Of a DNA stretch of 64,000 nucleotides, positions 1-64,000 are shown one piece after another (the first letter of the stretch is position 1; the number at the start of each line of letters is the position of its first letter). Under the pieces are notes generated by a model, which ran no database searches, had not been told where the DNA came from, and saw nothing but the letters and a program-made list of their open reading frames with translations. The translations under genes were made by a program, and so were the position numbers. This stretch comes from Methylobacterium sp. FF17 (lineage in GTDB: Bacteria; Pseudomonadota; Alphaproteobacteria; Rhizobiales; Beijerinckiaceae), in NCBI RefSeq assembly GCF_025813715.1, contig NZ_CP107532.1:4232001-4296000 (forward strand). The letters run 5' to 3'.

Positions 1-539
1 GCCTCGTCCTCGGGCAGGTCCGGGAAGACCGTCCGGGCCCAGGGCGCGGTGGCCGCCGAGACGATGGTCCAGTTGGTGGCGAAGTTGGCGATCAGTTCGA
101 GAGCCGGGACGTAGGCCTGCGATCGGGCGCGGTTGGCCCGTGCGACCTTGACCGAATCCTGCCCCGCGAGGAGGGACGGGTCGTCCCCCGCGATGGCGAG
201 GCGCGCAGCACCGTTGCGATAGGCCTCCGCCATGCCGGCATAGAGCCAGCCGGGGGCCGTGTCGAAGGCCTCATCCGGCGCGTAGGCGAAGCGTGCCAGG
301 GTCGCGGCATCGTCCGCGTAGAACGTGGTGACGAGGGAGGCCCCGGCCTTGTAGGCCTGCTCCGTAATGGCGCGGGCAAGCGGAACCGTCTCCAGGGGCG
401 CCGTGATCACGAGCTCCTGCCCGGGCCGAAGCCCGAGGCCGACCTTCACCGCGACTTCGGCGAGGCGGTCCAGCCGTTCGGCGAGCGGTGCTGCCGTCGA
501 CGGTGCGACCCCCTGAGCCGTCTGCGCGCTTCCGTCCAT
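1..539 (-). CDS. M29-family aminopeptidase, N-terminal part (cut by window start)
   Basis: This gene reads off the left edge of the window; only the first ~179 residues are visible. They match the N-terminal half of thermophilic-type (M29, AmpS/PepS-like) metallo-aminopeptidases: a segment LAEVAVKVGLGLRPGQELVI, then alternating strands with ARAITEQAYKAGASLVTTFY and the WLYAGMAEAYRNGAARLAI region. Family members are cytosolic and remove N-terminal residues using two divalent metal ions. The metal-binding residues lie in the C-terminal half, outside the window, so activity cannot be judged. The start is the ATG at 537-539. The family assignment is recognition from sequence and is fairly secure; substrate is unknown. 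Confidence 0.85.
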   Translation of the reverse strand, partial: MDGSAQTAQGVAPSTAAPLAERLDRLAEVAVKVGLGLRPGQELVITAPLETVPLARAITEQAYKAGASLVTTFYADDAATLARFAYAPDEAFDTAPGWLYAGMAEAYRNGAARLAIAGDDPSLLAGQDSVKVARANRARSQAYVPALELIANFATNWTIVSAATAPWARTVFPDLPEDE

Positions 540-642
540 CCCGTCTCTCCCAATCCAAGCCTCACGCGCTCAAGATCAGGTCTCGGGACGGCAGGTCAAC
601 CCGCGGCGAATCGGACAGGTGGCCGACGCTCCGGATGAAGGC

Positions 643-936
643 TCAGGCGGCGCGCGACCAGGTGATCTCGCCGAGGTTCTCGCGGAAGGCGAAGCGCAGG
701 AGATGGTCGGAGACCACGTTCTCGAGGCGCGTGAGCGCGGCGGGATCGGGGGTCGCCACCCGCATCAGCAAGGCATCGGGGCCGGCCTCGAAGGTGCAGA
801 CCCGGTCCTCGCCGAAGGGCACGCGTCCGGAATCCTCGGTGGCTTCCACCGGGAACTTGTGGCTCCAGTGACGGCAGAGCTGCTTGAGGTAGCGGCTCGC
901 CTCGGCGGTCGGAACGCGTGCCTGGGAAATCGGCAT
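643..936 (-). CDS. DUF2218 domain protein
   Basis: A 97-residue cytosolic protein starting MPISQARVPTAEASRYLKQL and containing the HWSHKFPVE and FGEDRVCTFEAGPDALLMRV segments typical of DUF2218 proteins. Family function is not established; members often sit near iron or siderophore genes, but nothing here supports that role. A longer frame extends 27 codons upstream, but the ATG at 934-936 is preceded by AGGAGA at good spacing and begins the conserved domain, so it was chosen. It follows the aminopeptidase on the same strand after about 100 bp. Confidence 0.85.
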   Translation of the reverse strand: MPISQARVPTAEASRYLKQLCRHWSHKFPVEATEDSGRVPFGEDRVCTFEAGPDALLMRVATPDPAALTRLENVVSDHLLRFAFRENLGEITWSRAA

Positions 937-1195
937 CGAACGGGTCTCCTGCTCGGTCTTCGGTCGCGGCCCGCCCGAGCGGGCCGCCTGGTCGCGACGG
1001 CGGCGTTGTCCCCTCATGAGAGATGGGAAGCGTTAAGGCCCGGCTAACTCGCCGCAGCGCACCCAGCCTCTCGTCATTGCGGCTCAATGCCTTCCGTCAT
1101 CAGCGCAGCCGATTTATGGCGCGCTGCGGTCGACAATTTGACGCGTCTTTGTGCGGCGCACAACAGTAATGCGGCCGCGCGCGAACCAGTTCCGG

Positions 1196-2653
1196 CTAAA
1201 TTTTTATTGCGGTCGGCTCAATTGCGGGTGAGCCTGAAATCGTCTCCGCCAAGACCTTGCCGGGATTCAGAATACCCCGGGGGTCGAGGGCCAATTTGAG
1301 GCTGCGCATCAGATCGAGGGCGACCGGGTCGGCGTAGCGCGCGAGTTCCTCGCGCTTCAACAGACCGACGCCGTGCTCGGCGGCGATGGACCCGTCGAAT
1401 TCCTGGACGATGTCGTGGACGATCCGGTTGAAGCGCCCCCACTGATCAAGAAAGGCGGCACGGTCCGTCCCTGGCGGCTGGCTCAGGTTGAAGTGGATGT
1501 TGCCGTCGCCGAAATGTCCGAAGGCACAGACCCGCAGGCCCGGCAGCGCGGCCTCGCAAGCCTCCGTCGCCCGGTCGAGGAAGGTGGGCAGGCGCGAGAG
1601 GGGCACCGAGACGTCGTGCTTGATCGAGGCGCCCTCGGCCTTCTGCACCTCCGAGAGGCTCTCACGCAGATCCCAGAACGCCCGCGCCTGCGCCTCGCTC
1701 GTGGCCATGGCGGCGTCCTCCACGAGGTGCTCGGAATGCGCCCGGTCGAGCATTCCTTCCAGCGCCCCGGCGGCATCCGTGCCCGGCCGGGTGCTGGAGA
1801 GTTCCACCAGCGCGTAGGCCGCGTGCGTCCCGGCGAGGGGCCGGCGCGCACCGGCCCGGTGACGCAGAACGATCTCCAGCCCGAACGGGGCAATGTACTC
1901 GAACGCGGTGAGCGTCGCGCCGGCCTCCGCCCGCAGCCTCTCGAACAAGGCGAGGGCGCCCTCGGTCGAAGCGAGGCCGACGAAGGCCACGGCGCGGGAC
2001 AGGGGCCGGGGATGGAGTTTCAGCACCGCCGCCGTAATGAGGCCGAGCGTGCCTTCCGAGCCGAGGAAGAGATGCTTGAGGTCGTAGCCCGCATTGTCCT
2101 TGCGCAGGCCCTTGAGCCCGTTCCAGACTCGGCCATCAGCCAGCACCACCTCGAGGCCGAGGACGAGGTCGCGTGCGTTGCCGTAGGCCAGCACCGCCGT
2201 CCCGCCCGCGTTGGTGGAAAGATTGCCACCGATGCGGCAGGACCCTTCGGAGGCGAGCGAAAGCGGGAACAGCATCCCGGCCGCCGCGGCCGCCGCCTGC
2301 ACATCCGCCAGCACCATACCGGCCTCCACCGTGATGCTGGCATTGACCGGATCGACCGCGCGCAGGCGCGTGAGCCGCGCCATCGAGATCACGATGCCGC
2401 CCTGCGGGAGCCCGCCGCCGACATGGCCGGTATTGCCGCCCTGCGCGACCACGGACACGCCAGCCTCTGCGCAGGCCCGCACCGTGAAGGCGACCTCGGC
2501 CGTGTCGGCCGGCCGCACCACCGCCAGGGCGTGCCCCCGGCGCAGGCCCCGCGTCTCGGCGAGATGGGGGGCGAGATCGGCCGCGTCGGTGAGGACGTGA
2601 GGGGCCCCGAGCCGTTCGGCCAGGCGGGCGAGCAGAGGGGAGGGGTTCGTCAC
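1196..2653 (-). CDS. FAD-linked oxidase/dehydrogenase of the GlcD / D-2-hydroxyacid dehydrogenase type
   Basis: About 485 residues. It oxidises a 2-hydroxyacid with FAD as cofactor (D-lactate, glycolate or D-2-hydroxyglutarate are the usual family substrates; which one is not decidable here). The N-terminal PCMH-type FAD domain shows GGNTGHVGGG (residues 72-81) and the GGNLSTNAGG stretch; the C-terminal oxidase domain carries FGHFGDGNIHFNL and EHGVGLLKR, the conserved metal and substrate-binding motifs. The open frame runs on to 2824, but that would overlap the divergent FAH gene, and the domain begins just after the GTG at 2651-2653, so this start is preferred although its ribosome site is weak. 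Divergent from the FAH gene. Confidence 0.9.
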   Translation of the reverse strand: MTNPSPLLARLAERLGAPHVLTDAADLAPHLAETRGLRRGHALAVVRPADTAEVAFTVRACAEAGVSVVAQGGNTGHVGGGLPQGGIVISMARLTRLRAVDPVNASITVEAGMVLADVQAAAAAAGMLFPLSLASEGSCRIGGNLSTNAGGTAVLAYGNARDLVLGLEVVLADGRVWNGLKGLRKDNAGYDLKHLFLGSEGTLGLITAAVLKLHPRPLSRAVAFVGLASTEGALALFERLRAEAGATLTAFEYIAPFGLEIVLRHRAGARRPLAGTHAAYALVELSSTRPGTDAAGALEGMLDRAHSEHLVEDAAMATSEAQARAFWDLRESLSEVQKAEGASIKHDVSVPLSRLPTFLDRATEACEAALPGLRVCAFGHFGDGNIHFNLSQPPGTDRAAFLDQWGRFNRIVHDIVQEFDGSIAAEHGVGLLKREELARYADPVALDLMRSLKLALDPRGILNPGKVLAETISGSPAIEPTAIKI

Positions 2654-2792
2654 GGATACGTCTCGCGCGCCGGCGGGATGGCGCAGCCCGGCCTGACCCC
2701 TATGATAGGATGGGGAGGCCGCCCTGTGCAGGGCGAGCGACGGGTCGCCGCGCCATATCTCCCAGCAGCCCATCTCCCGAGGTTGGAACCCC

Positions 2793-3491
2793 ATGCTGTC
2801 CGTGATCCCGAACCCGCCCCGCATCGCCCTGCCGATCGTCGGCAGCGACGACCTGTTCCCAGTCCGGCGGGTCTACTGTGTCGGCCGCAACTACGCGGCC
2901 CATGCCCGCGAGATGGGCAAGGACCCCGACCGCGAGCCGCCGTTCTTCTTCATGAAACCAGCCGACGCCTTGCAGATCGTGGCCGGAGAGGCGACCGCCG
3001 ATCATCCCTACCCGCCGCGCACCGAGAACTACCATTTCGAGGTGGAGATGGTGGCGGCGCTGGGCCTCGGCGGCCGCGACATCGCGGAGGCGCAGGCCAT
3101 CCATCACGTCTACGGCTACGCGGTCGGTCTCGACATGACCCGGCGCGATGTGCAGGACGAGGCCAAACGCCTCGCGCGGCCCTGGGATCTTGCTAAATCT
3201 GCCGATGCTTCGGCCCCGATCGGCCCCCTGCATCCGGCCTCCGCCATCGGCCACCCGACCCGTGGCGCCATCACGCTGGCGGTGGATTCGGGCGAGCGTC
3301 AGCGCGGCGACCTCTCGGAGATGATCTGGTCGATCCCGGAGCAGATCGCGTTGCTCTCGACCTATTTCGAACTGCAGCCGGGCGACCTCATCTTTACCGG
3401 CACGCCGTCCGGCGTCGGCGCGGTCCAGCGGGGTGAGACCATGACGGCCGCCGTCGAGGGCCTGGGCGCCATCCGCCTCCGCGTGGTCTGA
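2793..3491 (+). CDS. fumarylacetoacetate hydrolase family protein (fumarylpyruvate hydrolase-like)
   Basis: 232 residues, the size of single-domain FAH hydrolases. Visible family features are CVGRNYAAHAREMG, the metal-ligand region HFEVEMV, the VGLDMTRRDVQ segment and the C-terminal FTGTPSGVGAV motif. Such enzymes cleave fumarylpyruvate or related beta-diketo acids using a divalent metal in aromatic acid breakdown; short members close to this one are usually called fumarylpyruvate hydrolase. No other aromatic catabolic gene is adjacent, so the substrate is inferred only from family. It is followed after 4 bp by the Nudix gene, suggesting co-transcription. Confidence 0.88.
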   Translation: MLSVIPNPPRIALPIVGSDDLFPVRRVYCVGRNYAAHAREMGKDPDREPPFFFMKPADALQIVAGEATADHPYPPRTENYHFEVEMVAALGLGGRDIAEAQAIHHVYGYAVGLDMTRRDVQDEAKRLARPWDLAKSADASAPIGPLHPASAIGHPTRGAITLAVDSGERQRGDLSEMIWSIPEQIALLSTYFELQPGDLIFTGTPSGVGAVQRGETMTAAVEGLGAIRLRVV

Positions 3492-3495
3492 CCGG

Positions 3496-3972
3496 ATGAT
3501 CCTCGATCACCCCTGGGCGATGCGGCTGTTCCACCTCGGCGCGCTGGCGACGCGCGGCATGACCCTCGGCGTGCGTGGGGCCGCCATCGATGCCGCCGGC
3601 CGGGTCTGTCTCGTGCGCCACACCTACGTCTCCGGCTGGCACCTGCCGGGCGGCGGCATCGAGGCGGGAGAGAATGCCGCGGAGGCCATGATCCGCGAGT
3701 TCCGCGAGGAGGCCGAGATTCTCGTCGATCCCGGCCAGGGCCTCAGGCTCCACGGCTTCTACCACAACCGGGCGGCGGCCGGACGCGACCATGTTGCGCT
3801 CTACCTTGCGCCCGCCTTCAGGGTGCGGGCGCCGAAGGCACCGGACCGGGAGATCGCGGCCTGCGAATTCTTTCCCCTCGATGCCCTGCCGCCGGAAACC
3901 ACCACGGCCACGCGGGCCCGCCTGCGCGAGATCGCCGGGGAATTGCCACCGGCGACCCTTTGGCAACCGTGA
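3496..3972 (+). CDS. Nudix hydrolase
   Basis: 158 residues with a clear Nudix box: GGGIEAGE, then seven residues, then REFREEAEI. The usual glycine near the end of the box is glutamate here (EEAEI), a tolerated but uncommon change. The family hydrolyses nucleoside diphosphates linked to another group and needs Mg2+; the substrate cannot be read from sequence. It begins with ATG 4 bp after the FAH stop and is probably the second gene of a two-gene unit. The N-terminal HLGALATRGMTLGVRGAAID is typical of small alphaproteobacterial Nudix proteins sometimes mapped to ADP-ribose or nucleotide clean-up. Confidence 0.9.
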   Translation: MILDHPWAMRLFHLGALATRGMTLGVRGAAIDAAGRVCLVRHTYVSGWHLPGGGIEAGENAAEAMIREFREEAEILVDPGQGLRLHGFYHNRAAAGRDHVALYLAPAFRVRAPKAPDREIAACEFFPLDALPPETTTATRARLREIAGELPPATLWQP

Positions 3973-4094
3973 CGCCGGCAAACAGCCCCGGTGAGCGGCG
4001 CTCGATTCAGCGCTTGCAACGCTCGGCGGAATGGTGTTTAGAGACGCCGTCCGGGGCCGCCGGCGGGTCTTCTCCTCCAGCGGCGCGGTTGTGA

Positions 4095-4169
4095 GCGGGT
4101 GTAGCTCAGGGGTAGAGCACAACCTTGCCAAGGTTGGGGTCGAGGGTTCGAATCCCTTCGCCCGCTCCA
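4095..4169 (+). tRNA. tRNA-Gly (anticodon GCC), CCA encoded
   Basis: A complete cloverleaf: acceptor arm GCGGGTG pairs with CGCCCGC (4159-4165), discriminator T, then CCA at 4167-4169. The anticodon stem CAACC/GGTTG closes the loop TTGCCAA with anticodon GCC. The T arm contains the expected GGTTCGAATCC. Phage-derived genes begin directly downstream, so this tRNA 3' end is a natural candidate integration site, but no second copy of its 3' end was found by eye within the window. Confidence 0.96.
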
Positions 4170-4212
4170 ATTCACTCGGACTAATTGGAACGCTATATCA
4201 ACGCGTTAGCAT

Positions 4213-4232
4213 AGGCCGCCTTCGGGCGGCCT
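4213..4232 (+). terminator. hairpin downstream of tRNA-Gly
   Basis: A perfect 8-bp stem, AGGCCGCC and GGCGGCCT, around a TTCG tetraloop, followed by TTTCGCG. Its position 43 bp after the tRNA and the short T run fit an intrinsic terminator of the tRNA transcript. Confidence 0.7.
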
Positions 4233-4380
4233 TTCGCGTTTCAGGGCCCCTGGGTCGTAAACTGGGTCGGAAACGGCTGAAAACCCCGCTCGGGAGGGGT
4301 CCCGGCAGGGCGACGGCGGCATCCGGGTCCGAAACCAATCGGACCCGTCAGAATGTCGCAGGACCATCATCCCACCGCCC

Positions 4381-4403
4381 CCGTGGCCCAATCCAGGCCA
4401 CGG
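4381..4403. repeat. 8-bp stem / 7-nt loop hairpin (copy A of a repeated hairpin)
   Basis: CCGTGGCC at 4381-4388 and GGCCACGG at 4396-4403 enclose a 7-nt loop. A second hairpin with the same core arms and loop size lies at 22301-22321. Each copy is just beyond the stop codon of a minus-strand gene, so transcription termination is possible, but no T run follows on that strand. Confidence 0.6.
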
Positions 4404-4413
4404 CCCCGTCCGA

Positions 4414-4887
4414 TCAGGCGACGGCGGCGGGGGCTGGTGTGCGATTGCGCACACGGGCCTCGGCGATCAGGGCATCCTCGCGGCCGAGGAGATTTCGGGC
4501 GATGGCATCGTCTGCCTCGGTCGTCCCGGTCTTCACCTTGCCCCGATAGGCTTCGAGCCAGTCCGTCGCCGGCGGCTTGATCCCGAGGGACTTCAGCCGG
4601 GTCATCCACGCGTCCATGCCACCCCGGTCGATCCGCTCGCCCACGACGAGAGCCAGGATGAAGCCGGGGCTATCGTCGCAGATGCGGACCTTCCGCAGCG
4701 CGTTGTTCAGCGTGGTCCTGGCCGTGTCGAGCCCGGCCTTCCGGTCGGCCTCCACCGCGTCGAAGTTCGGGACGTTCGGGTTGATGACGAAGAGGCGCCC
4801 AAGCCATTCCTCGGCATTGTCCACCCGACGCAACGCTGTCTGAATGCGCCCGCCCAGGCGCATGTCTGCATCTTCCATATTCGGCAT
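4414..4887 (-). CDS. hypothetical protein of the phage-like region
   Basis: 157 residues, no recognised domain. It is soluble, rich in Ala, Arg and Asp, with an alpha-helical look and no signal peptide. The ATG at 4885-4887 is preferred over the ATG 12 bp upstream because GGAGGATGCG precedes it at ideal spacing. First gene after the tRNA, oriented towards it; an integrase would be expected here in a typical prophage, but this protein shows no tyrosine or serine recombinase motif. Confidence 0.7.
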   Translation of the reverse strand: MPNMEDADMRLGGRIQTALRRVDNAEEWLGRLFVINPNVPNFDAVEADRKAGLDTARTTLNNALRKVRICDDSPGFILALVVGERIDRGGMDAWMTRLKSLGIKPPATDWLEAYRGKVKTGTTEADDAIARNLLGREDALIAEARVRNRTPAPAAVA

Positions 4888-5034
4888 CGCATCCTCCATG
4901 GGCGCACCCTGGAGGCCGTGCGTTAAGGGGCTCTGGGGCGGACGCGTCCGGGCTCACCTGATTTTCGAGCCTTGGTTTGCGCCCCGTTACTTCCTCGCCT
5001 AGTAACGCCGAATTCGGGGAAGGTGTCCCGGCGC

Positions 5035-5415
5035 TCAGCCGAAGAGCCGGACCCGGACGGAATGCGTGACCGGCTCCTTCGCGAAGCCGCGGCCGACCAG
5101 CGCCTTCGAGGCGTGGCGCATCACCGAGATCAGGTCGACGTTGTGCACAGCGTTCTTCCCAGCCGTCCGGAGGGCCTCGACGGCGCCGTCGCGTGCCAGC
5201 ACGGCTGCGACGGCCGAGGCGATGGCACTGTCGACGGCATGCGCCGGCGGGACCCCGGCCTTTTTCAACCGGGCGCGCTCGTCGCGCTTCCTCGTCGCCT
5301 CGGCCCGGCGGTAGGCGGCCGCATCTGCGCTCGCCGTGGACGGCGTGGGCATGGGCTCGTCGTCCTCACGAAGGGCGTCGAGCATCTCAGCGACGAAGGC
5401 GTCAGACTCGGTCAT
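5035..5415 (-). CDS. hypothetical protein
   Basis: 126 residues starting MTESDAFVAEMLDAL with AGGAGAG about 7 bp upstream. The central part (EATRKRDERARLKKAGVP) is a charged helix of the sort found in phage-borne DNA-associated or regulatory proteins; the C-terminal half is Ala- and Val-rich. I do not recognise the family. It is 147 bp upstream of the previous gene on the same strand, and the spacing leaves room for a promoter of its own. Confidence 0.7.
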   Translation of the reverse strand: MTESDAFVAEMLDALREDDEPMPTPSTASADAAAYRRAEATRKRDERARLKKAGVPPAHAVDSAIASAVAAVLARDGAVEALRTAGKNAVHNVDLISVMRHASKALVGRGFAKEPVTHSVRVRLFG

Positions 5416-5587
5416 CGGGGCTCTCCTGGAGAGAGCATCCCCCTCGGGCTGGATAGCCACAACCGGACATGTCCGGACACGTCCGGACGCGTCCGGCCAG
5501 GGTGTTCGTTTACCCTGTCGCCAGCCTCAGCTCGACAAGCCGCCCGGGATCCCGATCTCCTGGGCGGACCGAACGAAGGAGGCCGCC

Positions 5588-5869
5588 CTGACGTATCATC
5601 GCTCTGCTCACGACGTGGCGCACTCCTTCGAGACCGGCGCCTGCTCCATCGCCCTCGGGATCGGCGGCGCTGTCCTCGCGGACGCCCGGCTCCGCGCGGG
5701 GGACCGGGCCACAGCGGCCCATCTCCGCGCCACCGCCGCCCGGGTCCGGGCCTCGCGCCACGCCCAGGCTCAGGCCGCCACCGCGCGGGCCGAGGCCGAC
5801 CGTGACCGCGACATCGAGATCCGCCGGCAGAAGCTCGTCGTCGCGGCCCGGCGCGCCGGCGTGGCATGA
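5588..5869 (+). CDS. small hypothetical protein, hydrophobic segment plus charged helix
   Basis: About 93 residues if translation begins at the CTG at 5588, which has AAGGAGG at ideal distance; otherwise a GTG at 5615 gives about 84. The protein has a hydrophobic stretch (SIALGIGGAVLADARL) followed by a long Ala/Arg helix (TAARVRASRHAQAQAATARA) that could form a coiled coil. It resembles small phage membrane-associated proteins only in architecture. No function assigned. Confidence 0.5.
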   Translation: MTYHRSAHDVAHSFETGACSIALGIGGAVLADARLRAGDRATAAHLRATAARVRASRHAQAQAATARAEADRDRDIEIRRQKLVVAARRAGVA

Positions 5870-5965
5870 CGTGATGCCATGACGTGCTCAGTAGATGCCG
5901 CCGCGTGCGCACGGGGGGTAGCACAATCCCCTAAATGAGCCGATCACGGGTTTGTGAACCACAAA

Positions 5966-5995
5966 AAGCCCGCCCCGGGCGACCGGGGCGGGCTT
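5966..5995. terminator. bidirectional intrinsic terminator
   Basis: A perfect 12-bp stem, AAGCCCGCCCCG with CGGGGCGGGCTT, around a 6-nt loop, preceded by CAAAA. It sits between convergent genes (stop at 5869 on plus, stop at 6012 on minus). A related stem core occurs in the terminator at 22792-22827. Confidence 0.85.
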
Positions 5996-6011
5996 CGTGT
6001 TCGGGCCTGGA

Positions 6012-6587
6012 TCAGGCGGCCTTGCGGTAGAGAGGGTCGTCGGCCAGCAGGTCATCGAAGATCTCCCCAATGACCTCCGTCTGCGCCGCCCGGGCATCGT
6101 GGGCCCGGACGCCCTCGGCCAGGATGGCCGCGGTTCTGGCGGCCTCGGCCGCTTGATGCTCCATCAGGCTCGGGGCCCGGGGCAGACCGGGGATCACAAG
6201 CTCGCCGAGCAGATGCCGGCCGATCCGGCTCAGGTCCTGCCGGCCGAGCTCGCGCCGCTGCACGATGTTGAGGCTGTCGAGGTAAGCAAGCGCCGCCTCG
6301 TCGAGGCAGGCAGCCTTGGCCTCGTCGCCGTCGTTGAGCGGCGCGAGGTAGGCGAGAGCGCCCAGGCCCCACTCCTCGGCCGGGAGGAGGGGGCGCGGCG
6401 CGGCCGGGGCGACCGGCTCGGCCAGGGCCGCTTCGAGCTCGGCCTCGGCGGCCGGGGTCTCGGGCTGTGGAGCCACGATGGCCCGGACCGTTTTCCAAAC
6501 GATTCGGCCGCTCTCGATGACGGCGATGATGACGAATGCCGCCATGGCGGCGAGGAAGGCACGGAGGGCGGCGAGGACTTGGCGCAT
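6012..6587 (-). CDS. hypothetical membrane-anchored protein
   Basis: 191 residues. The N-terminus (MRQVLAALRAFLAAMAAFVI...) forms one transmembrane helix at about residues 3-24, followed by an Ala/Pro/Glu-rich linker and a soluble helical domain (ALAYLAPLNDGDEAKAACLD; EVIGEIFDDLLADDPLYR). The frame opens further upstream, but the ATG at 6585-6587 has AAGGAG 8-10 bp upstream and begins the membrane segment. No family recognised. It diverges from the 6740 gene; about 150 bp between them should hold both promoters. Confidence 0.7.
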   Translation of the reverse strand: MRQVLAALRAFLAAMAAFVIIAVIESGRIVWKTVRAIVAPQPETPAAEAELEAALAEPVAPAAPRPLLPAEEWGLGALAYLAPLNDGDEAKAACLDEAALAYLDSLNIVQRRELGRQDLSRIGRHLLGELVIPGLPRAPSLMEHQAAEAARTAAILAEGVRAHDARAAQTEVIGEIFDDLLADDPLYRKAA

Positions 6588-6739
6588 GGCGCGGGCTCCT
6601 TGAGGGGGGACATCGCAAGCATGGCCCTGGGCGACGAAAGGCACAGCCACCACCCCCCTTGTGGCTGGCCACGGGATCCATACCATCGAACTCAGGTCGG
6701 CCTCGCCGACCGCCACGCCGCACGGGAGACCTCGGCATC

Positions 6740-7138
6740 ATGCGCACCGCCAGCAACATCCATTTCTCCAAGCCCGTCACTCCGCTCGACGCCTCGGCCC
6801 GCGAGCAGCTCGTCGACGCCCTGCACGCCGCGGGCTCGCCGACGGTCTCCTACGTCCGCGTTATCGACGCCGACTGGCAGCCCATCGCCCCCGAGCTCGA
6901 CCTCGTCGTCCAAACGTCTTCGACCCGGGCTGCGCGTGAGGTCTGGGCTGCCTGGGCGCTGGAACAGGACCTCGACGGCCGATACCGCGTCGAGGTCCTC
7001 GCCACGAACCCGCTGGCGCCTGGACGCAAGCGCCGCCCGCGCGAGATGGGCTACGCCGCCGACGTCGACTTGGACCTGATCGTGCTGGAGGCCGAGCTCG
7101 CCGAGCTCGACGCTGCCGACCGCGCCCTCGGACTGTGA
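6740..7138 (+). CDS. hypothetical protein
   Basis: 132 residues, soluble, with no recognised domain. It has acidic, helical C-terminal residues (DLDLIVLEAELAELDAADRA). The ATG at 6740 was chosen because coding character starts there; the longer upstream frame is non-coding in composition. It is the first of three tightly packed genes (next starts at 7150, then a 4-bp overlap at 7473), suggesting one transcript ending at the terminator at 7742-7770. Confidence 0.7.
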   Translation: MRTASNIHFSKPVTPLDASAREQLVDALHAAGSPTVSYVRVIDADWQPIAPELDLVVQTSSTRAAREVWAAWALEQDLDGRYRVEVLATNPLAPGRKRRPREMGYAADVDLDLIVLEAELAELDAADRALGL

Positions 7139-7149
7139 GGGGTGCGGCA

Positions 7150-7476
7150 ATGATCACCTTCCTCGCCACGCACACCGACCTGGTCCTCGCGGTCCTGCCG
7201 CTGCTCGTCGACGCCGAGAGCGTGCGTCAGGCCGTGGGCGGTTGCCGCACTCGCGCCGCCGCACAGCGCGTCACGAAGCTCCTCGCCGAGGCCAAGGGTC
7301 CAATCTTGCCGGACTGGTTCGTGTTCGATCCGCCCGCACCGGGAGACGTCGTCGCCGTCCTTGGCGACGGCGACGTCCTAGCTTGGTCGGAGGTGCAGCC
7401 GGGGGAGCCACCCGAGCTCATCGCTTGGATGGACACGCACTCGGGGTCGGTCGTCTGGCGCGAGCCGCTCGCATGA
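7150..7476 (+). CDS. hypothetical protein
   Basis: 108 residues starting MITFLATHTDLVLAVLPLLV. The middle contains DWFVFDPPAPGDVVAVLGDG, possibly a small beta domain. No family recognised. Its stop overlaps the ATG of the next gene (ATGA at 7473-7476), a sign of translational coupling. A start five codons earlier is possible. Confidence 0.65.
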   Translation: MITFLATHTDLVLAVLPLLVDAESVRQAVGGCRTRAAAQRVTKLLAEAKGPILPDWFVFDPPAPGDVVAVLGDGDVLAWSEVQPGEPPELIAWMDTHSGSVVWREPLA

Positions 7477-7739
7477 CGCCCGACCTGCTCGCGGCCGCCG
7501 GCATCGCCCTGTTCGGTCCGGAGTGGAAGCGCACCCTCGCTACCGCCCTCGGACCACTTTTTCCTGCGGGACCACGGGACTCACTAGACCCAAGGTCGGT
7601 CCAGCGATGGGCGACCGGGCAGAAGCCCATCCCACCCTGGGTCGGCCCCGCCCTGCAGCGCCTCCTCCTAGCCGAGGCCGAAGGCCTGGAGGAGCAGGCC
7701 AGGGAGCGCCGGGCGGTCGCCGAGCAGATAGCTGGATAG
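7473..7739 (+). CDS. small HTH-like protein (family copy 1)
   Basis: 88 residues. The core LFGPEWKRTLATALGP... RSVQRWATGQKPIPPWV reads as helix-turn-recognition helix followed by a fixed W..G..PIPP turn. The same pattern recurs in the proteins at 13995-14471 and 17345-17851, so I treat them as divergent members of one small DNA-binding-type family, probably phage transcription regulators. This is inference from pattern, not a database match. Last gene of a three-gene unit, directly followed by a strong terminator. Confidence 0.65.
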   Translation: MTPDLLAAAGIALFGPEWKRTLATALGPLFPAGPRDSLDPRSVQRWATGQKPIPPWVGPALQRLLLAEAEGLEEQARERRAVAEQIAG

Positions 7740-7741
7740 CC

Positions 7742-7770
7742 GAAGGGCCCGGGGATGACCCGGGCCCTTC
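7742..7770. terminator. intrinsic terminator between convergent genes
   Basis: A perfect 12-bp stem, GAAGGGCCCGGG and CCCGGGCCCTTC, around GATGA, followed by TTCATT. It starts 3 bp after the stop of the 7473 gene and serves the facing phosphoesterase gene as well. Confidence 0.85.
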
Positions 7771-7771
7771 T

Positions 7772-8365
7772 TCATTCACCGTCCTCTTCGGGCTCCGCGG
7801 GCCCTAGCAGGGCCTCCGGGAGCGTCGGCGTCTCGGCCATCCGTTCCATGATCTCGGCGAGGCCGACTGGCCGGTAGCGCCAGGCGTCGACCCCAACGTC
7901 CAGGCTCAGGGACGTGCCCGGAAGCTTGTTGTGGGAATGCCCGTAGAGGTGTCGCGTCCCCCTCCAAACTCCGTCCCACGTGCGCATGGCGTAATGAGAC
8001 AGGACGAGACGAACCCCGTCCACGTGGATGGTCCGCAGCTTCTCCGGCGGGTCGGCCCAGCCGAGCTGCACGTGCCGGTTCTTGTCATGGTTGCCCACGA
8101 TGAGCCGCTTGGAGCCGTTCAGCCTCGCGAAGACTTCCTGGCACCGTTCGGCCGAGGAGTTCAGTGCGAGATCGCCCAGGTGGAAGACATCATCACCCGG
8201 CCGAACGGTGGCGTTCCAGGCATAGATGAGGTCGTCATCGTGCTTGGCGATGTCGTCCCACGGGCGCTTCTCCATCGCCAGGACGCCCCGGTGCCCGAAA
8301 TGGGTATCCGAGGTGAACCAGGTCCGATGCGAGACGAAGGTCGATTGGATCTTGGGGTTCTTCAT
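7772..8365 (-). CDS. calcineurin-like metallophosphoesterase
   Basis: 197 residues with the full set of metallophosphoesterase motifs in order: SDTHFGH (near residue 19), GDLAL, GNHDKN, LSHYAM and GHSHNK. These bind two metal ions and hydrolyse phosphoesters. Closely related stand-alone proteins are common in phages and plasmids. Substrate unknown. GAGGAGG lies about 7 bp before the ATG. It is convergent with the 7473 gene and divergent from the defence-like cassette that follows. Confidence 0.92.
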   Translation of the reverse strand: MKNPKIQSTFVSHRTWFTSDTHFGHRGVLAMEKRPWDDIAKHDDDLIYAWNATVRPGDDVFHLGDLALNSSAERCQEVFARLNGSKRLIVGNHDKNRHVQLGWADPPEKLRTIHVDGVRLVLSHYAMRTWDGVWRGTRHLYGHSHNKLPGTSLSLDVGVDAWRYRPVGLAEIMERMAETPTLPEALLGPAEPEEDGE

Positions 8366-8668
8366 CAGGGCAGCCTCCTCAAATCATGAGGGGGCTGCCG
8401 CACGCGCGGTCACGCCCCCGGGGGGATCTCTCGGATTGCGTGGCGGGATATGCGTTTCACGGCGTGCCTCGTGGCGGTGTGTGGCGAAGGGATCGCAGCT
8501 CCGGATTCGGCGATCAAGGCGGGATTTTCGGCAGGGTTAAGCGTTCCCTGGTCGGATTGCCTGGGCTGGGAGCAGGCGGGAACGGCCTGCCACCACTGGT
8601 TTGAAATTGCCTATCGAGTCATGGTGGCAAAGCCGAGCTTCCCTTGCGGCCTCACCCTGGTCTCCTTG

Positions 8669-10369
8669 ATGCCGTTTTTCACCCAAGACCATCTACGCCT
8701 CTCCCTGGAGTACCTCGCCGCGAACGGGCACCCGCAACTCATCACCCTTTTGGCGATGTTCCGGACGCGTCTCGAAGTCGGCGACACGGACGACGACGCG
8801 AGCCCTTTCGGCGCCCGTGACGAGAACCTGCTCCTGACCGATTTCTTCAAGCCCTCCGGCGGGCCGGAGGAGCGGCCCCTGTACGTGCCGTTCGGCTTCG
8901 GGCTTGGGACCCCGTCGCCCTGGCGCGACCACCTCTACGCAAGCCGCAGCCTTCAACGCATGCGGAAGGACCGGCAGAACGCCGGCATCGCCTTCCGTCA
9001 AAGCACTGCCGACAACCGCCGCTGGAGCCTGAGGTCGGACTTCATCGAGCACCTCCGGGACAAGAGCGCCGACACCGTCGGCTCCATCCCGTTCCATCTC
9101 GCGATGCTGGCCGTGTGGATGTACCGGACCGAGCCGTTCGAGAGCGTCGAGGAAGCGGTGCAGCGTCTGGTCGCCGACCTGTCGCTCGACGACTACGGCG
9201 TGATCGGCACCGTCTTCTCCACCGCCGTCCCAGGCGATCTTGCGGGTCTGCCCATGCAGGGCCAACCAATGGAGCCGTTGGAGATCCTGGCCCTGTTGGT
9301 CGTCCCGGCTGCGCCTCCTGCCGAGCAGGTCGCGGAAGAGGACGTGGACAAGCCCGGGGACGAGGCCCCCGGCAGGTGGGAGATCAATGCCGCGGATCTC
9401 GGCGACATGGAGGGGCTGGTCGGGCTGATACCCGCCGCGCTCCAGGCGCTGGCCGCGCTGCGGGCGGGCATGCATGTCATCTTCACGGGCGCGCCGGGAA
9501 CCGGGAAGACATCGCTGGCCGTCCTCCTGTGCGACAAGGCCGGATTCCCGTCATGGACCGCCTCGGCCACCGACCAGTGGACGACGTTCGACACCATCGG
9601 CGGCTACTTCCCGGCCGTGCACCGCGAGGGCGCCGGAGAGCAACTCGACTTCCTGCCCGGGCACATCGTGGAGACCATCGAGCAGCGGAAGTGCCTCGTC
9701 ATCGACGAGATCAACCGCGCCGATATCGACAAGGCGTTCGGCGAGATGTTCACGCTGCTGTCCGGGCAGCCCGTCACCCTTCCATTCCGCCGCCGCGATG
9801 CGGACGGCAACTTCCGGCGCCTGCGCCTCGTCCACGGGCCTTCGCTGCAGGAGAGCGACCTCGAACCGATCCAGGTCCCGCCCTGGTGGCGCATCCTGGG
9901 CGCCATGAACGATGCGGACAAGCAGAGCCTCAAGCAACTGTCCTACGCCTTCATGCGGCGCTTCGCGTTCGTCTCGGTCCCGGCGCCGCCGCCCGATGCC
10001 TACGAGGGGCTCATCCGTAGGAATGCCGAGGACCTGCCGGACGGGCTCGTCGACACGCTGGTCGGTCTATTCGCTGACGAGCGTGCCGGCTTCGGGTCGG
10101 TTGGCATCCCCTTCGGTCCCGCCATCCCCCTGACGATGATCAGGCACGCACGACAGCGTCTGGCTGTCGATGCCGCCACCTCGGACGCAGTCCTCATGCG
10201 GGAGCTGCTCGAAGCCTACGTGATCCCTCAGATGCAGGGTCGCGCGGACTTGCACGAGGGCGTCGACGCGCTCCTGTCCGGTAGCCTCGGCGCCGAGGCG
10301 GCCGTCTTCGAGCGACGGTTGGCCGTCTGGACCGGATACATCGCGCCGCCCGAGGATGACCGGGAGTGA
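8669..10369 (+). CDS. McrB-like AAA+ ATPase/GTPase (motor of a McrBC-type system)
   Basis: About 566 residues. The AAA_5/McrB motor is clear: Walker A GAPGTGKTS at about 274-282, Walker B/signature CLVIDEINRADIDKAFGEMF, and GAMNDADKQSLKQLSYAFMR followed by RRFAF. In McrB the corresponding MNxxDR motif reads guanine nucleotide; here the arginine is lysine (MNDADK). The ~250-residue N-terminal region is not a recognised modified-base reader and would be the specificity module. Start uncertain: the frame opens at 8450, but coding character rises near MPFFTQDHLRLSLEYLA; no strong ribosome site was seen. Its stop overlaps the next gene's start (ATGA), so motor and nuclease are made together. Confidence 0.88.
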   Translation: MPFFTQDHLRLSLEYLAANGHPQLITLLAMFRTRLEVGDTDDDASPFGARDENLLLTDFFKPSGGPEERPLYVPFGFGLGTPSPWRDHLYASRSLQRMRKDRQNAGIAFRQSTADNRRWSLRSDFIEHLRDKSADTVGSIPFHLAMLAVWMYRTEPFESVEEAVQRLVADLSLDDYGVIGTVFSTAVPGDLAGLPMQGQPMEPLEILALLVVPAAPPAEQVAEEDVDKPGDEAPGRWEINAADLGDMEGLVGLIPAALQALAALRAGMHVIFTGAPGTGKTSLAVLLCDKAGFPSWTASATDQWTTFDTIGGYFPAVHREGAGEQLDFLPGHIVETIEQRKCLVIDEINRADIDKAFGEMFTLLSGQPVTLPFRRRDADGNFRRLRLVHGPSLQESDLEPIQVPPWWRILGAMNDADKQSLKQLSYAFMRRFAFVSVPAPPPDAYEGLIRRNAEDLPDGLVDTLVGLFADERAGFGSVGIPFGPAIPLTMIRHARQRLAVDAATSDAVLMRELLEAYVIPQMQGRADLHEGVDALLSGSLGAEAAVFERRLAVWTGYIAPPEDDRE

Positions 10370-11643
10370 CGGGTCGTGCCCGGTGGGTGGCGGACCTGAC
10401 CACGTCCCGCCACGTCCACCGCTTCCTGACGCGCATCAGCGCAGCCTCCGACCCGGCCGAGGCTCCGGCCATCGATGAGGCGCAGTTGCGGGCCTACCTC
10501 GATAGCCTCCGGGGCGGAGCGGACGATGCCCGCACCCTGGTGGAGGTCATGGAGCTCATGACCCGGGGGTACGTCGAGTTCATGCAGACGGAATTGCCCA
10601 AGCTCTTGGCGGTCCTGTCGAACCGCACCGAGCATGTGCGCGAGGTCGTCGGTCCGGGGCTGCGTGGCGTCGTGCGTTGGGACCTGACGAAAGTGGGACG
10701 GGCCAACCGGACGCTTCCAAGCGCCCGGTACATCTCCAACGTTCAGCGGCGTTCCTACGAGACCCCTGAGAACGCGCTGCTCGTCTGGTTGCTGACCGAC
10801 ATCGAGCGCGCCGTCGCCCAGATCGGCAAGCGCATCGGCACCCGGCGCCTGCATCCCCTGCTGCGCCTTCTACGGGACGAGAGCCAGGCGGCTCTCCGAC
10901 ATGAAGCCTTGTCGAGCGTGGAGGCCGTGCGCGCCGTTTCCCCTCACATGATCCACGCCGCGAGGCACAATCGCCAGCCGGGATACCGGGCAGCGGCCGC
11001 CCTCGTTCAACGCCGGCGCCGGATGCAGGAAAGAAGCAGGGCCGCACGTTGGTCGCTCATGCTCCAACTGCTCCGCAGCAATTGGCTGGAGCCGGTATCC
11101 GACGATGACCTGTTCGAGATCTACGGCCTCTCGACGGTCCTGTCCGTCCTTTCTGAGGACCTGGGCCTTGGCGAACCCGTGCATTACGGCCTGCTTGGAT
11201 CGACCCTGGAACCGGCCGCGACCTACCGGATGGTGGATGCGACCGTGCGAGTGTGGTTCAACCGGACGCCCGGGCGTGTCCTCGGCATCACCAGCCGGTA
11301 CGCGACCGTGAACGCCACCTATAGCGGACTGGGAGGGTTCGACCGGCGGCCCGACATCATGCTCGTCCTCGAACGAGGGCTGGACCGCCGCACCTTCCTG
11401 GTCGAGGTCAAGAACGCCGGGACCAAGGCTTACCTGCGAGACAGCGTCTACAAGGTCTTCGGTTACCTGCACGACTACGCCCAGGTTTTCGCGGACCGCC
11501 CGACCGACCTCGCTGCGCTCTACGTCCCGGAAGGCATGGTCGGATTTCTCGGGACAGAGGAAGCCGCGTCGGGCATGACCATCGTCTGCGAGGGCGACAG
11601 ACCCCGACTGGCGAGCGCCCTCAGGTCGGGCCTCGGCCTGTAG
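10366..11643 (+). CDS. McrC-like PD-(D/E)XK nuclease partner
   Basis: 425 residues. The C-terminal domain has the core of a PD-(D/E)XK nuclease: D330 in RRPDIMLVLERG and E347-V-K349 in FLVEVKN. The long N-terminal helical region (residues ~1-220) is where McrC-type partners contact the McrB motor. It resembles the DUF2357/McrC-like nucleases that pair with McrB motors, but I could not fix the exact subfamily. The 4-bp overlap with the McrB-like gene supports an obligate complex. Expected role: motor-driven cleavage of foreign DNA carrying a recognised feature. Confidence 0.82.
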   Translation: MTGRARWVADLTTSRHVHRFLTRISAASDPAEAPAIDEAQLRAYLDSLRGGADDARTLVEVMELMTRGYVEFMQTELPKLLAVLSNRTEHVREVVGPGLRGVVRWDLTKVGRANRTLPSARYISNVQRRSYETPENALLVWLLTDIERAVAQIGKRIGTRRLHPLLRLLRDESQAALRHEALSSVEAVRAVSPHMIHAARHNRQPGYRAAAALVQRRRRMQERSRAARWSLMLQLLRSNWLEPVSDDDLFEIYGLSTVLSVLSEDLGLGEPVHYGLLGSTLEPAATYRMVDATVRVWFNRTPGRVLGITSRYATVNATYSGLGGFDRRPDIMLVLERGLDRRTFLVEVKNAGTKAYLRDSVYKVFGYLHDYAQVFADRPTDLAALYVPEGMVGFLGTEEAASGMTIVCEGDRPRLASALRSGLGL

Positions 11644-11740
11644 CAGACTGTCCACTCCGATACCGGCATTGCCCGTTGACTTCGGGTTCGTCACCGCGTT
11701 GGCTGTCGGCAGGCGTGATCACTCCTGAGTACCAGAGATA

Positions 11741-12910
11741 ATGAACGACCAGGCATTCAAGCACGGCGCGAAAGCGGAGGTCGAACGCCTCCTGACCATC
11801 GAAGAAGTCGCAGAAACGCTGCAGGTGTCGGCAGTTACGGTCCGACGCATCGTCGCGAAGGAGGAGCTCGCCACGGTCCGGATCGGAGAGCGCCATATAC
11901 GCGTGACGCCGACAGCTCTTCAGGCGTACATCGATGGGCAGGCCCGTCAGCGGCCAAGCGCGGTTCGGCCGATTACCGAGACGGCGAGGCCGGGAAAGAG
12001 GACCGCTCCGGCAAAGGTGTTCGAGGGCGTCACCGGCTCGAAGCTTTCGTGGACGGTCATCCAGGCAGACGCCGCGCAGGGCATGAAGGGGCTCCCTGCT
12101 GAGAGCGTCGACTGCATCGTGACCTCCCCACCGTACTACTGGCAGCGCGACTACGGCTACGATGGTCAGATCGGCCACGAGCAGACCATCGACGGGTTCG
12201 TGCAAGCGCTCCGGGAGGTGTTCTCCGAGGCGCGACGCGTGCTGAAGCCGACCGGAACCCTGTTCCTGAACATCGGGGACACCTACTACTCGGCGAAAGG
12301 CAAGCCTCACGGCCAGGACCTCAAGAACGCGGGACGCCAGATGGCCCGAAAGGTCCTCCGCGCCGTCGACGGACCAGGGCTTGGCCTTCCGCGGAAATCG
12401 CTGATCGGCATCCCATGGCGCGTGGCCCTGGCCCTGCAGCAGGATGGCTGGACGCTTCGCAGCGACATCATCTGGGATCGACCAGGATCGCTGGGGGAGC
12501 CGACTGCCAAGGACCGTCCCTGGAGGCGCTTCGAGCACATCTTCATGTTCTCGCGGGCGCCACGCTACTTCTTCGACCGGACCGGGCTTGAGGGCAGCGA
12601 GGACATCTGGACCTTCCCCGCCCGACCGGACAACCCGGCGCCCCACTTCGCCCCCTATCCGCGCGAGCTCGTGTCCCGATGCCTCGCCATCGGTTGCGTA
12701 CCGGGCGGGGTGGTCCTCGACCCGTTCGTGGGTAGCGGCACGACGATGGTCGCCGCCCTGGAAAGCGGCAGACCAGCCATCGGCATCGATCTCAATCCGG
12801 AATACTGCACCCAGGCGCTACGGTGGGTTTCGGAGAAACCGCGAGCCCGCCGTCGCCCAGCCGGAACCGACGCCCGCGCCACGAAACTGCTGCCGGGCCT
12901 TGAGGCCTGA
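11741..12910 (+). CDS. DNA methyltransferase (beta class) fused to an N-terminal excisionase-type HTH domain
   Basis: 389 residues. The C-terminal part is an amino-methyltransferase: catalytic motif IV TSPPYY at 128-132 precedes the SAM-binding motif I DPFVGSGTT at 327-335, the order of beta-class N4-cytosine or N6-adenine enzymes. TSPPY leans to N4-cytosine but does not prove it. Residues about 14-65 (EEVAETLQVSAVTVRRIVAK, then RIGERHIRVTPTALQAYI) are an excisionase/MerR-like winged HTH, an unusual N-terminal addition. Lying 97 bp after the nuclease gene, it may mark self DNA or recruit the system to one site. Confidence 0.9.
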   Translation: MNDQAFKHGAKAEVERLLTIEEVAETLQVSAVTVRRIVAKEELATVRIGERHIRVTPTALQAYIDGQARQRPSAVRPITETARPGKRTAPAKVFEGVTGSKLSWTVIQADAAQGMKGLPAESVDCIVTSPPYYWQRDYGYDGQIGHEQTIDGFVQALREVFSEARRVLKPTGTLFLNIGDTYYSAKGKPHGQDLKNAGRQMARKVLRAVDGPGLGLPRKSLIGIPWRVALALQQDGWTLRSDIIWDRPGSLGEPTAKDRPWRRFEHIFMFSRAPRYFFDRTGLEGSEDIWTFPARPDNPAPHFAPYPRELVSRCLAIGCVPGGVVLDPFVGSGTTMVAALESGRPAIGIDLNPEYCTQALRWVSEKPRARRRPAGTDARATKLLPGLEA

Positions 12911-12944
12911 GGCATCGACCCGAACACCTCGGTGACAGTCCGCC

Positions 12945-13871
12945 ATGAACTCTCCTACGCCAATCAACGCCGGTTCCGCTGCGCGCCTACCTGAGGAAGT
13001 CCTGCGCGGGCTGAAGCCGTTGGCTCCGGATGAGTTCTCGCGGCAACTGCTCGATAGCGCCGCGAGCGTGATCGAGGATCAGGGCAACTTCCTGCGACTG
13101 AACTACTTCTCCGTCGCGGTTCGTGTCTTCTTCGAGCACATCATGGGCACGTTGTCGCCCGACGACCAAGTGTCGAGCTGCCCCTGGTTCCAGCTTGAGG
13201 ACGGCCAGGACAAGCCGACGCGGGCGCAACGCATCAAGTATTGGCTGCAAGGCGGCTTGACCGACGATTACCTTGTTGCCGAACTGAGCCTCGACCCCGC
13301 CCCATTGCGCAAGCGCCTGATGAAGGCGTTTAGCCGCCTCAGCAAGCATGTTCACGTTCGGGAGAACACGGTCGTTTACGAACCGGCAATCCAAGCCACC
13401 GAGATCGATCAGGCGACGTTGGCGGTCGAGGAGCTCCTGTTGGCGTACCGCGACTGCCGGAATGCGCTCTTGGAACCTCTAGCCGAAGCTCTCGACGAGG
13501 AAGCCGTCGACACCCTCATGTCCGAGACCATCGGAGACATCGACGAGTTGGCCACGCATCACTCGCTCGAAGAGGTCTATACTGCTGACACGTGCGTTCT
13601 GGACATCGGCCCACGGTTCGTAAGGTACCAGGCGTCGGGGACTGTCTCGGTCCTGCTGCAGTACGGCTCCAACTCGGACGTGAGGCGCGGTGATGGCGCG
13701 GAGATGAGCACAAGCTTTCCCTTCGCCGTCGAGTTTGAGGTGCCTCTGGAAGAGCCCCGCGACTTGCGGAACGCGCATATCGTTTCCGGGGTCGATACTG
13801 CATCCTGGTTCGATGTGCCTGATGACGAGGACCTGCCTGACGTAGCCGACGACGCAGACTCTCCATTTTGA
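12945..13871 (+). CDS. protein resembling pPIWI-associating nucleases
   Basis: 308 residues, soluble. The N-terminal ~150 residues (LNYFSVAVRVFFEHIMGTLS, then RAQRIKYWLQGGLTDDYL and SRLSKHVHVRENTVV) recall the predicted pPIWI-associating nuclease domain described in defence islands; that match is from memory and moderate. The C-terminal half is acidic and ends in a run of Asp and Glu (PDDEDLPDVADDADS). No classical nuclease triad is obvious. It follows the methyltransferase by 34 bp on the same strand and closes the cassette; a 120-bp gap then precedes the HTH-like gene. Confidence 0.55.
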   Translation: MNSPTPINAGSAARLPEEVLRGLKPLAPDEFSRQLLDSAASVIEDQGNFLRLNYFSVAVRVFFEHIMGTLSPDDQVSSCPWFQLEDGQDKPTRAQRIKYWLQGGLTDDYLVAELSLDPAPLRKRLMKAFSRLSKHVHVRENTVVYEPAIQATEIDQATLAVEELLLAYRDCRNALLEPLAEALDEEAVDTLMSETIGDIDELATHHSLEEVYTADTCVLDIGPRFVRYQASGTVSVLLQYGSNSDVRRGDGAEMSTSFPFAVEFEVPLEEPRDLRNAHIVSGVDTASWFDVPDDEDLPDVADDADSPF

Positions 13872-13994
13872 GGCGGTAGGGCGGTGTGGGTCGTTGCGCG
13901 GCCTGCCGTTTCCTCCCACTCGGAAGGTCACACGTCTACCCTCATCGAACCCTTTCCGCCTTCCAGGGAGCGACCGGTCTGATACGATGACGGC

Positions 13995-14471
13995 ATGCGC
14001 GTCTCCCTCCACCCGGTCCCAGACACACCCGACGCCGTCGGCACCCTCGACGGCGAGGTCCTCGTCGCCGTCGGCCGAGAGCTTCAAGTCAACGGCCGCG
14101 TGATCCCCCAGGACGATGTCGGCGACGCCCTGGCCGAGGCGGTCGAGGTCGCCGCGACCGCGCTGTTCGGCGGTGATTATCTGGGGTCGCTCTCGCGGGT
14201 CCTTGGCCTCAACCGGCGCTCGACCGTCAGCGACAGGGTGGCACGGAACGGCCTGCCGGCCTGGGCCCTGCACATCCTCGGCTACGCGGCAGGGCACCCG
14301 GCGCCGCGGGCTCTCGGATACCTCATGTTGGCCGCCGCCGAGATCCTCGACGCCGAGGCGTCCGCGACGGCCCGGCGGGCGGAGCTCGGGACCCTGGCGC
14401 ATCAGGGCCTGGAAGACGCCTTGGCGCTGGTGGAGCGGGCTCGCACGATGAAGGTGCTCCCGCGGTCGTAA
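13995..14471 (+). CDS. HTH-like phage protein (family copy 2)
   Basis: 158 residues. The centre (ALFGGDYLGSLSRVLGLNRR, then STVSDRVARNGLPAWALHIL) has the same helix-turn-helix pattern as the proteins at 7473 and 17345, with an extra N-terminal domain of about 45 residues. Probably a DNA-binding regulator of the phage-like region. It has its own upstream gap of about 120 bp and is followed by the AAA+ gene on the same strand. Confidence 0.65.
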   Translation: MRVSLHPVPDTPDAVGTLDGEVLVAVGRELQVNGRVIPQDDVGDALAEAVEVAATALFGGDYLGSLSRVLGLNRRSTVSDRVARNGLPAWALHILGYAAGHPAPRALGYLMLAAAEILDAEASATARRAELGTLAHQGLEDALALVERARTMKVLPRS

Positions 14472-14548
14472 CGCTTTCTTCAGAGGTGACGGGGTAACCT
14501 CATCGAACGCGTCTGATTTCCGATCAGGTGCGAGGTGGAGCACCCGTC

Positions 14549-16189
14549 ATGAAGTCCATTTCCCGCTTTGAAGCGGCTGAGCCCCTGTCCGCGCACAACA
14601 TCCTGTGCGGCACGCTCCCCCCTCCAGACCGGCGCGACGAACACCCATTCGTCCCGCTGATCACATACCTGGACGTGCGCTGCCCTGAGCAGCCGCACGG
14701 CTGGAACGCCACGGCCGACGTCTTTTTCGACGACATCCTAGCTGGGCTGCTCGGGTCCGCCTGCGGCATCCGCGAGGCCCTGCAGCGAGGGACGATGGAT
14801 CTCGCCGCGGCCCGCATCGCCGTCGAGACCCTTCGCAAGCGCTGCATCGCCCATGGCGAACGGCTCGACGCGTGCAACGTCTTCGCCGAACACGATGACG
14901 TCGAGAAGGCGGTGACGGACACTGCCCGCCTGCGTGCGCATTGCGATGTCGGGCTCACGGGCTGCGGGGACCTCACGGCCCTGGCGCGCCTCGCGGAGAT
15001 GGGGGAGACGTGCATCCTACTGCGGGCGGACGGCTTCGTGGATTTCGTGCTGGGCGCCCGGGCCTATCTCGCCGGTGCCGACGAGACACCGCTCGTCTGG
15101 CGGCAAGGTCCGCCCCTCCCTCTGATCGCACGCAGCCTGGACCTTGGGCGCTCGATCCTAGCCCGGCGCGAGCAGGCGCAGGTCCGGGAGACCCATGCCG
15201 AGGCGATGGACGACGACTGCGCCGGCATCCGGCGGATCGCGTCGTCGGCCCCGGACCCGGCCATTGACCCGGAACCGAGGACCGAGCCGGGCGTGACCGG
15301 CCTGTCACTCGTCGTCATCCCCTCGCTCAAGCACTTGCCGCTGCCGAGCAAGCACTCCCGCGACAGAGGCGATAGCCCGCGTGCCTTGTGCGAGGACCTC
15401 TCCGAGAAGGCCTTGGCTCTGACGCCGGCGCCAGATCCGGCCGCGTTCAGCGCGAGGCTCCTGGCGGACTACCCGTGGGCTGCGGAAGTCATCGAAGCGT
15501 ACGCCCAGGATCTCGTCGGAGCTCCGTTCGCACGGTTCCGACCCCGGACGCTTGTTAGCGGAGCCGGTGGGGGAAAGACCTCGTTTGCCCGGTCATTGCT
15601 CCGGGCGGCGGGCCTGCCCGAGGTGCTTTACTCCGCCGCGGGCGTCATGGATGGCGGCAATTTCGCGGGGGCGTCGAGGACCTGGAGCACATGGCGCCTG
15701 TCGGTCCCGGGCCAGGGCGTCTTGCGGTTCGGGCAGGCGAGCCTGGGGGTCATCATCGATGAAGCGGAGAAGGCAGGTCCGTCCCGTCGGTGGGGCCGGC
15801 TTGACGAGACGCTTTTGCCGTTCCTCGAACGGGGCACGACCGCTCGGGCCATTTTCGACCCGGCGCTGGAGGTGCCACTCGATCTGAGCGGCATCAGCTA
15901 CATCCTGACGGCGAACGAGGGCCGGGGCATGTCGGGGCCCTTGCTGGACCGGGCACCCCCCGTGGAGTGGCCAATGCCACGCCGGCAGGACATGCCCATC
16001 GTCGCGGCCGCAATCCTTGACGAGCTCCGTCGCGAGCGGGGCCTCGATGAGGTCTGGTGTCCGCCCTTGGATAGGGATGAGCTCGACGCCCTGACGGCGT
16101 GGCGAGGAGGCTCGATGCGCCCCCTACGCCGCATGGTCGAGGCCGTGGTCTCCTCCCGCGAGACGTTCGCCCGCCGTCAGCCGAACTAG
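14549..16189 (+). CDS. AAA+ ATPase, Lon/ClpX-like motor without protease domain
   Basis: 546 residues. The N-terminal ~290 residues are unrecognised; then a Lon-like AAA+ module: Walker A GAGGGKT (338-344), Walker B GVIIDEAEKAG (D404-E405), a polar sensor segment ILTANEGRG and a C-terminal lid. No Ser-Lys protease domain follows. The start at ATG 14549 is preferred over the upstream GTG because GGTGGAG lies at suitable distance. It could be a remodelling ATPase for phage replication or for defence. A GTG-started small gene follows 9 bp after its stop, after a strong AGGAGG. Confidence 0.8.
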   Translation: MKSISRFEAAEPLSAHNILCGTLPPPDRRDEHPFVPLITYLDVRCPEQPHGWNATADVFFDDILAGLLGSACGIREALQRGTMDLAAARIAVETLRKRCIAHGERLDACNVFAEHDDVEKAVTDTARLRAHCDVGLTGCGDLTALARLAEMGETCILLRADGFVDFVLGARAYLAGADETPLVWRQGPPLPLIARSLDLGRSILARREQAQVRETHAEAMDDDCAGIRRIASSAPDPAIDPEPRTEPGVTGLSLVVIPSLKHLPLPSKHSRDRGDSPRALCEDLSEKALALTPAPDPAAFSARLLADYPWAAEVIEAYAQDLVGAPFARFRPRTLVSGAGGGKTSFARSLLRAAGLPEVLYSAAGVMDGGNFAGASRTWSTWRLSVPGQGVLRFGQASLGVIIDEAEKAGPSRRWGRLDETLLPFLERGTTARAIFDPALEVPLDLSGISYILTANEGRGMSGPLLDRAPPVEWPMPRRQDMPIVAAAILDELRRERGLDEVWCPPLDRDELDALTAWRGGSMRPLRRMVEAVVSSRETFARRQPN

Positions 16190-16198
16190 GAGGATACC

Positions 16199-16420
16199 GT
16201 GGTGTCCTTCCTTCGCCCCGCCTCGCCGGCGGGAATGATGCGGCTCGCCTACGGCCTGCTCGTCCGCGTCGGCGACCCCCAGTGCCAGGACGGCGCCGCC
16301 AAGGTCTCGGAGCTCCGGCGCCGGGTCTCGGAAGGCACGCTCGATCCCGAGTGCGCGGCCGCCCAGGCATGCCGGCTCGCCCGGACCATTCTCGCCACCA
16401 CCCCCAACGCCAAGGAGTAG
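16199..16420 (+). CDS. small hypothetical protein
   Basis: 72-73 residues, soluble, starting at GTG 16199 or 16202, both behind AGGAGGA that overlaps the stop of the AAA+ gene. Short helical protein (VSELRRRVSEGTLDPECAAA). Followed after 4 bp by the next small gene. No family recognised. Confidence 0.65.
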   Translation: MVSFLRPASPAGMMRLAYGLLVRVGDPQCQDGAAKVSELRRRVSEGTLDPECAAAQACRLARTILATTPNAKE

Positions 16421-16424
16421 CACC

Positions 16425-16607
16425 ATGCCTCGATCCCAAGATCCCACGACCGCCCAGCGCATCCAGGGCCTGCAGCATGCCTGGGGCATCCTCGTCTTCG
16501 AGGTCTGCGAGGGCAATCTCACCTACGACGACGTCACGCCCATCATCGACATGCTCGCGGCCAGCATCGACGAGCTCAAGGCTCGGGCGGGCGATGCCCC
16601 TGTCTGA
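16425..16607 (+). CDS. small hypothetical protein
   Basis: 60 residues, mixed acidic and helical (VFEVCEGNLTYDDVTPIIDM). It starts with ATG 4 bp after the previous stop and its 3' end overlaps the next gene by 14 bp, a packing typical of phage early or accessory operons. No function seen. Confidence 0.65.
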   Translation: MPRSQDPTTAQRIQGLQHAWGILVFEVCEGNLTYDDVTPIIDMLAASIDELKARAGDAPV

Positions 16608-16947
16608 GCGGGTCGACGTCTACCGGCACCTGCGCCTCCGCGTCCGGTGCTGGTCGGTCCGCGTCAACGGCCGGGTCGTCGACCACGTCGAGGCCATCGC
16701 CCTGCGGGACGTCCGCCTCGTGATCCGCCCCGGGGCGCTCGCCCGCGTGAGAGCCCGTCAGATTCGCGAGGTCTGTGCACATGCCCGGGGCACCGTAACT
16801 GACGCGCCCCGGCCGGAGGGCGCCAGGCGCCTCCGGTTCTGTCCCTACGCGGGGACGACTTTCACCGCCGACGGCGAGCCCATGACAGCGGCCGCCGCAG
16901 CATGGTTCGAGGCCGACGGTTCGGCTTGGTGCACCCTGGAGAATTGA
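16594..16947 (+). CDS. hypothetical protein of a phage-type family
   Basis: 117 residues. The N-terminal half (RCWSVRVNGRVVDHVEAIAL, then DVRLVIRPGALARVRARQIR) resembles a small protein found in alphaproteobacterial phages and plasmids that begins with the same short beta-rich domain; its role is unknown. Begins inside the end of the previous gene (14-bp overlap) and is followed 2 bp later by a secreted protein gene. Confidence 0.65.
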   Translation: MPLSERVDVYRHLRLRVRCWSVRVNGRVVDHVEAIALRDVRLVIRPGALARVRARQIREVCAHARGTVTDAPRPEGARRLRFCPYAGTTFTADGEPMTAAAAAWFEADGSAWCTLEN

Positions 16948-16949
16948 GC

Positions 16950-17366
16950 ATGCGTTCCATGACCCTGTCCCTGGCCCTGGCTCTGCTCGCGTCCGCCAAG
17001 GCGCTCGCCGGCGAGCCCTCATTCCCCGCCGAGGGAGACCGCTGGCTTCTCGACGTCCGGTCGGCGCCGTCGGGCGGTCAGGGACGGTTCGCCCGTGTCC
17101 GTGCCGAACCCGACGCCCGATCCGGATGGGCGACGCACGTCATCTGCGGAACCGTCGACATCCGGACCGGCCGGGAGACCATCGCGCTGCGCGCCGACGG
17201 CGTGGCGGCCCGCGCGCGAGGCGGTTGGCTAGGGGGCACATTCCCGGCGCCGACATCAACCGGCACCGGCGGTTTCACGGTCCTGTCGCAGGACGGCCTG
17301 GACGCTCGCGTGGAGATGTCAGCACCGTGCCAGGGCGGACACGGTCAGTTCTCCTCGGGCGACTGA
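16950..17366 (+). CDS. exported hypothetical protein
   Basis: 138 residues with a signal peptide (MRSMTLSLALALLASAKALA, cleavage after ALA). The mature part is small and beta-rich with two cysteines (HVICG and APCQG) that could form a disulphide. Last of five tightly spaced plus-strand genes after the AAA+ gene. Its 3' end overlaps the converging gene at 17345 by 22 bp. Function unknown; a host-surface or superinfection role would be speculation. Confidence 0.65.
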   Translation: MRSMTLSLALALLASAKALAGEPSFPAEGDRWLLDVRSAPSGGQGRFARVRAEPDARSGWATHVICGTVDIRTGRETIALRADGVAARARGGWLGGTFPAPTSTGTGGFTVLSQDGLDARVEMSAPCQGGHGQFSSGD

Positions 17367-17851
17367 GCGGCCTGCGCGGCCGCGGCCTTCGCGGCTTCCT
17401 TGGCGGCCACGGCGGCCTCGATGCGGGGCAGCGCTGCAGCCAGCGCGGCCTTACCACGCTCGGCATCGGCGCGCCGCTGGTCCGAGCGACGGCGGGCGAC
17501 GGCCTCGGAGAGCTCGTCCTCCCCCGCCGCGGCGAGGAGTAGCTGCGCCGTGTGCCTGGCGTACTCGCGGGCGCTGGCGACTGCCTGCGGCGAGGGGACG
17601 CCATCGCCGTCGCGCCACCGGCGCAGGGTACGGTCGCCCTCACCGAGGAACGGCGCCAGCTTGCCCAGCCAGTGGTCGCCGTGGGCGGCGCGGCCGATCA
17701 GCTCCAGCGTGCGGAAAGGGCTCTCGTCGAGGGGCGGGGCACCGTTGGCGCCGATGGCCTCGCGGGGCGCCGGCAGGGGAGGCGGCAGGGCGGCGAGGTA
17801 GTCCTCGATGTCGATGTGACGGTCGTCGCGGGGCGTCGTAAGGTCGAGCAT
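17345..17851 (-). CDS. HTH-like phage protein (family copy 3)
   Basis: 168 residues. The segment GDHWLGKLAPFLGEGDRTLR followed by RWRDGDGVPSPQ repeats the pattern seen at 7473 and 13995 (W, then helix, turn, R.LRRW..G...P). The C-terminal third is an Ala/Lys/Glu helix that may be coiled. Probably a regulator. GGAG lies about 9 bp before the ATG. Co-directional with the antirepressor gene upstream. Confidence 0.65.
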   Translation of the reverse strand: MLDLTTPRDDRHIDIEDYLAALPPPLPAPREAIGANGAPPLDESPFRTLELIGRAAHGDHWLGKLAPFLGEGDRTLRRWRDGDGVPSPQAVASAREYARHTAQLLLAAAGEDELSEAVARRRSDQRRADAERGKAALAAALPRIEAAVAAKEAAKAAAAQAAQSPEEN

Positions 17852-17948
17852 GGATGGGCTCCGTGCCTGCGCGGCATGGCCTGCGCGGCGGGTCTCCGGA
17901 AGGGTGACGGGAAGCTACGGGGGCGTAGCTTCCCTTTCCTCGCAGGGC

Positions 17949-18785
17949 TCAGAACCCGGGCAGCTTGCCCTGACGGGAGAGCGCCGGCGGCTTCACGCCG
18001 AGAAGCCGGGCGTAGTGGACGACCCCCTTGCCAGTGACCTGCGTGACCGGCTTCGGCGTCGAGCCGTAAGGCTCCCAACGGACCTTGAGGAGGCCCCGGT
18101 CGATCAGGTGCTGCTTGGCGCAGAGGCTCTTGGAGCGGCGGTAGATGTCGCCCCGGGCGAGAAGCCATTGGATGAAGCCGTTGGACTTCTGGCCGAGGGC
18201 CTTGCCCGCCTCCTGCAGGCCCCAGGTGTCCTGGCTCTCGACGAGGGCTTCCTGGAACGCCACGGCCGGCGCGGCGGCCTCGATCTTCTCCTGAAGGGCC
18301 AGGTTCGCGCTGGCGTAGTGGCCGATGAGCTCCAGCGCCGTGGCCGGGTTGCGCATCAGGTCCATGAGGGCGGCCGCACCATGGGCGGGGGCCGGGGTGC
18401 CGTAGCCGCCGGTCTGGCGGATGGCGGGCAGGACCTCCGAGGTGACCCAGCGCCGGAACCGGTGGGCGACGCTGCCCGGCGTCATCGCCGTCCGGCTCCG
18501 CAAGACCATCGTGTAGAGGCCGCTCTCGGTGACGACGAGCAGGGACTGGAGCCCACCAGGGGTCGGGATTGAAGCCCGACCCTTCTCGTCGTCGTCGAGC
18601 TTGCCCACGGCGTCCGAAACGTCGCGGAGGTCGATGGCCTCGCAGACGTCGCTGGCCACGAACCGAGGCTCGCCGCCGAGGGGCACCACACGGACGGGGT
18701 GGCCGTCGAAATAGAAGGTGGAGGGCGCCGCCGGGGGCGCGACGGGGACGAGCCCCATGGTAGAGATGAGTGCAGCTTTGGACAC
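17949..18785 (-). CDS. phage antirepressor with Bro-N domain
   Basis: About 278 residues. Residues ~20-120 are a Bro-N domain (FYFDGHPVRVVPLG, RFVASDVCEAIDLRDVSDAV, LLVVTESGLYTMVLRS, HRFRRWVTSEVLPAIRQTGG). The C-terminal half (ALGQKSNGFIQWLLARGDIY) resembles the phage antirepressor KilAC/ANT domain. Such proteins bind phage DNA or repressors and switch lysis-lysogeny. The GTG at 18785 and ATG at 18758 are both possible; neither has a strong ribosome site. A stretch of dyads lies just upstream (18875-18922). Confidence 0.88.
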   Translation of the reverse strand: MSKAALISTMGLVPVAPPAAPSTFYFDGHPVRVVPLGGEPRFVASDVCEAIDLRDVSDAVGKLDDDEKGRASIPTPGGLQSLLVVTESGLYTMVLRSRTAMTPGSVAHRFRRWVTSEVLPAIRQTGGYGTPAPAHGAAALMDLMRNPATALELIGHYASANLALQEKIEAAAPAVAFQEALVESQDTWGLQEAGKALGQKSNGFIQWLLARGDIYRRSKSLCAKQHLIDRGLLKVRWEPYGSTPKPVTQVTGKGVVHYARLLGVKPPALSRQGKLPGF

Positions 18786-18874
18786 GGGACCATCCGGGTC
18801 TGGAGCAAGGCCCTCGGCTCGGCGTCTCACCGCCGGCTGGGGGCCGACCCCTCGGTCGAGAGGCTGCCCCTAAG

Positions 18875-18922
18875 CGTAGCGATTCGGTAGGGTTACCGCT
18901 ACGTTAACTGCCGGAAATCCGG
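18875..18922. promoter_or_regulatory. dyad cluster upstream of antirepressor (candidate operator)
   Basis: CGTAGCG at 18875-18881 pairs with CGCTACG at 18897-18903, with an inner GGTA/TACC pair; immediately beyond is the palindrome CCGGAAATCCGG at 18911-18922. The AT-richer setting 90-140 bp upstream of the antirepressor fits an operator or promoter region. No protein can be assigned. Confidence 0.45.
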
Positions 18923-18948
18923 CGAACGGGTTGAAATTTCTTCCGGGG

Positions 18949-19137
18949 TCAGCTGGCGGACACCCCCTCGCGCAGGGCATCCGGGTACAGGGCGCCTGCG
19001 GCCAGGGTCACGAACACGGCCATGAAGTAAGTGCTGGTGTCCGGGTCCGCCCCGTCGGAGAGGCGTGCCCGGGCGGCCGCGAGGGCATCGGTCAGGAACA
19101 GGCGGGCATCGCGCTCGTCTCGGTCACGGTCGGTCAC
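18949..19137 (-). CDS. small hypothetical protein
   Basis: 62 residues from GTG at 19137 (TDRDRDERDARLFLTDALAA). The C-terminal half is moderately hydrophobic. Overlaps the end of the upstream gene by 14 bp. It is the last gene of a long minus-strand run of overlapping genes that carries the lysis functions. No family recognised. Confidence 0.55.
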   Translation of the reverse strand: MTDRDRDERDARLFLTDALAAARARLSDGADPDTSTYFMAVFVTLAAGALYPDALREGVSAS

Positions 19138-19309
19138 GGTCAGCCTCTGCGGCGTCGAGGGCGCGCACCGCCCGGTCGAGGGCGGCCTGAAGGGTGTCTG
19201 GCAGGTCGCGGTCATCGGGAAGCCCGAGGTACCAGCGTCGCGACCGAACGAGCTCGCGCGCCGCGGCGACGACCGCCCGGACGGCCGGGTTCTGGGTGGC
19301 GGTGCTCAC
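19124..19309 (-). CDS. small hypothetical protein
   Basis: 61 residues, helical, charged C-terminus. ATG at 19307-19309 overlaps the stop of the upstream gene by 4 bp (ATGA). Belongs to the lysis-region operon by position; function unknown. Confidence 0.6.
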   Translation of the reverse strand: MSTATQNPAVRAVVAAARELVRSRRWYLGLPDDRDLPDTLQAALDRAVRALDAAEADRDRP

Positions 19310-19683
19310 GCCTCGCGCTCCTCGCCCCAGCCCTTGAGGATGCGGTAGCGCCGGACGAGGGCGACGAGCGCGACCGATTGGACCGGGCTCAGGACGTAGG
19401 CCGGGGCGCCGTCGCAGATCCTATCGCGGACGGGGATCAGGGTGATGCCGTCGGGCCGGAGGACCTGAACCAGGCGGCCGGCGCCGAAGGTCGCCATGCC
19501 CTCGCTCTCCATCCACGCCAGGATCGCGGGCATCACCGAGGACGAGATCTCTCGGACCGGGTAGCCCGGTGGCAGCACGCCCTGCAGGGCCTCGATGTGG
19601 TCGGGGACGGTCCGGCAGGTGGCGGCCGCCGGCGTCGCGAGCGCGAGGGCGAGGATGGTGGCTCCGACGACCTGGGCGCTCAT
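19306..19683 (-). CDS. exported hypothetical protein
   Basis: 125 residues with a short signal peptide (VVGATILALALATPAAATC). The mature protein has two cysteines and a region around WMESEGMATFGAGRL with no recognised family. Overlaps both neighbours by 4 bp, so it is translated within the lysis operon. It could be a periplasmic accessory lysis protein, but this is inferred only from position. Confidence 0.6.
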   Translation of the reverse strand: MSAQVVGATILALALATPAAATCRTVPDHIEALQGVLPPGYPVREISSSVMPAILAWMESEGMATFGAGRLVQVLRPDGITLIPVRDRICDGAPAYVLSPVQSVALVALVRRYRILKGWGEEREA

Positions 19684-19871
19684 CGACGGGGGATCCTACG
19701 GCGGGAGGCGGCCTCGATGGCCGCGGCGACCTCGGCCCGGGCGGGACGGGGTGGGACGGCCTTGCCCCGAAGGACGGCGACGACGCCATCGAGGGCGGGG
19801 TCGCGCGGGGGCGGATCGGACGGGAAGGCGACGCAGGCGATGGCCAGCAGGGCGAGCGCTTCCGGGGTCAC
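19680..19871 (-). CDS. small exported or membrane hypothetical protein
   Basis: 63 residues from GTG at 19871 (TPEALALLAIACVAFPSDPP). The N-terminus is hydrophobic with a cysteine; the rest is Arg/Ala-rich. Its start overlaps the o-spanin stop (19868) and its stop overlaps the next start, the same ATGA/GTGA packing used throughout this operon. Confidence 0.5.
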   Translation of the reverse strand: MTPEALALLAIACVAFPSDPPPRDPALDGVVAVLRGKAVPPRPARAEVAAAIEAASRRRIPRR

Positions 19872-20107
19872 GGGGTCGGCTCCACGATCTTGCCGACGGC
19901 GTCGAGCCGGTCGCGGCAATCGGCATGGGCGTCCCGCAGGTCGGTCACGTAGCCGGCGACGTCGCGCTGGGTCCCGCCACGGCGCCAAGCCGGGGCCTCG
20001 GCGCAGGTCAGAAGAGACGCGGGGACCGAGGGCCTGCCGAGGCCGACGGTCTCGCACCCGGCGAGCCCGAGGGCGGCCGCGGCGGCGAGGATGAGGCGGC
20101 GGGTCAC
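19868..20107 (-). CDS. outer-membrane spanin lipoprotein (Rz1-like)
   Basis: 79 residues: lipoprotein signal with lipobox LAGC (MTRRLILAAAAALGLAGCE), then a short Pro/Arg-containing periplasmic part. Position directly after the inner-membrane spanin gene with a 4-bp overlap is the classic Rz/Rz1 layout. Spanin pairs span the periplasm and fuse the two membranes at the last step of phage lysis. Sequence conservation in this family is too low for direct proof. Confidence 0.7.
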   Translation of the reverse strand: MTRRLILAAAAALGLAGCETVGLGRPSVPASLLTCAEAPAWRRGGTQRDVAGYVTDLRDAHADCRDRLDAVGKIVEPTP

Positions 20108-20484
20108 CGGCGGCCCTCCAGGACGTCGCGAAGGACCGGGGCGACGGGGGCGTCATCCGAGGCCGGCGCGGTGAGGATGCGGTCACGGGTCGACCGGGAC
20201 GCCTTCGCCCGAGCCGCCGCTTTTCCGGCGACGCCCTCGACGGCCTTGGTTCCGGCGACGGCGGTGGCGGCCGCGGCATTCGCCAGGTCGCGCTCGGTCC
20301 GGGCGGTCGCCAGGTCGGCCTCGATGGAGGCGACGTAGGCGGCACCGGCCAGGATCACCGCGACCGCCGCGAGGGGCAGGGCCAGCTTCCGGAGGTAGAC
20401 GACCGCGAGGGCGGCCGCCGCGAAGGCGACGAGGGCGCTGATGCCGAGGGGCGTCCAGACCAGGGCGAGGAACAGGTCGAGCAT
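20104..20484 (-). CDS. inner-membrane spanin-like protein (Rz-like)
   Basis: 126 residues with two hydrophobic segments (LGISALVAFAAAALAVVYL and LALPLAAVAVILAGAAYVA), then an Ala-rich helix likely to be coiled (SIEADLATARTERDLANAAA). The C-terminal region (residues ~95-126) is Pro- and Arg-containing. Rz proteins normally have one membrane helix, so a second helix is atypical. Identification rests mainly on order: endolysin, small membrane protein, this gene, o-spanin. Confidence 0.65.
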   Translation of the reverse strand: MLDLFLALVWTPLGISALVAFAAAALAVVYLRKLALPLAAVAVILAGAAYVASIEADLATARTERDLANAAAATAVAGTKAVEGVAGKAAARAKASRSTRDRILTAPASDDAPVAPVLRDVLEGRR

Positions 20485-20594
20485 CAGCGCCTGCCCTCCA
20501 TGACGATGGAGACGATGGCGCAGGCGGCGGCCAGGGGCGCGCACCAGCCGAGGAGGCTGCAGCATGAGATCACCGCGATGGAGGAGGTCGACAT
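20484..20594 (-). CDS. 36-residue membrane peptide
   Basis: A very short gene starting MSTSSIAVISCCSLLGWCAP, almost entirely one hydrophobic helix with four cysteines. It lies between the endolysin stop (20597) and the spanin start, touching the latter (TGATG-type junction). A holin-like or antiholin role is plausible from position only. Too short for confident gene calling. Confidence 0.5.
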   Translation of the reverse strand: MSTSSIAVISCCSLLGWCAPLAAACAIVSIVMEGRR

Positions 20595-20596
20595 GA

Positions 20597-21154
20597 TCAG
20601 ATCCCCTTCAGGCAGAGGGCCTGCTCGCGCTTCCGGCGGGCGACGAGCCCGGGGACGACCTTGCCGCCGGCGCGGTTGAACAGGAGGACCGCGTTGCAGG
20701 CCCCGGCCTTGTCGCCGGCGTTCCAGCGCTTGACGGCCGTGCTCTTGCAGAAGGCGCTCGCGCCGACGTTGTAGGCGAGGTCGAGGAAGGCGACGTAGGG
20801 CTCGTCGGCGATGGGACCCTTGATGCAGCGCTCGACCGAGGCGTCGGCGAACTCGCCCAGCGCCTTGACCAGCATGGCGTCGCACTGGGCCTTGGTGAAC
20901 CGCATGCCGAGCTCGATGCCGCGGGTCTCGCCGTAGCAGACGGTCGGCAGGTCCTTGGCCAGCCGGTCCTTGTAGGTGACGAGCTTCAGGCCCTCGTTCG
21001 GGCCCGTGGTCGAGACGGCCATGGCGGCGACGCCCGTCACCGTCCCGGCCGCGGTGATGGCCGCGAGGATGCGGTTCCGGCCCTTCGAGGGGGTGGCGGC
21101 CTTGGGCTTGGCGGCCGGCGACCGGAGGAGACGGGCGAGGGAGAAGCGGGCCAT
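20597..21154 (-). CDS. GH24 lysozyme (endolysin), probably signal-arrest-release type
   Basis: 185 residues. The catalytic Glu-Asp-Thr set of phage lysozymes is visible as E54 (GPNEGL), D63 (YKDRL) and T71 (LPTVCYGET); the E-to-D spacing is as in T4, the D-to-T spacing two residues longer. Residues ~29-48 (ILAAITAAGTVTGVAAMAVS) form a weakly hydrophobic Ala/Gly-rich helix just before the catalytic Glu, as in SAR endolysins that leave the membrane to become active. Cysteines around residue 73 and in CIKG and ACNA may form activating disulphides. Overlaps the holin-like gene by 1 bp. Confidence 0.88.
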   Translation of the reverse strand: MARFSLARLLRSPAAKPKAATPSKGRNRILAAITAAGTVTGVAAMAVSTTGPNEGLKLVTYKDRLAKDLPTVCYGETRGIELGMRFTKAQCDAMLVKALGEFADASVERCIKGPIADEPYVAFLDLAYNVGASAFCKSTAVKRWNAGDKAGACNAVLLFNRAGGKVVPGLVARRKREQALCLKGI

Positions 21155-21384
21155 CACTGGTCTCCGGACAGGCAGGACTGGGCGACGAGGCGGGCCGCCA
21201 TGCCGGCGAGGTTCACGCCGGCGTAGGCAGCCGCGAACACGCCCGGGGAGACCGGGGGCGACGCCGCGAAGACGGACATGCCGAGCTCGACGGCGCCGAG
21301 GACCGCGCCGAGGGCGTTGAGCCGGAACGACCAGGAGTGCCGGGCGACGCGCTTCGGATGGGGGACGAGCTTGGGGCGCCTCAT
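21154..21384 (-). CDS. holin-like protein (DUF7940-type)
   Basis: 76 residues with HSWSFRLNALGAVLGAVELG and a second hydrophobic segment VFAAAYAGVNLAGMAARLVA: two membrane helices and a basic N-terminus. The HSWSxRLxALGAVL motif is common in small phage proteins annotated as holins. It lies immediately before the endolysin gene, as holins do. Role: timed permeabilisation of the inner membrane. Confidence 0.75.
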   Translation of the reverse strand: MRRPKLVPHPKRVARHSWSFRLNALGAVLGAVELGMSVFAASPPVSPGVFAAAYAGVNLAGMAARLVAQSCLSGDQ

Positions 21385-21743
21385 GCGTGCGGCCTCCGGT
21401 TCCGGTGGGACCGCTGCGACCTGGGCGGTGCGGCGCCGCCACCGTTCCCGCCGTCGCCGTCGTCGTCGCCACGGATGGTCCGGCGCAGGATCTCGCCGTG
21501 GTCGTGCAGCGCCCGGGTCAGGTCCGTCCCCGTCCTTGCCAGGGTGAAGGCCAGGTCGAGCGCGACCGGATCGAGCGCGACCCGCGGGAGTGTCGCCACG
21601 GACTCGGGCGGCCGGCGGACCTCCTTGATGCGCGCGACGACGTAGGTGCCCAGGGCGAGGCATGCGCCGCCGAGCACGGTGCCGGCAGCCTTGAGGTACT
21701 CGGCCGGGAGGGTGGTGACGGTGGAGAGCCAGTCGCCGGTCAT
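21381..21743 (-). CDS. hypothetical phage membrane protein
   Basis: 120 residues with one membrane helix (AAGTVLGGACLALGTYVVAR) and a charged, helical cytosolic tail ending in a Gly/Asp-rich, then Arg/His-rich segment. Overlaps both neighbours by 4 bp. Small proteins of this layout are frequent beside holins; no defined function. Confidence 0.6.
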   Translation of the reverse strand: MTGDWLSTVTTLPAEYLKAAGTVLGGACLALGTYVVARIKEVRRPPESVATLPRVALDPVALDLAFTLARTGTDLTRALHDHGEILRRTIRGDDDGDGGNGGGAAPPRSQRSHRNRRPHA

Positions 21744-22000
21744 GCCGCGGCCTTCCTGATGATGGAGGCCCGGGCGTCGTTGCGGCCTTGGTCCCAGATG
21801 CTGCGGAAGGCGCAGTAGGTGTCGACGAGCGCCAACATCCCGTAGGCGCCGCAGCCCGTGTTCCAGCCGGGGTAGCCGTCGTGCGCGAGCAGGTAGGTGA
21901 CCCACCCCCAGAGCCCGGCGCCGGCGGCCGCGGTCACGAACCGAAGGGCGGGGCTGTGCCGCTTGCTGCCGTTCACCCAGAGCCCGATCATGCGGATCAC
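21740..22000 (-). CDS. hypothetical phage membrane protein (holin-like)
   Basis: 86 residues with two hydrophobic segments (MIRMIGLWVNG; FVTAAAGAGLWGWVTYLLA) and the motif RSIWDQGRNDARASIIRKAA near the C-terminus. Overlaps the next gene by 4 bp. It may be an additional holin or antiholin. A 24-bp gap separates it from the stop of the 22025 gene. Confidence 0.6.
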   Translation of the reverse strand: MIRMIGLWVNGSKRHSPALRFVTAAAGAGLWGWVTYLLAHDGYPGWNTGCGAYGMLALVDTYCAFRSIWDQGRNDARASIIRKAAA

Positions 22001-22024
22001 CGCGATGCCGAGCAGAGCGGCGCC

Positions 22025-22186
22025 TCAGGTGCCCTCGGGCGCGATGTCGGCGAAGGGGTCGAAGGTCGGGCGCGAGAACGTCTTGCCCGGGAGCAGCAGC
22101 GCGACGGCGACGCCGAAGGCCACGAGGGCACCGACCCACTCGGCCTCGCGCCGCTCGTGGTGGCCCTGGAAGGGGAAGCCGGTCAC
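22025..22186 (-). CDS. small membrane protein
   Basis: 53 residues from GTG at 22186: charged N-terminus, one hydrophobic helix (VGALVAFGVAVALLLPGKTF), short polar tail. A possible 19-residue frame (GTG 22242 to stop 22183) overlaps its start but is too short to call. Confidence 0.5.
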   Translation of the reverse strand: MTGFPFQGHHERREAEWVGALVAFGVAVALLLPGKTFSRPTFDPFADIAPEGT

Positions 22187-22300
22187 GCCTGCGCCTCCGG
22201 GGCGAGGTGGATGCAGCGGATGGCGATGGACAGGCAGGACACGGGGGGCGGCCTCGGGGACCGCCGACGCGGCCGGGATGACCCACGGTGCTCGCGTCCC

Positions 22301-22321
22301 CGTGGCCAGTTCCAGGCCACG
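22301..22321. repeat. 7-bp stem / 7-nt loop hairpin (copy B)
   Basis: CGTGGCC at 22301-22307 and GGCCACG at 22315-22321 around a 7-nt loop ending in TCCA, matching copy A at 4381-4403. It lies just after the stop of the minus-strand gene at 22335. The two copies sit near opposite ends of the phage-like region. Confidence 0.6.
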
Positions 22322-22334
22322 CCGGCCGGTGGTC

Positions 22335-22682
22335 TCAGCCCCGGACGACGAAGGTGACGACGCGGGACCCGGCCAGCACCAGCCCGACCCGGCCGACGAC
22401 GACGCCCTTGGCCCCCCAGCGCGGACCCGAGTAACCGTAGAAGGCGAGCCACCTCCCGATGCCGGCGACGTCGTAGCCGAGGCCCCGGAGCGCATCGATG
22501 GCCTCGCGGTCGGTCAGACCCTCCAGCACTGGTTCCAGCCCCATGACCCTGTCCGCGAAGCGCCGGATGGCATGGCGGGTGACGGTCGCCCGGTATCCCC
22601 CGGAGCGGTCGTAGGAGACGCAGGGAGGCGGCAGGGACGGCTCTGCGGGCGGGGAGGCGGCAAGGGCGAGGGCAGCGGACAC
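22335..22682 (-). CDS. hypothetical protein
   Basis: 115 residues, mixed alpha/beta (TRHAIRRFADRVMGLEPVLE; ALRGLGYDVAGIGRWLAFYG; VVVGRVGLVLAGSRVVTFVV). Small, positively charged, no signal. No family recognised. Opens the long minus-strand operon that leads to the lysis genes; promoter likely in the 100 bp between it and the terminator at 22792. Confidence 0.6.
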   Translation of the reverse strand: MSAALALAASPPAEPSLPPPCVSYDRSGGYRATVTRHAIRRFADRVMGLEPVLEGLTDREAIDALRGLGYDVAGIGRWLAFYGYSGPRWGAKGVVVGRVGLVLAGSRVVTFVVRG

Positions 22683-22791
22683 GGGGCTCTCCTGGGGTTG
22701 GGAGAGCGTGCGCTCGGGTGTCCGATTTGGGCAGGGTGGCGGGTCGAGATCGTGCCCCTACCGGTCCCGGATGGAGGGAACCGGAAACGAC

Positions 22792-22827
22792 GAAGCCCGC
22801 CCCGACCTTTCGGTTGGAGCGGGCTTC
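22792..22827 (-). terminator. intrinsic terminator after replication-type gene
   Basis: GAAGCCCGC and GCGGGCTTC (9 bp) enclose a second helix CCGACC/GGTTGG around TTTC, giving one long stem-loop. It lies ~65 bp after the expected stop (22890) of the replication-type gene. Its outer stem resembles the terminator at 5966-5995. Confidence 0.8.
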
Positions 22828-22843
22828 CCTGGATGTGCTGCAT

Positions 22844-24904
22844 CTAGGACCTGTCGGCAGGAGAACTATAGCCCTGCGACCGGCATCCCTCAAGCGGGAA
22901 CGAGGGTGGCGGGTAAGGTTCCGGACCCCTGGAACCAAGCCAGGAAGGCCGGCATCTCCTCCTCCGTGGGGAGCGGGATGGACGCCTCATCCGGGGCGGC
23001 GCAGGGCCCAGGGGACGCCACCGGAGCCCCTCCGGCAAGCGGCCCACTATCATGCTCACCACGGCCCCGAGAGCCTCCCACGGTCTTCCCTGTGCCTCGG
23101 CGGTCTGAGGCAGGTCGGAAATGGCGGTCCGGGGGGTGCCGGAAGCGGTCGGCGCGACTTTGGAGGCAAGGGCCTCCGGCAGGGCCACTATAGAGGTGGT
23201 CGAACCGTGAGGAGAGGAGACGGCCTGATCCTCGCGGGTCTCGAAGGCGGTTTCGACGGGGGCGACCGCGACGGTCTCGGACACGGTCTCGACGGGGGCC
23301 ACGGATGCCGCCTCGGCCATCGCCCGGCGCAGGCTCGTCTCGCCCCGGCGCCCGACGAAGGCGGCCACGATCTCGCGCATGGTCTTGCCGGCCGCCTGGA
23401 GGGCGAGGGCCTCGCGACCGTCGGCAAGGCGCGCCGAGACAACGACGGTCCGAGGGGTGGCGCCGGCATCGGCCCTGCGTTCCGCGGACCGCTGCTTCTC
23501 CGTCCGCACCACCCCGCCAGGCAGCAGCGCGTCTGCACCGGCGGCCCGGGCATCATCCTCGGACAGGCCGAGCAGGGTCAGCATCCGTGCTCTGGCGTAG
23601 ACGTACATGACCGGGCGCTCGACCCCCTTGTAATCGCGGGTCTCGCCGGCCTCGTGCCGACGGAGGATCCGCTCCAGGGCTCCAAGGCTCGACCGGAGCT
23701 CTCCCTCGGGCAGGCTAGCGGGACCGGCGAGACCCGCGGCCCATGATGCGGCATCCCCGCCCTCGACCTGGGCGATGGCGCAGGCCGAGAGGAAGGCCCA
23801 CAAGGTGCGCTTCCCCTCGGGAGGGGTACCGCCCCACCAGACGCGGACGGCGTCGAGCGCCTGCACGATGCTCGGCCAATTCCCGCCGGAAATCCGGCGG
23901 GTCGAATGCTCCTCGACGACCGGGATGCCGGCGGCCTCGGCCTCGGCGCGGCGGGCCTGCCGCCCGGCCTCACGGATCTCGTACTCCGCCTGACGCTCGG
24001 CCTTGAGGCAGGCCATCTCGTCGCGGGAGAACGGCAGGTAGGCCGCGGCGAGATCCTCGAAGTCGTGACGCTCGACGTCCGCCCAAGACGCCGGCCAGAC
24101 CAGCCGGGCGACCTTGCCCGACTTGCCGTTGTACGATCCGGCCAGGCGCAGGACCCGGGCGGTGTCGATGGCCGCGCGGTCGATGCCGGTACCCTTCCAG
24201 ACGGCCGCCATCATCGTCTCGTGGGCGATGACCTCAGGGTCCTGGAGCCGCGTGCCGCCCTTCGTCCGGACGGTCGTGGAAGGCTTGCCGTCCTTGGGAC
24301 CGACGAGCCAGCGCTGGACGGCCCGATGGCGTCCAGCGACCCCCGCCGTCGCCATGAGGGGCTGATGAAGCCAAACGAGGTGGAGGCCGCGCCCGCTGAA
24401 AACGATGTACGACGGCAGCGGCTTCCCGGCAGCCCTGAGGCGCTCGATCAGGATGCCGGCCATCTCCTCCGGGCTGAGCCCGAGGAAGGCTGCCTTGTCG
24501 TGGCAGTCGACGTCCGCGATCAAGGAGTTAACCTGGACGAGCGAGGTCGAGCCCCGGGCGCCGTAGAACCGCTGCATGCTGATGTGCGTCGCCCAGCGCA
24601 GGGCGTCAGAGGTGGCGAGCTCGCCGACGGAGACGACCCGGGTCTCCCACCGATCCTCGCCGTCGACGTTCTTTGACTGCCGCATCAGCGAGACCTTGCC
24701 CTTGGTGGTGGCCAGGTCGGGGTGGAGGGCATGGGCGTGGGCGACGCGAGGGCCGGCATTGACGCGCGCCTGGAACTGCTCCCGCAGGTCCGCGAGCTTG
24801 CTCTCGGGCAGCAGCAACTCGCCGTATGGATCAAGGCGAGCGAAGGTCTGGGGCGCGGAGTGATACAAGGCGGCGACGGTCCATAGGCGGCGACGGGGCA
24901 GCAC
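22844..24904 (-). CDS. phage/plasmid replication protein with primase-polymerase-like domain, probable 1-nt frameshift near the end
   Basis: About 686 residues as read. The N-terminal half has LIADVDCHDKAAFLGL, PLPSYIVFSGRGLHLVWLHQ and ARVLRLAGSYNGKSG, the arrangement seen in RepB/AEP primase-polymerase-like replication proteins of mobile elements (metal-binding D.D, the SGRGxHL strand, a distal basic motif). The middle is a helical extension; no helicase domain follows. After codon ~625 the frame becomes Arg/Pro-rich nonsense, whereas the -1 frame reads APVASPGPCAAPDEASIPLP and stops at 22890. One missing base in the C run at 23027-23030 would restore it. GTG start without a strong ribosome site. 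Confidence 0.75.
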   Translation of the reverse strand: MLPRRRLWTVAALYHSAPQTFARLDPYGELLLPESKLADLREQFQARVNAGPRVAHAHALHPDLATTKGKVSLMRQSKNVDGEDRWETRVVSVGELATSDALRWATHISMQRFYGARGSTSLVQVNSLIADVDCHDKAAFLGLSPEEMAGILIERLRAAGKPLPSYIVFSGRGLHLVWLHQPLMATAGVAGRHRAVQRWLVGPKDGKPSTTVRTKGGTRLQDPEVIAHETMMAAVWKGTGIDRAAIDTARVLRLAGSYNGKSGKVARLVWPASWADVERHDFEDLAAAYLPFSRDEMACLKAERQAEYEIREAGRQARRAEAEAAGIPVVEEHSTRRISGGNWPSIVQALDAVRVWWGGTPPEGKRTLWAFLSACAIAQVEGGDAASWAAGLAGPASLPEGELRSSLGALERILRRHEAGETRDYKGVERPVMYVYARARMLTLLGLSEDDARAAGADALLPGGVVRTEKQRSAERRADAGATPRTVVVSARLADGREALALQAAGKTMREIVAAFVGRRGETSLRRAMAEAASVAPVETVSETVAVAPVETAFETREDQAVSSPHGSTTSIVALPEALASKVAPTASGTPRTAISDLPQTAEAQGRPWEALGAVVSMIVGRLPEGLRWRPLGPAPPRMRRPSRSPRRRRCRPSWLGSRGPEPYPPPSFPLEGCRSQGYSSPADRS

Positions 24905-25486
24905 GACCCGACGCGACTTAGGAATGCTCCCACTGGACCCTGAAAACCGCCAGGGGCACCGCTCGGCGCCGATCCGTTGTCTACCTGTGCCTGCGGCCCG
25001 TCACCCTAGGTCAGGGGCTCGATGCGGCCCTGGACCCAGCCGGACAGAGGCGCGGCCAGGCCGTTCGCCGGCGGCGATAGCGAAACCGCAACCAGGGCTC
25101 GAAATCTGCCCACCGGTCGCCCCTGCCTCGCCCGGCCGGACGCATCGTTCGCTATTAAGAACGGGCCAGATGACGCACAAATGTTAGGCACCTCTGATCA
25201 CGGTGGTTAATCCTTGTGCGATCATGACTGCCGAGCATTCAAACGTCAAAAACAGGTGCCGGCTATCTCATAGAAGCATGGCAAGGAAGCGGCACTCTAA
25301 CATTCGAGGCTCGTACCCTGGAACCGCTTACGTTAAGCGGGGCAGCCTTTTTAACATGACTATCGACCTCACATCGGCCCTGCACGACTATGATACTGCT
25401 CACCAGTAACCCTGAAAGGAGCGATTACCAGTCTCAGCGCTGGCAAATGCAGGCACCTGAACGGAAGTATCTGTAAGGAGAACAAG
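24905..25486. other. intergenic stretch without a supported gene
   Basis: About 580 bp where composition falls from GC-rich to AT-richer going right. Short frames on both strands (e.g. 25203-25409) lack coding bias and ribosome sites. It may carry the right edge of the phage-like region, but no tRNA-end repeat was found. Confidence 0.5.
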
Positions 25487-25639
25487 CTAGCGCCTCCCCA
25501 CGCAATTGAGAGCACCGCTCATGATGGCGTCGATTGCGGTCTCCTCGCCCAAGATTTTGGAGACATACACGAAATGCGGATCGAGGCACTGCTTCCAAGC
25601 TATGACAAGCGCTGATCCAATCCACGATTTAGAGGACAT
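25487..25639 (-). CDS. 50-residue hypothetical protein
   Basis: ATG at 25637-25639 to stop TAG at 25487. Reads naturally as protein: MSSKSWIGSALVIAWKQCLD, then PHFVYVSKILGEETAIDAIM. Overlaps the end of the preceding frame by 11 bp. It could also be the displaced C-terminal end of a single gene broken by a frameshift with the 25629-25817 frame. Less GC-rich than the flanks. No family recognised. Confidence 0.5.
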   Translation of the reverse strand: MSSKSWIGSALVIAWKQCLDPHFVYVSKILGEETAIDAIMSGALNCVGRR

Positions 25640-25817
25640 AACCTTCCAGGATCAGGTCGTGCCAAAAGAGAAGCGCTGGCGCCCTGAGCTTGGGCCGGTT
25701 CACGACCGGCTCGATCACGCAAGCGCGATCCACTCCGTTTATGGCGCCCTGTAGCAGTTCAGCATTAAGGACATCTTTTTCCCAGGAAGCAGGACATGAA
25801 AATTCAGATGCGCACAC
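25629..25817 (-). CDS. 62-residue hypothetical protein
   Basis: Starts MCASEFSCPASWEKDVLNAE and ends HDLILEGYVL. It begins 14 bp inside the end of the 25804 gene and runs into the start of the 25487 gene, so the three look like one translationally coupled unit. Codon use is less GC-biased than in surrounding genes. Function unknown. Confidence 0.5.
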   Translation of the reverse strand: MCASEFSCPASWEKDVLNAELLQGAINGVDRACVIEPVVNRPKLRAPALLFWHDLILEGYVL

Positions 25818-26538
25818 CTAGCAATTCGCATAATGCATCCAAAAGCCTTTTTGGAAGATCAGGCTCATGAATCTTTCTATTGAGCCAAACTGCAGACCGG
25901 CTATGCCGGAAGTACCTCCATTCTCCAGAGAGTGTGACGCCCTCTACAAACAGATACGTCTCTCCCTTACGGATGAGGAACCGTGTCGTCGTGCATTCGT
26001 GCGACCGTCGCGCTCTTACGATACGTCGACGAACTTCGCGACTGTCAGACCTATATCCCCATCCCATTTTCTCGAAGTTGAGTAGATCCGCATCGCAGAT
26101 GTTTGACTTGGCCGTTTCCTGCATCCATTCTTGGTCACAGGAGTTGGCGAAGCCGTCGCGGAACCGCGCTATAACGCGCGTGAGATGATCGTCAGTATCT
26201 GCAATGCAGCAATCGACCGCCTCTGCATTGAAGGCTTCCAGGATATCATTGACATGCCTCAATGCCTCAACACCGAAGATGTAGGTGGTCAGCTTCTCTC
26301 GGAGATTAGCTGAGAGACAGCATAAGCTCCGGGCAACGCCCTCCAAGATACTACCTTCCGGCTCATGGATGCGTCCGGAAGGATCAAAAAGATCGGTCCT
26401 GACGACGCAAACACCCAATCGCTCTGCGACGGCGGCAGCTTGTCCGCGATCCTCGCAAGCATCGGCTCGCCAGCGCGCAAATGCATAATAAGCAACATCT
26501 GGTAGCTCATCCCAGTATTTTCTCTGCAATTGCTTCAA
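25804..26538 (-). CDS. hypothetical protein, 244 residues
   Basis: Soluble protein starting MKQLQRKYWDELPDVAYYAF with many cysteines (about ten) and His; segments DLLNFEKMGWGYRSDSREVR and EWRYFRHSRSAVWLNRKIHE suggest a folded alpha/beta domain, but no known motif was found. The gene is clearly less GC-rich than the phage and metal regions, indicating recent acquisition from another source. It heads the mini-operon with the two short genes downstream. The N-terminal helix and acidic patches do not point to a nuclease or transporter. Confidence 0.65.
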   Translation of the reverse strand: MKQLQRKYWDELPDVAYYAFARWRADACEDRGQAAAVAERLGVCVVRTDLFDPSGRIHEPEGSILEGVARSLCCLSANLREKLTTYIFGVEALRHVNDILEAFNAEAVDCCIADTDDHLTRVIARFRDGFANSCDQEWMQETAKSNICDADLLNFEKMGWGYRSDSREVRRRIVRARRSHECTTTRFLIRKGETYLFVEGVTLSGEWRYFRHSRSAVWLNRKIHEPDLPKRLLDALCELLGVRI

Positions 26539-26686
26539 GGCAAGGCCTGCACTTCTGCTACATCATGCTTGCAACCTTAGTGGGACAGCGATCCGAGATA
26601 AAGGACATGTAAGGACCAAACCCGTCCTCGAGCCGAGCGGGTGCTGCGGGGTCGCGTTGATCCTTTTCGACCTTTTAGGGTGGAAT

Positions 26687-26860
26687 ATGCAGTTGGCTCA
26701 AACCAAAACGATTGACGTTACTCCCGCAGCGCCGGTACAGACCGGTGAGCCTGCTAAACGAAGTCTTCTATGCCGATGGACCGGTACTGGGCTGAATTTG
26801 ATCGAGGTCCATTTCGACTACCGGGTGTCCATCGGGATTGACCATCTGGAGTGGCGCTGA
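26687..26860 (+). CDS. small conserved-looking hypothetical protein
   Basis: 57 residues: MQLAQTKTIDVTPAAPVQTG, then EPAKRSLLCRWTGTGLNLIE. The EPAKRSLLCRW segment recalls small orphan proteins I have seen in Methylobacterium genomes, so it may be genuine; function unknown. A start ten codons earlier is possible. It stands alone in a low-GC stretch. Confidence 0.5.
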   Translation: MQLAQTKTIDVTPAAPVQTGEPAKRSLLCRWTGTGLNLIEVHFDYRVSIGIDHLEWR

Positions 26861-27178
26861 GACAATCCCCGAGCGTCATCCATCGCGCATTGGCAATCTA
26901 AGCAAGCTTCTCATGTATTAATACCATCTAAATATTTGAGATATTGTCGATTTCTCTGATTGTTGCAGCCCGCGGGCACGGCAGATTGGCTCAAAGCATC
27001 AAAACGATGTTGTGGCAAGTACGTGTTAGCATCTACGTTCTGAAATGATTGAGCCCTTAAACCATCATTACGGCTTGATAACCAACCGGTTCATAAAAAC
27101 GTTGGAGATATGATTGCTCAGGCGATTTAGTCGCCGACCGCTGTTAAATACCAGCTGTCTAGCTGAGGAACAAGTTCG

Positions 27179-27763
27179 ATGTTAACGTACTCCGTTGGGC
27201 AAAATCTGGGCCCTAAACCTCGCGAGGGAATGCAGGTCACCCCAGGGCCGCACGGACTTAACATTGAGGTTTTCTGCAGAAAAGACTCTGACCTGGCTCG
27301 ATGTATCGCAGCCGGCGGGCCGTTTCAGTTTGCTTTCATTGATGCCAATCCGTTTTGCTGGTTCTTAATGAATGCTGGACCTGCTGGTTACTTAGACGCC
27401 TGCTGGTCTAGATCACGGGTACCGTTGCATGTTCAAGATGTGATGCAAGGTAGCTTTCACACGATGAGGGAAAGTAGCGCCAGGGAGCCTGCTGCCGAGG
27501 ATGTAGCAGCAGTTTTGTTACTCGCCGAGCTTTCTGGTACCGTTTTTGGAGTTCGGCCAATTCATCTTCCAAATTCCGCCTGGAACCTTCTTGCAACAAC
27601 AATCCTTAAGCACCCCACTGCACTCGGCGAAAAAGAGATACTCAAACACCAAGAACGTCTAGAGCGGCGGTATGCACGATTGGACGACTTTCGGAGGGCG
27701 AATATAAAATGGGTAAAGAATGTAAATAGAAGCATTTCTGATGAAAGTGCAAATTTTATATAA
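27179..27763 (+). CDS. hypothetical protein, 194 residues
   Basis: Begins MLTYSVGQNLGPKPREGMQV; contains FQFAFIDANPFCWFLMNAGP and a charged C-terminal helix (EKEILKHQERLERRYARLDD). No recognised family and no signal peptide. The gene is AT-richer than its surroundings, has a promoter-sized AT-rich leader (26.9-27.18 kb) and stands alone. The stop lies 17 bp before the 3' end of the converging umuC remnant. Confidence 0.6.
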   Translation: MLTYSVGQNLGPKPREGMQVTPGPHGLNIEVFCRKDSDLARCIAAGGPFQFAFIDANPFCWFLMNAGPAGYLDACWSRSRVPLHVQDVMQGSFHTMRESSAREPAAEDVAAVLLLAELSGTVFGVRPIHLPNSAWNLLATTILKHPTALGEKEILKHQERLERRYARLDDFRRANIKWVKNVNRSISDESANFI

Positions 27764-27779
27764 AATGCTCACGCTTGAC

Positions 27780-28282
27780 TTAAATTTTGCTTACGCAGCT
27801 GTCTTTGGCTGCCTTCACGTCCCGGATCTCTTCGACCCGTATTGTGTAACGCGGTGACCGTATTTTGAACTTCGTGGACCATCCCCGGTTCGGGGAGGGC
27901 CCGCATAACTGGGAACGACCACTCCAGGCCCAGAGCGTCGATTGCAGGCGTCGAGCGCCTACATCGGGGCCGCGCCCATTTTGCGGTCCAACTGGCCCAG
28001 GCCCGGCATCGCCCGCTGCGAGGCGGCCATTGGCGTCAGGTCGGCGGTGACGACGCCGGCCTTGAAATAACGGAACCCATCGCGCCAGGTCTTGCGGACA
28101 CCTTGCGTCGCGGCCTTCACCACCGCCAGGGTGTCGTTCGTCGCCTCGGGCAGGCTTACTACCGTCGAGAACGAGCGTTGCGACTGGTCACGGTCGTGCT
28201 CGCTCGTATGAAAGAAGACGGTGACGTGGTTGGTCGCCACCGTACCGACGAGTCGAGAATCCCGCCATGGAAACCACGTCAT
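27780..28282 (-). pseudogene. umuC: umuC (DNA polymerase V catalytic subunit) C-terminal remnant
   Basis: The first open part (to 27959) reads HVTVFFHTSEHDRDQ, VSLPEATNDTLAVVKAATQG and WRDGFRYFKAGVVTADL, the little-finger/C-terminal region of UmuC. It meets an in-frame TAG where family members have 'AALDAxN', continues as ALDACNRRSGPGVVVPSYAG, and after a further frameshift as GWSTKFKIRSPRYTIRVEEI to a TAA at 27780-27782. The N-terminal polymerase palm and fingers are absent; sequence upstream of 28260 no longer looks like UmuC. So it is a 5'-truncated, twice-broken fragment, left by an earlier recombination. Confidence 0.8.
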
Positions 28283-28481
28283 CGACGCCCCGTTAACGGG
28301 CCTGCTCCATCATGGCCCGTCGCGGGCACGTGGGCGATTGGCCGAAGTTTTCGGATGCGGCCTCGCATCACTGTATCCCGATGACATACCCCGCGTCGTA
28401 CCGTGCCGGCGAACCTGACCGGAGCCATGGGGCGATGACAGGTATGGTGCCTGTGGTCCGCCACCGGGTAGGCCGAAGCAG

Positions 28482-28844
28482 GTGAGGGATAGGGTGCCAG
28501 AGACAAGCATCATGCTTCGGGTCGCGTTGCGGGCCGAAGCCCTTCTCGGGCCAGGCAAGGCGGCACTCCTGGAAGGCATCCGCGATACCGGCTCCATCGC
28601 CGCCGCCGGCCGGCGCATGGGCATGAGCTACAAACGGGCCTGGTACCTCATCGACACCCTGAACGGTGCGTTCCGCGAGCCCATGGTGACAACCAGCAAG
28701 GGCGGCAAGGCCGGTGGCGGTGCCAAGCTCACCCCCACGGGCGAGGCCGTCCTCGACGGCTACAGGCGCATGGAGGCGGCGGCAGCCGATGCCGTCACGG
28801 ACGACCTGGCACGACTTTCGGCCTTGCTCCGACCCACGGGTTGA
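28482..28844 (+). CDS. modE: single-domain ModE-type molybdate regulator
   Basis: About 110-120 residues: only the winged HTH of ModE is present (LLEGIRDTGSIAAAGRRMGM, then SYKRAWYLIDTLNGAF and KLTPTGEAVLDGYRRME). The molybdate-binding TOBE domains of full ModE are missing, as in many alphaproteobacterial short ModE proteins. GTG 28482 or ATG 28512 may be the start. It lies 45 bp upstream of modA on the same strand, with a ModE-like palindrome between them, so it likely represses modABC when molybdenum is plentiful; how it senses molybdate without TOBE domains is not evident. Confidence 0.85.
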   Translation: MRDRVPETSIMLRVALRAEALLGPGKAALLEGIRDTGSIAAAGRRMGMSYKRAWYLIDTLNGAFREPMVTTSKGGKAGGGAKLTPTGEAVLDGYRRMEAAAADAVTDDLARLSALLRPTG

Positions 28845-28857
28845 TCGTACGACCGTG

Positions 28858-28881
28858 CGATATAGCCGACGGGCTATAGCG
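28858..28881 (+). promoter_or_regulatory. ModE-like operator before modA
   Basis: TATAGCC at 28861-28867 and GGCTATA at 28872-28878 form a perfect 7-bp inverted repeat with a 4-nt centre. It resembles the TATA-containing palindrome bound by ModE. It ends 9 bp before the modA ATG, so bound ModE would block transcription through or translation of the leader. Confidence 0.65.
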
Positions 28882-28889
28882 AGGCTCGC

Positions 28890-29681
28890 ATGACCATTCG
28901 GTTCCCACGCCGCACGCTGATGCTCGCCGCCGCGCTAGGCCTCGGCCTCGTCACGGCCTCGCAGGCGGCGGACCCGGTGCGGATCGCGGCGGCGGCCGAC
29001 CTGAAGTTCGCGCTCGATGCCGTGGCGGCGCAGTTCAAGGCCGACACCGGCCGCGAGCTCTCCATCTCCTACGGCTCGTCGGGCAACTTCGCCCGCCAGC
29101 TCCTGCAGGATGCGCCGTTCGAGGTGTTCCTGTCAGCCGACGAAGGCTTAGCCTTCAAGCTTGCGGACGCGGGTAGGACGTTGGACCGTGGCACCCCCTA
29201 TGCCGAGGGGCGCTTGGTCCTGTTCGCGCCGCACGGCTCGGCGCTCACCCCCGACGACCGGTTTTCGGACCTGAGGGCCGCTCTCGCCGACGGCCGCGTG
29301 CAGAGGTTCGCCATCGCCAACCCGGAGCACGCTCCCTACGGGGTCGCCGCCGAGCAGGCGTTGGCGGCGCAGGGCCTCTGGACGACCGTGCAGCCCAGGC
29401 TGGTCCTTGGCGAGAACGTCGCCCAGGCCGCGCAGTTCGCCACCACCGGCTCGGCCCAAGGCGGGATCTTCGCCTACTCCCTCGCGCTCTCCCCCGAGGT
29501 CGGCAAGCTCGGCACCTACGCCCTGATCCCGGCGGCGTGGCACCAGCCTCTGCGCCAGCGCATGGTGCTGATGCGGAACGCAGGCGACACGGCCAAGGCG
29601 TTCTACGCCTACATGCAGGCTTCTCCGGCCCGTGCCGTCCTGCGCAGGTTCGGGTTCGTGCTGCCCGGCGAGGCGCCGTAA
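28890..29681 (+). CDS. modA: molybdate ABC transporter substrate-binding protein
   Basis: 263 residues, periplasmic. Signal peptide (LMLAAALGLGLVTASQAAD), then the ModA fold: VRIAAAADLKFALDAVAAQF, SISYGSSGNFARQL, APFEVFLSADEGLAFKLADA and IANPEHAPYGVAAEQAL. The Ser/Thr and backbone oxyanion contacts (AAADL, SSGN, APYG) are conserved. It captures molybdate or tungstate and delivers it to ModBC. Followed 4 bp later by modB; likely one transcript with modE, modB and modC. Confidence 0.95.
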   Translation: MTIRFPRRTLMLAAALGLGLVTASQAADPVRIAAAADLKFALDAVAAQFKADTGRELSISYGSSGNFARQLLQDAPFEVFLSADEGLAFKLADAGRTLDRGTPYAEGRLVLFAPHGSALTPDDRFSDLRAALADGRVQRFAIANPEHAPYGVAAEQALAAQGLWTTVQPRLVLGENVAQAAQFATTGSAQGGIFAYSLALSPEVGKLGTYALIPAAWHQPLRQRMVLMRNAGDTAKAFYAYMQASPARAVLRRFGFVLPGEAP

Positions 29682-29685
29682 CCCG

Positions 29686-30351
29686 ATGGACTGGACGGCG
29701 CTTTCGGTCTCGCTGCGCCTCGCGGCCCTGACCTCCCTCCTCCTCCTGCCTGTCGGCGTGTGGGTCGGCCGCTGGCTCGCCTTCCGTCGCGTACGGGGAC
29801 GTCCGGTCATCGAAGCCCTCCTGGCGCTGCCCCTCGTGCTCCCGCCGACCGTGCTCGGGTACTACCTCCTCGTCGCGTTCGGAGGCGGCTCCCGTCTCGG
29901 GCAGGCTTGGAAGGCCGTGTTCGGGCACCCGCTCGCCTTCAGCTTCGAGGGACTTCTGCTCGCCTCGTTGATCGCGAACCTGCCCTTTGCCATCCAGCCG
30001 ATGCAGCGTGGCTTCGAAGCCGTTCCCACGGACATCCGCGAGGCGGCCGCCGTCTCGGGATTTCCGCCGTGGCGGGTCCTGCGGGCCATCGACCTGCCCT
30101 TGGCCTGGCCTGGAATCGTCACGGGCATGGTCCTCACGTTCGCCCATACCGTCGGTGAGTTCGGCGTCGTCCTGATGGTGGGCGGGTCCATCCCCGGGGA
30201 GACCCGGACCGTCGCCATCGCGCTCTACGACCGGGTCCAGGCCTTCGACATGCGAGCGGCCGGCGTCATGGCTGCCTTCCTGCTGCTGCTGTCGCTCGCG
30301 GCGCTCGCCATGACCTACACGCTGTCGACAAGGATCGGGCGACGTGCCTGA
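29686..30351 (+). CDS. modB: molybdate ABC transporter permease
   Basis: 221 residues with about five membrane helices. The coupling motif EAAAVSGFPPWRVLRAIDLP (EAA loop) touches ModC. The family-specific VLPPTVLGYYLL near residue 45 and EFGVVLMVGGSIPGETRT near residue 160 are clear. The ATG at 29686 was chosen; the frame is open further upstream into modA but without sense. Overlaps modC by 8 bp. Confidence 0.95.
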   Translation: MDWTALSVSLRLAALTSLLLLPVGVWVGRWLAFRRVRGRPVIEALLALPLVLPPTVLGYYLLVAFGGGSRLGQAWKAVFGHPLAFSFEGLLLASLIANLPFAIQPMQRGFEAVPTDIREAAAVSGFPPWRVLRAIDLPLAWPGIVTGMVLTFAHTVGEFGVVLMVGGSIPGETRTVAIALYDRVQAFDMRAAGVMAAFLLLLSLAALAMTYTLSTRIGRRA

Positions 30352-31126
30352 GCCGGCCGGCCTCTCCGTCCGCCTGCGCCAAGCCGGCCCGATCCCGCTC
30401 GCGGTCGACCTCGCCTGCGGCCCATCGGAGCTCCTCGCCCTCGTCGGGCCCTCAGGCGCCGGCAAGTCGACGGTGCTCCGGGCCGTGGCGGGGCTCCACC
30501 GGTCCGGCACAGGTCGGATCGCATGCGGGGGCGAGACCTGGTTCGACACCGCCGGCGGCATCGACGTCCCGCCCCATCGACGGCGGGTCGGGCTGGTGTT
30601 CCAGTCCTACGCCCTGTTCCCGCACATGACGGCGCTCGGCAACGTCACCGCGGCGCTGGGGCATCTGCCCCGGTCCGAGCTCCTGGAGCGGGCTCGGACC
30701 CTCCTGCGACTGGTGCGCCTCGACGGCCTGGAGGATCGCCGTCCGTCGGCGCTGTCGGGTGGCCAGCAACAGCGGGTGGCCGTGGCTCGGGCATTGGCGC
30801 GCGATCCCGGGGTCCTGCTGCTCGACGAGCCCTTCGCGGCGGTCGACCGGCGCACGCGGCGCCTGCTTCAGGAGGAACTCGCAAGGCTGCGCGCGTCCTT
30901 GCGCATCCCCATCGTGCTGGTGACCCATGACCTCGACGAGGCCGCGGGCCTGGCCGACCGCCTGTGCGTGCTGGACCGGGGCGAGACCCTCCAGGCCGGT
31001 CCGCCGGAAGAGATCCTACGTGCGCCGGCCTGCGAACGGGTCCGCGAGGCGCTGGATCTGCGGGAGGGGGTACGGGGTGGCCTAGCGCGTGAACCGGAAC
31101 CTTCGCCGGATCGCCCCGGCCCTTAG
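30344..31126 (+). CDS. modC: molybdate ABC transporter ATPase, without TOBE domain
   Basis: 260 residues. Walker A GPSGAGKST, Q-loop FQSYALFPHM, signature ALSGGQQQRVAVARAL, Walker B VLLLDEPFAAVD and the switch histidine VTHDLDEA are all present. The C-terminus ends ~30 residues after the ATPase core, so the regulatory TOBE domain of typical ModC (about 350 residues) is missing, matching the TOBE-less ModE upstream. GTG start overlaps modB. Powers molybdate import at the inner membrane. Confidence 0.95.
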   Translation: MPEPAGLSVRLRQAGPIPLAVDLACGPSELLALVGPSGAGKSTVLRAVAGLHRSGTGRIACGGETWFDTAGGIDVPPHRRRVGLVFQSYALFPHMTALGNVTAALGHLPRSELLERARTLLRLVRLDGLEDRRPSALSGGQQQRVAVARALARDPGVLLLDEPFAAVDRRTRRLLQEELARLRASLRIPIVLVTHDLDEAAGLADRLCVLDRGETLQAGPPEEILRAPACERVREALDLREGVRGGLAREPEPSPDRPGP

Positions 31127-31270
31127 CCGATTGGCCTTGGCGGCCCAACCCCCGCAATCGCCCGTGGTCCCATGGGTTCGCGACACGTTCCCTCGTCCCT
31201 ACGAACGTGGATGACCCAAGTCTCACGACCGCCTAGCGAGGCCTCCCCGGCCTCGCCCCCGTTCGCAAGT

Positions 31271-31702
31271 TCATTGCCGGCACGGCCAGCGCTGGCGGAA
31301 GGCGAGGCTCGCTCCCGCCAGCATGTCGACGCCAAGCAGGCCGTCGTTGGCCCGCGACCATGTCAGGAACGTCTCGGCGAGGGTCTCGATGGTGTACTCG
31401 GCATCGCAGATGCCCCCCTTGTGGCCTCCCGTGCCAAAGGCCGCCAGCGTGTCGGCGACGCCCATCAGATAGGCGCTGCACCAACCCGACGCCGCCCCCT
31501 GTTCGGCGAGGCAGGCCGCTCGAAGGTCCCGGGTCCTACGCGACGTCACGTCCACCGCCTCCGCATCCGGGGCGGGTGCCTCGGCCGGGACGACGGCGGA
31601 CGTCGCGCCTCGTGCCGGAGCCGCCGTAAGCGCGCTCGCGCAACTCAGGCCGGCCAGCAGCCCCGGGAGCAGCACGACGCGCGTGAACCAGGGCTTCCTC
31701 AT
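31271..31702 (-). CDS. exported Rap1a/Tai-family-like protein
   Basis: 143 residues with signal peptide (VVLLPGLLAGLSCASALTAA). The mature C-terminal part has CSAYLMGVADTLAAFG and GGICDAEYTIETLAETFLTW, a layout matching the Rap1a/Tai family, named for type VI secretion immunity proteins but very often found in unrelated periplasmic settings. Its ATG overlaps the stop of the dismutase gene by 4 bp, so it is made together with the dismutase. No T6SS effector gene is nearby, so an immunity role is unlikely here. Confidence 0.75.
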   Translation of the reverse strand: MRKPWFTRVVLLPGLLAGLSCASALTAAPARGATSAVVPAEAPAPDAEAVDVTSRRTRDLRAACLAEQGAASGWCSAYLMGVADTLAAFGTGGHKGGICDAEYTIETLAETFLTWSRANDGLLGVDMLAGASLAFRQRWPCRQ

Positions 31703-32427
31703 GCGGCGCGGCTGGCCTCGTCGTAGAGGCGGTCCGCGGTCTCCCAGCGGATCACCTTCATGAAGACGTCGACGTAGTTCGCGGCCTTCGCGCCGAAGTC
31801 CATCTGGTAGGCGTGCTCGTACATGTCCATCGCCAGGATCGGCGTGCCGCCGGCCAGCGTCGTGGTGTGATCCGCCGCCCAGGCGTTCACCAGGCGCTTG
31901 TCGCGCGGGCTGTAGGTCAGGAGCACCCAGCCGGAACCGCCACCCTCGGCGCGACCCATTGCGGTGAACTGCGAGCGCCAGCGCTCGATGCTGCCGAAGT
32001 CGCGGATCAGCGCCGCTTCCAGGGTCGGCCCCGGCTTGCTCTGGTCGCCGAGGTTCGAGAAGAACAGCTCGTGCAGAATCATCGAGTTGGTGGCGATGAG
32101 CTCCTCGCGCTTGAGCCCGTTGACCACGAACCCGGGCGTCTTCTCGTAGTCCAGCGTCGCGAGCTGGTCGGCGATGGAGTTCAGCCGCTTCACCGCCCCG
32201 AGATAGTTGTTCTCGTAGTGGCTGATCATGATGCGCTCGCTCATCCCGGCGATCTTCTGGGGATCGAGCGGCAGGGGCTTGGCGGTATAGGGCGGCAGCT
32301 TGATTGCGGGCTGCCCGGGCGCAGGTCCGTCCGCGGCGGCGGCCGAACCCGCGCCTAAGCCGACGGCGGCAAGGCCCGCGCCGGCGAGGAACAGGTTGCG
32401 GCGGTCGATGTCGTGGGACTCGGACAT
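31699..32427 (-). CDS. exported iron/manganese superoxide dismutase
   Basis: 242 residues. N-terminal Tat signal (DRRNLFLAGAGLAAVGLG) directs folded export, so the enzyme works outside the cytosol. The Fe/Mn SOD pattern follows: MISHYENNYLGAVKRLNSIA (first His ligand), NSMILHELFFSNLG (second His), GSGWVLLTYSP, and AMDMYEHAYQMDFG (Asp and His ligands; usual DxWEHAY is DMYEHAY here, with Trp replaced by Tyr). Converts superoxide to oxygen and peroxide. Metal preference is not decidable. Coupled to the Rap1a/Tai-like gene. Confidence 0.93.
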   Translation of the reverse strand: MSESHDIDRRNLFLAGAGLAAVGLGAGSAAAADGPAPGQPAIKLPPYTAKPLPLDPQKIAGMSERIMISHYENNYLGAVKRLNSIADQLATLDYEKTPGFVVNGLKREELIATNSMILHELFFSNLGDQSKPGPTLEAALIRDFGSIERWRSQFTAMGRAEGGGSGWVLLTYSPRDKRLVNAWAADHTTTLAGGTPILAMDMYEHAYQMDFGAKAANYVDVFMKVIRWETADRLYDEASRAA

Positions 32428-32456
32428 AGGTTTCTTCCTTGTGGTGGAGGCTGCCG

Positions 32457-32837
32457 CTAGCGGCGTGCTTGCGGCCTCTGCAGAATGGCGTCGTCGGGGA
32501 GCATCCCATCGCGCCTGAGCTCGACGCGCCGGCCCGCTTTCCAGACCTCGAAGCAGCGGGCGCCGTCAGGGCCGCCGTCGAGGCAGAGTTCGTCGTTGCG
32601 CACGCGCCAGGTGCCCGCGCCTCGGGTGCCGAGGGAGACCGACGTCATGTGCCCGCCCTTCCCGAAGACGTAGGTCCAGTGGACCTCGTCTGTGAGTTCC
32701 ATGCCGGTCAGCCTGCCGGCGATCTCGCCGCCGGAGAGCTTGCGAAGCGGCTCGCCGGCACAGGCGGCTCCCATCAGGACCACCGTGAGGAAGAGCGCGA
32801 CCGCGATCCGTTCGGCCGGTGCCACCGAGCCGTTCAT
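32457..32837 (-). CDS. exported hypothetical protein
   Basis: 126 residues with signal peptide (IAVALFLTVVLMGAACA). The mature part contains LSGGEIAGRLTGMELTDEVH and GTWRVRNDELCLDGG...CFEVWK, the pattern of small periplasmic proteins of unknown function found by metal or oxidative-stress genes. Its start overlaps the stop of the upstream gene by 4 bp, so it belongs to the chrBA transcript. Ends 30 bp before the dismutase start. Confidence 0.7.
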   Translation of the reverse strand: MNGSVAPAERIAVALFLTVVLMGAACAGEPLRKLSGGEIAGRLTGMELTDEVHWTYVFGKGGHMTSVSLGTRGAGTWRVRNDELCLDGGPDGARCFEVWKAGRRVELRRDGMLPDDAILQRPQARR

Positions 32838-33481
32838 GGCAGCGGACGCACGCTGAGCGCATCGAAGCGCGTTACGCTGTCGGCCTTGGTCCAGAAGCCG
32901 ACTTTGCCAGGGGCGGCCATCGTGGCGTCCACTGTCGTGAACAGCTCGCGGCCATCGAAGGACACCGTGAAGCGGTCTCCCTGCGCATCGAGCCTGAGGT
33001 CGTGCCAAGCATTTGCGGTGACCGGCAGGTCGGCTCCGCCCAACTGCTCCCGCTTGCCGCCCGTCACTTTGTAGAAGCGCACGTTGCCTTCGAGCGCGTT
33101 GGCGCGGACCACGTAGTAGTTGTTCGCGTCCTGCAGGCGCACGACGAGGCCCCCGGCCTGGTCGACCCGGCCCGAGATCGGCTTGATCCGGGTCGCGACC
33201 GAGACGTCGGCCGGCGCCCCCGCTGACTGCACCAGGACCGGGAACCTGCCATCGGTGGGATCCTGGCTGGTCTGGTCGAGTGCCCGGCCTCCGGGGGCCG
33301 ATCCGTCCTCGACGACCTTCCACTCGCCCGGTTTACCGCCCCCGGTCTGCATCGGCTCGAAGTCGTAGGGGACGCCGCCATCGGGACCACCGACGAAGCT
33401 GACGACCTTGGCAAGTGCGCTTGTCTGGCCGGCGCCGCCCATGAGAAGGGCCAGCGAACCTAGCATCAGGATGCGTTTCAA
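32834..33481 (-). CDS. exported LamG/DUF1080-like protein in chromate operon
   Basis: About 215 residues. N-terminal signal (ILMLGSLALLMGGAGQTSAL), then a single beta-sandwich domain with DANNYYVVRANALEGNVRFY and DGRELFTTVDATMAAPGKVG, typical of LamG/DUF1080-like folds that bind sugars or act as adhesion modules. The likely start is TTG at 33481, whose TTGA overlaps the chrA stop; an ATG 15 bp later is the alternative. Such proteins do recur beside chrA, but their role in chromate resistance is unknown. Confidence 0.7.
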   Translation of the reverse strand: MKRILMLGSLALLMGGAGQTSALAKVVSFVGGPDGGVPYDFEPMQTGGGKPGEWKVVEDGSAPGGRALDQTSQDPTDGRFPVLVQSAGAPADVSVATRIKPISGRVDQAGGLVVRLQDANNYYVVRANALEGNVRFYKVTGGKREQLGGADLPVTANAWHDLRLDAQGDRFTVSFDGRELFTTVDATMAAPGKVGFWTKADSVTRFDALSVRPLP

Positions 33482-34890
33482 AGGACCACTCCGGCGAGGT
33501 GAAGAAGGACGCCTGCCGCTGCGCAGGCCGTCAGCGTCGGGATCATGCCGACCTTGAACCGGAAGACGGCGAGGATGGCGGCCGCGGAGAGGAGCAGGGC
33601 CCAAGGGTTCAGACTCGCCAGCACCGGCACGTCGAACCTGAGCGGCCCCGCCACGAAGGGCGTCACCTGGGCGAAGATGGTGTGGAGCGCGAACCACACG
33701 GCCAGGTTCAGGATCACCCCCACTACGGCGGCGGTGATGGCCGCGAGGGCTCCGGCCAGGGCGCGGTTGCCGCGCAGACGCTCGACGTAAGGTGCGCCGA
33801 CGAAGATCCAGAGGAAGCAAGGCGCGAAGGTCACCCAGGTGGTCAGCAGGCCACCGAGCGTCCCGGTGAGGAGCGGTGGGAGCGCGCCGGGATTGCGGAA
33901 CGCCGCCATGAAGCCCACGAACTGCGTGACCATGATCAGGGGGCCGGGCGTGGTCTCGGCCATGCCGAGGCCGTCCAGCATCTCGCCGGGCCGAAGCCAG
34001 CCGTAGTGGTCGACCGCCTGCTGGGCCACATAGGCCAGGACCGCGTAGGCGCCCCCGAAGGTCACCATCGCCATCTGCGAGAAGAACACCGCGATCTGGC
34101 CGAACACGTTGGCAGGTCCGAGCAGCGCCAGAACCGCGAGGACAGGCACGAGCCAGAGCGCGCCCCAGACTGCCAGCGTCCGTAACGTATGGCCGTGCGC
34201 GGCCCTCTCCTGCGGGAGTTCGTCGTCTGCGAGGAGGTAGGGGCCGCCGTCCGCCTTCCCGGACGCGCCATGGCCTCCGCCGGCCTGGAACTGCGGAAGG
34301 CCGGCCCGGCCCCCAAGGTAGCCGATCACCCCCGCTGTCAGGACGATGACGGGGAATGGCACGTCGAGGAAGAAGATGGCCACGAAGGACGCCGCCGCCA
34401 GACCGACCATGGTCCGGCTCTTCAGGGCCCGACGACCGATCCGCAGGACCGCCTGGGCGACGATGGCGAGCACGGCCGCCTTGAGCCCGAAGAACAGGCC
34501 GGCCACGATCCCGACGTTGCCGTAGAGGGCATAGACCCAGCTCAGGGCCATGATCGCAATCACGCCGGGCAGGACGAACAGGCCACCGGCGACGAGCCCG
34601 CCGCGGGTGCCATGCATGAGCCAGCCGACATAGGTGGCAAGCTGTTGCGCTTCGGGCCCCGGCAGCAGGGTGCAGAAGTTAAGGGCGTGGAGGAAGCGGT
34701 TCTCGGAGATCCAGCGCCGCTCCTCGACGAGGATGCGGTGCATGACGGCGATCTGCCCGGCCGGTCCGCCGAAGGAGAGCGAGGCGATGCGCGCCCAGAC
34801 CGGCACGGCCTCGCGCAGAGTCACCGGGGCTGGCGTGTCGGAGGCGTCTGGGCTTCGTGCGGCGACGTGGCCGAGGGTGGCTCCTGCCAT
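33478..34890 (-). CDS. chrA: chromate efflux transporter
   Basis: 470 residues, long (bidomain) ChrA/CHR family. Both halves show the family pattern: SFGGPAGQIAVMHRILVEER and FCTLLPGPEAQQLATYVGW in the first, TFGGAYAVLAYVAQQAVDHY and ETTPGPLIMVTQFVGFMAAF in the second, with about ten to eleven membrane helices. It exports chromate using the membrane potential. One base separates its ATG (34890) from the chrB stop (34892), so it is co-transcribed. Confidence 0.94.
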   Translation of the reverse strand: MAGATLGHVAARSPDASDTPAPVTLREAVPVWARIASLSFGGPAGQIAVMHRILVEERRWISENRFLHALNFCTLLPGPEAQQLATYVGWLMHGTRGGLVAGGLFVLPGVIAIMALSWVYALYGNVGIVAGLFFGLKAAVLAIVAQAVLRIGRRALKSRTMVGLAAASFVAIFFLDVPFPVIVLTAGVIGYLGGRAGLPQFQAGGGHGASGKADGGPYLLADDELPQERAAHGHTLRTLAVWGALWLVPVLAVLALLGPANVFGQIAVFFSQMAMVTFGGAYAVLAYVAQQAVDHYGWLRPGEMLDGLGMAETTPGPLIMVTQFVGFMAAFRNPGALPPLLTGTLGGLLTTWVTFAPCFLWIFVGAPYVERLRGNRALAGALAAITAAVVGVILNLAVWFALHTIFAQVTPFVAGPLRFDVPVLASLNPWALLLSAAAILAVFRFKVGMIPTLTACAAAGVLLHLAGVVL

Positions 34891-34891
34891 G

Positions 34892-35722
34892 TCAGGACCT
34901 CCCCTTCGGCTTGTTGGTCGGCCAGTTGTGGGTTTCCTCCGAGGCATCCCGGCACCAGCGGTAGAAGGCGTCGTAGAGCAGCATGCCGGCGTCGAGCTGC
35001 TCCAGGTCGTCGGCGTAGATGCGCGACAGGCCGAGCGAGGCGGCGAGGAGCCCGGCCGCCTCGGGTGCCAAGTCAGGACGGCCCGTGTCGGCGCCCCGGA
35101 CCAGCGTGGCGAGGCGCAGGAGCGGGTCGGTGGCCAAGCCCAGTTCCTGGACCATGACGTCGAAGGTGCAGAGTTCGCCGCGATGGCTCCAGAACACCCC
35201 GGCATCGTCGATGTCGAACGCTTCGCCGTCGAAGCGTTTGGCGACCTCGGCCACTTCGGAAGGCGGCACGAACAGGAACACGGCGTCGGGGTCGACGAAG
35301 CGGCGGATGAGCCAGGGACAGGCGATGCGGTCGACCTTGGGCCGCGACCGGGTCACCCACACCGTTCGGCCCTGCGGGTCACGGTTCCGCAGCTTGTCCA
35401 GCGGCACCATGGGTCGCTCGGCAGCAACCCAATCCGCGATCCCGCCTTCCAGGGTCTCGGCGGCCACGCCCTGGGTCCGCAGCCAGGCGGCGACACCCTG
35501 GCTACGAGCGTGCCCTTCCTGGCAGATCACGACGGCGGAGCGACCGCGGAGGGTGTTTCCCCACTCCGAAACCCGTTCCCAGGCGTACGGCTTCGAGCCC
35601 GGGATCAGGCGCGGGTCCGACCGCAGGTCGGCGGCTGAGCGCACATCGATGAGCACCGAGCATGCCGGGGTGCCGATGAGGCGAGCAAGTTTGTCGACGG
35701 AAATCGAGTTGGGTAAGGCCAC
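34892..35722 (-). CDS. chrB: chromate resistance protein ChrB with rhodanese-like domain
   Basis: 276 residues. Residues 1-~105 are rhodanese-like with a cysteine loop CQEGHARS (Cys67); the C-terminal ChrB domain includes RSRPKVDRIACPWLIRRFVD, DAGVFWSHRGELCTFDVMVQ and LYDAFYRWCRDAS. ChrB proteins act as chromate-responsive regulators or assist chromate reduction. First gene of chrB-chrA and the two exported proteins. The 120 bp upstream holds a CGGGA...TCCCG palindrome (35779-35795) that may be an operator. Confidence 0.92.
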   Translation of the reverse strand: MALPNSISVDKLARLIGTPACSVLIDVRSAADLRSDPRLIPGSKPYAWERVSEWGNTLRGRSAVVICQEGHARSQGVAAWLRTQGVAAETLEGGIADWVAAERPMVPLDKLRNRDPQGRTVWVTRSRPKVDRIACPWLIRRFVDPDAVFLFVPPSEVAEVAKRFDGEAFDIDDAGVFWSHRGELCTFDVMVQELGLATDPLLRLATLVRGADTGRPDLAPEAAGLLAASLGLSRIYADDLEQLDAGMLLYDAFYRWCRDASEETHNWPTNKPKGRS

Positions 35723-35841
35723 GGCGCGTCCTTGCAGGGATATGCAGGTTGGACGCGATGCTTCGGCCTAAGCCTCGTCGGGAGATCGCATCCCGATGGC
35801 GCAATACATGACCCAACACCGAGGAGTGTCAAGCCAGATCA

Positions 35842-36315
35842 TCATCGCGATCCGCAGCCGCTCAGCGTCCACACGCCGGATGGTGGGGAGATGCCCGCCC
35901 CGGAAAGGCGCCCCGCCCGCTCGCGATGCGCGATGAACCCTTGCGCGAGGTGGAGGAAGGAAAGCCTGGCGACACCGTTGCCGTCCGCGGCAACCGCGCC
36001 GTCCTCGCGACGCGGCGTCATCGGCGTCCTGACACCGGGGTCGATGCCCTGGGTATTGGCCTCGGAGACGAGCACCCACTCCGTTGCGGGCGATTCCACC
36101 TCCGTCCGGAAGGGGTACGTCTCACCGGTCGCCGTGACGACGAGATCCCACCCGATAGCATCGCCTGCGCGTCGGCTGCGAAGCTCGAACTCGGATGCGC
36201 CGCGGAGGGGCCTGAAGCTCGCCTCGCCGAGACGACAGGAGGCCGGTTGGGCCACGGCCCCTACGGGACCCAGCGTCAGGACCATGACGGCCATCAGGAC
36301 GGGGTGCGTGCGCAT
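35842..36315 (-). CDS. exported hypothetical protein
   Basis: 157 residues: signal peptide (VLMAVMVLTLGPVGAVAQPA) and a small beta-rich mature domain with SCRLGEASFRPLRGASEFEL and the last cysteine in SGCG. No recognised family. Three bases separate its start (36315) from the CorC-like gene's stop (36318); both are minus strand, so the transporter gene may be upstream in the same transcript. Confidence 0.65.
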   Translation of the reverse strand: MRTHPVLMAVMVLTLGPVGAVAQPASCRLGEASFRPLRGASEFELRSRRAGDAIGWDLVVTATGETYPFRTEVESPATEWVLVSEANTQGIDPGVRTPMTPRREDGAVAADGNGVARLSFLHLAQGFIAHRERAGRLSGAGISPPSGVWTLSGCGSR

Positions 36316-36317
36316 GC

Positions 36318-37574
36318 TCAGTTCACCCGGCTGGCGAGGATCTTGTCGATGCGGCGGCCATCCAGGTCGACCACCTCGAAGCGCCAACCTCCGGCCTCGA
36401 AGGCATCCCCGACCGCCGGTATCCGCCCCAACTGGAAGATCACGTAGCCGGCCAGGGTGGTGAAGTCGTCGGAAGCGGGCACTTCCGAAAATTCGAGGCG
36501 TTCGAAGGCCTGGCGCGCCGGCATCATGCCGTCGATGAGGAGCGATCCGTCCGGGCGCTCGACGACATCCGGCTCCTCGCCCGCCTCCGGGATGTCGCCG
36601 GCGATGGCTTCCAGGAGGTCGGTCTGGGTGACGATGCCCTCCAGGCTTCCGTACTCGTCGACCACGACCGCCATGCGCATCGGCTGGCTCTGGAAGGTCT
36701 CCAGCACCGCCAGGATGGTCATGCTCTCGTGGACGACGATGGGCGGCTGGATGGCCGCCGCGATGTCGATGTCCTTGCCGTCGAGCACTTGGTCGAGGAG
36801 GTCCTGCTTGCGCACGACGCCGACGATCTCGTCGACCTCGCCGCGGCTGACCACGACCTGGGCGTGCTCGTAGGTGCGCAGGGCCTTGAGCACCTCGTTG
36901 CGCGGGTCATCGGCGTCGATCCACTCGACCTCGTGGCGCGGGGTCATGATGTCCCGGATCTTGCGCTCGCCGATGGAGAAGATGCGTTCGACCGCCTCCT
37001 GCTGGACCTCGCGGATGAGCCCGGCCTCCTGGCTCGCCTGGATGAGCAGGTTGAGCTCGGCGGTCGAGTGCAGCGAGCCCTCGCCGTGTCCGGCCTGCAG
37101 GTTGAACAGGCGAAGCACTCCATTGCCAAGCCCGTTCAGGAACAGGATGGCTGGACGGAAGACGAGCAGGAACAGGCCGAGCGGACGGACCACGGCGAGC
37201 GCCGTATGCTCGCTTCGTTGCAGGGCCAGGCTCTTCGGGGCGAGCTCGCCGAGCACGATGTGCAGAGACGTGATGATGGAGAACGCGATCACCACCGCTA
37301 CCGTGTGGGACGCCACCGTCCCAAGGGTGCCTGGCAGCCATTCGAGCGCCGGCTCGATCAGGTGCGCGAGCGCGGGCTCGCCGACCCAGCCGAGCGCCAG
37401 GGACGAGAGGGTGATGCCGAACTGGGTCGCCGCGAGGTAAGCATCCAGGCGGTCTGTCGCCCTCTGCAGGGCCGTAGCGTTCGTCCGCCTCTCCGTGACC
37501 AATTCGGCGACGCGGCTGCGGCGTACCGAGACCAGGGCGAACTCGGCCGCCACGAAGAACCCGTTGGCGAACAC
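36318..37574 (-). CDS. CNNM/HlyC-CorC family transporter (DUF21 + CBS pair + CorC_HlyC)
   Basis: About 418 residues as listed. Order: DUF21 membrane domain (FVAAEFALVSVRRSRVAELV, ITSLHIVLGELAPKSLALQR), two CBS motifs (IMTPRHEVEWIDADD, AVVVDEYGSLEGIVTQTDLL) and a C-terminal CorC_HlyC domain (LAGYVIFQLGRIPAVGDAFE). Likely role: magnesium or cobalt efflux across the inner membrane. The listed start is GTG 37574, but family members begin ~12 residues earlier and the same frame upstream (LGLVAVLVLVFANGFF) is protein-like with no ATG, GTG or TTG before a TAG; the real start may be a rare codon such as CTG or ATT. Confidence 0.9.
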   Translation of the reverse strand: MFANGFFVAAEFALVSVRRSRVAELVTERRTNATALQRATDRLDAYLAATQFGITLSSLALGWVGEPALAHLIEPALEWLPGTLGTVASHTVAVVIAFSIITSLHIVLGELAPKSLALQRSEHTALAVVRPLGLFLLVFRPAILFLNGLGNGVLRLFNLQAGHGEGSLHSTAELNLLIQASQEAGLIREVQQEAVERIFSIGERKIRDIMTPRHEVEWIDADDPRNEVLKALRTYEHAQVVVSRGEVDEIVGVVRKQDLLDQVLDGKDIDIAAAIQPPIVVHESMTILAVLETFQSQPMRMAVVVDEYGSLEGIVTQTDLLEAIAGDIPEAGEEPDVVERPDGSLLIDGMMPARQAFERLEFSEVPASDDFTTLAGYVIFQLGRIPAVGDAFEAGGWRFEVVDLDGRRIDKILASRVN

Positions 37575-37817
37575 CAGGACTAGGACCGCAACCAGTCCCA
37601 GTGCGGTCGACCATGCGTCGTCGGAAATCGGCTTATCCCCACTCTATCGATCTGGTGAACGTCGAGGCGCCACCCGATATTCCGTTGGTACGGACACGGC
37701 TTGAAGGCGCCACCGCGGCAATCCCTGCCGTGTGGAGGCGTGCGTCGCGGTTGCCTGAAGGCTTAGCATGGCTAAGCTTGGGCATCGCCGCGACGCCGGC
37801 GTCCACCTTGGGACCCC

Positions 37818-37946
37818 ATGTCCATCAAGATCAAGACGGCCAACGACGGGACCCACACGCTGGTCCGTGACGGTGCGGTCGTCAGTTCTGGCCTCACCCT
37901 CGACCAAGCGCATGAACTCGCCTCGGTCCTAAGATGCCTGGGCTGA
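37818..37946 (+). CDS. 42-residue hypothetical protein
   Basis: ATG at 37818 to TGA at 37946: MSIKIKTANDGTHTLVRDGA, then VVSSGLTLDQAHELASVLRC. Third-position GC is high, as expected of a real gene here. Acidic-basic balanced, no membrane segment. Not recognised; likely a small regulatory or orphan protein. It converges with the 38002 gene. Confidence 0.5.
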   Translation: MSIKIKTANDGTHTLVRDGAVVSSGLTLDQAHELASVLRCLG

Positions 37947-38001
37947 CGCGAAGGCACCGTCGTGGGACGCGGGCCGGGAATGTTCTGCCCGCGCCAGGGT
38001 C

Positions 38002-38385
38002 TCACTTCTCGACGTGACGGACCTGGATCGAACGCCCGTCCGCGGTCCTGGCCGAGACCACGACCTTGTCGCCCTTGGCGAGAGGCTGCGAGAGGGGAGC
38101 CGTGAGCTTCTCCGGGGAAGCCGGCGAGAGCACCAGCGTCTCGGTCTTGCCGCCCGACAGCACGGTGGCCTTGCCCGAGGCGCCCTTGGCCGTTTGCGGC
38201 TTTCCGTCCTCGTCGCTGAAGTAAAGCGCGATCTCGTTCGGAGTGTCGACGAACTCAGCATGCCCGCCGGTCACGTCGATGAGGGCGCCACCATTCGGGC
38301 CCTTGTGGGAATGCCCGCCGCCGGCAGCGAGGGCCGAGGTCGAGAGCGCGAGGGCGGCGACGAGGGTAAGGGTCGTGTTCTTCAT
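38002..38385 (-). CDS. periplasmic metal-resistance-associated protein
   Basis: 127 residues with signal peptide (LTLVAALALSTSALAAG), then a histidine-containing GGGHSHKGPNGGALIDVTGG stretch and a beta-rich domain (IALYFSDEDGKPQTAKGASG). Small periplasmic proteins of this kind accompany CusBA/CzcBA RND systems and are thought to bind metal. It starts 23 bp after the RND permease stop, in the same operon. Confidence 0.75.
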   Translation of the reverse strand: MKNTTLTLVAALALSTSALAAGGGHSHKGPNGGALIDVTGGHAEFVDTPNEIALYFSDEDGKPQTAKGASGKATVLSGGKTETLVLSPASPEKLTAPLSQPLAKGDKVVVSARTADGRSIQVRHVEK

Positions 38386-38408
38386 GGGTCAGTTCCTTTC
38401 CGTAGTGG

Positions 38409-41400
38409 TCAGAAGGCTTCGGCGGGGGTGAGGCCGCCGCTCCGGGCCGCTTGCAATCGCTCCAGGGCCTTGCGGCCGAACGCGAGGAACAGGACGGGCG
38501 TCAGAAGGGTGTCGAGCACGGTCGCACTCACGAGGCCGCCGAGGATGGTCACGGCGACCGGATGCAGGATCTCGCGTCCCGGCTCGTCGGCGCCGACCAC
38601 GAGGGGCAGCAGCGCCAGTCCGGCGGAGAGCGCGGTCATCAGCACAGGCGTCAGGCGCTCCAGGCTCCCGCGAACGACGAGGGCCGGCCCGAACGCCTCG
38701 CCCTCGTGGAGCGCGAGGTTGAGATAGTGCGAGATTTTGAGGATGCCGTTGCGGGCCGTGATGCCGGCCAGGGTGATGAAGCCGACCATCGAGGCGACGG
38801 AGAGCGGCTGTCCGGCAAGCCATAGCGCTGCGACGCTGCCGATCAGGGCCAGCGGGATGCTGGCCATGACGATGAGGGCCAGGGGTACCGAGCGGTACCG
38901 CCCGAACAGCACCGTGAAGATCAGGGCGAGGGCCACCAGCGACAACAGGCCGATCCGCGTGGAGGCTTCCTCCTGCGCCTGGAAGGTCCCCTCCAGCCCG
39001 ACGCGGTAGCCTGCCGGCCACCGGGTCTCGTCGACCGCCCTGCGCACGTCCGCCACCACCGCGGCGAGGTCTCGCCGCTTGTCGGTGTTCCCGAACACCG
39101 CGATCCGCCTCTGGGTGTTTTCGCGGTTGATCTGGTTCGGGCCGTCGGCCTCGGTGACGTCGGCAACCCTGCGCAAGGGGATGCGTCCGGCCGGGGTCGA
39201 GATCAGGAAGTCGCCCAGGCCGGTGGTCGAGCGGTCCTCGACCCTGAGCCGGATGACGACGTCGAAGCGGCGATTGCCCTCGATAATCTGAGAGACTGTG
39301 CGCCCGTTGCTCAGGGTCGCCAGGGCATCCGTGACGGAGGCTGGCGTCAGGCCGTAGAGGGCCGCCCGCTCATGGTCGACGTCGACCCGGAGTTGGGGGA
39401 TGCGGACCTGCTTCTCGACCTGGAGGTCGGCCATGCCGTCGATGCCGGCGACCTTGGTCCGCAGGGTCTCGGCGAGGCTCCTGAGCGTGTCGAGGTCGTC
39501 GCCGTAGATCTTGATCGCGACCTCGGCCCGGATGCCGGACAGCATGTGGTCGAGCCGGTGCGAGATCGGCTGTCCCACATTCAGGACGGCCGGCAGCACC
39601 GCGAGGCGGGCACGAAGGTCGGCGAGGATGGTCTCCTTCGGCCGGCCCGGCTTCAGGTCGACGTCTAGCTCGCTCGAATGCACGCCCTCGGCATGCTCGT
39701 CCATCTCGGCCCGCCCGGTGCGGCGGCCGACCGAGACCACCTCGGGCACCTCGCCGATGAGGCGCTCGGCGACAAGGCCGAGGCGGTGGCTCTCGCCCAG
39801 CGAGATGCCTGGGTTGTAGGCCAGCCCGAGGGCGAGCGTGCCCTCGTTGAAGGGCGGCAGGAACGCCCGGGGGAGCCGGGTCGCGGCTACGCCGGCCACG
39901 ATGACGGCGACCCCGGTCAGCCCAAGCAGGATCGCGCGGTTCCCGAAGGCCCAGGACAGCAGGGCGGCGTTGCCGCGCTTGAGGTGGCGCACGAGCCAGG
40001 TGTCGGCGGCCTTATGGCCGGTCCTCCCGGCGAGGAGGTACGACGCCAGCACCGGCGTCAGGGTGATGGAGACGATCAGGCTCGCCAGGATCGAGACGAT
40101 GTAGGCCACGCCCAATGGCGCGAAGAGCCGGCCCTCGATGCCGGAGAGGGCGAACAGGGGCACGAACACCAGGATGACGATGAGGGTGGCGTAGACGATG
40201 CCCGAGCGAACCTCCTGGCTCGCCGCCGCCACGACCTTCAGTACCGGCCGGGGGGTGGCGCTCTCACGGTTCTCGCCGAGGCGCCGGATGATGTTCTCGA
40301 CGTCCACCACGGCATCGTCGACGAGTTCGCCGATGGCGATGGCCAGCCCGCCCAGGGTCATCGTGTTGATGGTCAGCCCGAGGACCTGGAACACCGTCAC
40401 CGTGACGAGCACCGAAATCGGGATGGCCGTCAGCGAGATGACAGTCGCCCGCACGTTCATGAGGAACGCGACCAGGACCATGGCGACCACGACGCCGGCT
40501 TCGATCAGGACGCGCTTCACGTTGCCGACCGAGGCCTCGATGAAGGTCGCCTGCCGGAACTGGATGTTTTTCGCGTTCACGCCCGCCGGAAGGGTTTTCT
40601 GGATGGAATCGAGGGCCGCCTCGATCTTTCGGGTAAGCTCGACGGTGTCGGCCCCGGGCTGTTTCTGGATCGAGACGATGACGGCCGAGCGACCGTTGAA
40701 GCCGGCGTCGCCGCGCTTGACCGCCGGGGCGAAGTCGACGCCCGCGACTTGCCGCAGGAGCACGGGCTGGCCCTGGCGGTAGGTCACCACGGTGTTGCGC
40801 AGGTCGTCGAGGCGCTTGGTGAGGCCCACATTGCGGATGAGGTACTCGCGCCCGTGCTGGTCGATGAAGCCGCCGCCGGTGTTGGTGCCGAAGCGCGAGA
40901 CCGCGGTCTCGACCTGCTCCGGGGTGACGTCGAGGTTCTGCATCGCGGCCGGGTCCGGCGAGACCCGGTACTGGCGGACCTCGCCGCCGATGGGGATGAC
41001 CTGGGAGACCCCGGAGATGCTCAGGATCTGCGGACGGATGGTGAAGTCGGCGAGCTCGCGCACCTCCATGGCGGGAATGGCGTCCGCCGTGATGGCCACG
41101 AGCAGGATCTCGCCCATGATCGAGGTGACCGGCCCCATGTGTGGGCTGACCCCGCGCGGCAGGGCCTCGCGCACGATGGCGAGCTTTTCCGAGACGAGTT
41201 GCCGACTGCGGTACACGTCGGTCGACCAGTCGAACTCGACGTAGACGATGGACAGGCCGGGGCTGGAGACCGAGCGCACGCGGGCGACGCCCGGCATGCC
41301 ATTCATGGCCGCCTCGACCGGGTAGGTCACGACCTGCTCGACCTCCTGGGGAGCGAGCCCTTCGGCCTCGGTCATGATGGTGACCATGGGCCGGTTGAGG

Positions 41401-41522
41401 TCGGGCAGCACGTCGACGGGGAGCCGGGGCAGCACGAAGCTGCCGTAGGCCACCAGGATGACGGCCGCGGCGAGGACGAAGAGGCGATTGCGCAGGCTGG
41501 CGCGGACGATCAATCCGAACAT
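38409..41522 (-). CDS. CusA/CzcA-type heavy-metal efflux RND permease (pump 1)
   Basis: 1037 residues, standard length. Twelve helices and two large periplasmic domains; VNAKNIQF... and the TM4 motif LAIAIGELVDDAVVDVENII contains the acidic residues used for proton relay in HME-RND pumps. The start at ATG 41522 begins the conserved MFGLIVRASLRNRLFVLAAA. Substrate unclear: TM4 (AIGELVDDAVVDVEN) differs from both the CzcA-like pump at 49002 and the CusA-like one at 57204. Preceded after 7 bp by its adaptor gene. Confidence 0.92.
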   Translation of the reverse strand: MFGLIVRASLRNRLFVLAAAVILVAYGSFVLPRLPVDVLPDLNRPMVTIMTEAEGLAPQEVEQVVTYPVEAAMNGMPGVARVRSVSSPGLSIVYVEFDWSTDVYRSRQLVSEKLAIVREALPRGVSPHMGPVTSIMGEILLVAITADAIPAMEVRELADFTIRPQILSISGVSQVIPIGGEVRQYRVSPDPAAMQNLDVTPEQVETAVSRFGTNTGGGFIDQHGREYLIRNVGLTKRLDDLRNTVVTYRQGQPVLLRQVAGVDFAPAVKRGDAGFNGRSAVIVSIQKQPGADTVELTRKIEAALDSIQKTLPAGVNAKNIQFRQATFIEASVGNVKRVLIEAGVVVAMVLVAFLMNVRATVISLTAIPISVLVTVTVFQVLGLTINTMTLGGLAIAIGELVDDAVVDVENIIRRLGENRESATPRPVLKVVAAASQEVRSGIVYATLIVILVFVPLFALSGIEGRLFAPLGVAYIVSILASLIVSITLTPVLASYLLAGRTGHKAADTWLVRHLKRGNAALLSWAFGNRAILLGLTGVAVIVAGVAATRLPRAFLPPFNEGTLALGLAYNPGISLGESHRLGLVAERLIGEVPEVVSVGRRTGRAEMDEHAEGVHSSELDVDLKPGRPKETILADLRARLAVLPAVLNVGQPISHRLDHMLSGIRAEVAIKIYGDDLDTLRSLAETLRTKVAGIDGMADLQVEKQVRIPQLRVDVDHERAALYGLTPASVTDALATLSNGRTVSQIIEGNRRFDVVIRLRVEDRSTTGLGDFLISTPAGRIPLRRVADVTEADGPNQINRENTQRRIAVFGNTDKRRDLAAVVADVRRAVDETRWPAGYRVGLEGTFQAQEEASTRIGLLSLVALALIFTVLFGRYRSVPLALIVMASIPLALIGSVAALWLAGQPLSVASMVGFITLAGITARNGILKISHYLNLALHEGEAFGPALVVRGSLERLTPVLMTALSAGLALLPLVVGADEPGREILHPVAVTILGGLVSATVLDTLLTPVLFLAFGRKALERLQAARSGGLTPAEAF

Positions 41523-41529
41523 GGCGGCC

Positions 41530-43263
41530 TCACCGGATCTGGTTGATGAGGTCGGCACCACGCACGACGACGCGGTCACCCTCGGCCACGCCGGCCCGGA
41601 CGATCAGGCGGGTCGCGTCGAGGGGTTCGATCCGGACGGGACGCGGCTCGAACCGTTCGGGCTCGACGTGGCGCCAGATCATGGCCTCGCCGTTGCCGGA
41701 CCGGACCACGGCGTTGCGCGGCAGGACGATGCCGGTGGCGCTGGCGCCGGTCCGGGACAGGACGGTCACCGGCTGGCCCACCCGCAGGTTGGCCGGCGGG
41801 TCGATCACGGCGAACTGCACCACCGTTGCCTGCTGCTGCAGGGCGCGGCTTACGCCTTTCGGAGACAGCTTCAGGGTGATGCCCTCCACGGTCAGGGCGG
41901 TGGCATCCTCCGGCAGGGGCGGCAGGGTCTCGAACGCCAGGGCCTCGACCCAAAGGTTCTTCGGGTCCACGACCTGGAATAGGATGTCCTGTCCCTGCAC
42001 GACCTGGCCGGCGACGACCCGGCTCGACGCGATGACGCCATCGGCCGGCGAGGTCAGGGTCTCCGGGGTAGTGCGGATATCGCTGACGGCGGCGCGACGG
42101 CTGCGCATGCCCTCCAGTTCGATCTCCAGGTCCGACACGGAAATCGTCGTTCCCGCCCCGGTCGCCACGAGGCGCTTGGCCCGGGCGAGCTTGGCCTCGG
42201 CCAGCCCGATCATCTGCTCGATCTCGCCGACCTTCTCGACCACGATGGCCTGGTCGGCCTGGATGATGGGGCGCTCGACATGGGCGAGGACGTCGCCCTT
42301 GCGGACGGCCTGACCGAGTTGCGGCATGCCGGACGGCGGGGCGATGACGCGGCCGCCGCCGATGCTCTGGACGAGACCACCCCGGTTCGGGTCCGGGATG
42401 ACCTTGCCGATGAGGCGAGTGGCGGCCTCGACGGTGGCCGGCTTGGCGACGGTGGTGCGGACCTCCAGGATGCGCTGGGAGGGCTTGGGCACGAAGACCG
42501 CCCCGTCGGGCATGCGCTGGGGCGTGTTGGTCCCCGGTACCGCGACGGGCGCGTCGTGGTCGTGATCCTCGCCACCATGGGCGAACGCGAACCCGGTCGT
42601 GACGAGCACCAGGATTCCGGCGGTGACGAGGGCCACCGGGCGCGCGCGACGGCTTTGTAGGAGGAGGCCAAGCCCTAGACCAGCGGCGAAGATGCCGAGA
42701 ACCCAGGTCTGGCCCCGATGAAGCGGCGCCACGGCTTCCCGGGCACGGTCGACGATGGAGCCATGGTCGTGGCCCGATAGGGCTTGGGTCACCGCATCGC
42801 CTTCGAGGCCCGGGATGGCGAGCGATCCGATGAGCAGATCGTCACCGGCGGGGGCGGAGATGGAGACGACCACGTCGACGGGTCCCGGCTCCGCAAGCCG
42901 GGACGAGGCTACGACGTAGGTCCCGCCCGGGGTCGGCGTCGCGTTCACCGGGACGTCCCCGAGGGTCACGGTCACCGTGGCGTTAATCACCGGCTCGTTG
43001 TCGTCCGTCTGGTCGACGTGAAGCGTCAGCCGCAGGTCCTGCAGCGTCCCCACGACCTCGTAGAGGTCGGACTGCAGGGCGATGCGGGGCACGCCCTGGG
43101 TCGCTACCGCGACCGGCGCGGTCGCGTGGGTATGGTCGTCGCCGCCCCCGGCGCGGGATGGCAAACCGGTGAGGCATAGGCCTGCCGAGGCCAGCGCGAG
43201 CATGGCCCACCCGAGGATACGGCTGCGCAGCCGCCCGCGGGCGTCGTTCAGATGTCGGGTCAC
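41530..43263 (-). CDS. RND efflux adaptor with extra N-terminal periplasmic domain and two membrane helices
   Basis: 577 residues, ~170 longer than usual CusB/CzcB adaptors. Signal or first helix at 15-33, then HTHATAP and a beta-rich domain (residues ~60-155), a HDHG motif (165-168), two membrane helices (187-203, 209-227), a His/Asp cluster HGGEDHDHD (229-237) and finally the membrane-fusion part (beta-barrel and barrel-sandwich: VRKGDVLAHVERPIIQADQA; GQVVQGQDILFQV). Standard adaptors are periplasmic; this one appears tethered to the membrane with a metal-binding front end. GTG start. First gene of the pump-1 operon. Confidence 0.85.
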   Translation of the reverse strand: MTRHLNDARGRLRSRILGWAMLALASAGLCLTGLPSRAGGGDDHTHATAPVAVATQGVPRIALQSDLYEVVGTLQDLRLTLHVDQTDDNEPVINATVTVTLGDVPVNATPTPGGTYVVASSRLAEPGPVDVVVSISAPAGDDLLIGSLAIPGLEGDAVTQALSGHDHGSIVDRAREAVAPLHRGQTWVLGIFAAGLGLGLLLQSRRARPVALVTAGILVLVTTGFAFAHGGEDHDHDAPVAVPGTNTPQRMPDGAVFVPKPSQRILEVRTTVAKPATVEAATRLIGKVIPDPNRGGLVQSIGGGRVIAPPSGMPQLGQAVRKGDVLAHVERPIIQADQAIVVEKVGEIEQMIGLAEAKLARAKRLVATGAGTTISVSDLEIELEGMRSRRAAVSDIRTTPETLTSPADGVIASSRVVAGQVVQGQDILFQVVDPKNLWVEALAFETLPPLPEDATALTVEGITLKLSPKGVSRALQQQATVVQFAVIDPPANLRVGQPVTVLSRTGASATGIVLPRNAVVRSGNGEAMIWRHVEPERFEPRPVRIEPLDATRLIVRAGVAEGDRVVVRGADLINQIR

Positions 43264-43323
43264 GTTGTGAGGTCCTGTCGAGCGAGCGCATCGTGCGGCC
43301 GCGCCCGTGGGGCACGTCCGCGT

Positions 43324-43761
43324 CTAGGCGTCCGACAGGGTTCTCGGAGGTCGTCGCAAGTCGTTCGGGTCGATGCCGAAGGGCTGGAACTGGGGCGGCA
43401 GGGCAAGGGACGCCGAACCAGGGACCGGCCCTGTTATGCCAACGTCTCCACCGAGAAGGGCGACCGGCTGGAGCAGATTACAGCAGGACGCCTTCTGATG
43501 CTCGTGGTCGCCCGGATCATCGAGCGGGGGGAAGTCAGGCCAGTCACCTTCATCGGTCGCGACCGATGTCGCGGCCAGATGGGAGTGCACCGACCCGTCG
43601 CCGTGCATGTGCAGGTTCGCGGGACCCGCATGGGCGAAACGCTCCGCCGGTGCCGATGCGGTAGCGGGGACGATCACGTTGCCAACCACGAACGCCAACA
43701 GCGCCACCAGCATGAGGCTGGTGCCGATCCGGCGCAGAAGGGGCAGCAGGTCTCTCAACAA
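43324..43761 (-). CDS. His-containing exported small protein, CzcI-like position
   Basis: 145 residues from TTG at 43761 (AGGAG upstream). One N-terminal helix (IGTSLMLVALLAFVVGNVIV), then NLHMHGDGSVHSHL and a CC pair (KASCCNLLQPV). Comparable small proteins lie before other RND operons at 47282 and 62371. Function unproven; metal sensing or buffering in the periplasm is a reasonable guess. Confidence 0.65.
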   Translation of the reverse strand: MLRDLLPLLRRIGTSLMLVALLAFVVGNVIVPATASAPAERFAHAGPANLHMHGDGSVHSHLAATSVATDEGDWPDFPPLDDPGDHEHQKASCCNLLQPVALLGGDVGITGPVPGSASLALPPQFQPFGIDPNDLRRPPRTLSDA

Positions 43762-43858
43762 AAGGTCTCCTGGGTCGAGGATATCATCGACCCGGTTCCG
43801 CTACCAATGGCGGTGACACCTACAGTGTCAGGGAATGCCTGCATGACGGATGAACCGT

Positions 43859-45007
43859 TCACCGGAGCGCCAACCGGGTTGCCGAGGGCGCGGCCAGGGT
43901 CGTGAGCTGCGCATGCTGGTGATGACGGTGGTGGATGCCCTCCCATCCGAGCCAGCCCGTGTAGAGGCCGACGAGGACGATCAGCCCGGCGGAAGCATAG
44001 GGTGCGCGTCGGGCGAAGGCGCCGAAGCGTGACCACCGGCTCGCGACGTGCTTCACACTCAAAGCAGCCAGCACGCCGGCCGAGACCATCGTGACCGCGA
44101 GGCCGATGCTGAAGCACACCACCAGCACGAACCCGAGGCTCAACTGCTTCAGCTGAATGCACAGAAGGAGGACGGTGATGGCCGCCGGGCACGGGATGAG
44201 CCCGCCCGTGAGCCCGAACATCACGATCTGACCGGTGGTGACGCTGCGCCCGGCAAAGCGTTGGCGGATGTCTTCGGCGTGCGCCCTGGCATGGGCGTCG
44301 TCCTCTTCGCCCAGGTTCATGTGGTCGTGATCGTGATCGTGCTCCTCGAAGCGGACCTCGTGGGTCTCGACACCGGCCGAGCCGCTTAGATTGAGGCGCG
44401 CGGTGAAGGCGTGCGGCTCCGGGATCTCCTCAAGGCTCTCCAGGTAGCCGTCCTTCGCAGCGAAGCCGAAGGCTTGCGTCACCCCACCCTCACGGACGAT
44501 CTCGACCGTCAGTGCGCTCGCCTCCGGCAGGGGGCCGCGCTCCGAGCGGATGCGCCAGCGTAGCGGCACGCCATCCTCGAAGACCTCCAGCGTCAGCAGG
44601 CCAGCGCGCGTCGTGACGTGCTTCACCTCTTCGCCGTGATGGTGGTGGTCATGCCCGTCGTGCTGCTCCCGCCAGGTGCGCCAAGCCATCCAGAGTGCGA
44701 TGCCGACGATGAGAAGGGCCGAGACGAGCTGGAAGTACGGCTCGCTTGCTTCCGTTCCCCATTCCTGCCCAAGGTACTGACCCCCAAGCGCGATCAGCCA
44801 GACCACCGCGGTGTGCGAGAGCGTCGCCGCCAAGCCCAGCAGGACCGCTTGGGTGACGGTGCCGCGCACCGCGATGATGAAGGCCGCCATCATCGTCTTC
44901 GAGTGGCCGGGCTCCAGCCCGTGCAGGGCCCCGAGCAGGATCGCGCTCGGCACGAACAGCCAGGCGTGCGCGGTGCCCTGTTGCAGCAGGTCGGTGAGCG
45001 GGGTCAT
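43859..45007 (-). CDS. rcnA: nickel/cobalt exporter RcnA
   Basis: 382 residues, NiCoT-like export family. Helices with LLGALHGLEPGHSKTMMAAF (the HxxEPGHxK ligand motif), a His-rich cytosolic loop EQHDGHDHHHHGEEVKH, further acidic-His stretch EEHDHDHDHMNLGEEDDAHA, then the second half with VMFGLTGGLIPCPAAITVL and three more helices. Longer than E. coli RcnA because of the loop domain (residues 130-235). Exports Ni2+ and Co2+. RcnR-like repressor gene directly upstream, 13 bp apart. Confidence 0.93.
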   Translation of the reverse strand: MTPLTDLLQQGTAHAWLFVPSAILLGALHGLEPGHSKTMMAAFIIAVRGTVTQAVLLGLAATLSHTAVVWLIALGGQYLGQEWGTEASEPYFQLVSALLIVGIALWMAWRTWREQHDGHDHHHHGEEVKHVTTRAGLLTLEVFEDGVPLRWRIRSERGPLPEASALTVEIVREGGVTQAFGFAAKDGYLESLEEIPEPHAFTARLNLSGSAGVETHEVRFEEHDHDHDHMNLGEEDDAHARAHAEDIRQRFAGRSVTTGQIVMFGLTGGLIPCPAAITVLLLCIQLKQLSLGFVLVVCFSIGLAVTMVSAGVLAALSVKHVASRWSRFGAFARRAPYASAGLIVLVGLYTGWLGWEGIHHRHHQHAQLTTLAAPSATRLALR

Positions 45008-45020
45008 CGGGCGGCCTTCG

Positions 45021-45299
45021 TCATTTCAGGTAGGTGCGGACGACCTCAATCAGGTCGGCGGCACCCTTGGCGCGGTCGGCATCCGGTTCGTTGTCCGGGT
45101 TCACGACATGGTGGCGGACATGATCCTCGATCAGCTCGGCGGTCAGGCCGTTCACGGCGCCCCGCATCGACGCGACCAGCATCAGCACATCCGTGCAGCC
45201 GATCTCGGCTTCCAGGGCGCGCTCGACCGCCTCCGCCTGTCCCTTGATCCGACGCACGCGGGCCAGGAGCTTGGACTTGTCCTTGATGGTGTGGGCCAT
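45021..45299 (-). CDS. rcnR: RcnR-type nickel/cobalt-responsive repressor
   Basis: 92 residues, all-helical CsoR/RcnR family. The four ligands used by E. coli RcnR are all at the same positions: His3, Cys35 (EIGCTD), His60 and His64 (EDHVRHHVV). This fits Ni/Co sensing rather than copper sensing. Expected to repress itself and rcnA; a G/C-run operator lies at 45326-45348. No other domain. Confidence 0.93.
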   Translation of the reverse strand: MAHTIKDKSKLLARVRRIKGQAEAVERALEAEIGCTDVLMLVASMRGAVNGLTAELIEDHVRHHVVNPDNEPDADRAKGAADLIEVVRTYLK

Positions 45300-45325
45300 G
45301 GGTCAGGCGCTCCGTTCCTCTGGTA

Positions 45326-45348
45326 ATATAGGGGGCTACCCTACATAT
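45326..45348. promoter_or_regulatory. candidate RcnR operator
   Basis: ATATAGGG at 45326-45333 and CCCTAcATAT at 45339-45348 make an imperfect palindrome with a GC-rich centre, the form used by RcnR/CsoR-type repressors (T/A flanks around G/C runs). It ends 27 bp upstream of the rcnR start (on the minus strand) and could also govern the divergent 45391 gene. Confidence 0.6.
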
Positions 45349-45390
45349 GTCGAGATGTGACGAGTTCTCGACGGAAGGAGATGGCCTACC

Positions 45391-45591
45391 ATGCGCAAGG
45401 ACGACCCCTGCATCTCGGTCTGCGAGTTCGACGGACGGACCGGCTGGTGCCTGGGCTGCGGCCGCACCATCCCGGAGATCCGGGAATGGAAGAAGCTGAC
45501 GCCTTACCGGCGAACGATGCTCGTGCGGGAACTGCCGCGTCGCGTGGCGCAGGTCGGTGGCGCGGTCCGACCTGCCAAGAAGCGCTCCTGA
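45391..45591 (+). CDS. DUF1289 Cys-rich protein
   Basis: 66 residues. The DUF1289 core is present: DPCISVCEFDGRTGWCLGCG then RTIPEIREWKKLTPYRRTML. Four cysteines (two pairs) suggest a small metal or Fe-S site; the family function is not known. GGAAGGAG about 16 bp before the ATG is further away than usual. It is divergent from rcnR and converges with the MFS gene. Confidence 0.85.
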   Translation: MRKDDPCISVCEFDGRTGWCLGCGRTIPEIREWKKLTPYRRTMLVRELPRRVAQVGGAVRPAKKRS

Positions 45592-45603
45592 GGTGGCTTG
45601 CGG

Positions 45604-46929
45604 CTAACCCGCCCGCGCTGGCCATTGGTGATGCAGGTCGTCGATGACGAACGCATGGGCGTGGAGCCGGTCCCCGTGAAGGTGCGGGTGACCAGGGTCC
45701 AGGTCGGCGTGGGCATGCTCGATCACGTCGGGATCGGAAGCCGGCCAAAGCCAGGCCGCGGCGGCGACGCCGGCCAGCGTCAGGGCCCCGAGGGTGGCCA
45801 ACGTCACAGACATGCCCACCGACGCGCCAAGCCAGCCCGCCAGTGGGTAGGTCACCAACCAGGCCGCATGCGACAGGGCGAATTGGGCAGCGAAGACGGC
45901 CGGCCGATCCTCGGCAGTTGCAGAGCGGCGCAGCAGGCGGCCTGTCGGTGTCTGGGCGGCGGAATAGGCTACGCCGAGGACGAGCCAGGTTTCGAGCAGA
46001 AGCGGCCAACCTGCCGCCCCACCCCAGGTCATCGCGGCCACGCAGAGCAGTACGCCACCGAGCAGGGCGGCCGCCGGGATCATCACGGCCCTGTCGGACA
46101 GCCGGTCGAGGACGCGTGGAAGCGTCAGGGCGGCGATCATGGAGCCGCCCCCGAACAGTCCGAGTGCCATCGCGACGTCCGTCTGCGGCCGGTGAAGGAG
46201 GCCCTGAACGATCACCACTGTGTTGACGATGACCATGGCACCCGCCGCTGCGACGGCGAAGTTGATGGCGAGGAGCCCACGCAGGCGCGGGGTCGCAAGA
46301 TAGATCCGGAGTCCCCGTGTGGTCCGGTCATAGATGCCGGCCTTCCGCTCCGCACGGATTGCCGCCGGAAGCGTCACGGAGACGACCAGGGCCGCGGAAC
46401 CTAGGAAGCCCACCACCGTCCCACCGAACAGGGCGTTATAGGGCACGACGGTCAGAAGGATGGCTGCCAGCGCCGGACTGAGCAGGTTCTCCAGGTCGTA
46501 GGCGAGCCGCGAGAGGGACAAGGCCCGGGTGTAGTCGCGCTCGTCCGGCAGGATGTCGGGAATGGTCGCCTGGAAGGTCGGGGTGAACGCCGCCGACGCC
46601 GACTGGAGGACGAAGATCAGGACGTAGACCTGCCAGACCTGGTCGACGAAGGGCAGCAGCAGGGCGATGGCGGCGCGGACGAGGTCGGTGGCGACCAGGA
46701 AGGCGCGGCGGGGCAATTGCCCGGTAAAGGCGCCGGCGATGGGCGCGAGCACGACGTAGGCGACCATCTTGATGGCGAGGGCAGTGCCCAGAACGGCGCC
46801 GGCCCGCTCGCCCGCCAGCTTGTAGGCGAGCAGGCCGAGGGCGACGGTGAGCAGCCCGGTGCCGACAAGGGCGATGACCTGGGCGGCAAAAAGATGCCGG
46901 TAGGTCCGGTTCGCAAGGACGCTGAGCAT
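45604..46929 (-). CDS. MFS exporter with His-rich C-terminus (NreB-like metal export)
   Basis: 441 residues, twelve helices. MFS features: TYRHLFAAQVIALVGTGLLT near the N-terminus and the loop motifs LARPLAG-type replaced by VVLAPIAGAFTGQLPRRAF. The C-terminal tail is His-rich: IEHAHADLDPGHPHLHGD, then RLHAHAFVIDDLHHQW, typical of nickel or cobalt exporters such as NreB. A DmeR-like repressor lies immediately upstream on the same strand (12 bp), supporting metal-regulated export. Metal assigned by inference. Confidence 0.85.
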   Translation of the reverse strand: MLSVLANRTYRHLFAAQVIALVGTGLLTVALGLLAYKLAGERAGAVLGTALAIKMVAYVVLAPIAGAFTGQLPRRAFLVATDLVRAAIALLLPFVDQVWQVYVLIFVLQSASAAFTPTFQATIPDILPDERDYTRALSLSRLAYDLENLLSPALAAILLTVVPYNALFGGTVVGFLGSAALVVSVTLPAAIRAERKAGIYDRTTRGLRIYLATPRLRGLLAINFAVAAAGAMVIVNTVVIVQGLLHRPQTDVAMALGLFGGGSMIAALTLPRVLDRLSDRAVMIPAAALLGGVLLCVAAMTWGGAAGWPLLLETWLVLGVAYSAAQTPTGRLLRRSATAEDRPAVFAAQFALSHAAWLVTYPLAGWLGASVGMSVTLATLGALTLAGVAAAAWLWPASDPDVIEHAHADLDPGHPHLHGDRLHAHAFVIDDLHHQWPARAG

Positions 46930-46940
46930 GGTGATGGGTC

Positions 46941-47207
46941 CTAGAGGTACTTCGCCATGGCCTTGAACTCGGAGAGGGCGTCCTTGGCGGACTTGCCCCC
47001 GTGCCCGACGCCGTCCGCGAGGCAGTGCTCCATGTGATCCTCGATCAGGACCCGCTTGGCGTTCGTGATCGCGCTCTCGACCGCATGGAGCTGCTGGGCG
47101 AGATCCACGCAGGGGCGGCCCTCCTCGATCATGGCGATGACGCCGGCGAGGTGGCCGTGGGCGCGCTTAAGGCGCTTGACGATGTCAGGGTGCGACGCAT
47201 GCTGCAT
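46941..47207 (-). CDS. CsoR/RcnR-family metal sensor, DmeR-like
   Basis: 88 residues. The sequence MQHASHPDIVKRLKRAHGHL, then RPCVDLAQQLHAVESAI and VLIEDHMEHCLADGVG is close to rhizobial DmeR, a nickel/cobalt-responsive repressor. Potential ligands are His3, Cys33, His58, His61 and Cys62. A palindrome with a central C/G run at 47214-47235 lies directly upstream. Probably controls the MFS exporter and perhaps the divergent 47282-52247 operon. Resemblance is from memory. Confidence 0.85.
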   Translation of the reverse strand: MQHASHPDIVKRLKRAHGHLAGVIAMIEEGRPCVDLAQQLHAVESAITNAKRVLIEDHMEHCLADGVGHGGKSAKDALSEFKAMAKYL

Positions 47208-47213
47208 GTTGAC

Positions 47214-47235
47214 ATCCTATCCCCCCGGGTAGGAT
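47214..47235. promoter_or_regulatory. candidate DmeR-type operator in divergent region
   Basis: ATCCTA (47214-47219) and TAGGAT (47230-47235) flank a centre of C6G3, the typical arrangement for CsoR/RcnR-class repressors. It lies 7 bp before the DmeR-like start and 46 bp before the His-rich gene at 47282, so it may control both directions. Confidence 0.7.
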
Positions 47236-47281
47236 ATGGGAAGACGGATTTGCGGTCCCGGTGAGTCCGCATGGGTAAGCG

Positions 47282-47638
47282 GTGGCGTCGGGATTGGGTC
47301 GGATCGTACGGTTCCTGGCGGTGCTCATCGCACTCGTGCTGATCGCGACCTCGGTCATGCCGCTGGTCGCGGAAGCGCGCGGCGAGAGCTCGGCCGCCCA
47401 TGCACACGCCTTTCACGGGATCGACCACGGCGACCACGACGATGACCAGGGTCCCGACGGTTCCGGCTTTGGAGACCTCGCCCATCATGCGCAATCCCAC
47501 GCGCAGACCCTGGCATCCGCCCAGCCGGCGGGCGTGACGGCCACGCTGGCCGGCGCCGACGTTCGGTTCCGGGTCGTCCAGGACACCTTCCCTGTTCGGG
47601 GGCAAGGACGAGCGCCGTTCGAGCCCCCCAGGGGCTGA
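47282..47638 (+). CDS. His/Asp-rich exported protein before czcBA-like genes
   Basis: 118 residues from GTG. One N-terminal helix (IVRFLAVLIALVLIATSVMP), then AHAHAFHGIDHGDHDDDQG, HHAQSHAQ. A His/Asp-rich metal-binding periplasmic protein, similar in layout to those at 43324 and 62371 and to small CzcI-type proteins. About 100 bp before the adaptor gene; possibly first gene of the pump-2 operon. Function inferred from composition and place. Confidence 0.65.
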   Translation: MASGLGRIVRFLAVLIALVLIATSVMPLVAEARGESSAAHAHAFHGIDHGDHDDDQGPDGSGFGDLAHHAQSHAQTLASAQPAGVTATLAGADVRFRVVQDTFPVRGQGRAPFEPPRG

Positions 47639-47740
47639 GGCCGGGCTGCCCGACCACGTCGGGCCCTTTCCTCCAACGGCACCCGCGCTCCCCGGACCCG
47701 CCTTCGCGGGCTGACGGCGGCGAGGGCTCATGGCATCGAC

Positions 47741-48997
47741 ATGTTCAAACGCATCCTCATCGTCCTGGGAGCCGTCGGCGGCGGCTTCCTGATCGCGACC
47801 GTCTGGCCGAGCGCGACGGACGCGCTCCGCGCGCGGCTTGCCCAAGGCGGCTTTCCGGCCTTCGGTCGCGTCGCGTCAGGCAGCCCCGCACCGACGCCGG
47901 CGGCCGCCTCGAAGCCCGAGGACGCGCACCGGGACGAGCCCGGCCTCGTCCGGTTGACCGCTGAGCAGGTCGCCAAGGCCCGTATCCATGTCGACGCCGT
48001 CCGGGGCGGCCGGCTCTCCCGCCACCTCCACGTGCCGGGCACCATCGTTCCGAGCGCCAACAACACCGCCCGCATCGCGGTGAAGACCCAGGGCACGGTG
48101 GCGGAACTGCGAAAAGGCCTCGGCGACCACGTCGCCAAGGGCGAGGTCGTCGCGCTGCTCGACAGCCGCGAGATCGCCGACACCAAGGGCGAGTACCTCG
48201 CCGCCCGCCTGTCCGCCGCCTTGCAGAAGACCCTGTACGAGCGCGACCAGTCGCTCTGGGACAAGCGCATCTCGTCCGAGCAGCAGTACCTGCGCTCCCA
48301 GGCCAGCTACGAGGAACTCAAGGTCAAGGTCGACGCCGCCCGGCGCAAGCTCACCTTCCTCGGTTTGAACCCTGCCGAGATCGAGGCGCTGCCGACCCTA
48401 CCAGCAGCGCAATTCGAGCGGCAGGAGATCCGCTCCCCCATCGCCGGCAAGATCGTCGAGCGCCGGGTCGACCTCGGCGCCGCGGTCGGTCGCGACAACC
48501 TGGAGACGGAGCTCTACAGCGTCGTGAACCTCGCCCAGGTCTGGGTCGACCTCGCGGTCTCGCCGGGCGACCTGCCGCTGACCCGCGAGGGCCAGACCGT
48601 CACCGTGCGGATCCAGGCGACCGGCGAGGAGGCCCAGGGCAAGATCGTCTTCATCGGCCCGATCCTCGACCAGAACACCCGCTCCGCCCGGGTGGTCGCG
48701 GAGTTGCCCAACCCCGAGGAGCACTGGCGACCTGGGTCCTTCGTCTCGGCCGAGATCGCGGTCTCGGACAAGCCGGTGCGCGCCCTCGTTTCCTCGGACG
48801 CGATCCAGACCATCGCGGGCAAGCCGACCGTGTTCGTGAAAGTGGAGGACGGCTTCGAGGCGAGACCCGTGGGAATCGGGCGCTCCGACGACGGAAGCGT
48901 GGAGGTCACGTCGGGGCTGGAGCCAGGCGACGTCATCGCCGTCGCCAACAGCTTCATCCTGAAGGCCGAGCTCGGCAAGTCCGCGGCGGAGGACTGA
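47741..48997 (+). CDS. RND efflux adaptor (CzcB-like)
   Basis: 418 residues. One membrane-anchoring helix (RILIVLGAVGGGFLIATVWP), then the membrane-fusion-protein fold: VRGGRLSRHLHVPGTIVPSA, lipoyl-like GDHVAKGEVVALLDSREIAD, helical hairpin (residues ~150-200), the second half of the barrel-sandwich (EIRSPIAGKIVERRVDLGAA) and a C-terminal beta-barrel. It links the inner-membrane pump to an outer-membrane channel; no channel gene (CzcC) is present in the window. 4 bp before the RND gene. Confidence 0.9.
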   Translation: MFKRILIVLGAVGGGFLIATVWPSATDALRARLAQGGFPAFGRVASGSPAPTPAAASKPEDAHRDEPGLVRLTAEQVAKARIHVDAVRGGRLSRHLHVPGTIVPSANNTARIAVKTQGTVAELRKGLGDHVAKGEVVALLDSREIADTKGEYLAARLSAALQKTLYERDQSLWDKRISSEQQYLRSQASYEELKVKVDAARRKLTFLGLNPAEIEALPTLPAAQFERQEIRSPIAGKIVERRVDLGAAVGRDNLETELYSVVNLAQVWVDLAVSPGDLPLTREGQTVTVRIQATGEEAQGKIVFIGPILDQNTRSARVVAELPNPEEHWRPGSFVSAEIAVSDKPVRALVSSDAIQTIAGKPTVFVKVEDGFEARPVGIGRSDDGSVEVTSGLEPGDVIAVANSFILKAELGKSAAED

Positions 48998-49001
48998 GCC
49001 C

Positions 49002-52000
49002 ATGATCCGCCCGATCCTCGCGTTCTCCGTCACCAACCGATACGCGGTCATCCTGGTGACGCTCATCGCCACCGCACTCGGCGCGTGGTCGCTGGCACGG
49101 CTGCCCATCGACGCCGTGCCCGACGTCACCAACAACCAGGTCCAGATCAACGCCGTCGCGACCTCGCTGACCCCGGTGGAGATCGAGAAGCAGGTCACGG
49201 TGCTGATCGAGCGTGCGCTTGCCGGTACCCCCGGCCTGGAGACGATGAGGTCGTTCTCCCGCAACGGCTTCGCCCAGCTCACCGCCGTGTTCAGCGACAA
49301 GGTCGACGTCTACTTCGCCCGGTCTCAGGTCAACGAGCGTCTGGTCGAGGTGCGCGGGACGCTGCCGCCCGGGGTCGAGGTCAAGCTCGGGCCGATCTCC
49401 ACCGGCCTCGGCGAGATCTACTGGTGGGCGGTCGAGTACCTCCCGCCGGGTGAAGGGGCGCCCGTCCGCGACGGTAAGCCCGGCTGGCAGACCGACGGCA
49501 GCTACCTGACGCCCGAGGGCGAGCGCCTCACCGACGAGTTCCGTCGCACGGTCTACCTGCGCACGGTGCAGGACTGGATCATCCGTCCGCAGATGAAAAG
49601 CGTGCCCGGGGTCGCCGGCGCCGACGCCATCGGCGGCTACGTCAAAGAGTACCAGGTCCAGCCCGACCCGATGAAACTCGTCGGCTACGGCCTGTCGTTC
49701 AAGGACGTGGCCGATGCCGTCGAGGCCAACAACGCCACCCGCGGGGCGAACTACGTCGAGCGCAACGGCGAGGGCTACATCGTCCGCGCCGGCGGCCTGA
49801 TCGAGAACGTGGGCGAGATCGCCGATATCGTGGTCGCCACCCGGTCCGGGGTGCCGATACGGATCGCGGACGTCGCCGAGGTCACCATCGGTCGGGAGCT
49901 TCGCACCGGCTCGGCGAGCGAGAACGGGCACGAGGTGGTCCTCGGTACCGCCCTGATGCTCATCGGCGGCAACAGTCGTACGGTGTCGGCTGCGGCGGAC
50001 GCCAAGATCACCGAGATCAACAAGCTGCTCCCGCCCGGCATCAAGGCCCGGACTCTCCTGAGCCGGACGGAGCTCGTCGACGCCACGATCCGGACGGTGG
50101 CGGAGAACCTGGCGGAAGGGGCGCTGCTGGTCGTCGCGGTGTTGTTCCTGGCGCTGGGCAACATCCGCGCGGCCATCATCACGGCCCTGGTCATCCCGGT
50201 CGCGATGATGCTGACGGCCACCGGTATGCTGGCCGGCCGCATCAGCGCTAACTTGATGAGCCTGGGCGCGCTCGACTTCGGCCTCATCGTCGACGGCGCG
50301 GTCATCATCGCCGAGAACAGCCTGCGCCACCTCGCCGAGCGCCAGCACGAGCTCGGACGCAAGCTCTCCCTCGACGAGCGGCTCGTCACGGTGCGGGTCT
50401 CGGCCGAGGAGATGATCAAGCCCACCGTGTACGGGCAGGCCATCATCATCCTGGTCTACGTGCCCCTCCTGACCTTCACGGGGGTCGAGGGCAAGACCTT
50501 CACGCCGATGGCCCTGACGGTGCTGATCGCTTTGGGAGCAGCGTTCGTGCTGTCGCTGACCTTCGTACCGGCGACGATCGCGACCTTCGTCACCGGACGG
50601 GTGAGCGAGTCCGAGAATGTCCTCATCCGAGGGATTAAGGCGGCCTACCGCCCGCTTCTCAACGGCGCGATCCGGGCGCCCATGGCCTTCATCCTCGGGT
50701 CGGTCGTCCTGCTCGGTCTTGCAGGCGCCCTGTTCACGACCCTCGGGCAGGAGTTCGCCCCGACCCTCGACGAGAAGAACATCGTCATGGAGGCCCGGCG
50801 CATCCCGTCGACCTCGATCTCGCAATCGCAATCCATGCAGCTCGGCGTCGAGCAGGCGATGAGCAAGTTCCCGCAGATCGCCTTCGTGTTCTCGCGATGC
50901 GGCACCCCGGACATCGCCGCCGACCCGATGCCGCCAAATGCCTGCGACGCCTACCTCATTATGAAGCCCCAAGCCGCCTGGCCCGACCCGAGCCTGAGCA
51001 AGGAAGCACTCATCGGCCAGCTTGAGGCGGAGGCGAAGCTGATCCCCGGCACCCTGCTCGGGTTCTCGCAGCCGATCCAGATGCGCTTCAACGAGCTCAT
51101 CGCCGGCGTGCGCGACGATCTCGCAGTCAAGGTGTTCGGGGAGGAGTTCGGCCCGATGGTCGAGGGCGCCAACAAGATCGCCGGCATCCTGCGCGGACTC
51201 GAAGGAGCCGCCGACGTCAAGGTGGAGGAGGCGGTCGGCCTGCCGTTCATGGACATCAGGATCGACCGACGCGAGATCGCGCGCAGGGGCCTGAGCCTCG
51301 CCGACGTGCAGGACGTCATCGGAACGGCCATCGGCGGCAAGGACGCCGGCTTGGTGTTCGAGGGCGACCGCCGTTTCAAGATCGTCGTGCGCCTGTCCGA
51401 TGCGATCCGCGGGGACGTCGAGGCGCTGAGGAACCTGCCGGTCCCCTTGCCGGCCAAGCCCGGGATGACGGAGGGCGCAAGCGTGCCGTTGCGCCAGGTC
51501 GCGTCGTTCAGCTTCACGGAAGGGCCGAACCAGGTCAGCCGCGAGGACGGTCGCCGACGCGTGGTGGTGACCGCCAACGTGCGTGGCCGAGACATCGGCT
51601 CGCTTGTGGCCGAGGCGCAGGATCGCATCGCCAAGGAGGTGACGCTGCCGGCGGGCTACGAGGTACGCTGGGGCGGCCAATTCGAGAACCTGACCGCGGC
51701 ACGCCAGCGCCTGATGGCTGTGGTGCCGGCCTGCTTCGCCCTGATCTTCATCCTGCTCCTCGGAGCGCTCGGGTCGGCCCGGGACGCGGCAATCGTCTTC
51801 AGCGCGGTGCCGTTGGCACTCACCGGAGGGGTCGCGGCCCTGTGGCTGCGGGGGATGCCGTTCTCGGTGTCGGCGGCGGTGGGATTCATCGCTCTCTCCG
51901 GCGTCGCGGTGCTCAACGGTCTCGTGCTCCTCAACCACATCAAGCTGCTGGTGGCCGAGGGGGGTGATGTCCGGACCGCCGTGCGCGAGGGGGCGATGAC

Positions 52001-52247
52001 CCGGCTCCGGCCGGTTGTGATGACGGCGCTGGTGGCGGCGCTGGGCTTCGTGCCGATGGCGCTGGCGACGGGCACGGGGGCGGAGGTGCAGAAGCCGTTG
52101 GCGACGGTGGTCATCGGAGGCTTGGTCAGCGCGACCCTGCTTACCCTGGCCGTCTTACCAGCGCTATTCGCCCGGTTCGGAGGATTGAAGCAGAGCGGCC
52201 TTGCAAACGCACTTGGTTCCCTCCCTTCGGTAAGGACGGCCGAGTAA
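49002..52247 (+). CDS. CzcA-type heavy-metal RND permease (pump 2)
   Basis: 1081 residues. TM4 carries DFGLIVDGAVIIAENSLRHL; the DFG...D...E spacing matches CzcA, CnrA and relatives that transport Co, Zn, Cd or Ni. First periplasmic loop begins DAVPDVTNNQVQINAVATSL as in CzcA. Near residue 145-175 is an insertion not seen in pump 1. A DmeR-type regulator upstream hints at cobalt or nickel, but specificity cannot be proven. The gene ends alone; 200 bp then precede unrelated small genes. Confidence 0.93.
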   Translation: MIRPILAFSVTNRYAVILVTLIATALGAWSLARLPIDAVPDVTNNQVQINAVATSLTPVEIEKQVTVLIERALAGTPGLETMRSFSRNGFAQLTAVFSDKVDVYFARSQVNERLVEVRGTLPPGVEVKLGPISTGLGEIYWWAVEYLPPGEGAPVRDGKPGWQTDGSYLTPEGERLTDEFRRTVYLRTVQDWIIRPQMKSVPGVAGADAIGGYVKEYQVQPDPMKLVGYGLSFKDVADAVEANNATRGANYVERNGEGYIVRAGGLIENVGEIADIVVATRSGVPIRIADVAEVTIGRELRTGSASENGHEVVLGTALMLIGGNSRTVSAAADAKITEINKLLPPGIKARTLLSRTELVDATIRTVAENLAEGALLVVAVLFLALGNIRAAIITALVIPVAMMLTATGMLAGRISANLMSLGALDFGLIVDGAVIIAENSLRHLAERQHELGRKLSLDERLVTVRVSAEEMIKPTVYGQAIIILVYVPLLTFTGVEGKTFTPMALTVLIALGAAFVLSLTFVPATIATFVTGRVSESENVLIRGIKAAYRPLLNGAIRAPMAFILGSVVLLGLAGALFTTLGQEFAPTLDEKNIVMEARRIPSTSISQSQSMQLGVEQAMSKFPQIAFVFSRCGTPDIAADPMPPNACDAYLIMKPQAAWPDPSLSKEALIGQLEAEAKLIPGTLLGFSQPIQMRFNELIAGVRDDLAVKVFGEEFGPMVEGANKIAGILRGLEGAADVKVEEAVGLPFMDIRIDRREIARRGLSLADVQDVIGTAIGGKDAGLVFEGDRRFKIVVRLSDAIRGDVEALRNLPVPLPAKPGMTEGASVPLRQVASFSFTEGPNQVSREDGRRRVVVTANVRGRDIGSLVAEAQDRIAKEVTLPAGYEVRWGGQFENLTAARQRLMAVVPACFALIFILLLGALGSARDAAIVFSAVPLALTGGVAALWLRGMPFSVSAAVGFIALSGVAVLNGLVLLNHIKLLVAEGGDVRTAVREGAMTRLRPVVMTALVAALGFVPMALATGTGAEVQKPLATVVIGGLVSATLLTLAVLPALFARFGGLKQSGLANALGSLPSVRTAE

Positions 52248-52459
52248 CGGCGCCTCGGCGCGCACGCGGTGGGTTTCGCCATGAGGCTCAACTGCGTCCA
52301 GAGGTCTTCGTCCGCTATGGCGAATATTCACCTGTAAGCGAAGGGACAAAAATTCTCGCCCTTCTCGGACGTTCGATAGGAGTACGAAGCGTTAGATTTC
52401 CGCACTAGGGTCGCTCGCTCAAAGGCTCCCGGGTGAACATCAAGCGGTCGCAGAACGAA

Positions 52460-52681
52460 TTACGCCAAGAAGCTGCGCCGAACGTCCCGCAACGTCGCCA
52501 GGGCGTCCATGTCGGCCCACAGCCACCGCAGGGCCTCCGAGGTATCGAACCCCGTCGCCGTGAGGATACCGGTGGTGACGGCTTGCGCCGACGTCGAGGT
52601 TTCTGCCTCGACGATGCAGGCGTTCAACTCCGCAAAGCATTCGGCCCGCCGAATAATCGATATCGGTGATCTTATAGGCAT
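52460..52681 (-). CDS. hypothetical protein, 73 residues
   Basis: MPIRSPISIIRRAECFAELN, then ACIVEAETSTSAQAVTTGIL and TSEALRWLWADMDALATLRD. Helical, acidic. A competing frame in the same place is Arg/Gly-rich and looks non-coding. No recognised family. Stands alone between the pump-2 operon and the 52861 gene. Confidence 0.55.
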   Translation of the reverse strand: MPIRSPISIIRRAECFAELNACIVEAETSTSAQAVTTGILTATGFDTSEALRWLWADMDALATLRDVRRSFLA

Positions 52682-52860
52682 TAATCGGCCTCCGCCGACC
52701 GGTGCCGACGCGTGCTTCTAGCACGAAGCGTTCCTCACATGTGAAAAACCATGCTGCGGATTACTGATCCATTCTTATGGATCACATGATTACACTTCCG
52801 GTTCTCGCGCGCTCTTTCCGTTCGAGGTATGCTCGATCATAAACGAAAGGACTGGACGCG

Positions 52861-53139
52861 ATGTCGGATAGACGGGAACTTCACCAAACCCCCGATTGGG
52901 ACTCCTGGCATCTCGGCCGCGAGCCCGAGAACGGCCGGGCCTTCGTCATCCGCCAGCCCAATGGCCCATCCGGCGGACGGCTCCGCCACGTCGAGCTTGG
53001 GGCCTTCCTCAGCGACGGAACCGGCAAGCCCGAGCAGCAAGCGCTTCTCCGCCTGATCGGAACGCTCGTGGACGTTCCCCCTTACGCCGACCGGATGGAC
53101 GGCAGGGAGCCGACCTCGACGCTGCCGTCCGTGCCTTGA
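52861..53139 (+). CDS. hypothetical protein, 92 residues
   Basis: Starts MSDRRELHQTPDWDSWHLGR with AAAGGA at proper distance. Contains GRLRHVELGAFLSDGTGKPE and QQALLRLIGTLVDVPP; balanced composition, no signal. Not recognised. Monocistronic by position. Confidence 0.6.
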   Translation: MSDRRELHQTPDWDSWHLGREPENGRAFVIRQPNGPSGGRLRHVELGAFLSDGTGKPEQQALLRLIGTLVDVPPYADRMDGREPTSTLPSVP

Positions 53140-53185
53140 CGCTGGAAGTGGCGGTCCGCCCCCGACATATTCTCCCGGCAGGTTC

Positions 53186-53383
53186 TCAGGCCGCTTCAGG
53201 CAGGCATTGAAGCGCCAGGATGGCTTCGGCCTCTAAGAGGGCCGCCACGGCCCGATTGAGCCGGTTGGACACTGCCTCATCCAGGATGACGGGGAACGCC
53301 ATCTCCAGCGCAAGGGTCGCGCCGACGATGGCTGCCCGCGGAGCCGAAGAACGCCGCGGACGTCGAAATTTGATAATGGACAT
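53186..53383 (-). CDS. hypothetical protein, 65 residues
   Basis: MSIIKFRRPRRSSAPRAAIV, then a helical Ala/Leu-rich C-terminal part. Basic N-terminus could bind nucleic acid. The ATG at 53383 (AGGAT upstream) was chosen over GTG 53401. Function unknown. Confidence 0.5.
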   Translation of the reverse strand: MSIIKFRRPRRSSAPRAAIVGATLALEMAFPVILDEAVSNRLNRAVAALLEAEAILALQCLPEAA

Positions 53384-53484
53384 GGGGTTATCCTGTGACA
53401 CACCGAGTATGCGCCCCGGATCGGTATTCGCCTAAGTTTATCGTGAACTGCCTCCGTGACTCGGACGAGAGCTCGAAGGCGATG

Positions 53485-53709
53485 TCACATCCAGATCCCG
53501 TCGTTGATCCGTCCCCTGATCGGCTGCCGGTCCGCCAGGACGTGGGCGTGGGCTATCCCGGCCACGAGGGCGATGGAGGCTGAGGGGTAGGAAGCCTGGG
53601 AGCGGTACGGGTGATAGCCGGCGGTCGTCACCGACCATCGGAAGCGGCCCCTCTCGGTCCGGCAAGCCGAGACGGCCACGCTATGGTCGGGCAACGAGGG
53701 AATGCGCAT
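53485..53709 (-). CDS. hypothetical protein, 74 residues
   Basis: Starts MRIPSLPDHSVAVSACRTER; contains GRFRWSVTTAGYHPYRSQAS and YPSASIALVAGIAHAHVLAD. Looks like a short soluble protein. A longer frame to 53901 would cross into the insertion sequence and is not favoured. Not recognised. Confidence 0.5.
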   Translation of the reverse strand: MRIPSLPDHSVAVSACRTERGRFRWSVTTAGYHPYRSQASYPSASIALVAGIAHAHVLADRQPIRGRINDGIWM

Positions 53710-53880
53710 CGGTCGGTCATCCCACGTGGGCCAGCCACGACATAGCGATAACGCGCGCAAGGCTCCATCCGGCATCGACAATCGCTCCGGCACGATGGGC
53801 TCGTCGACATGCAGGGTCCCGGCTAGTGGGAGAAATCTGACGCCTGGTACCCGCGCCGAAGGTCCGAGTTGGGTGATGGG

Positions 53881-55236
53881 GTGGACGCCCCCCGGCGGCA
53901 TCGCTGTGCCAGAGTGGTGGTGTTGAGCACCAATCGAGGGAGGCGTCCGTGTCCCAGGTTACCACGATCGGCTTGGACATCGCGAAGAACGTGTTTCATG
54001 CGCATGGTGCGGATGCGCGTGGGCAGGGCGTCTTCAGCAAGCGGCTGAGCCGGGCAAAGCTTCTCGGCTTCTTTGCAGCCCAGCCGCCCTGCCTGGTGGC
54101 TCTGGAGGCCTGCGGCGGTGCCCATCACTGGGCCCGCGAACTGATGGCGCTGGGCCATGAGGTGCGGCTGATCCCACCAGCCTACGTCAAGCCGTTCGTG
54201 AAGCGCCACAAGAACGATGCCGTTGATGCTGAGGCGATCTGCGAGGCGGCGCAGCGTCCGACGATGCGCTTTGTCGCCGTCAAGAGCGAGGAGCAGCAGG
54301 CCTCGGCTCTCCTCTTCCGGACCCGCGACCTTCTGGTTCGGCAACGCACCCAACTGATCAACGCCCTCAGGGGGCATCTCACCGAGTATGGCTGGGTCGC
54401 ACCGAAAGGCCCGTCGCATATGGCGATGCTGGGCGATCTTCTGGAGGACGAGATGGGCTCCTTGCTTCCACCTGCCGCTGTCGCGATGTTCCGGGTGATG
54501 CTGAACCTCCTGGCCGACCTGGATGACCGCATCGCCGAACTCGACCGGGAGATTGCCCGCCGGGCTCGGGAGGACGAGACGGCTCGTCGGCTGATGACCA
54601 TCCCCGGCATCGGCCCCATTACCGCAACGGCACTGATTGCCCTGGCTCCTGTGGCCGAGACCTTCGCCAAGGGACGGGACTTCGCCGCGTGGCTCGGCCT
54701 TGCCCCCCTGCAACGGTCGACGGGTGGCAAGCAGAAGCTGGGCGCGATCTCGAAGATGGGCGAACGCACGTTGCGACGTCTCCTCATCATCGGCAGCAGT
54801 GCGGTGGTGCATCAGGCGTCGCGACGCGGAGCGCCTAAAGGATCGTGGCTGGAACAGATGCTGGCGCGAAAGCCCCGCATGCTGGTGACGGTGGCGCTGG
54901 CCAACAAGATGGCGCGCATCGTCTGGGCCCTTCTGGCGAAGGGCGGAAGCTACCGAGCTCCGGCGGTGGCCACGGCGTAGAGCCGGGGTCGGCGTCAGAG
55001 GCTGTCGGGGACGCGAGGTCGGTCGAAGGAGGGTATGGCACAACAGTCGGCGAGACGGGGCCGGAAGAACCAGTGCTTTCCACCGTGCCAGCGAGCACGC
55101 TTTGGGTGACTTGGTTCCGGTCCGCGAACTCCCATACGGGCCCGCAGCCAAAAGCTGCAGCAGAGGCCGGACAGATGGCAGCAACCGACATCGTGCCTAC
55201 ACACCAAAAGCCACTTGCGTTCCAGGGGGCGTCCAC
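53881..55236 (+). mobile_element. IS110-family insertion sequence (IS1111-like) with perfect 12-bp terminal or subterminal inverted repeats
   Basis: GTGGACGCCCCC at 53881-53892 is exactly inverted as GGGGGCGTCCAC at 55225-55236, 1356 bp apart, enclosing one transposase gene (53949-54980). Inverted repeats are unusual for IS110 in general but typical of its IS1111 subgroup, where they are subterminal. Exact ends and target duplication cannot be fixed without an empty site; ATGG occurs on both sides. Confidence 0.85.
53949..54980 (+). CDS. IS110-family transposase (DEDD type)
   Basis: 343 residues, intact. N-terminal DEDD/RuvC-like domain: TIGLDIAKNVFHAHGAD (first Asp), VALEACGGAHHWARELM (Glu), PPAYVKPFVKRHKNDAVDAE (two Asp). 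C-terminal transposase_20 domain: MTIPGIGPITATALIALAPV, GRDFAAWLGLAPLQRSTGGK and the LSK-type MGERTLRRLLIIGSSAVV segment, with the conserved serine near residue 279. These enzymes move the element as a circle, using a bridge RNA in related members. Confidence 0.96.
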   Translation: MSQVTTIGLDIAKNVFHAHGADARGQGVFSKRLSRAKLLGFFAAQPPCLVALEACGGAHHWARELMALGHEVRLIPPAYVKPFVKRHKNDAVDAEAICEAAQRPTMRFVAVKSEEQQASALLFRTRDLLVRQRTQLINALRGHLTEYGWVAPKGPSHMAMLGDLLEDEMGSLLPPAAVAMFRVMLNLLADLDDRIAELDREIARRAREDETARRLMTIPGIGPITATALIALAPVAETFAKGRDFAAWLGLAPLQRSTGGKQKLGAISKMGERTLRRLLIIGSSAVVHQASRRGAPKGSWLEQMLARKPRMLVTVALANKMARIVWALLAKGGSYRAPAVATA

Positions 55237-55308
55237 AGATGGAGAGCTGTCATTGAGCTTTCGCTCGAAAGCCGACATTTTCTTCGCCAGATGTCGCCGT
55301 TCATCTAG

Positions 55309-56058
55309 TCAGTGGTGTGCCATCAGCATCCAGACGGCCATGGCGACCATCATCACGTTCTCGGTCAGCGAGACGAAGCCCAGCGGCACCTTGCTCGACC
55401 CGCCGACGCAGGCGCATTTGATCTCGCGCTTGTCGACGTAGACCGCCTTGAACACCGAGACCGCGCCGATGGTGCCGATGAACAGGGCCACGGGGATCGA
55501 CAGCCAGTTCAGGGCGCCCGCCACCATCAGTACGCCGGCGATGCCCTCCAGGAACGGGTAGGCGTAGGCGTAGCGCACCCAGCGCTTGGCCAGCAGGTCG
55601 TAGCCGAGGAACATCGACGAGAAGATCTCGACGTCCTGCAGCTTGAGGAGGGCCAGCACGCACATGCTGAAGGCGATGAACCATTCGGCCGCCCGGACGG
55701 TCAGGGGCGTGCCGTACACGGCGTAGCTCGCCGCGAGCGCCATCAGCGCCGTCATCGAGAACACCGCCACGACCGGCGTGTAGGTCGTCGCGTTGGGGTC
55801 GTTGGCGGCCTGGCCGAAATGCCGCCTGAGGTCGTCGAAACCCCCGACGCGCTTGCCGTTGATGAAAGTCTGGGGCGTCGACTTGACCCCGTGCTCGGCC
55901 TTGAAGCGGTCCGTCTCCTCGCAGGTGGTCAGCCAATGGTCCTCTACCTGGAAGCCCTGGCGTTCGAGGAGGTCCTTTGCCTTGAGGCCGTACGGACACG
56001 TGTGCTGCGGCATCATCATGCGGTACAGGACGGCCTTGCGGGACGCGGTGGCTTGCAT
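55309..56058 (-). CDS. glutaredoxin-MauE-like membrane fusion protein
   Basis: 249 residues. N-terminal thioredoxin-fold glutaredoxin: monothiol-type CPYG at 21-24, VKSTPQTFINGKRVGGFDDL (cis-Pro TPQ 61-63). Residues ~95-249 are a four-helix MauE/DoxX-like membrane domain (AVFSMTALMALAASYAVYGT; RYAYAYPFLEGIAGVLMVAG) with a cysteine pair KCACVGG. The fusion suggests thiol-disulphide transfer at the membrane. A CueR-type palindrome upstream (56156-56179) implies copper induction; the MerR-type gene is divergent. Confidence 0.88.
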   Translation of the reverse strand: MQATASRKAVLYRMMMPQHTCPYGLKAKDLLERQGFQVEDHWLTTCEETDRFKAEHGVKSTPQTFINGKRVGGFDDLRRHFGQAANDPNATTYTPVVAVFSMTALMALAASYAVYGTPLTVRAAEWFIAFSMCVLALLKLQDVEIFSSMFLGYDLLAKRWVRYAYAYPFLEGIAGVLMVAGALNWLSIPVALFIGTIGAVSVFKAVYVDKREIKCACVGGSSKVPLGFVSLTENVMMVAMAVWMLMAHH

Positions 56059-56155
56059 CGGAGACTCCGTGGGTTGTCGGACCGGGATGCCGTCCGTTCG
56101 TCACCGTGGAAACGACGGACGGGCAGAGGCCGATTGGGCTTGCGGACCTTCCTGC

Positions 56156-56179
56156 ACCTTCCCATCATGGTAAGGTCAA
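56156..56179. promoter_or_regulatory. CueR-type operator between grx-mauE and cueR-like genes
   Basis: On the minus strand TTGACC is directly followed by a palindrome ACCTTACC-atgat-GGGAAGGT (one mismatch), the arrangement of CueR-controlled copper promoters. It lies ~100 bp before the minus-strand fusion gene and 17 bp before the plus-strand MerR-type ATG, so it can serve both. Confidence 0.75.
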
Positions 56180-56195
56180 CGGAGGGATTTTCACG

Positions 56196-56669
56196 ATGAA
56201 CATCGGCGATGCGAGCCGGGCCTCCGGGGTGTCGGCCAAGATGATCCGGCACTACGAAGGCATCGGGCTCGTGCCCCCGGCCGACCGGCGCGACAGCGGC
56301 TATCGCGATTACGGTCCCGGCGACCTGCACCGGCTCGGGTTCATCCGGCACGCCCGGGACCTGGGCTTCTCGCTGGACCGCATCCGGGTGCTGCTCGGCC
56401 TCTGGAGCGACCCGGCCCGTAGCAACGCCGAGGTGAAGGCCATCGCGAGCGCCCACGTCACGGAGCTCGAACAGCGGGCCCGCCAACTGAAAGAGATGGC
56501 CGACGCCCTGCGGTCCTTAGCCGATGCCTGCGACGGCGACGGCCGGCCGGACTGCCCGATCATCGCCAGCCTGGAGACCGGGGCGAACGTCCCGGCCTGC
56601 CATCCGGGCGCATCCAGAGGGGCGACGCCGCCCCCCGCACCGCGCCGGAAGGCGTCTTCCAAGCGTTGA
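56196..56669 (+). CDS. cueR: CueR-like copper-responsive MerR-family activator
   Basis: 157 residues, longer than E. coli CueR (135) because of a Pro/Lys-rich tail. HTH: MNIGDASRASGVSAKMIRHY, EGIGLVPPADRRDSGYRDYG; long dimerisation helix (ELEQRARQLKEMADALRSLA); C-terminal loop CDGDGRPDC with the C-x7-C copper-binding pair of CueR. Start ATG 56196 was chosen at the HTH; the ORF is open upstream to 56106. Activates copper-export genes by untwisting the promoter between -35 and -10. Confidence 0.92.
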   Translation: MNIGDASRASGVSAKMIRHYEGIGLVPPADRRDSGYRDYGPGDLHRLGFIRHARDLGFSLDRIRVLLGLWSDPARSNAEVKAIASAHVTELEQRARQLKEMADALRSLADACDGDGRPDCPIIASLETGANVPACHPGASRGATPPPAPRRKASSKR

Positions 56670-56710
56670 GGCGATGCGGGAGGTACGGCCCCGGAGGCCG
56701 TCGCCCGGGG

Positions 56711-57043
56711 TCAGGCCGCCATCTTCCGGCAGCTCTCGGCACAGCGGCGGCACTGCTCGACGCAGTCCTGCATGTCGCCCACCCGCTCGCAGCTCTTCGC
56801 GCAGGCCTCGCAGACCTCGGCACAGGCCCGGCAGGTGTGCCTGTGCTCGGGAGTACCGAGCAGCATGAAGTGGGCGGAGGTCCGACAGATCTCCGCGCAG
56901 CCCAGCATCAGGCGGAAGTGCTCAGGCTCGACGTGCTTGCCGCCCGCCGGCAGGCAGTGGTTCGAGGCCATCCCGAGGCAGGTTTGATAGCAGCGAAGAC
57001 ATTCGTCGATGCAGGACTGCATCTCGCTCGACATATTGCTCAT
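56711..57043 (-). CDS. Cys-rich four-helix copper-storage-type protein (DUF326 / Csp-like)
   Basis: 110 residues, 16 cysteines, all helical: MQSCIDECLRCYQTCLGMAS, GCAEICRTSAHFMLLGT, CRACAEVCEACAKSCERVGD and DCVEQCRRCAESCRK. The cysteines line the core of a four-helix bundle that holds many Cu(I) ions in Csp3-type proteins. No signal peptide, so cytosolic. AAGGAG at 9 bp before the chosen ATG. It converges with the MerR-type gene and may be co-regulated with the copper pump upstream (160-bp gap). Confidence 0.9.
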   Translation of the reverse strand: MSNMSSEMQSCIDECLRCYQTCLGMASNHCLPAGGKHVEPEHFRLMLGCAEICRTSAHFMLLGTPEHRHTCRACAEVCEACAKSCERVGDMQDCVEQCRRCAESCRKMAA

Positions 57044-57203
57044 GTGAAGCTCCTTGATGTTAGACAAAAAGAGACAAGCGTCAGTACCGGATGACAATAT
57101 GCCTCCAGTATTGCCTTGCTCATTCTGTCAACTTAGGCGGCTATAGTTCGTTCTAATAAATTCCTTCCTTCTTGGCCGGGATTTTCAATCCGTCCGCAAG
57201 CGC

Positions 57204-60200
57204 CTACTCCGCCGCCTCGCGGTAAGCGGGGCGTTCGGCCGGGGCGACACTTGCCGGCGTCTCGGCGGCCGCCGATAGGCCCCATCCTTTCACGAGTCCG
57301 TAGACGGCGGGGATCACCACGAGCGTCAGCACGGTCGAGGACACCATCCCGCCGATCATTGGCACGGCGATGCGCTGCATGACCTCGGAGCCGGCACCCG
57401 TGCTCCACAGGATTGGGATGAGGCCCGCCATAATGGCGGTGACCGTCATCATCTTCGGGCGCACCCGCTCGACCGCGCCGACCATGATCGCCCGCCGCAG
57501 GTCCTCGCGGTTCAGGGGCCGCCCCTCGCGGTCACAGGCGGCCCGAACCTCGTCGAGGGCATGGTCGAGGTAGACCAGCATGATCACGCCGGTCTCGGCC
57601 GCGACGCCGGCGAGCGCGATGAAGCCGACCGCCACCGCCACCGACATGTTGAAGCCCATCCACCACATCAGCCAGATGCCGCCGACCAGGGCGAACGGCA
57701 GCGACAGCATGACGATGAGCGTCTCGGTCAGGCGCCGGAAGTTGATGAACAGCAGCAGGAAGACGACGAGCAGTGTCAGCGGCACCACGACCTTCATGCG
57801 CGCCTCGGCCCGCTCAAGGTACTCGTACTGCCCGCTCCACTGCAGGGTCGTGCCTTGGGGAAGCTTGACCTCGTCCACCACGGCCTTGCGCGCCTCGGCC
57901 ACGTAGCCGCCGAGATCGCGCCCGCTGATGTCGATGAAGATGTAGACCGCGAGCTGTCCGTTCTCGGTGCGGATCGAGGTCGGTCCGCGGGTGAGCGCGA
58001 CCTTGGCGACCTCGCGCAACGGCACCGTGCCCCCGGCCGGGAGGGGCACCTGCACCTCGTCGGCGATGGCCCGCGGATCGGACCGGAAGGCCCGGGGGTA
58101 GCGGACGTTGACGGTGTAGCGTTCGCGTCCCTCGACGGTGTTCGTCACGCTCTGGCCGCCGAGCGCCGTGGCGATGACGTCCTGCACGTCGCCGACCATC
58201 AGCCCGTAGCGTCCGAGCGCCTCCCGGTCCGGCGTGATGTCGAGGAAGTAGCCGCCGATGACCCGCTCGGCGTAGGCGCTCGACGTGCCCGGGACGTTGC
58301 GCACCACTGCCTCGACCTGGCGGGCGACCCCCTCCATCTCCTTCAGGTCCGTGCCCAGCACCTTGATGCCGACGGGCGTGCGGATGCCGGTGGAGAGCAT
58401 GTCGATGCGGGCGCGGATCGGCTGCGTCCAGGCATTCGAGACGCCCGGGAACTGCAAGGCCTTGTCCATCTCGGCCTTGAGGCTCGCCAGCGTGACGCCC
58501 GGGCGCCACTCGGACGGCGGCTTCAGCGCGATGATGGTCTCGAACATCTCCATCGGCGCCGGGTCGGTCGCGGTGTTGGCGCGACCGGCCTTGCCGTAGA
58601 CCGAGGCGACCTCCGGGAAGGACTTGATGATGCGGTCCTGGGTCGCCAGTAACTCGCCGGCCTTGGTCACCGACAGGCCCGGCAGGGTCGTCGGCATGTA
58701 CATCAAGGTGCCCTCGTTGAGGTCGGGCATGAACTCGGATCCGAGCTGCCTGGCCGGCCAAATGGTTGCCCCCAGCACCCCCACGGCCAGCAGGACGGTC
58801 AGGACCCGCGCCCGCAGGACGCCCGCGATGAGCGGCCGGTAGAGCCAGATCAGGAGCCGGTTCAGCGGGTTCCGGTGCTCTGGGATAATCCGGCCCCGCA
58901 CGAACAGCACCATCAGCGCCGGGACCAAGGTCACCGACAAGATCGCGGCCGCCGCCATGGCGAAGGTCTTGGTGAAGGCGAGCGGCCCGAACAGCCGGCC
59001 CTCCTGGCTCTCCAGGGTGAAGATCGGCAGGAACGAGACCGTGATGATGAGGAGCGAGAAGAACAGCGACGGGCCGACCTCGGAGGCCGCCTCGACCAAG
59101 ATCTCGACCCGGGGCTTGCCCGGCGGCGCCCGCTCCAGGTGCTTGTGGGCGTTCTCAATCATGACGATGGCGGCGTCGATCATGGCGCCGACCGCGATGG
59201 CGATGCCGCCGAGGCTCATGATGTTGGCGCCCAGACTTAGCGCCCGCATGCCGACGAACGCCATCAGGATGCCGACGGGCAGCATCAGGATGGCGACGAG
59301 CGCGCTCCGGACATGCAGCAGGAACACAATGCAGACGATGGAGACGACGATGCTCTCCTCGACGAGCGTGTGGCGCAGGGTCTCGATGGCGGAATCGATC
59401 AGCTGCGAGCGGTCGTAGACCGGCAGGATCTCAGTTCCCGCGGGCAGGCTTTTGGCCACCTCCGCGAGCTTCGCCTTCACCCCCTCAATGACATTCAGCG
59501 CGTTCGCGCCGAAGCGCTGCAGGACGATGCCGCCGGCGACCTCGCCCTCGCCGTTCATCTCGGTGAGACCGCGGCGCTCGTCGGGACCGAGCTCGACCCG
59601 GGCCACGTCCCGGACCCGTAAGGGTGCACCGGCCGCGGTCTTGAGGACGATGTTCTCGATGTCGGCGACGCTGCGGATGTAGCCGCGACCGCGCACCATG
59701 AACTCGAACTCGGAGAGCTCCACCGTGCGGCCGCCGACATCGGCGTTGCTCGACCGGATTGCGTCCCGGAGCTTGCCCAGCGAAATGCCCTGGGCACGAA
59801 GCCGGTTCGGGTCGACCACGACGTTGTACTGCTTCACGAAGCCGCCGACGCCCGCGACCTCGGCCACCCCCTCGGCGCGCGAGGCTCCGAAGCGGACGAC
59901 CCAATCTTGCAGGGAGCGGAGCTCGGCCAGGGTCCGCTCCTTGGCGACGACGACGTACTGGTAGACCCAGCCCGCGCCCGTCGCGTCGGGCCCGAGCGTC
60001 GGCGTCACGCCGGCCGGGAGCTTGCTGGCGGCGGCGTTGAGGTACTCCAGCACCCGCGAGCGTCCCCAGTACGGGTCCGTGCCGTCCTCGAAGATGACGT
60101 AGACGAACGACACGCCGAAAAACGAGAAGCCGCGCACGACCTTCGCCTTCGGCACCGTCAGCATGGCGGTGGTCAGAGGATAGGTGACCTGATCCTCAAC

Positions 60201-60380
60201 CACCTGAGGGGCCTGGCCCGGGTACTCCGTGTAGACGATGGCCTGCACGTCCGAGAGGTCGGGGATGGCATCGAGCGGCAGGGTCCGCAGAGCCAGGACG
60301 CCTGCCGCGACGGCGAACACGGTGCCGACCAGCACCAGGACGAGGTTGCGGGCCGACCAGCCGATGAGGCGCGCGATCAT
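57204..60380 (-). CDS. CusA-type heavy-metal RND permease (pump 3)
   Basis: 1058 residues, CusA/CzcA subfamily. Start MIARLIGWSARNLVLVLVGT. TM4 AVGAMIDAAIVMIENAHKHL has the MIDA..V.IEN form typical of copper/silver pumps like CusA. Periplasmic methionine pairs (e.g. EFMPDLNEGTLMYMPTTLPG) fit monovalent metal. Overlaps the adaptor gene by 4 bp, so translationally coupled. No CusC channel gene in the window. The C-terminus is soluble Ala/Glu-rich. Confidence 0.93.
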   Translation of the reverse strand: MIARLIGWSARNLVLVLVGTVFAVAAGVLALRTLPLDAIPDLSDVQAIVYTEYPGQAPQVVEDQVTYPLTTAMLTVPKAKVVRGFSFFGVSFVYVIFEDGTDPYWGRSRVLEYLNAAASKLPAGVTPTLGPDATGAGWVYQYVVVAKERTLAELRSLQDWVVRFGASRAEGVAEVAGVGGFVKQYNVVVDPNRLRAQGISLGKLRDAIRSSNADVGGRTVELSEFEFMVRGRGYIRSVADIENIVLKTAAGAPLRVRDVARVELGPDERRGLTEMNGEGEVAGGIVLQRFGANALNVIEGVKAKLAEVAKSLPAGTEILPVYDRSQLIDSAIETLRHTLVEESIVVSIVCIVFLLHVRSALVAILMLPVGILMAFVGMRALSLGANIMSLGGIAIAVGAMIDAAIVMIENAHKHLERAPPGKPRVEILVEAASEVGPSLFFSLLIITVSFLPIFTLESQEGRLFGPLAFTKTFAMAAAAILSVTLVPALMVLFVRGRIIPEHRNPLNRLLIWLYRPLIAGVLRARVLTVLLAVGVLGATIWPARQLGSEFMPDLNEGTLMYMPTTLPGLSVTKAGELLATQDRIIKSFPEVASVYGKAGRANTATDPAPMEMFETIIALKPPSEWRPGVTLASLKAEMDKALQFPGVSNAWTQPIRARIDMLSTGIRTPVGIKVLGTDLKEMEGVARQVEAVVRNVPGTSSAYAERVIGGYFLDITPDREALGRYGLMVGDVQDVIATALGGQSVTNTVEGRERYTVNVRYPRAFRSDPRAIADEVQVPLPAGGTVPLREVAKVALTRGPTSIRTENGQLAVYIFIDISGRDLGGYVAEARKAVVDEVKLPQGTTLQWSGQYEYLERAEARMKVVVPLTLLVVFLLLFINFRRLTETLIVMLSLPFALVGGIWLMWWMGFNMSVAVAVGFIALAGVAAETGVIMLVYLDHALDEVRAACDREGRPLNREDLRRAIMVGAVERVRPKMMTVTAIMAGLIPILWSTGAGSEVMQRIAVPMIGGMVSSTVLTLVVIPAVYGLVKGWGLSAAAETPASVAPAERPAYREAAE

Positions 60381-61888
60381 GGCGTTGCTCCCACGTCGGC
60401 GGCTTGCCGGTCGTCCTTGGGGGGCGCCATGCCCTGCAGCGCCGCCTTCAGGTTGCTCTCTGCGTCGATGAGAAAGTTCGCCGCCGTCACCACGGTGTCG
60501 CCGGCCTCAACGCCGTCGCGGATCTCGGTGTAGCCGCCGCCGCGCACGCCGACTTTCACGGCCTTGGGCTCGAAGCGACCCTGGCCCCGGTCGATCAACA
60601 CGATCTGGCGCTCGCCGGTGTCGATGACCGCGTCGTCCGGCACGGCCACGACCGGCTTGGCATCCCCCGTCGCGATCTCGACGTCGGCGTACATGTCGGG
60701 CAAGAGCGTGCCGTCCGGGTTCGGAAGCTCGATGCGCACCCGTGTGACCCGGGTCTCCGGGTTCACTTGAGGGTAGATCACCCCGACCTTGCCGGAAAAG
60801 GTGCGGCCCGGGGCCGAGCGCAGGCGCACGCTGGCAGCCTGTCCGACTCGGATGTTGGCGAGGTCGCGCTCCGGCACGTCTGCCAGCACCCACATGGTCG
60901 CGATGTCGCCGATCCGGAACAGGGTGTCCCCGGCCGCTGCCTTCATGCCCTCGATGGCGGTCCGTTGTAGGACGATGCCGTCCCGGGCCGACGACCAGGT
61001 GATGGCCATCGGCACCTTCCGGGTGCGCTCCATCTCGTCGATGACGGCCTCGGAGACGTTCAGGTTCTGCAGGCGCCGCCGGGCCCCGTCGAAGCCGGGG
61101 TTGGCGATGAGCTGGGCCGCCGCCGCGTTGATCTCGGGCGAGTAGACGTGGACCAGCGCCTGGCCCTTGCGGACCCGGTCGCCGGTGGTGACGTTCTCGA
61201 CGTGGTCGACGTAGGCGTCCGAGCGGGTCGCGATGACCGTCACACGCCGCTCGTCGAGGGCGACCGTGCCGGGCACCCGGACGGGCTGCGCAACCACCCG
61301 GCGCTCGACGACCTCGGTCCGCACGCCGGTGCGCTGGACCTTGCCGGGCGAGACGGTCACGACATTGCTGTCGCTGTCCTCGCCCTCGTAGACGGGGATG
61401 TAGTCCATCCCCATCGAATCCTTCTTCGGGGTCGCCGAGGTGTCCGGCAGTCCCATCGGGTTGCGGTAGTAGCGGATGCGCCGGGCGGCCGTGGCGGGCT
61501 TCGCGTCCGTGGCCTTGGCCATGTCCTGCGAGGCCATCCTGTGCCCGCCCATGTCGGCAGGGCCGCCCTCGTCCTCGTGCGGCGTGTCGAAGCGCGTGTC
61601 CTCGCTCGCGCGAACGGCGCGGAACTCGCGGCCGTCATCGGTGGCCATCGGCGAGAGCGAATAGACGGGCTTCCCGTCTGGGTCCCGGTAGTAGACCACC
61701 GGCCCGGTCGCCTTGGCAGGCGCCGGGGCCTGGGTGGACGGCGAGGCGGCCGCAGCCCACCGGGAGAACTCCGTCCGGGCGCGCTCGACGAGCGCCGGTA
61801 CGGGATCAGTCCCGTGCCCCGCGACGTAGCCGGCGCCCCCCGCCACGAGCGCGGCGAGGGTCCCGACGAACCAGGCCGCCCGGCTCAC
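60377..61888 (-). CDS. CusB-type RND adaptor with duplicated heavy-metal-binding N-terminal motif
   Basis: 503 residues from GTG 61888. Helix (AWFVGTLAALVAGGAGYVAG), Ala/Pro linker, then RIRYYRNPMGLPDTS...SMGMDYIPVYEGE at ~139-169, the HMBD-like domain of CusB adaptors; an earlier weaker copy VVYYRDPDGKPVYSLSPMA at 64-82. Met and His are abundant between them. The rest is the standard MFP fold: lipoyl VRKGQALVHVYSPEINAAAA, beta-barrel (MWVLADVPERDLANIRVGQA), C-terminal domain. Starts inside the end of the YtkA-like gene (GTGA overlap). Confidence 0.92.
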   Translation of the reverse strand: MSRAAWFVGTLAALVAGGAGYVAGHGTDPVPALVERARTEFSRWAAAASPSTQAPAPAKATGPVVYYRDPDGKPVYSLSPMATDDGREFRAVRASEDTRFDTPHEDEGGPADMGGHRMASQDMAKATDAKPATAARRIRYYRNPMGLPDTSATPKKDSMGMDYIPVYEGEDSDSNVVTVSPGKVQRTGVRTEVVERRVVAQPVRVPGTVALDERRVTVIATRSDAYVDHVENVTTGDRVRKGQALVHVYSPEINAAAAQLIANPGFDGARRRLQNLNVSEAVIDEMERTRKVPMAITWSSARDGIVLQRTAIEGMKAAAGDTLFRIGDIATMWVLADVPERDLANIRVGQAASVRLRSAPGRTFSGKVGVIYPQVNPETRVTRVRIELPNPDGTLLPDMYADVEIATGDAKPVVAVPDDAVIDTGERQIVLIDRGQGRFEPKAVKVGVRGGGYTEIRDGVEAGDTVVTAANFLIDAESNLKAALQGMAPPKDDRQAADVGATP

Positions 61889-62289
61889 TTGACGGCCTTG
61901 AAGACGAGCTTGTCCTCGACGGTGCCGTTCTCGCCTTGGACCTTGGCCCCGAGCGACAGGCGCCAGCCGCCGGCCATCGTCAACTTCGCCTTGAAACGGT
62001 AGATGCCCGGCTCGGTCGTGGGGAGCTGCTCGATCTTCGAGGTCATCTCGTCCATGCTGTCCGGAGCCATGTCGATGCGCTTGGCGAAGATCACGGCGTC
62101 GGGCACGGGCTTGCCGCTCCGCTTGTCGAGAAGGCGCACCGAGAGGACGGCCTCGCCGACCTTGGCCTCCTGCTGCACGAGCTCGAAGTGGTAGTCCTTG
62201 ATGTCGGCAAGAGCCGGCAGCGCGGTCGCCGACAGGGCGGCACCGAGCAGCGCCGCCGAGACGGCGCGCGAAAAAGGCTTCTGGGTCAC
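61885..62289 (-). CDS. exported YtkA/FixH-like protein
   Basis: 134 residues. Signal peptide (LLGAALSATALPALA), mature beta-sandwich: FELVQQEAKVGEAVLSVRLL, KRSGKPVPDAVIFAKRIDMA and GGWRLSLGAKVQGENGTVED. The YtkA-like/FixH fold often precedes CusB in alphaproteobacterial copper operons and may bind or deliver copper through Met residues (IDMAPDSMDEMTSK). First gene of the pump-3 operon, coupled to cusB. Confidence 0.85.
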   Translation of the reverse strand: MTQKPFSRAVSAALLGAALSATALPALADIKDYHFELVQQEAKVGEAVLSVRLLDKRSGKPVPDAVIFAKRIDMAPDSMDEMTSKIEQLPTTEPGIYRFKAKLTMAGGWRLSLGAKVQGENGTVEDKLVFKAVK

Positions 62290-62370
62290 GGGTGTTGTCT
62301 CCTAAACGCGATGGCGGGCCGCGCGTGGACATGCGGCGTCGTGCCGGCGCTCACGCCGGCGGCATCGGGT

Positions 62371-62790
62371 TCAGGCTCGGGGGGGCTCGGGTAGCGGCGT
62401 CCCGTGCACGCTGGCTAAGGACGCCGAGGCGGGCCAGGTCAGGCTCGCCCGCATCCCAGCAGGAACCGGGAGCGGAAGTGCAGTGGGAAGGAGCGAGGCC
62501 ACGCTTGCCAGGCACAGGGCCATCAGTGGGCAGCCCTTGGTGCAGTCAGGCTTCTCAGCGTTCACCTTTGGGCAACAGGGCATGTCGTCCATGGTCATGT
62601 CGGCCATGTCCATCACGGCGTGATCCATCGCCATGCCATGGACATGGGCGTCGTGCCCAGTCGAGGAGACCTGCGCCGCCATGGACATGTGCATGCCCGC
62701 GGTGGCCGCAGGGGCAGTCACCGGCGTCAGGGCGAGGCTGAGGACCGCCAGGAGCGGCAACAGTCGCCTAAGGGCAAGCCAAAGTTTCAC
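62371..62790 (-). CDS. His/Met/Cys-rich exported protein near copper genes
   Basis: 139 residues from GTG. Membrane or signal segment (LALRRLLPLLAVLSLALTPV), then AGMHMSMAAQVSSTGHDAHV, HGMAMDHAVMDMADMTMDDM, CC and DCTKGCPLMALCLASVASLL. The composition (12+ Met, several His, five Cys) suggests Cu(I)/Cu(II) binding in the periplasm. Comparable in layout to 43324 and 47282. Probably upstream gene of the pump-3 operon. Confidence 0.7.
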   Translation of the reverse strand: MKLWLALRRLLPLLAVLSLALTPVTAPAATAGMHMSMAAQVSSTGHDAHVHGMAMDHAVMDMADMTMDDMPCCPKVNAEKPDCTKGCPLMALCLASVASLLPTALPLPVPAGMRASLTWPASASLASVHGTPLPEPPRA

Positions 62791-62904
62791 AGATACAGGA
62801 TGCCAAATTCCGCGGTCGGGCGAAAGCCTGTCCCGACTTCTTCGAACGACGCAGGGCTAGGTTGGTTGCACGCGACCGTCAGGCCGGCACGGCCGGGAAC
62901 ACCG

Positions 62905-63105
62905 TCAGGCCGGCACGGCCGGGAACCCTGCCGCACCGATGGCCCCGGCGATCCGGTCGGCCGGACCAGAGGCATCGAACACGGTCACGAGCTTGGCGCC
63001 GAGGTCCACCTCGATCCTGGCGTCCGGCTCGATGCCGAGGATGGCCTTGGTGACGGACTTGGCGCAGCCGCCGCAGTTCATTCGAGTGACCTTGAGCCTG
63101 ACCAT
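62905..63105 (-). CDS. CopZ-like copper chaperone (HMA domain)
   Basis: 66 residues, one heavy-metal-associated domain: MVRLKVTRMNCGGCAKSVTK with the MxCxxC-type site NCGGC (Cys11, Cys14), then IEVDLGAKLVTVF and a terminal helix. It carries Cu(I) in the cytosol to an exporter. No P-type ATPase lies in the window. A CueR-type palindrome upstream at 63143-63166 indicates copper induction. Confidence 0.9.
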   Translation of the reverse strand: MVRLKVTRMNCGGCAKSVTKAILGIEPDARIEVDLGAKLVTVFDASGPADRIAGAIGAAGFPAVPA

Positions 63106-63142
63106 GACGCTTCTCCCGTCGGGTGACGTCCACCACAGATGG

Positions 63143-63166
63143 AGCTTCCTATAATGGGAAGGTCAA
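63143..63166 (-). promoter_or_regulatory. CueR-type operator upstream of copZ-like gene
   Basis: Minus strand: TTGACC followed by ACCTTCCC-attat-AGGAAGCT (two mismatches), nearly the same as the site at 56156-56179. It is 38 bp before the copZ-like start. Confidence 0.72.
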
Positions 63167-63481
63167 GAGGCACGGCGGGTTGAAGATGGCGTCGCTTGTT
63201 GCGCTATTTCGAGCGGTATGGCGCCCCTCGGCTGAGAATTGCTGAAGTTGCTTTACCAGACTGCCTTGGAGCGGACGTTCCAGGCTTCTGCAATGGGTCG
63301 GTAGCAGACGGTACCAAGCGTCAGGTTTTGTCCACTAGGTCTCGCTCGCGGGATGGATGCCGTGCATCGGAGACCCTTCGAGCGGATGGCAGCCTTTTGA
63401 GGCCCCGTTGGCCTTTCGCCTGTCCACTGGCAGCGACAGTATCCCATCAGCCTGCGTCGCCTCCGGCCATGGGGCATGGCT
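63167..63481. other. intergenic stretch without a supported gene
   Basis: Short frames on both strands here (e.g. 63196-63693 plus) lack coding bias and conflict with the kinase gene. The region separates the copper genes from the kinase gene and may hold a terminator, which I could not see. Confidence 0.45.
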
Positions 63482-64000
63482 TCAGGGCGCCGCCGGCGAA
63501 GGTCCGTCGAGGTGCAGGCTGGCAGCGTAGCGAAGGCCCTCCGGAGCGAACGCGATCTCCGGTCCCCTATCGTCGTCCAGGCCACGATGCAGCAACCGCG
63601 TCCCGAAACCTCTTCGAACGGGCGGACGAACGGCGGGCCTATCACGCTCGATCCACGAAATCCCAAGCCTTGAGGCACCATCTTCCGTCGTGACCGTCCA
63701 GGCGACATCCACGCGTCCGGCGTCGGCGGACAACGCCCCGTGCTTGGTGGCGTTGGTCGCCAACTCGTGCAGCGCCAGGGATAGGGCCAGGGCCTGCTGA
63801 GGGCGCAGGTAGACGGCAGGTCCGGAATGGGAGATGCGGCCGCGCCCATCGTCGAACGGCCTGACCGCCTCGGCGCAAAGCTGCCGGACATCGGCTCCGT
63901 GCCAGCCTTCTTCGGTGAGGATGTTGTGTGTGGCGGAAAGGGCAAGAAGGCGAGCCTCGAACGTCCGTCTTGGATTGGCCGCCTCCTCGCCGATCCCGCG
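63482..64000 (-). CDS. HWE-type sensor histidine kinase, C-terminal part (cut by window end)
   Basis: The last 172 residues of a kinase whose start lies beyond the window. Visible: FEARLLALSATHNILTEEGW (dimerisation/H-box end), YLRPQQALALSLALHELATN followed by ATKHGALSADAGRVDVAW (N-box of HWE/HisKA_2 kinases), then GISWIERD and GFGTRLLHRGL (G-box). Catalytic ATP-binding parts appear complete. Signal and response partner unknown. Confidence 0.88.
   Translation of the reverse strand, partial: RGIGEEAANPRRTFEARLLALSATHNILTEEGWHGADVRQLCAEAVRPFDDGRGRISHSGPAVYLRPQQALALSLALHELATNATKHGALSADAGRVDVAWTVTTEDGASRLGISWIERDRPAVRPPVRRGFGTRLLHRGLDDDRGPEIAFAPEGLRYAASLHLDGPSPAAP

Follow-up and report, generated by a model that had tools for sequence, protein, structure and literature searches.

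A putative mobile restriction-modification system with a McrBC-type nuclease in Methylobacterium sp. FF17

Introduction

McrBC-type restriction-modification (RM) is a known but uncommon design. The premise of the preliminary description of the locus studied here, that McrBC normally goes without a cognate methyltransferase, holds for classical (type IV) McrBC, which is established to lack such an enzyme and to read methylated DNA (PMC8989522), but not for McrBC at large, since its association with methyltransferases is already published (PMC11090510, PMC8989522, PMC1459862). As far as the accessible parts of the cited reports describe them, LlaJI and PcaI are tested systems of this design (PMC1459862, PMC8989522). 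LlaJI from Lactococcus lactis resembles our locus in its similarly oriented genes, in its McrB-like subunit (R1.LlaJI), the unique N-terminal half of which sets the site specificity, in its McrC-like PD-(D/E)XK subunit and in its cognate methylation (PMC1459862). It differs in that R1/R2 are accompanied by two 5mC (C5) methyltransferases for an asymmetric site, whereas our locus encodes a single beta-class amino-methyltransferase with an HTH, and in recognizing DNA via a B3 domain (PMC12707154), whereas the N-terminal domain of our motor has no known relative. PcaI, a mobile RM system that restricts unmethylated DNA, likewise combines a McrBC-like bipartite nuclease (AAA + DUF2357), the DNA-binding part of which is unlike that of McrB, with one methyltransferase (PMC8989522); this is a Dcm-type enzyme acting at CCNGG, whereas ours is a beta-class SPPY enzyme with a fused HTH. 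Methyltransferase-associated McrBC clades with, as here, NxxD motors and predicted methyltransferases nearby are deferred to a later publication in the accessible text of PMC11090510.

Here, we analyzed a 64,000-nucleotide stretch of DNA from Methylobacterium sp. FF17 (the window), three genes of which, g1, g2 and g3, probably encode a mobile RM system with a McrBC-type nuclease, as judged from their sequences and those of their relatives.

Results and Discussion

Table 1. Features of the locus, in window coordinates
Feature	Position	Strand	Size and basis
3' part of tRNA-Gly, 45-bp exact repeat, possible island end	4125..4169	+	
g1, McrB-like AAA+ motor, NxxD class	8669..10369	+	566 aa; AAA_5, PDB McrB chains, motifs
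g1 N-terminal domain (residues 1-240), proposed DNA target-recognition	8669..9388	+	multi-locus profile
g2, McrC-like, PD-(D/E)XK at residues 328-349	10366..11643	+	425 aa; weak DUF2357, motif
g3, HTH_17 + beta-class amino-methyltransferase, SPPY motif IV	11741..12910	+	389 aa; Pfam, PDB
g4, pP_pnuc protein, adjacent, judged outside core	12945..13871	+	308 aa; Pfam, PADLOC

The coordinates and anatomy of the four genes had been correctly given in the preliminary description (Table 1). g1 and g2 overlap by 4 bp, g3 follows g2 after 97 bp, and all domain matches of g1, g3 and g4 were far beyond chance, the exception being the weak family match of g2. g1 matched AAA_5 (E 8.9e-15) and McrB chains in the PDB (E 7e-9) and harbors the Walker A (GAPGTGKT), Walker B (LVIDEINR) and NxxD (NDAD) motifs of the McrB-like AAA+ motors of McrBC-type RM. 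Its start is a choice, as the frame stays open back to 8450; the g1 relative of the IMG/VR contig L047 begins at the equivalent MPFF. g2 scored 16.0 bits against DUF2357, below the cut-off of 23.3, so that the family call is weak by sequence, and its profile did not join the PF10117-type proteins of the plasmid loci L034-L036 (hhalign probability 0.5%). Its RRPD...EVK motif was nevertheless kept in all six rows of alignment A9, with D330, E347 and K349 invariant, and it directly follows a McrB-like gene, g2-type genes being likewise found beside McrB in L047, L048, L049, L002 and L010. g3 matched HTH_17 (E 1.3e-9) and N6_N4_Mtase (E 9e-44), and N4-cytosine methyltransferase chains were among its PDB matches (E 7e-22). 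SPPY, which we take to be motif IV, precedes DPFxGSGTT, presumably motif I, an order typical of beta-class amino-methyltransferases; SPPY suggests N4-cytosine methylation.

The core is rare among genomes of the class, with matches to g2 in 2 of 385 and to g1 in 3 of 385, the window's own genome included. Across the phylum, the McrC alignment retrieved the own genome alone (1/398), a g2 search of plasmids returned one record, and g2 searches of viral contigs and of genome contigs found no relative. The third McrB match (G262, L032) sits at a contig end.

The three genes recur together: L047 carries g1-g2-g3 in the same order and with the same 4-bp g1/g2 overlap, at 42, 36 and 56% identity, respectively, and is devoid of g4. 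McrB, McrC and a methyltransferase of HTH-bearing length are adjacent in L010/L027 and L049 too, where they are convergent, such that an adjacent methyltransferase is conserved with the nuclease genes in these and other loci. A search of plasmids for g3 relatives returned 713 records, 30 of which were listed; in each of the four with the highest bit scores among those listed (L033-L036), the g3 relative is followed by an AAA gene and then by a second gene. The second protein of L035 belongs to the Pfam McrBC family and shares 63% identity with that of L034 and 48% with that of L036, whereas the second protein of L033 is only weakly McrC-like (E 3e-6). Of the 14 plasmid g3 relatives inspected, six had neither McrBC nor XcyI annotated alongside. 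Three others (L037, L038, L045) were paired with an XcyI-family restriction enzyme, i.e. an ordinary RM partner. The methyltransferases of these XcyI/Pac25I-type systems share ~44% identity with residues 105-360 of g3, but their restriction enzyme consists of one subunit. Their site, which we take to be CCCGGG, was considered as the target of g3 and is not claimed, because the middle region of g3 is 64-72% identical within its own clade versus 41-42% with the XcyI partners.

Among the 14 strongest McrB-like viral loci (L047-L060), ten showed a beta-type methyltransferase match, eight of these being weak (E 4e-8 to 2e-13) and denoting another methyltransferase family; a Dcm-like methyltransferase was seen by eye in L048. 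These findings bear on a type IV-like alternative, in which g1 and g2 would cut foreign modified DNA and g3 would be co-carried for another role, e.g. competing with a host enzyme. Classical McrBC, which shares the motor and nuclease architecture of the locus, is modification-dependent, and g1 has its classical NxxD motif. However, methyltransferases recur near this McrB type in 11 of the 14 strong loci, most of them from other families, the conserved core includes the methyltransferase, and the latter co-occurs with the N-terminal domain of g1 while the motor changes; the closest tested designs, LlaJI and PcaI, restrict unmethylated DNA in the accessible parts of their reports. We consider the type IV-like reading unlikely, and a modification-dependent cassette, one of two options raised earlier, is disfavoured; the other, restriction-modification using McrBC machinery, is supported for g1-g3 by the gene order in L047 and by the four top plasmid relatives of g3.

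As an RM system, the core might operate as follows, where we infer its catalysis, the site targeted, whether methylation prevents or permits cutting, the assembly of a ring and the regulation. g3 would methylate a specific DNA site and so mark the host's own DNA; g1 would read the same site, unmethylated, via its N-terminal domain, assemble as a ring and translocate on DNA; and g2 would dock on g1 and cut. Regulation of the cassette is probably the task of the g3 HTH. An operator for this HTH in the g2-g3 gap was sought and rejected, as inverted-repeat arms were no longer than in shuffled sequences (arms as long in 493 of 500 shuffles; 111/500 for L047 and 263/500 for the stretch before the L094 methyltransferase).

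g4 would be a neighbouring cargo gene, and appears unrelated to the core. It matched the profiles of both pP_pnuc domains (pP_pnuc_1, E 7.6e-26; pP_pnuc_2, E 4.9e-33) and PADLOC Aga_Nuclease (E 4.8e-101). Its earlier designation as a possible pPIWI-associating nuclease is borne out as to family but not as to partner, no Argonaute or pPIWI domain being detected in the seven proteins scanned from 7772 to 16189. Its position on the same strand, 34 bp after g3, would suit a four-gene system in which g4 serves the RM core as a further nuclease or as an abortive effector; yet no core gene was present in the DNA fetched for any of the 13 other g4-homologue loci inspected, g4 was missing from all 16 other McrB+McrC loci, and a same-genus species encodes g4 at 78% identity with no match to g1 or g2. 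Relatives of g4 were found neither in viral contigs nor in phage records. With g4 separate from the core in all 13 of these loci, the proposed four-gene cassette with an extra effector is unsupported, and we hold it to be very improbable; the expectation that the genes stay together in other genomes was borne out for g1-g2-g3, in L047, but not for g4. Least probable of all is a chance or degraded arrangement, a solitary methyltransferase beside a non-working relic McrBC, as could be suspected from the rarity of the core among relatives (own genome alone, 1/99) and the frequent decay of island cargo, since the three frames are intact, their catalytic motifs are kept and the gene order is shared with the distant L047.

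To search for the N-terminal domain of g1 elsewhere, we built a profile from the window, L047, L094 and L095, which then detected four further distinct loci at E <= 1e-6 (L033, L027, L049 and L044). All seven outside loci with the domain encode a g3-like methyltransferase, a count that is biased, since three of them had gone into the profile and four of the seven had been retrieved by way of their methyltransferase. In L094 and L095, the domain lies beside g3-like methyltransferases, on motors with no match to the g1 motor profile. L048, in contrast, has the g1/g2 motor-nuclease type without the domain, next to its Dcm-like methyltransferase; these two observations together are what is new here. 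In L044, the domain is a separate ORF between the methyltransferase and the AAA gene. Among the 47 loci of the search that had yielded the 14 strongest McrB-like viral ones, the two with the domain were the same two with a strong g3-like methyltransferase (Fisher p 9e-4, with a methyltransferase cut-off picked after the values were seen). A profile search did not find the domain in L034-L036, the next nearest by methyltransferase, and tblastn found no plasmid relative at E 0.01, although the profile later found the plasmid locus L033. Searches of PDB sequences yielded no credible relative (best E 0.066), its model had a pLDDT of 42.9 with no confident fold, and no description of it was found in the accessible part of the McrBC census (PMC11090510).

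Because the domain tracks g3-like methyltransferases on other motors, while L048 has the same motor-nuclease type without the domain and with a Dcm-like methyltransferase, these sequence comparisons point to a DNA-recognition module that can move between motors and that fits the methyltransferase. We tentatively propose, with chances that we judge to fall just short of even, that it is an unnamed DNA target-recognition domain and makes up, jointly with its methyltransferase, a specificity cartridge that different McrBC-type motor/nuclease pairs exchange. If so, McrBC-type nucleases would be re-targetable, since site recognition by motor and by methyltransferase would travel jointly when one DNA-translocating engine replaces another. 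A single domain would then allow the specificity of this restriction class to be predicted, and exchanging domains would put it to the test. This would also help explain the methyltransferases beside many McrBC operons.

The surroundings of the locus fit its earlier placement in a phage-derived region in part: a phage-type phosphoesterase (7772-8365) and a phage-type lysozyme (20597-21472) lie near, but metal/efflux cargo dominates the window from about 33 kb on. The 45-bp tRNA-Gly repeat recurs ~95 kb downstream in the genome. That the whole island is a prophage was considered and rejected, as none of the 13 tyrosine-integrase matches of the genome falls between the two repeats. In the sister species L110, the right-hand repeat is present without a tRNA, which makes the island ends old and their assignment tentative.

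Composition of the locus

The four ORFs claimed in the preliminary description were all recovered from the window (4,232,001-4,296,000 within a 5.7-Mb contig), on the plus strand and at the positions it had assigned to them. The reading frames of g1 and g2 share 4 bp, and gaps of 97 bp and 34 bp separate g2 from g3 and g3 from g4, respectively. The RPD...EVK motif of the McrC-like g2 product is invariant across six aligned relatives. SPPY, as carried by g3, generally points to N4-cytosine methylation, and the PDB matches of g3 comprised N4-cytosine as well as adenine enzymes; g3 also bears an HTH domain, and self-regulation by M.SsoII reportedly works through an HTH of its own. The N-terminus of g1 was matched by the PADLOC PtuA1 model, which may therefore label g1-like proteins as Septu.

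Positions and matches of features in the window and in three loci carrying g4 homologues (matches of g1-g4 from family searches)
Feature	Sequence	Position	Strand	Match
45-bp repeat at tRNA-Gly 3' end	window	4125-4169		
g1, McrB-like AAA+ motor	window	8669-10369	+	AAA_5
g1 N-terminal domain (residues 1-240)	window	8669-9388	+	
PtuA1-matching part of g1 (residues 3-169)	window	8669-9175	+	PADLOC PtuA1, E 4e-8
g2, McrC-like protein	window	10366-11643	+	DUF2357, sub-threshold only
g3, beta-class methyltransferase	window	11741-12910	+	HTH_17, N6_N4_Mtase
g4	window	12945-13871	+	pP_pnuc_1, pP_pnuc_2
553-aa protein	window	14528-16189		weak Lon-like AAA domain
Phage lysozyme protein	window	20597-21472	-	Phage_lysozyme
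g4 homologue, then phosphoesterase	L004 (Microvirga plasmid)	5980-7378		
Extended g4 homologue	L003	5275-6843		pP_pnuc
Extended g4 homologue	L023	6434-7786		pP_pnuc

Conservation of the three-gene core

The expectation that homologues of the four genes keep together elsewhere was supported for g1-g2-g3 but not for g4. In the viral contig L047 (IMG/VR), gene order is as in the window, with 42% (residues 1-558 of g1), 36% (g2) and 56% (g3) identity, the same 4-bp overlap and a gap of 103 bp; a Glyco_hydro_108 gene lies farther along, and g4 is absent. Loci L010/L027 and L049 combine McrB and McrC with a convergent methyltransferase. Among the 14 strongest viral McrB-like loci (L047-L060), McrC was present in 10 and a beta-type methyltransferase match in 10, eight of these matches being weak (E 4e-8 to 2e-13) and therefore indicating another methyltransferase family in those eight loci. 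In L048, a Dcm-like methyltransferase replaces the beta-type enzyme and is joined by a Vsr-like ORF, both recognised by eye; no methyltransferase was found in L053, L056 and L058, the DNA after the motor ORF spanning 2.1 kb in L053 and 0.5 kb in L056.

Of the plasmid relatives of g3, 14 of the 30 listed among 713 records were inspected. The four with the highest bit scores among those 30 have an AAA gene and then a second gene downstream, one further relative precedes an AAA gene and a gene annotated as DUF2357, three are paired with XcyI-family enzymes, and the annotation of the other six shows neither an AAA/DUF2357-type pair nor XcyI. The second protein of locus L035 has a Pfam McrBC match and shares 63% and 48% identity with those of L034 and L036; PF10117 members were three among 12.

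This kind of system is already known. In LlaJI, site binding is the task of the McrB-like R1, and restriction requires R1 and R2 (PMC1459862); PcaI restricts unmethylated DNA (PMC8989522). By analogy with these precedents, it is likely that g3 would methylate DNA, g1 recognise the site and translocate, and g2 cut the DNA. The methyltransferase M.SsoII regulates its own restriction-modification operon (PMC6100179).

The N-terminal domain of g1 and the methyltransferase

The locus is a variant set apart by its beta-class HTH methyltransferase and an apparently exchangeable g1 N-terminal domain, of which no description was found in the literature searched, subscription papers lying mostly outside its reach. 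A profile for the domain, constructed from its copies in the window, L047, L094 and L095, matched L033 (E 4e-18), L027 (6e-7), L049 (9e-7) and L044 (1e-6), where it occupies a separate ORF. A g3-like methyltransferase (E <= 1e-34) accompanied the domain in 7/7 loci outside the window, four of which (L033, L044, L094, L095) had been fetched because of their methyltransferase. Of the 47 loci that the motor search supplied, two carry the domain, and strong g3-like methyltransferases occur in precisely these two (p 9e-4, with the cut-off set afterwards).

At a threshold of E 1e-3, the g1 motor profile did not pick up the domain-bearing motors of L094 and L095. Of their partner proteins, that of L095 has a DUF2357 match below threshold, and that of L094, which resembles the L033 partner (E 2e-6), has none. 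The L033 motor matches the g1 motor profile (E 2e-26), and its partner has no match to the g2 profile. The domain is absent from L048, which is of g1/g2 type, and from L034-L036. These distributions suggest that the domain is apparently exchangeable between motors.

A tree of the methyltransferases groups the window, L047, L094, L095, L033 and L096 in a single clade (100/99), L096 being without a domain call as its DNA ends 98 bp past the methyltransferase match. The domain label needs two changes on this tree, a number as low in 3/500 shuffles, the placement of L044, L027 and L049 being unsure. The middle region of g3, which from the order of beta-class motifs we take to be its target-recognition region, is 64-72% identical to the window within its own clade, 50-53% in L034-L036 and 41-42% in the XcyI partners, a correlation of the kind that matched recognition would be expected to produce.

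Relationship of g4 to the core

The four-gene cassette of the preliminary description was not supported. Homologues of g4 were drawn from plasmids (59 records, first three listed inspected) and reference genomes (11 loci, partial L025 omitted), and relatives of g1, g2 or g3 were found in 0/13 distinct loci (L003-L005, L015-L024) within the fetched DNA, with flanks set at 6-7 kb, shorter at contig ends and just 1.7 kb upstream in L016. Conversely, g4 was absent from 16/16 distinct loci carrying both McrB- and McrC-type genes (L002, L006-L009, L027, L047-L052, L054, L055, L057, L058), and a same-genus genome harbors g4 at 78% identity without a g1 or g2 match. For these reasons g4 is judged to be a neighbour outside the core; it may be co-transcribed with g3 in the window.

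Members of the g4 family carry R-x4-H in the helices of the N-terminus and end in a sheet domain; instead of classical nucleases, they may be HEPN-like RNases. In L003 and L023, the pP_pnuc domains follow an N-terminal extension of ~180-250 residues without family match. The phosphoesterase encoded after the g4 homologue in L004 is a 42% relative of the one that immediately precedes the window's cassette.

Genomic surroundings

An exact 45-bp repeat of the tRNA-Gly 3' end, with a second copy downstream, bounds ~95 kb; in a sister species (L110) the right-hand copy is present without the tRNA. The preliminary description had placed the genes in a phage-derived region, which is partly supported: a phage lysozyme gene lies nearer the cassette than the transport genes do, no tyrosine integrase match falls between the two repeat copies, and from ~33 kb on chromate, nickel and RND/HlyD transport genes occur with an IS110-type transposase. 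These surroundings suit a mobile island that includes some phage-type genes better than a plain prophage, most ORFs at 4-33 kb being unscanned or without family match. Past g4, a 158-aa protein without family match precedes the 553-aa Lon-like protein.
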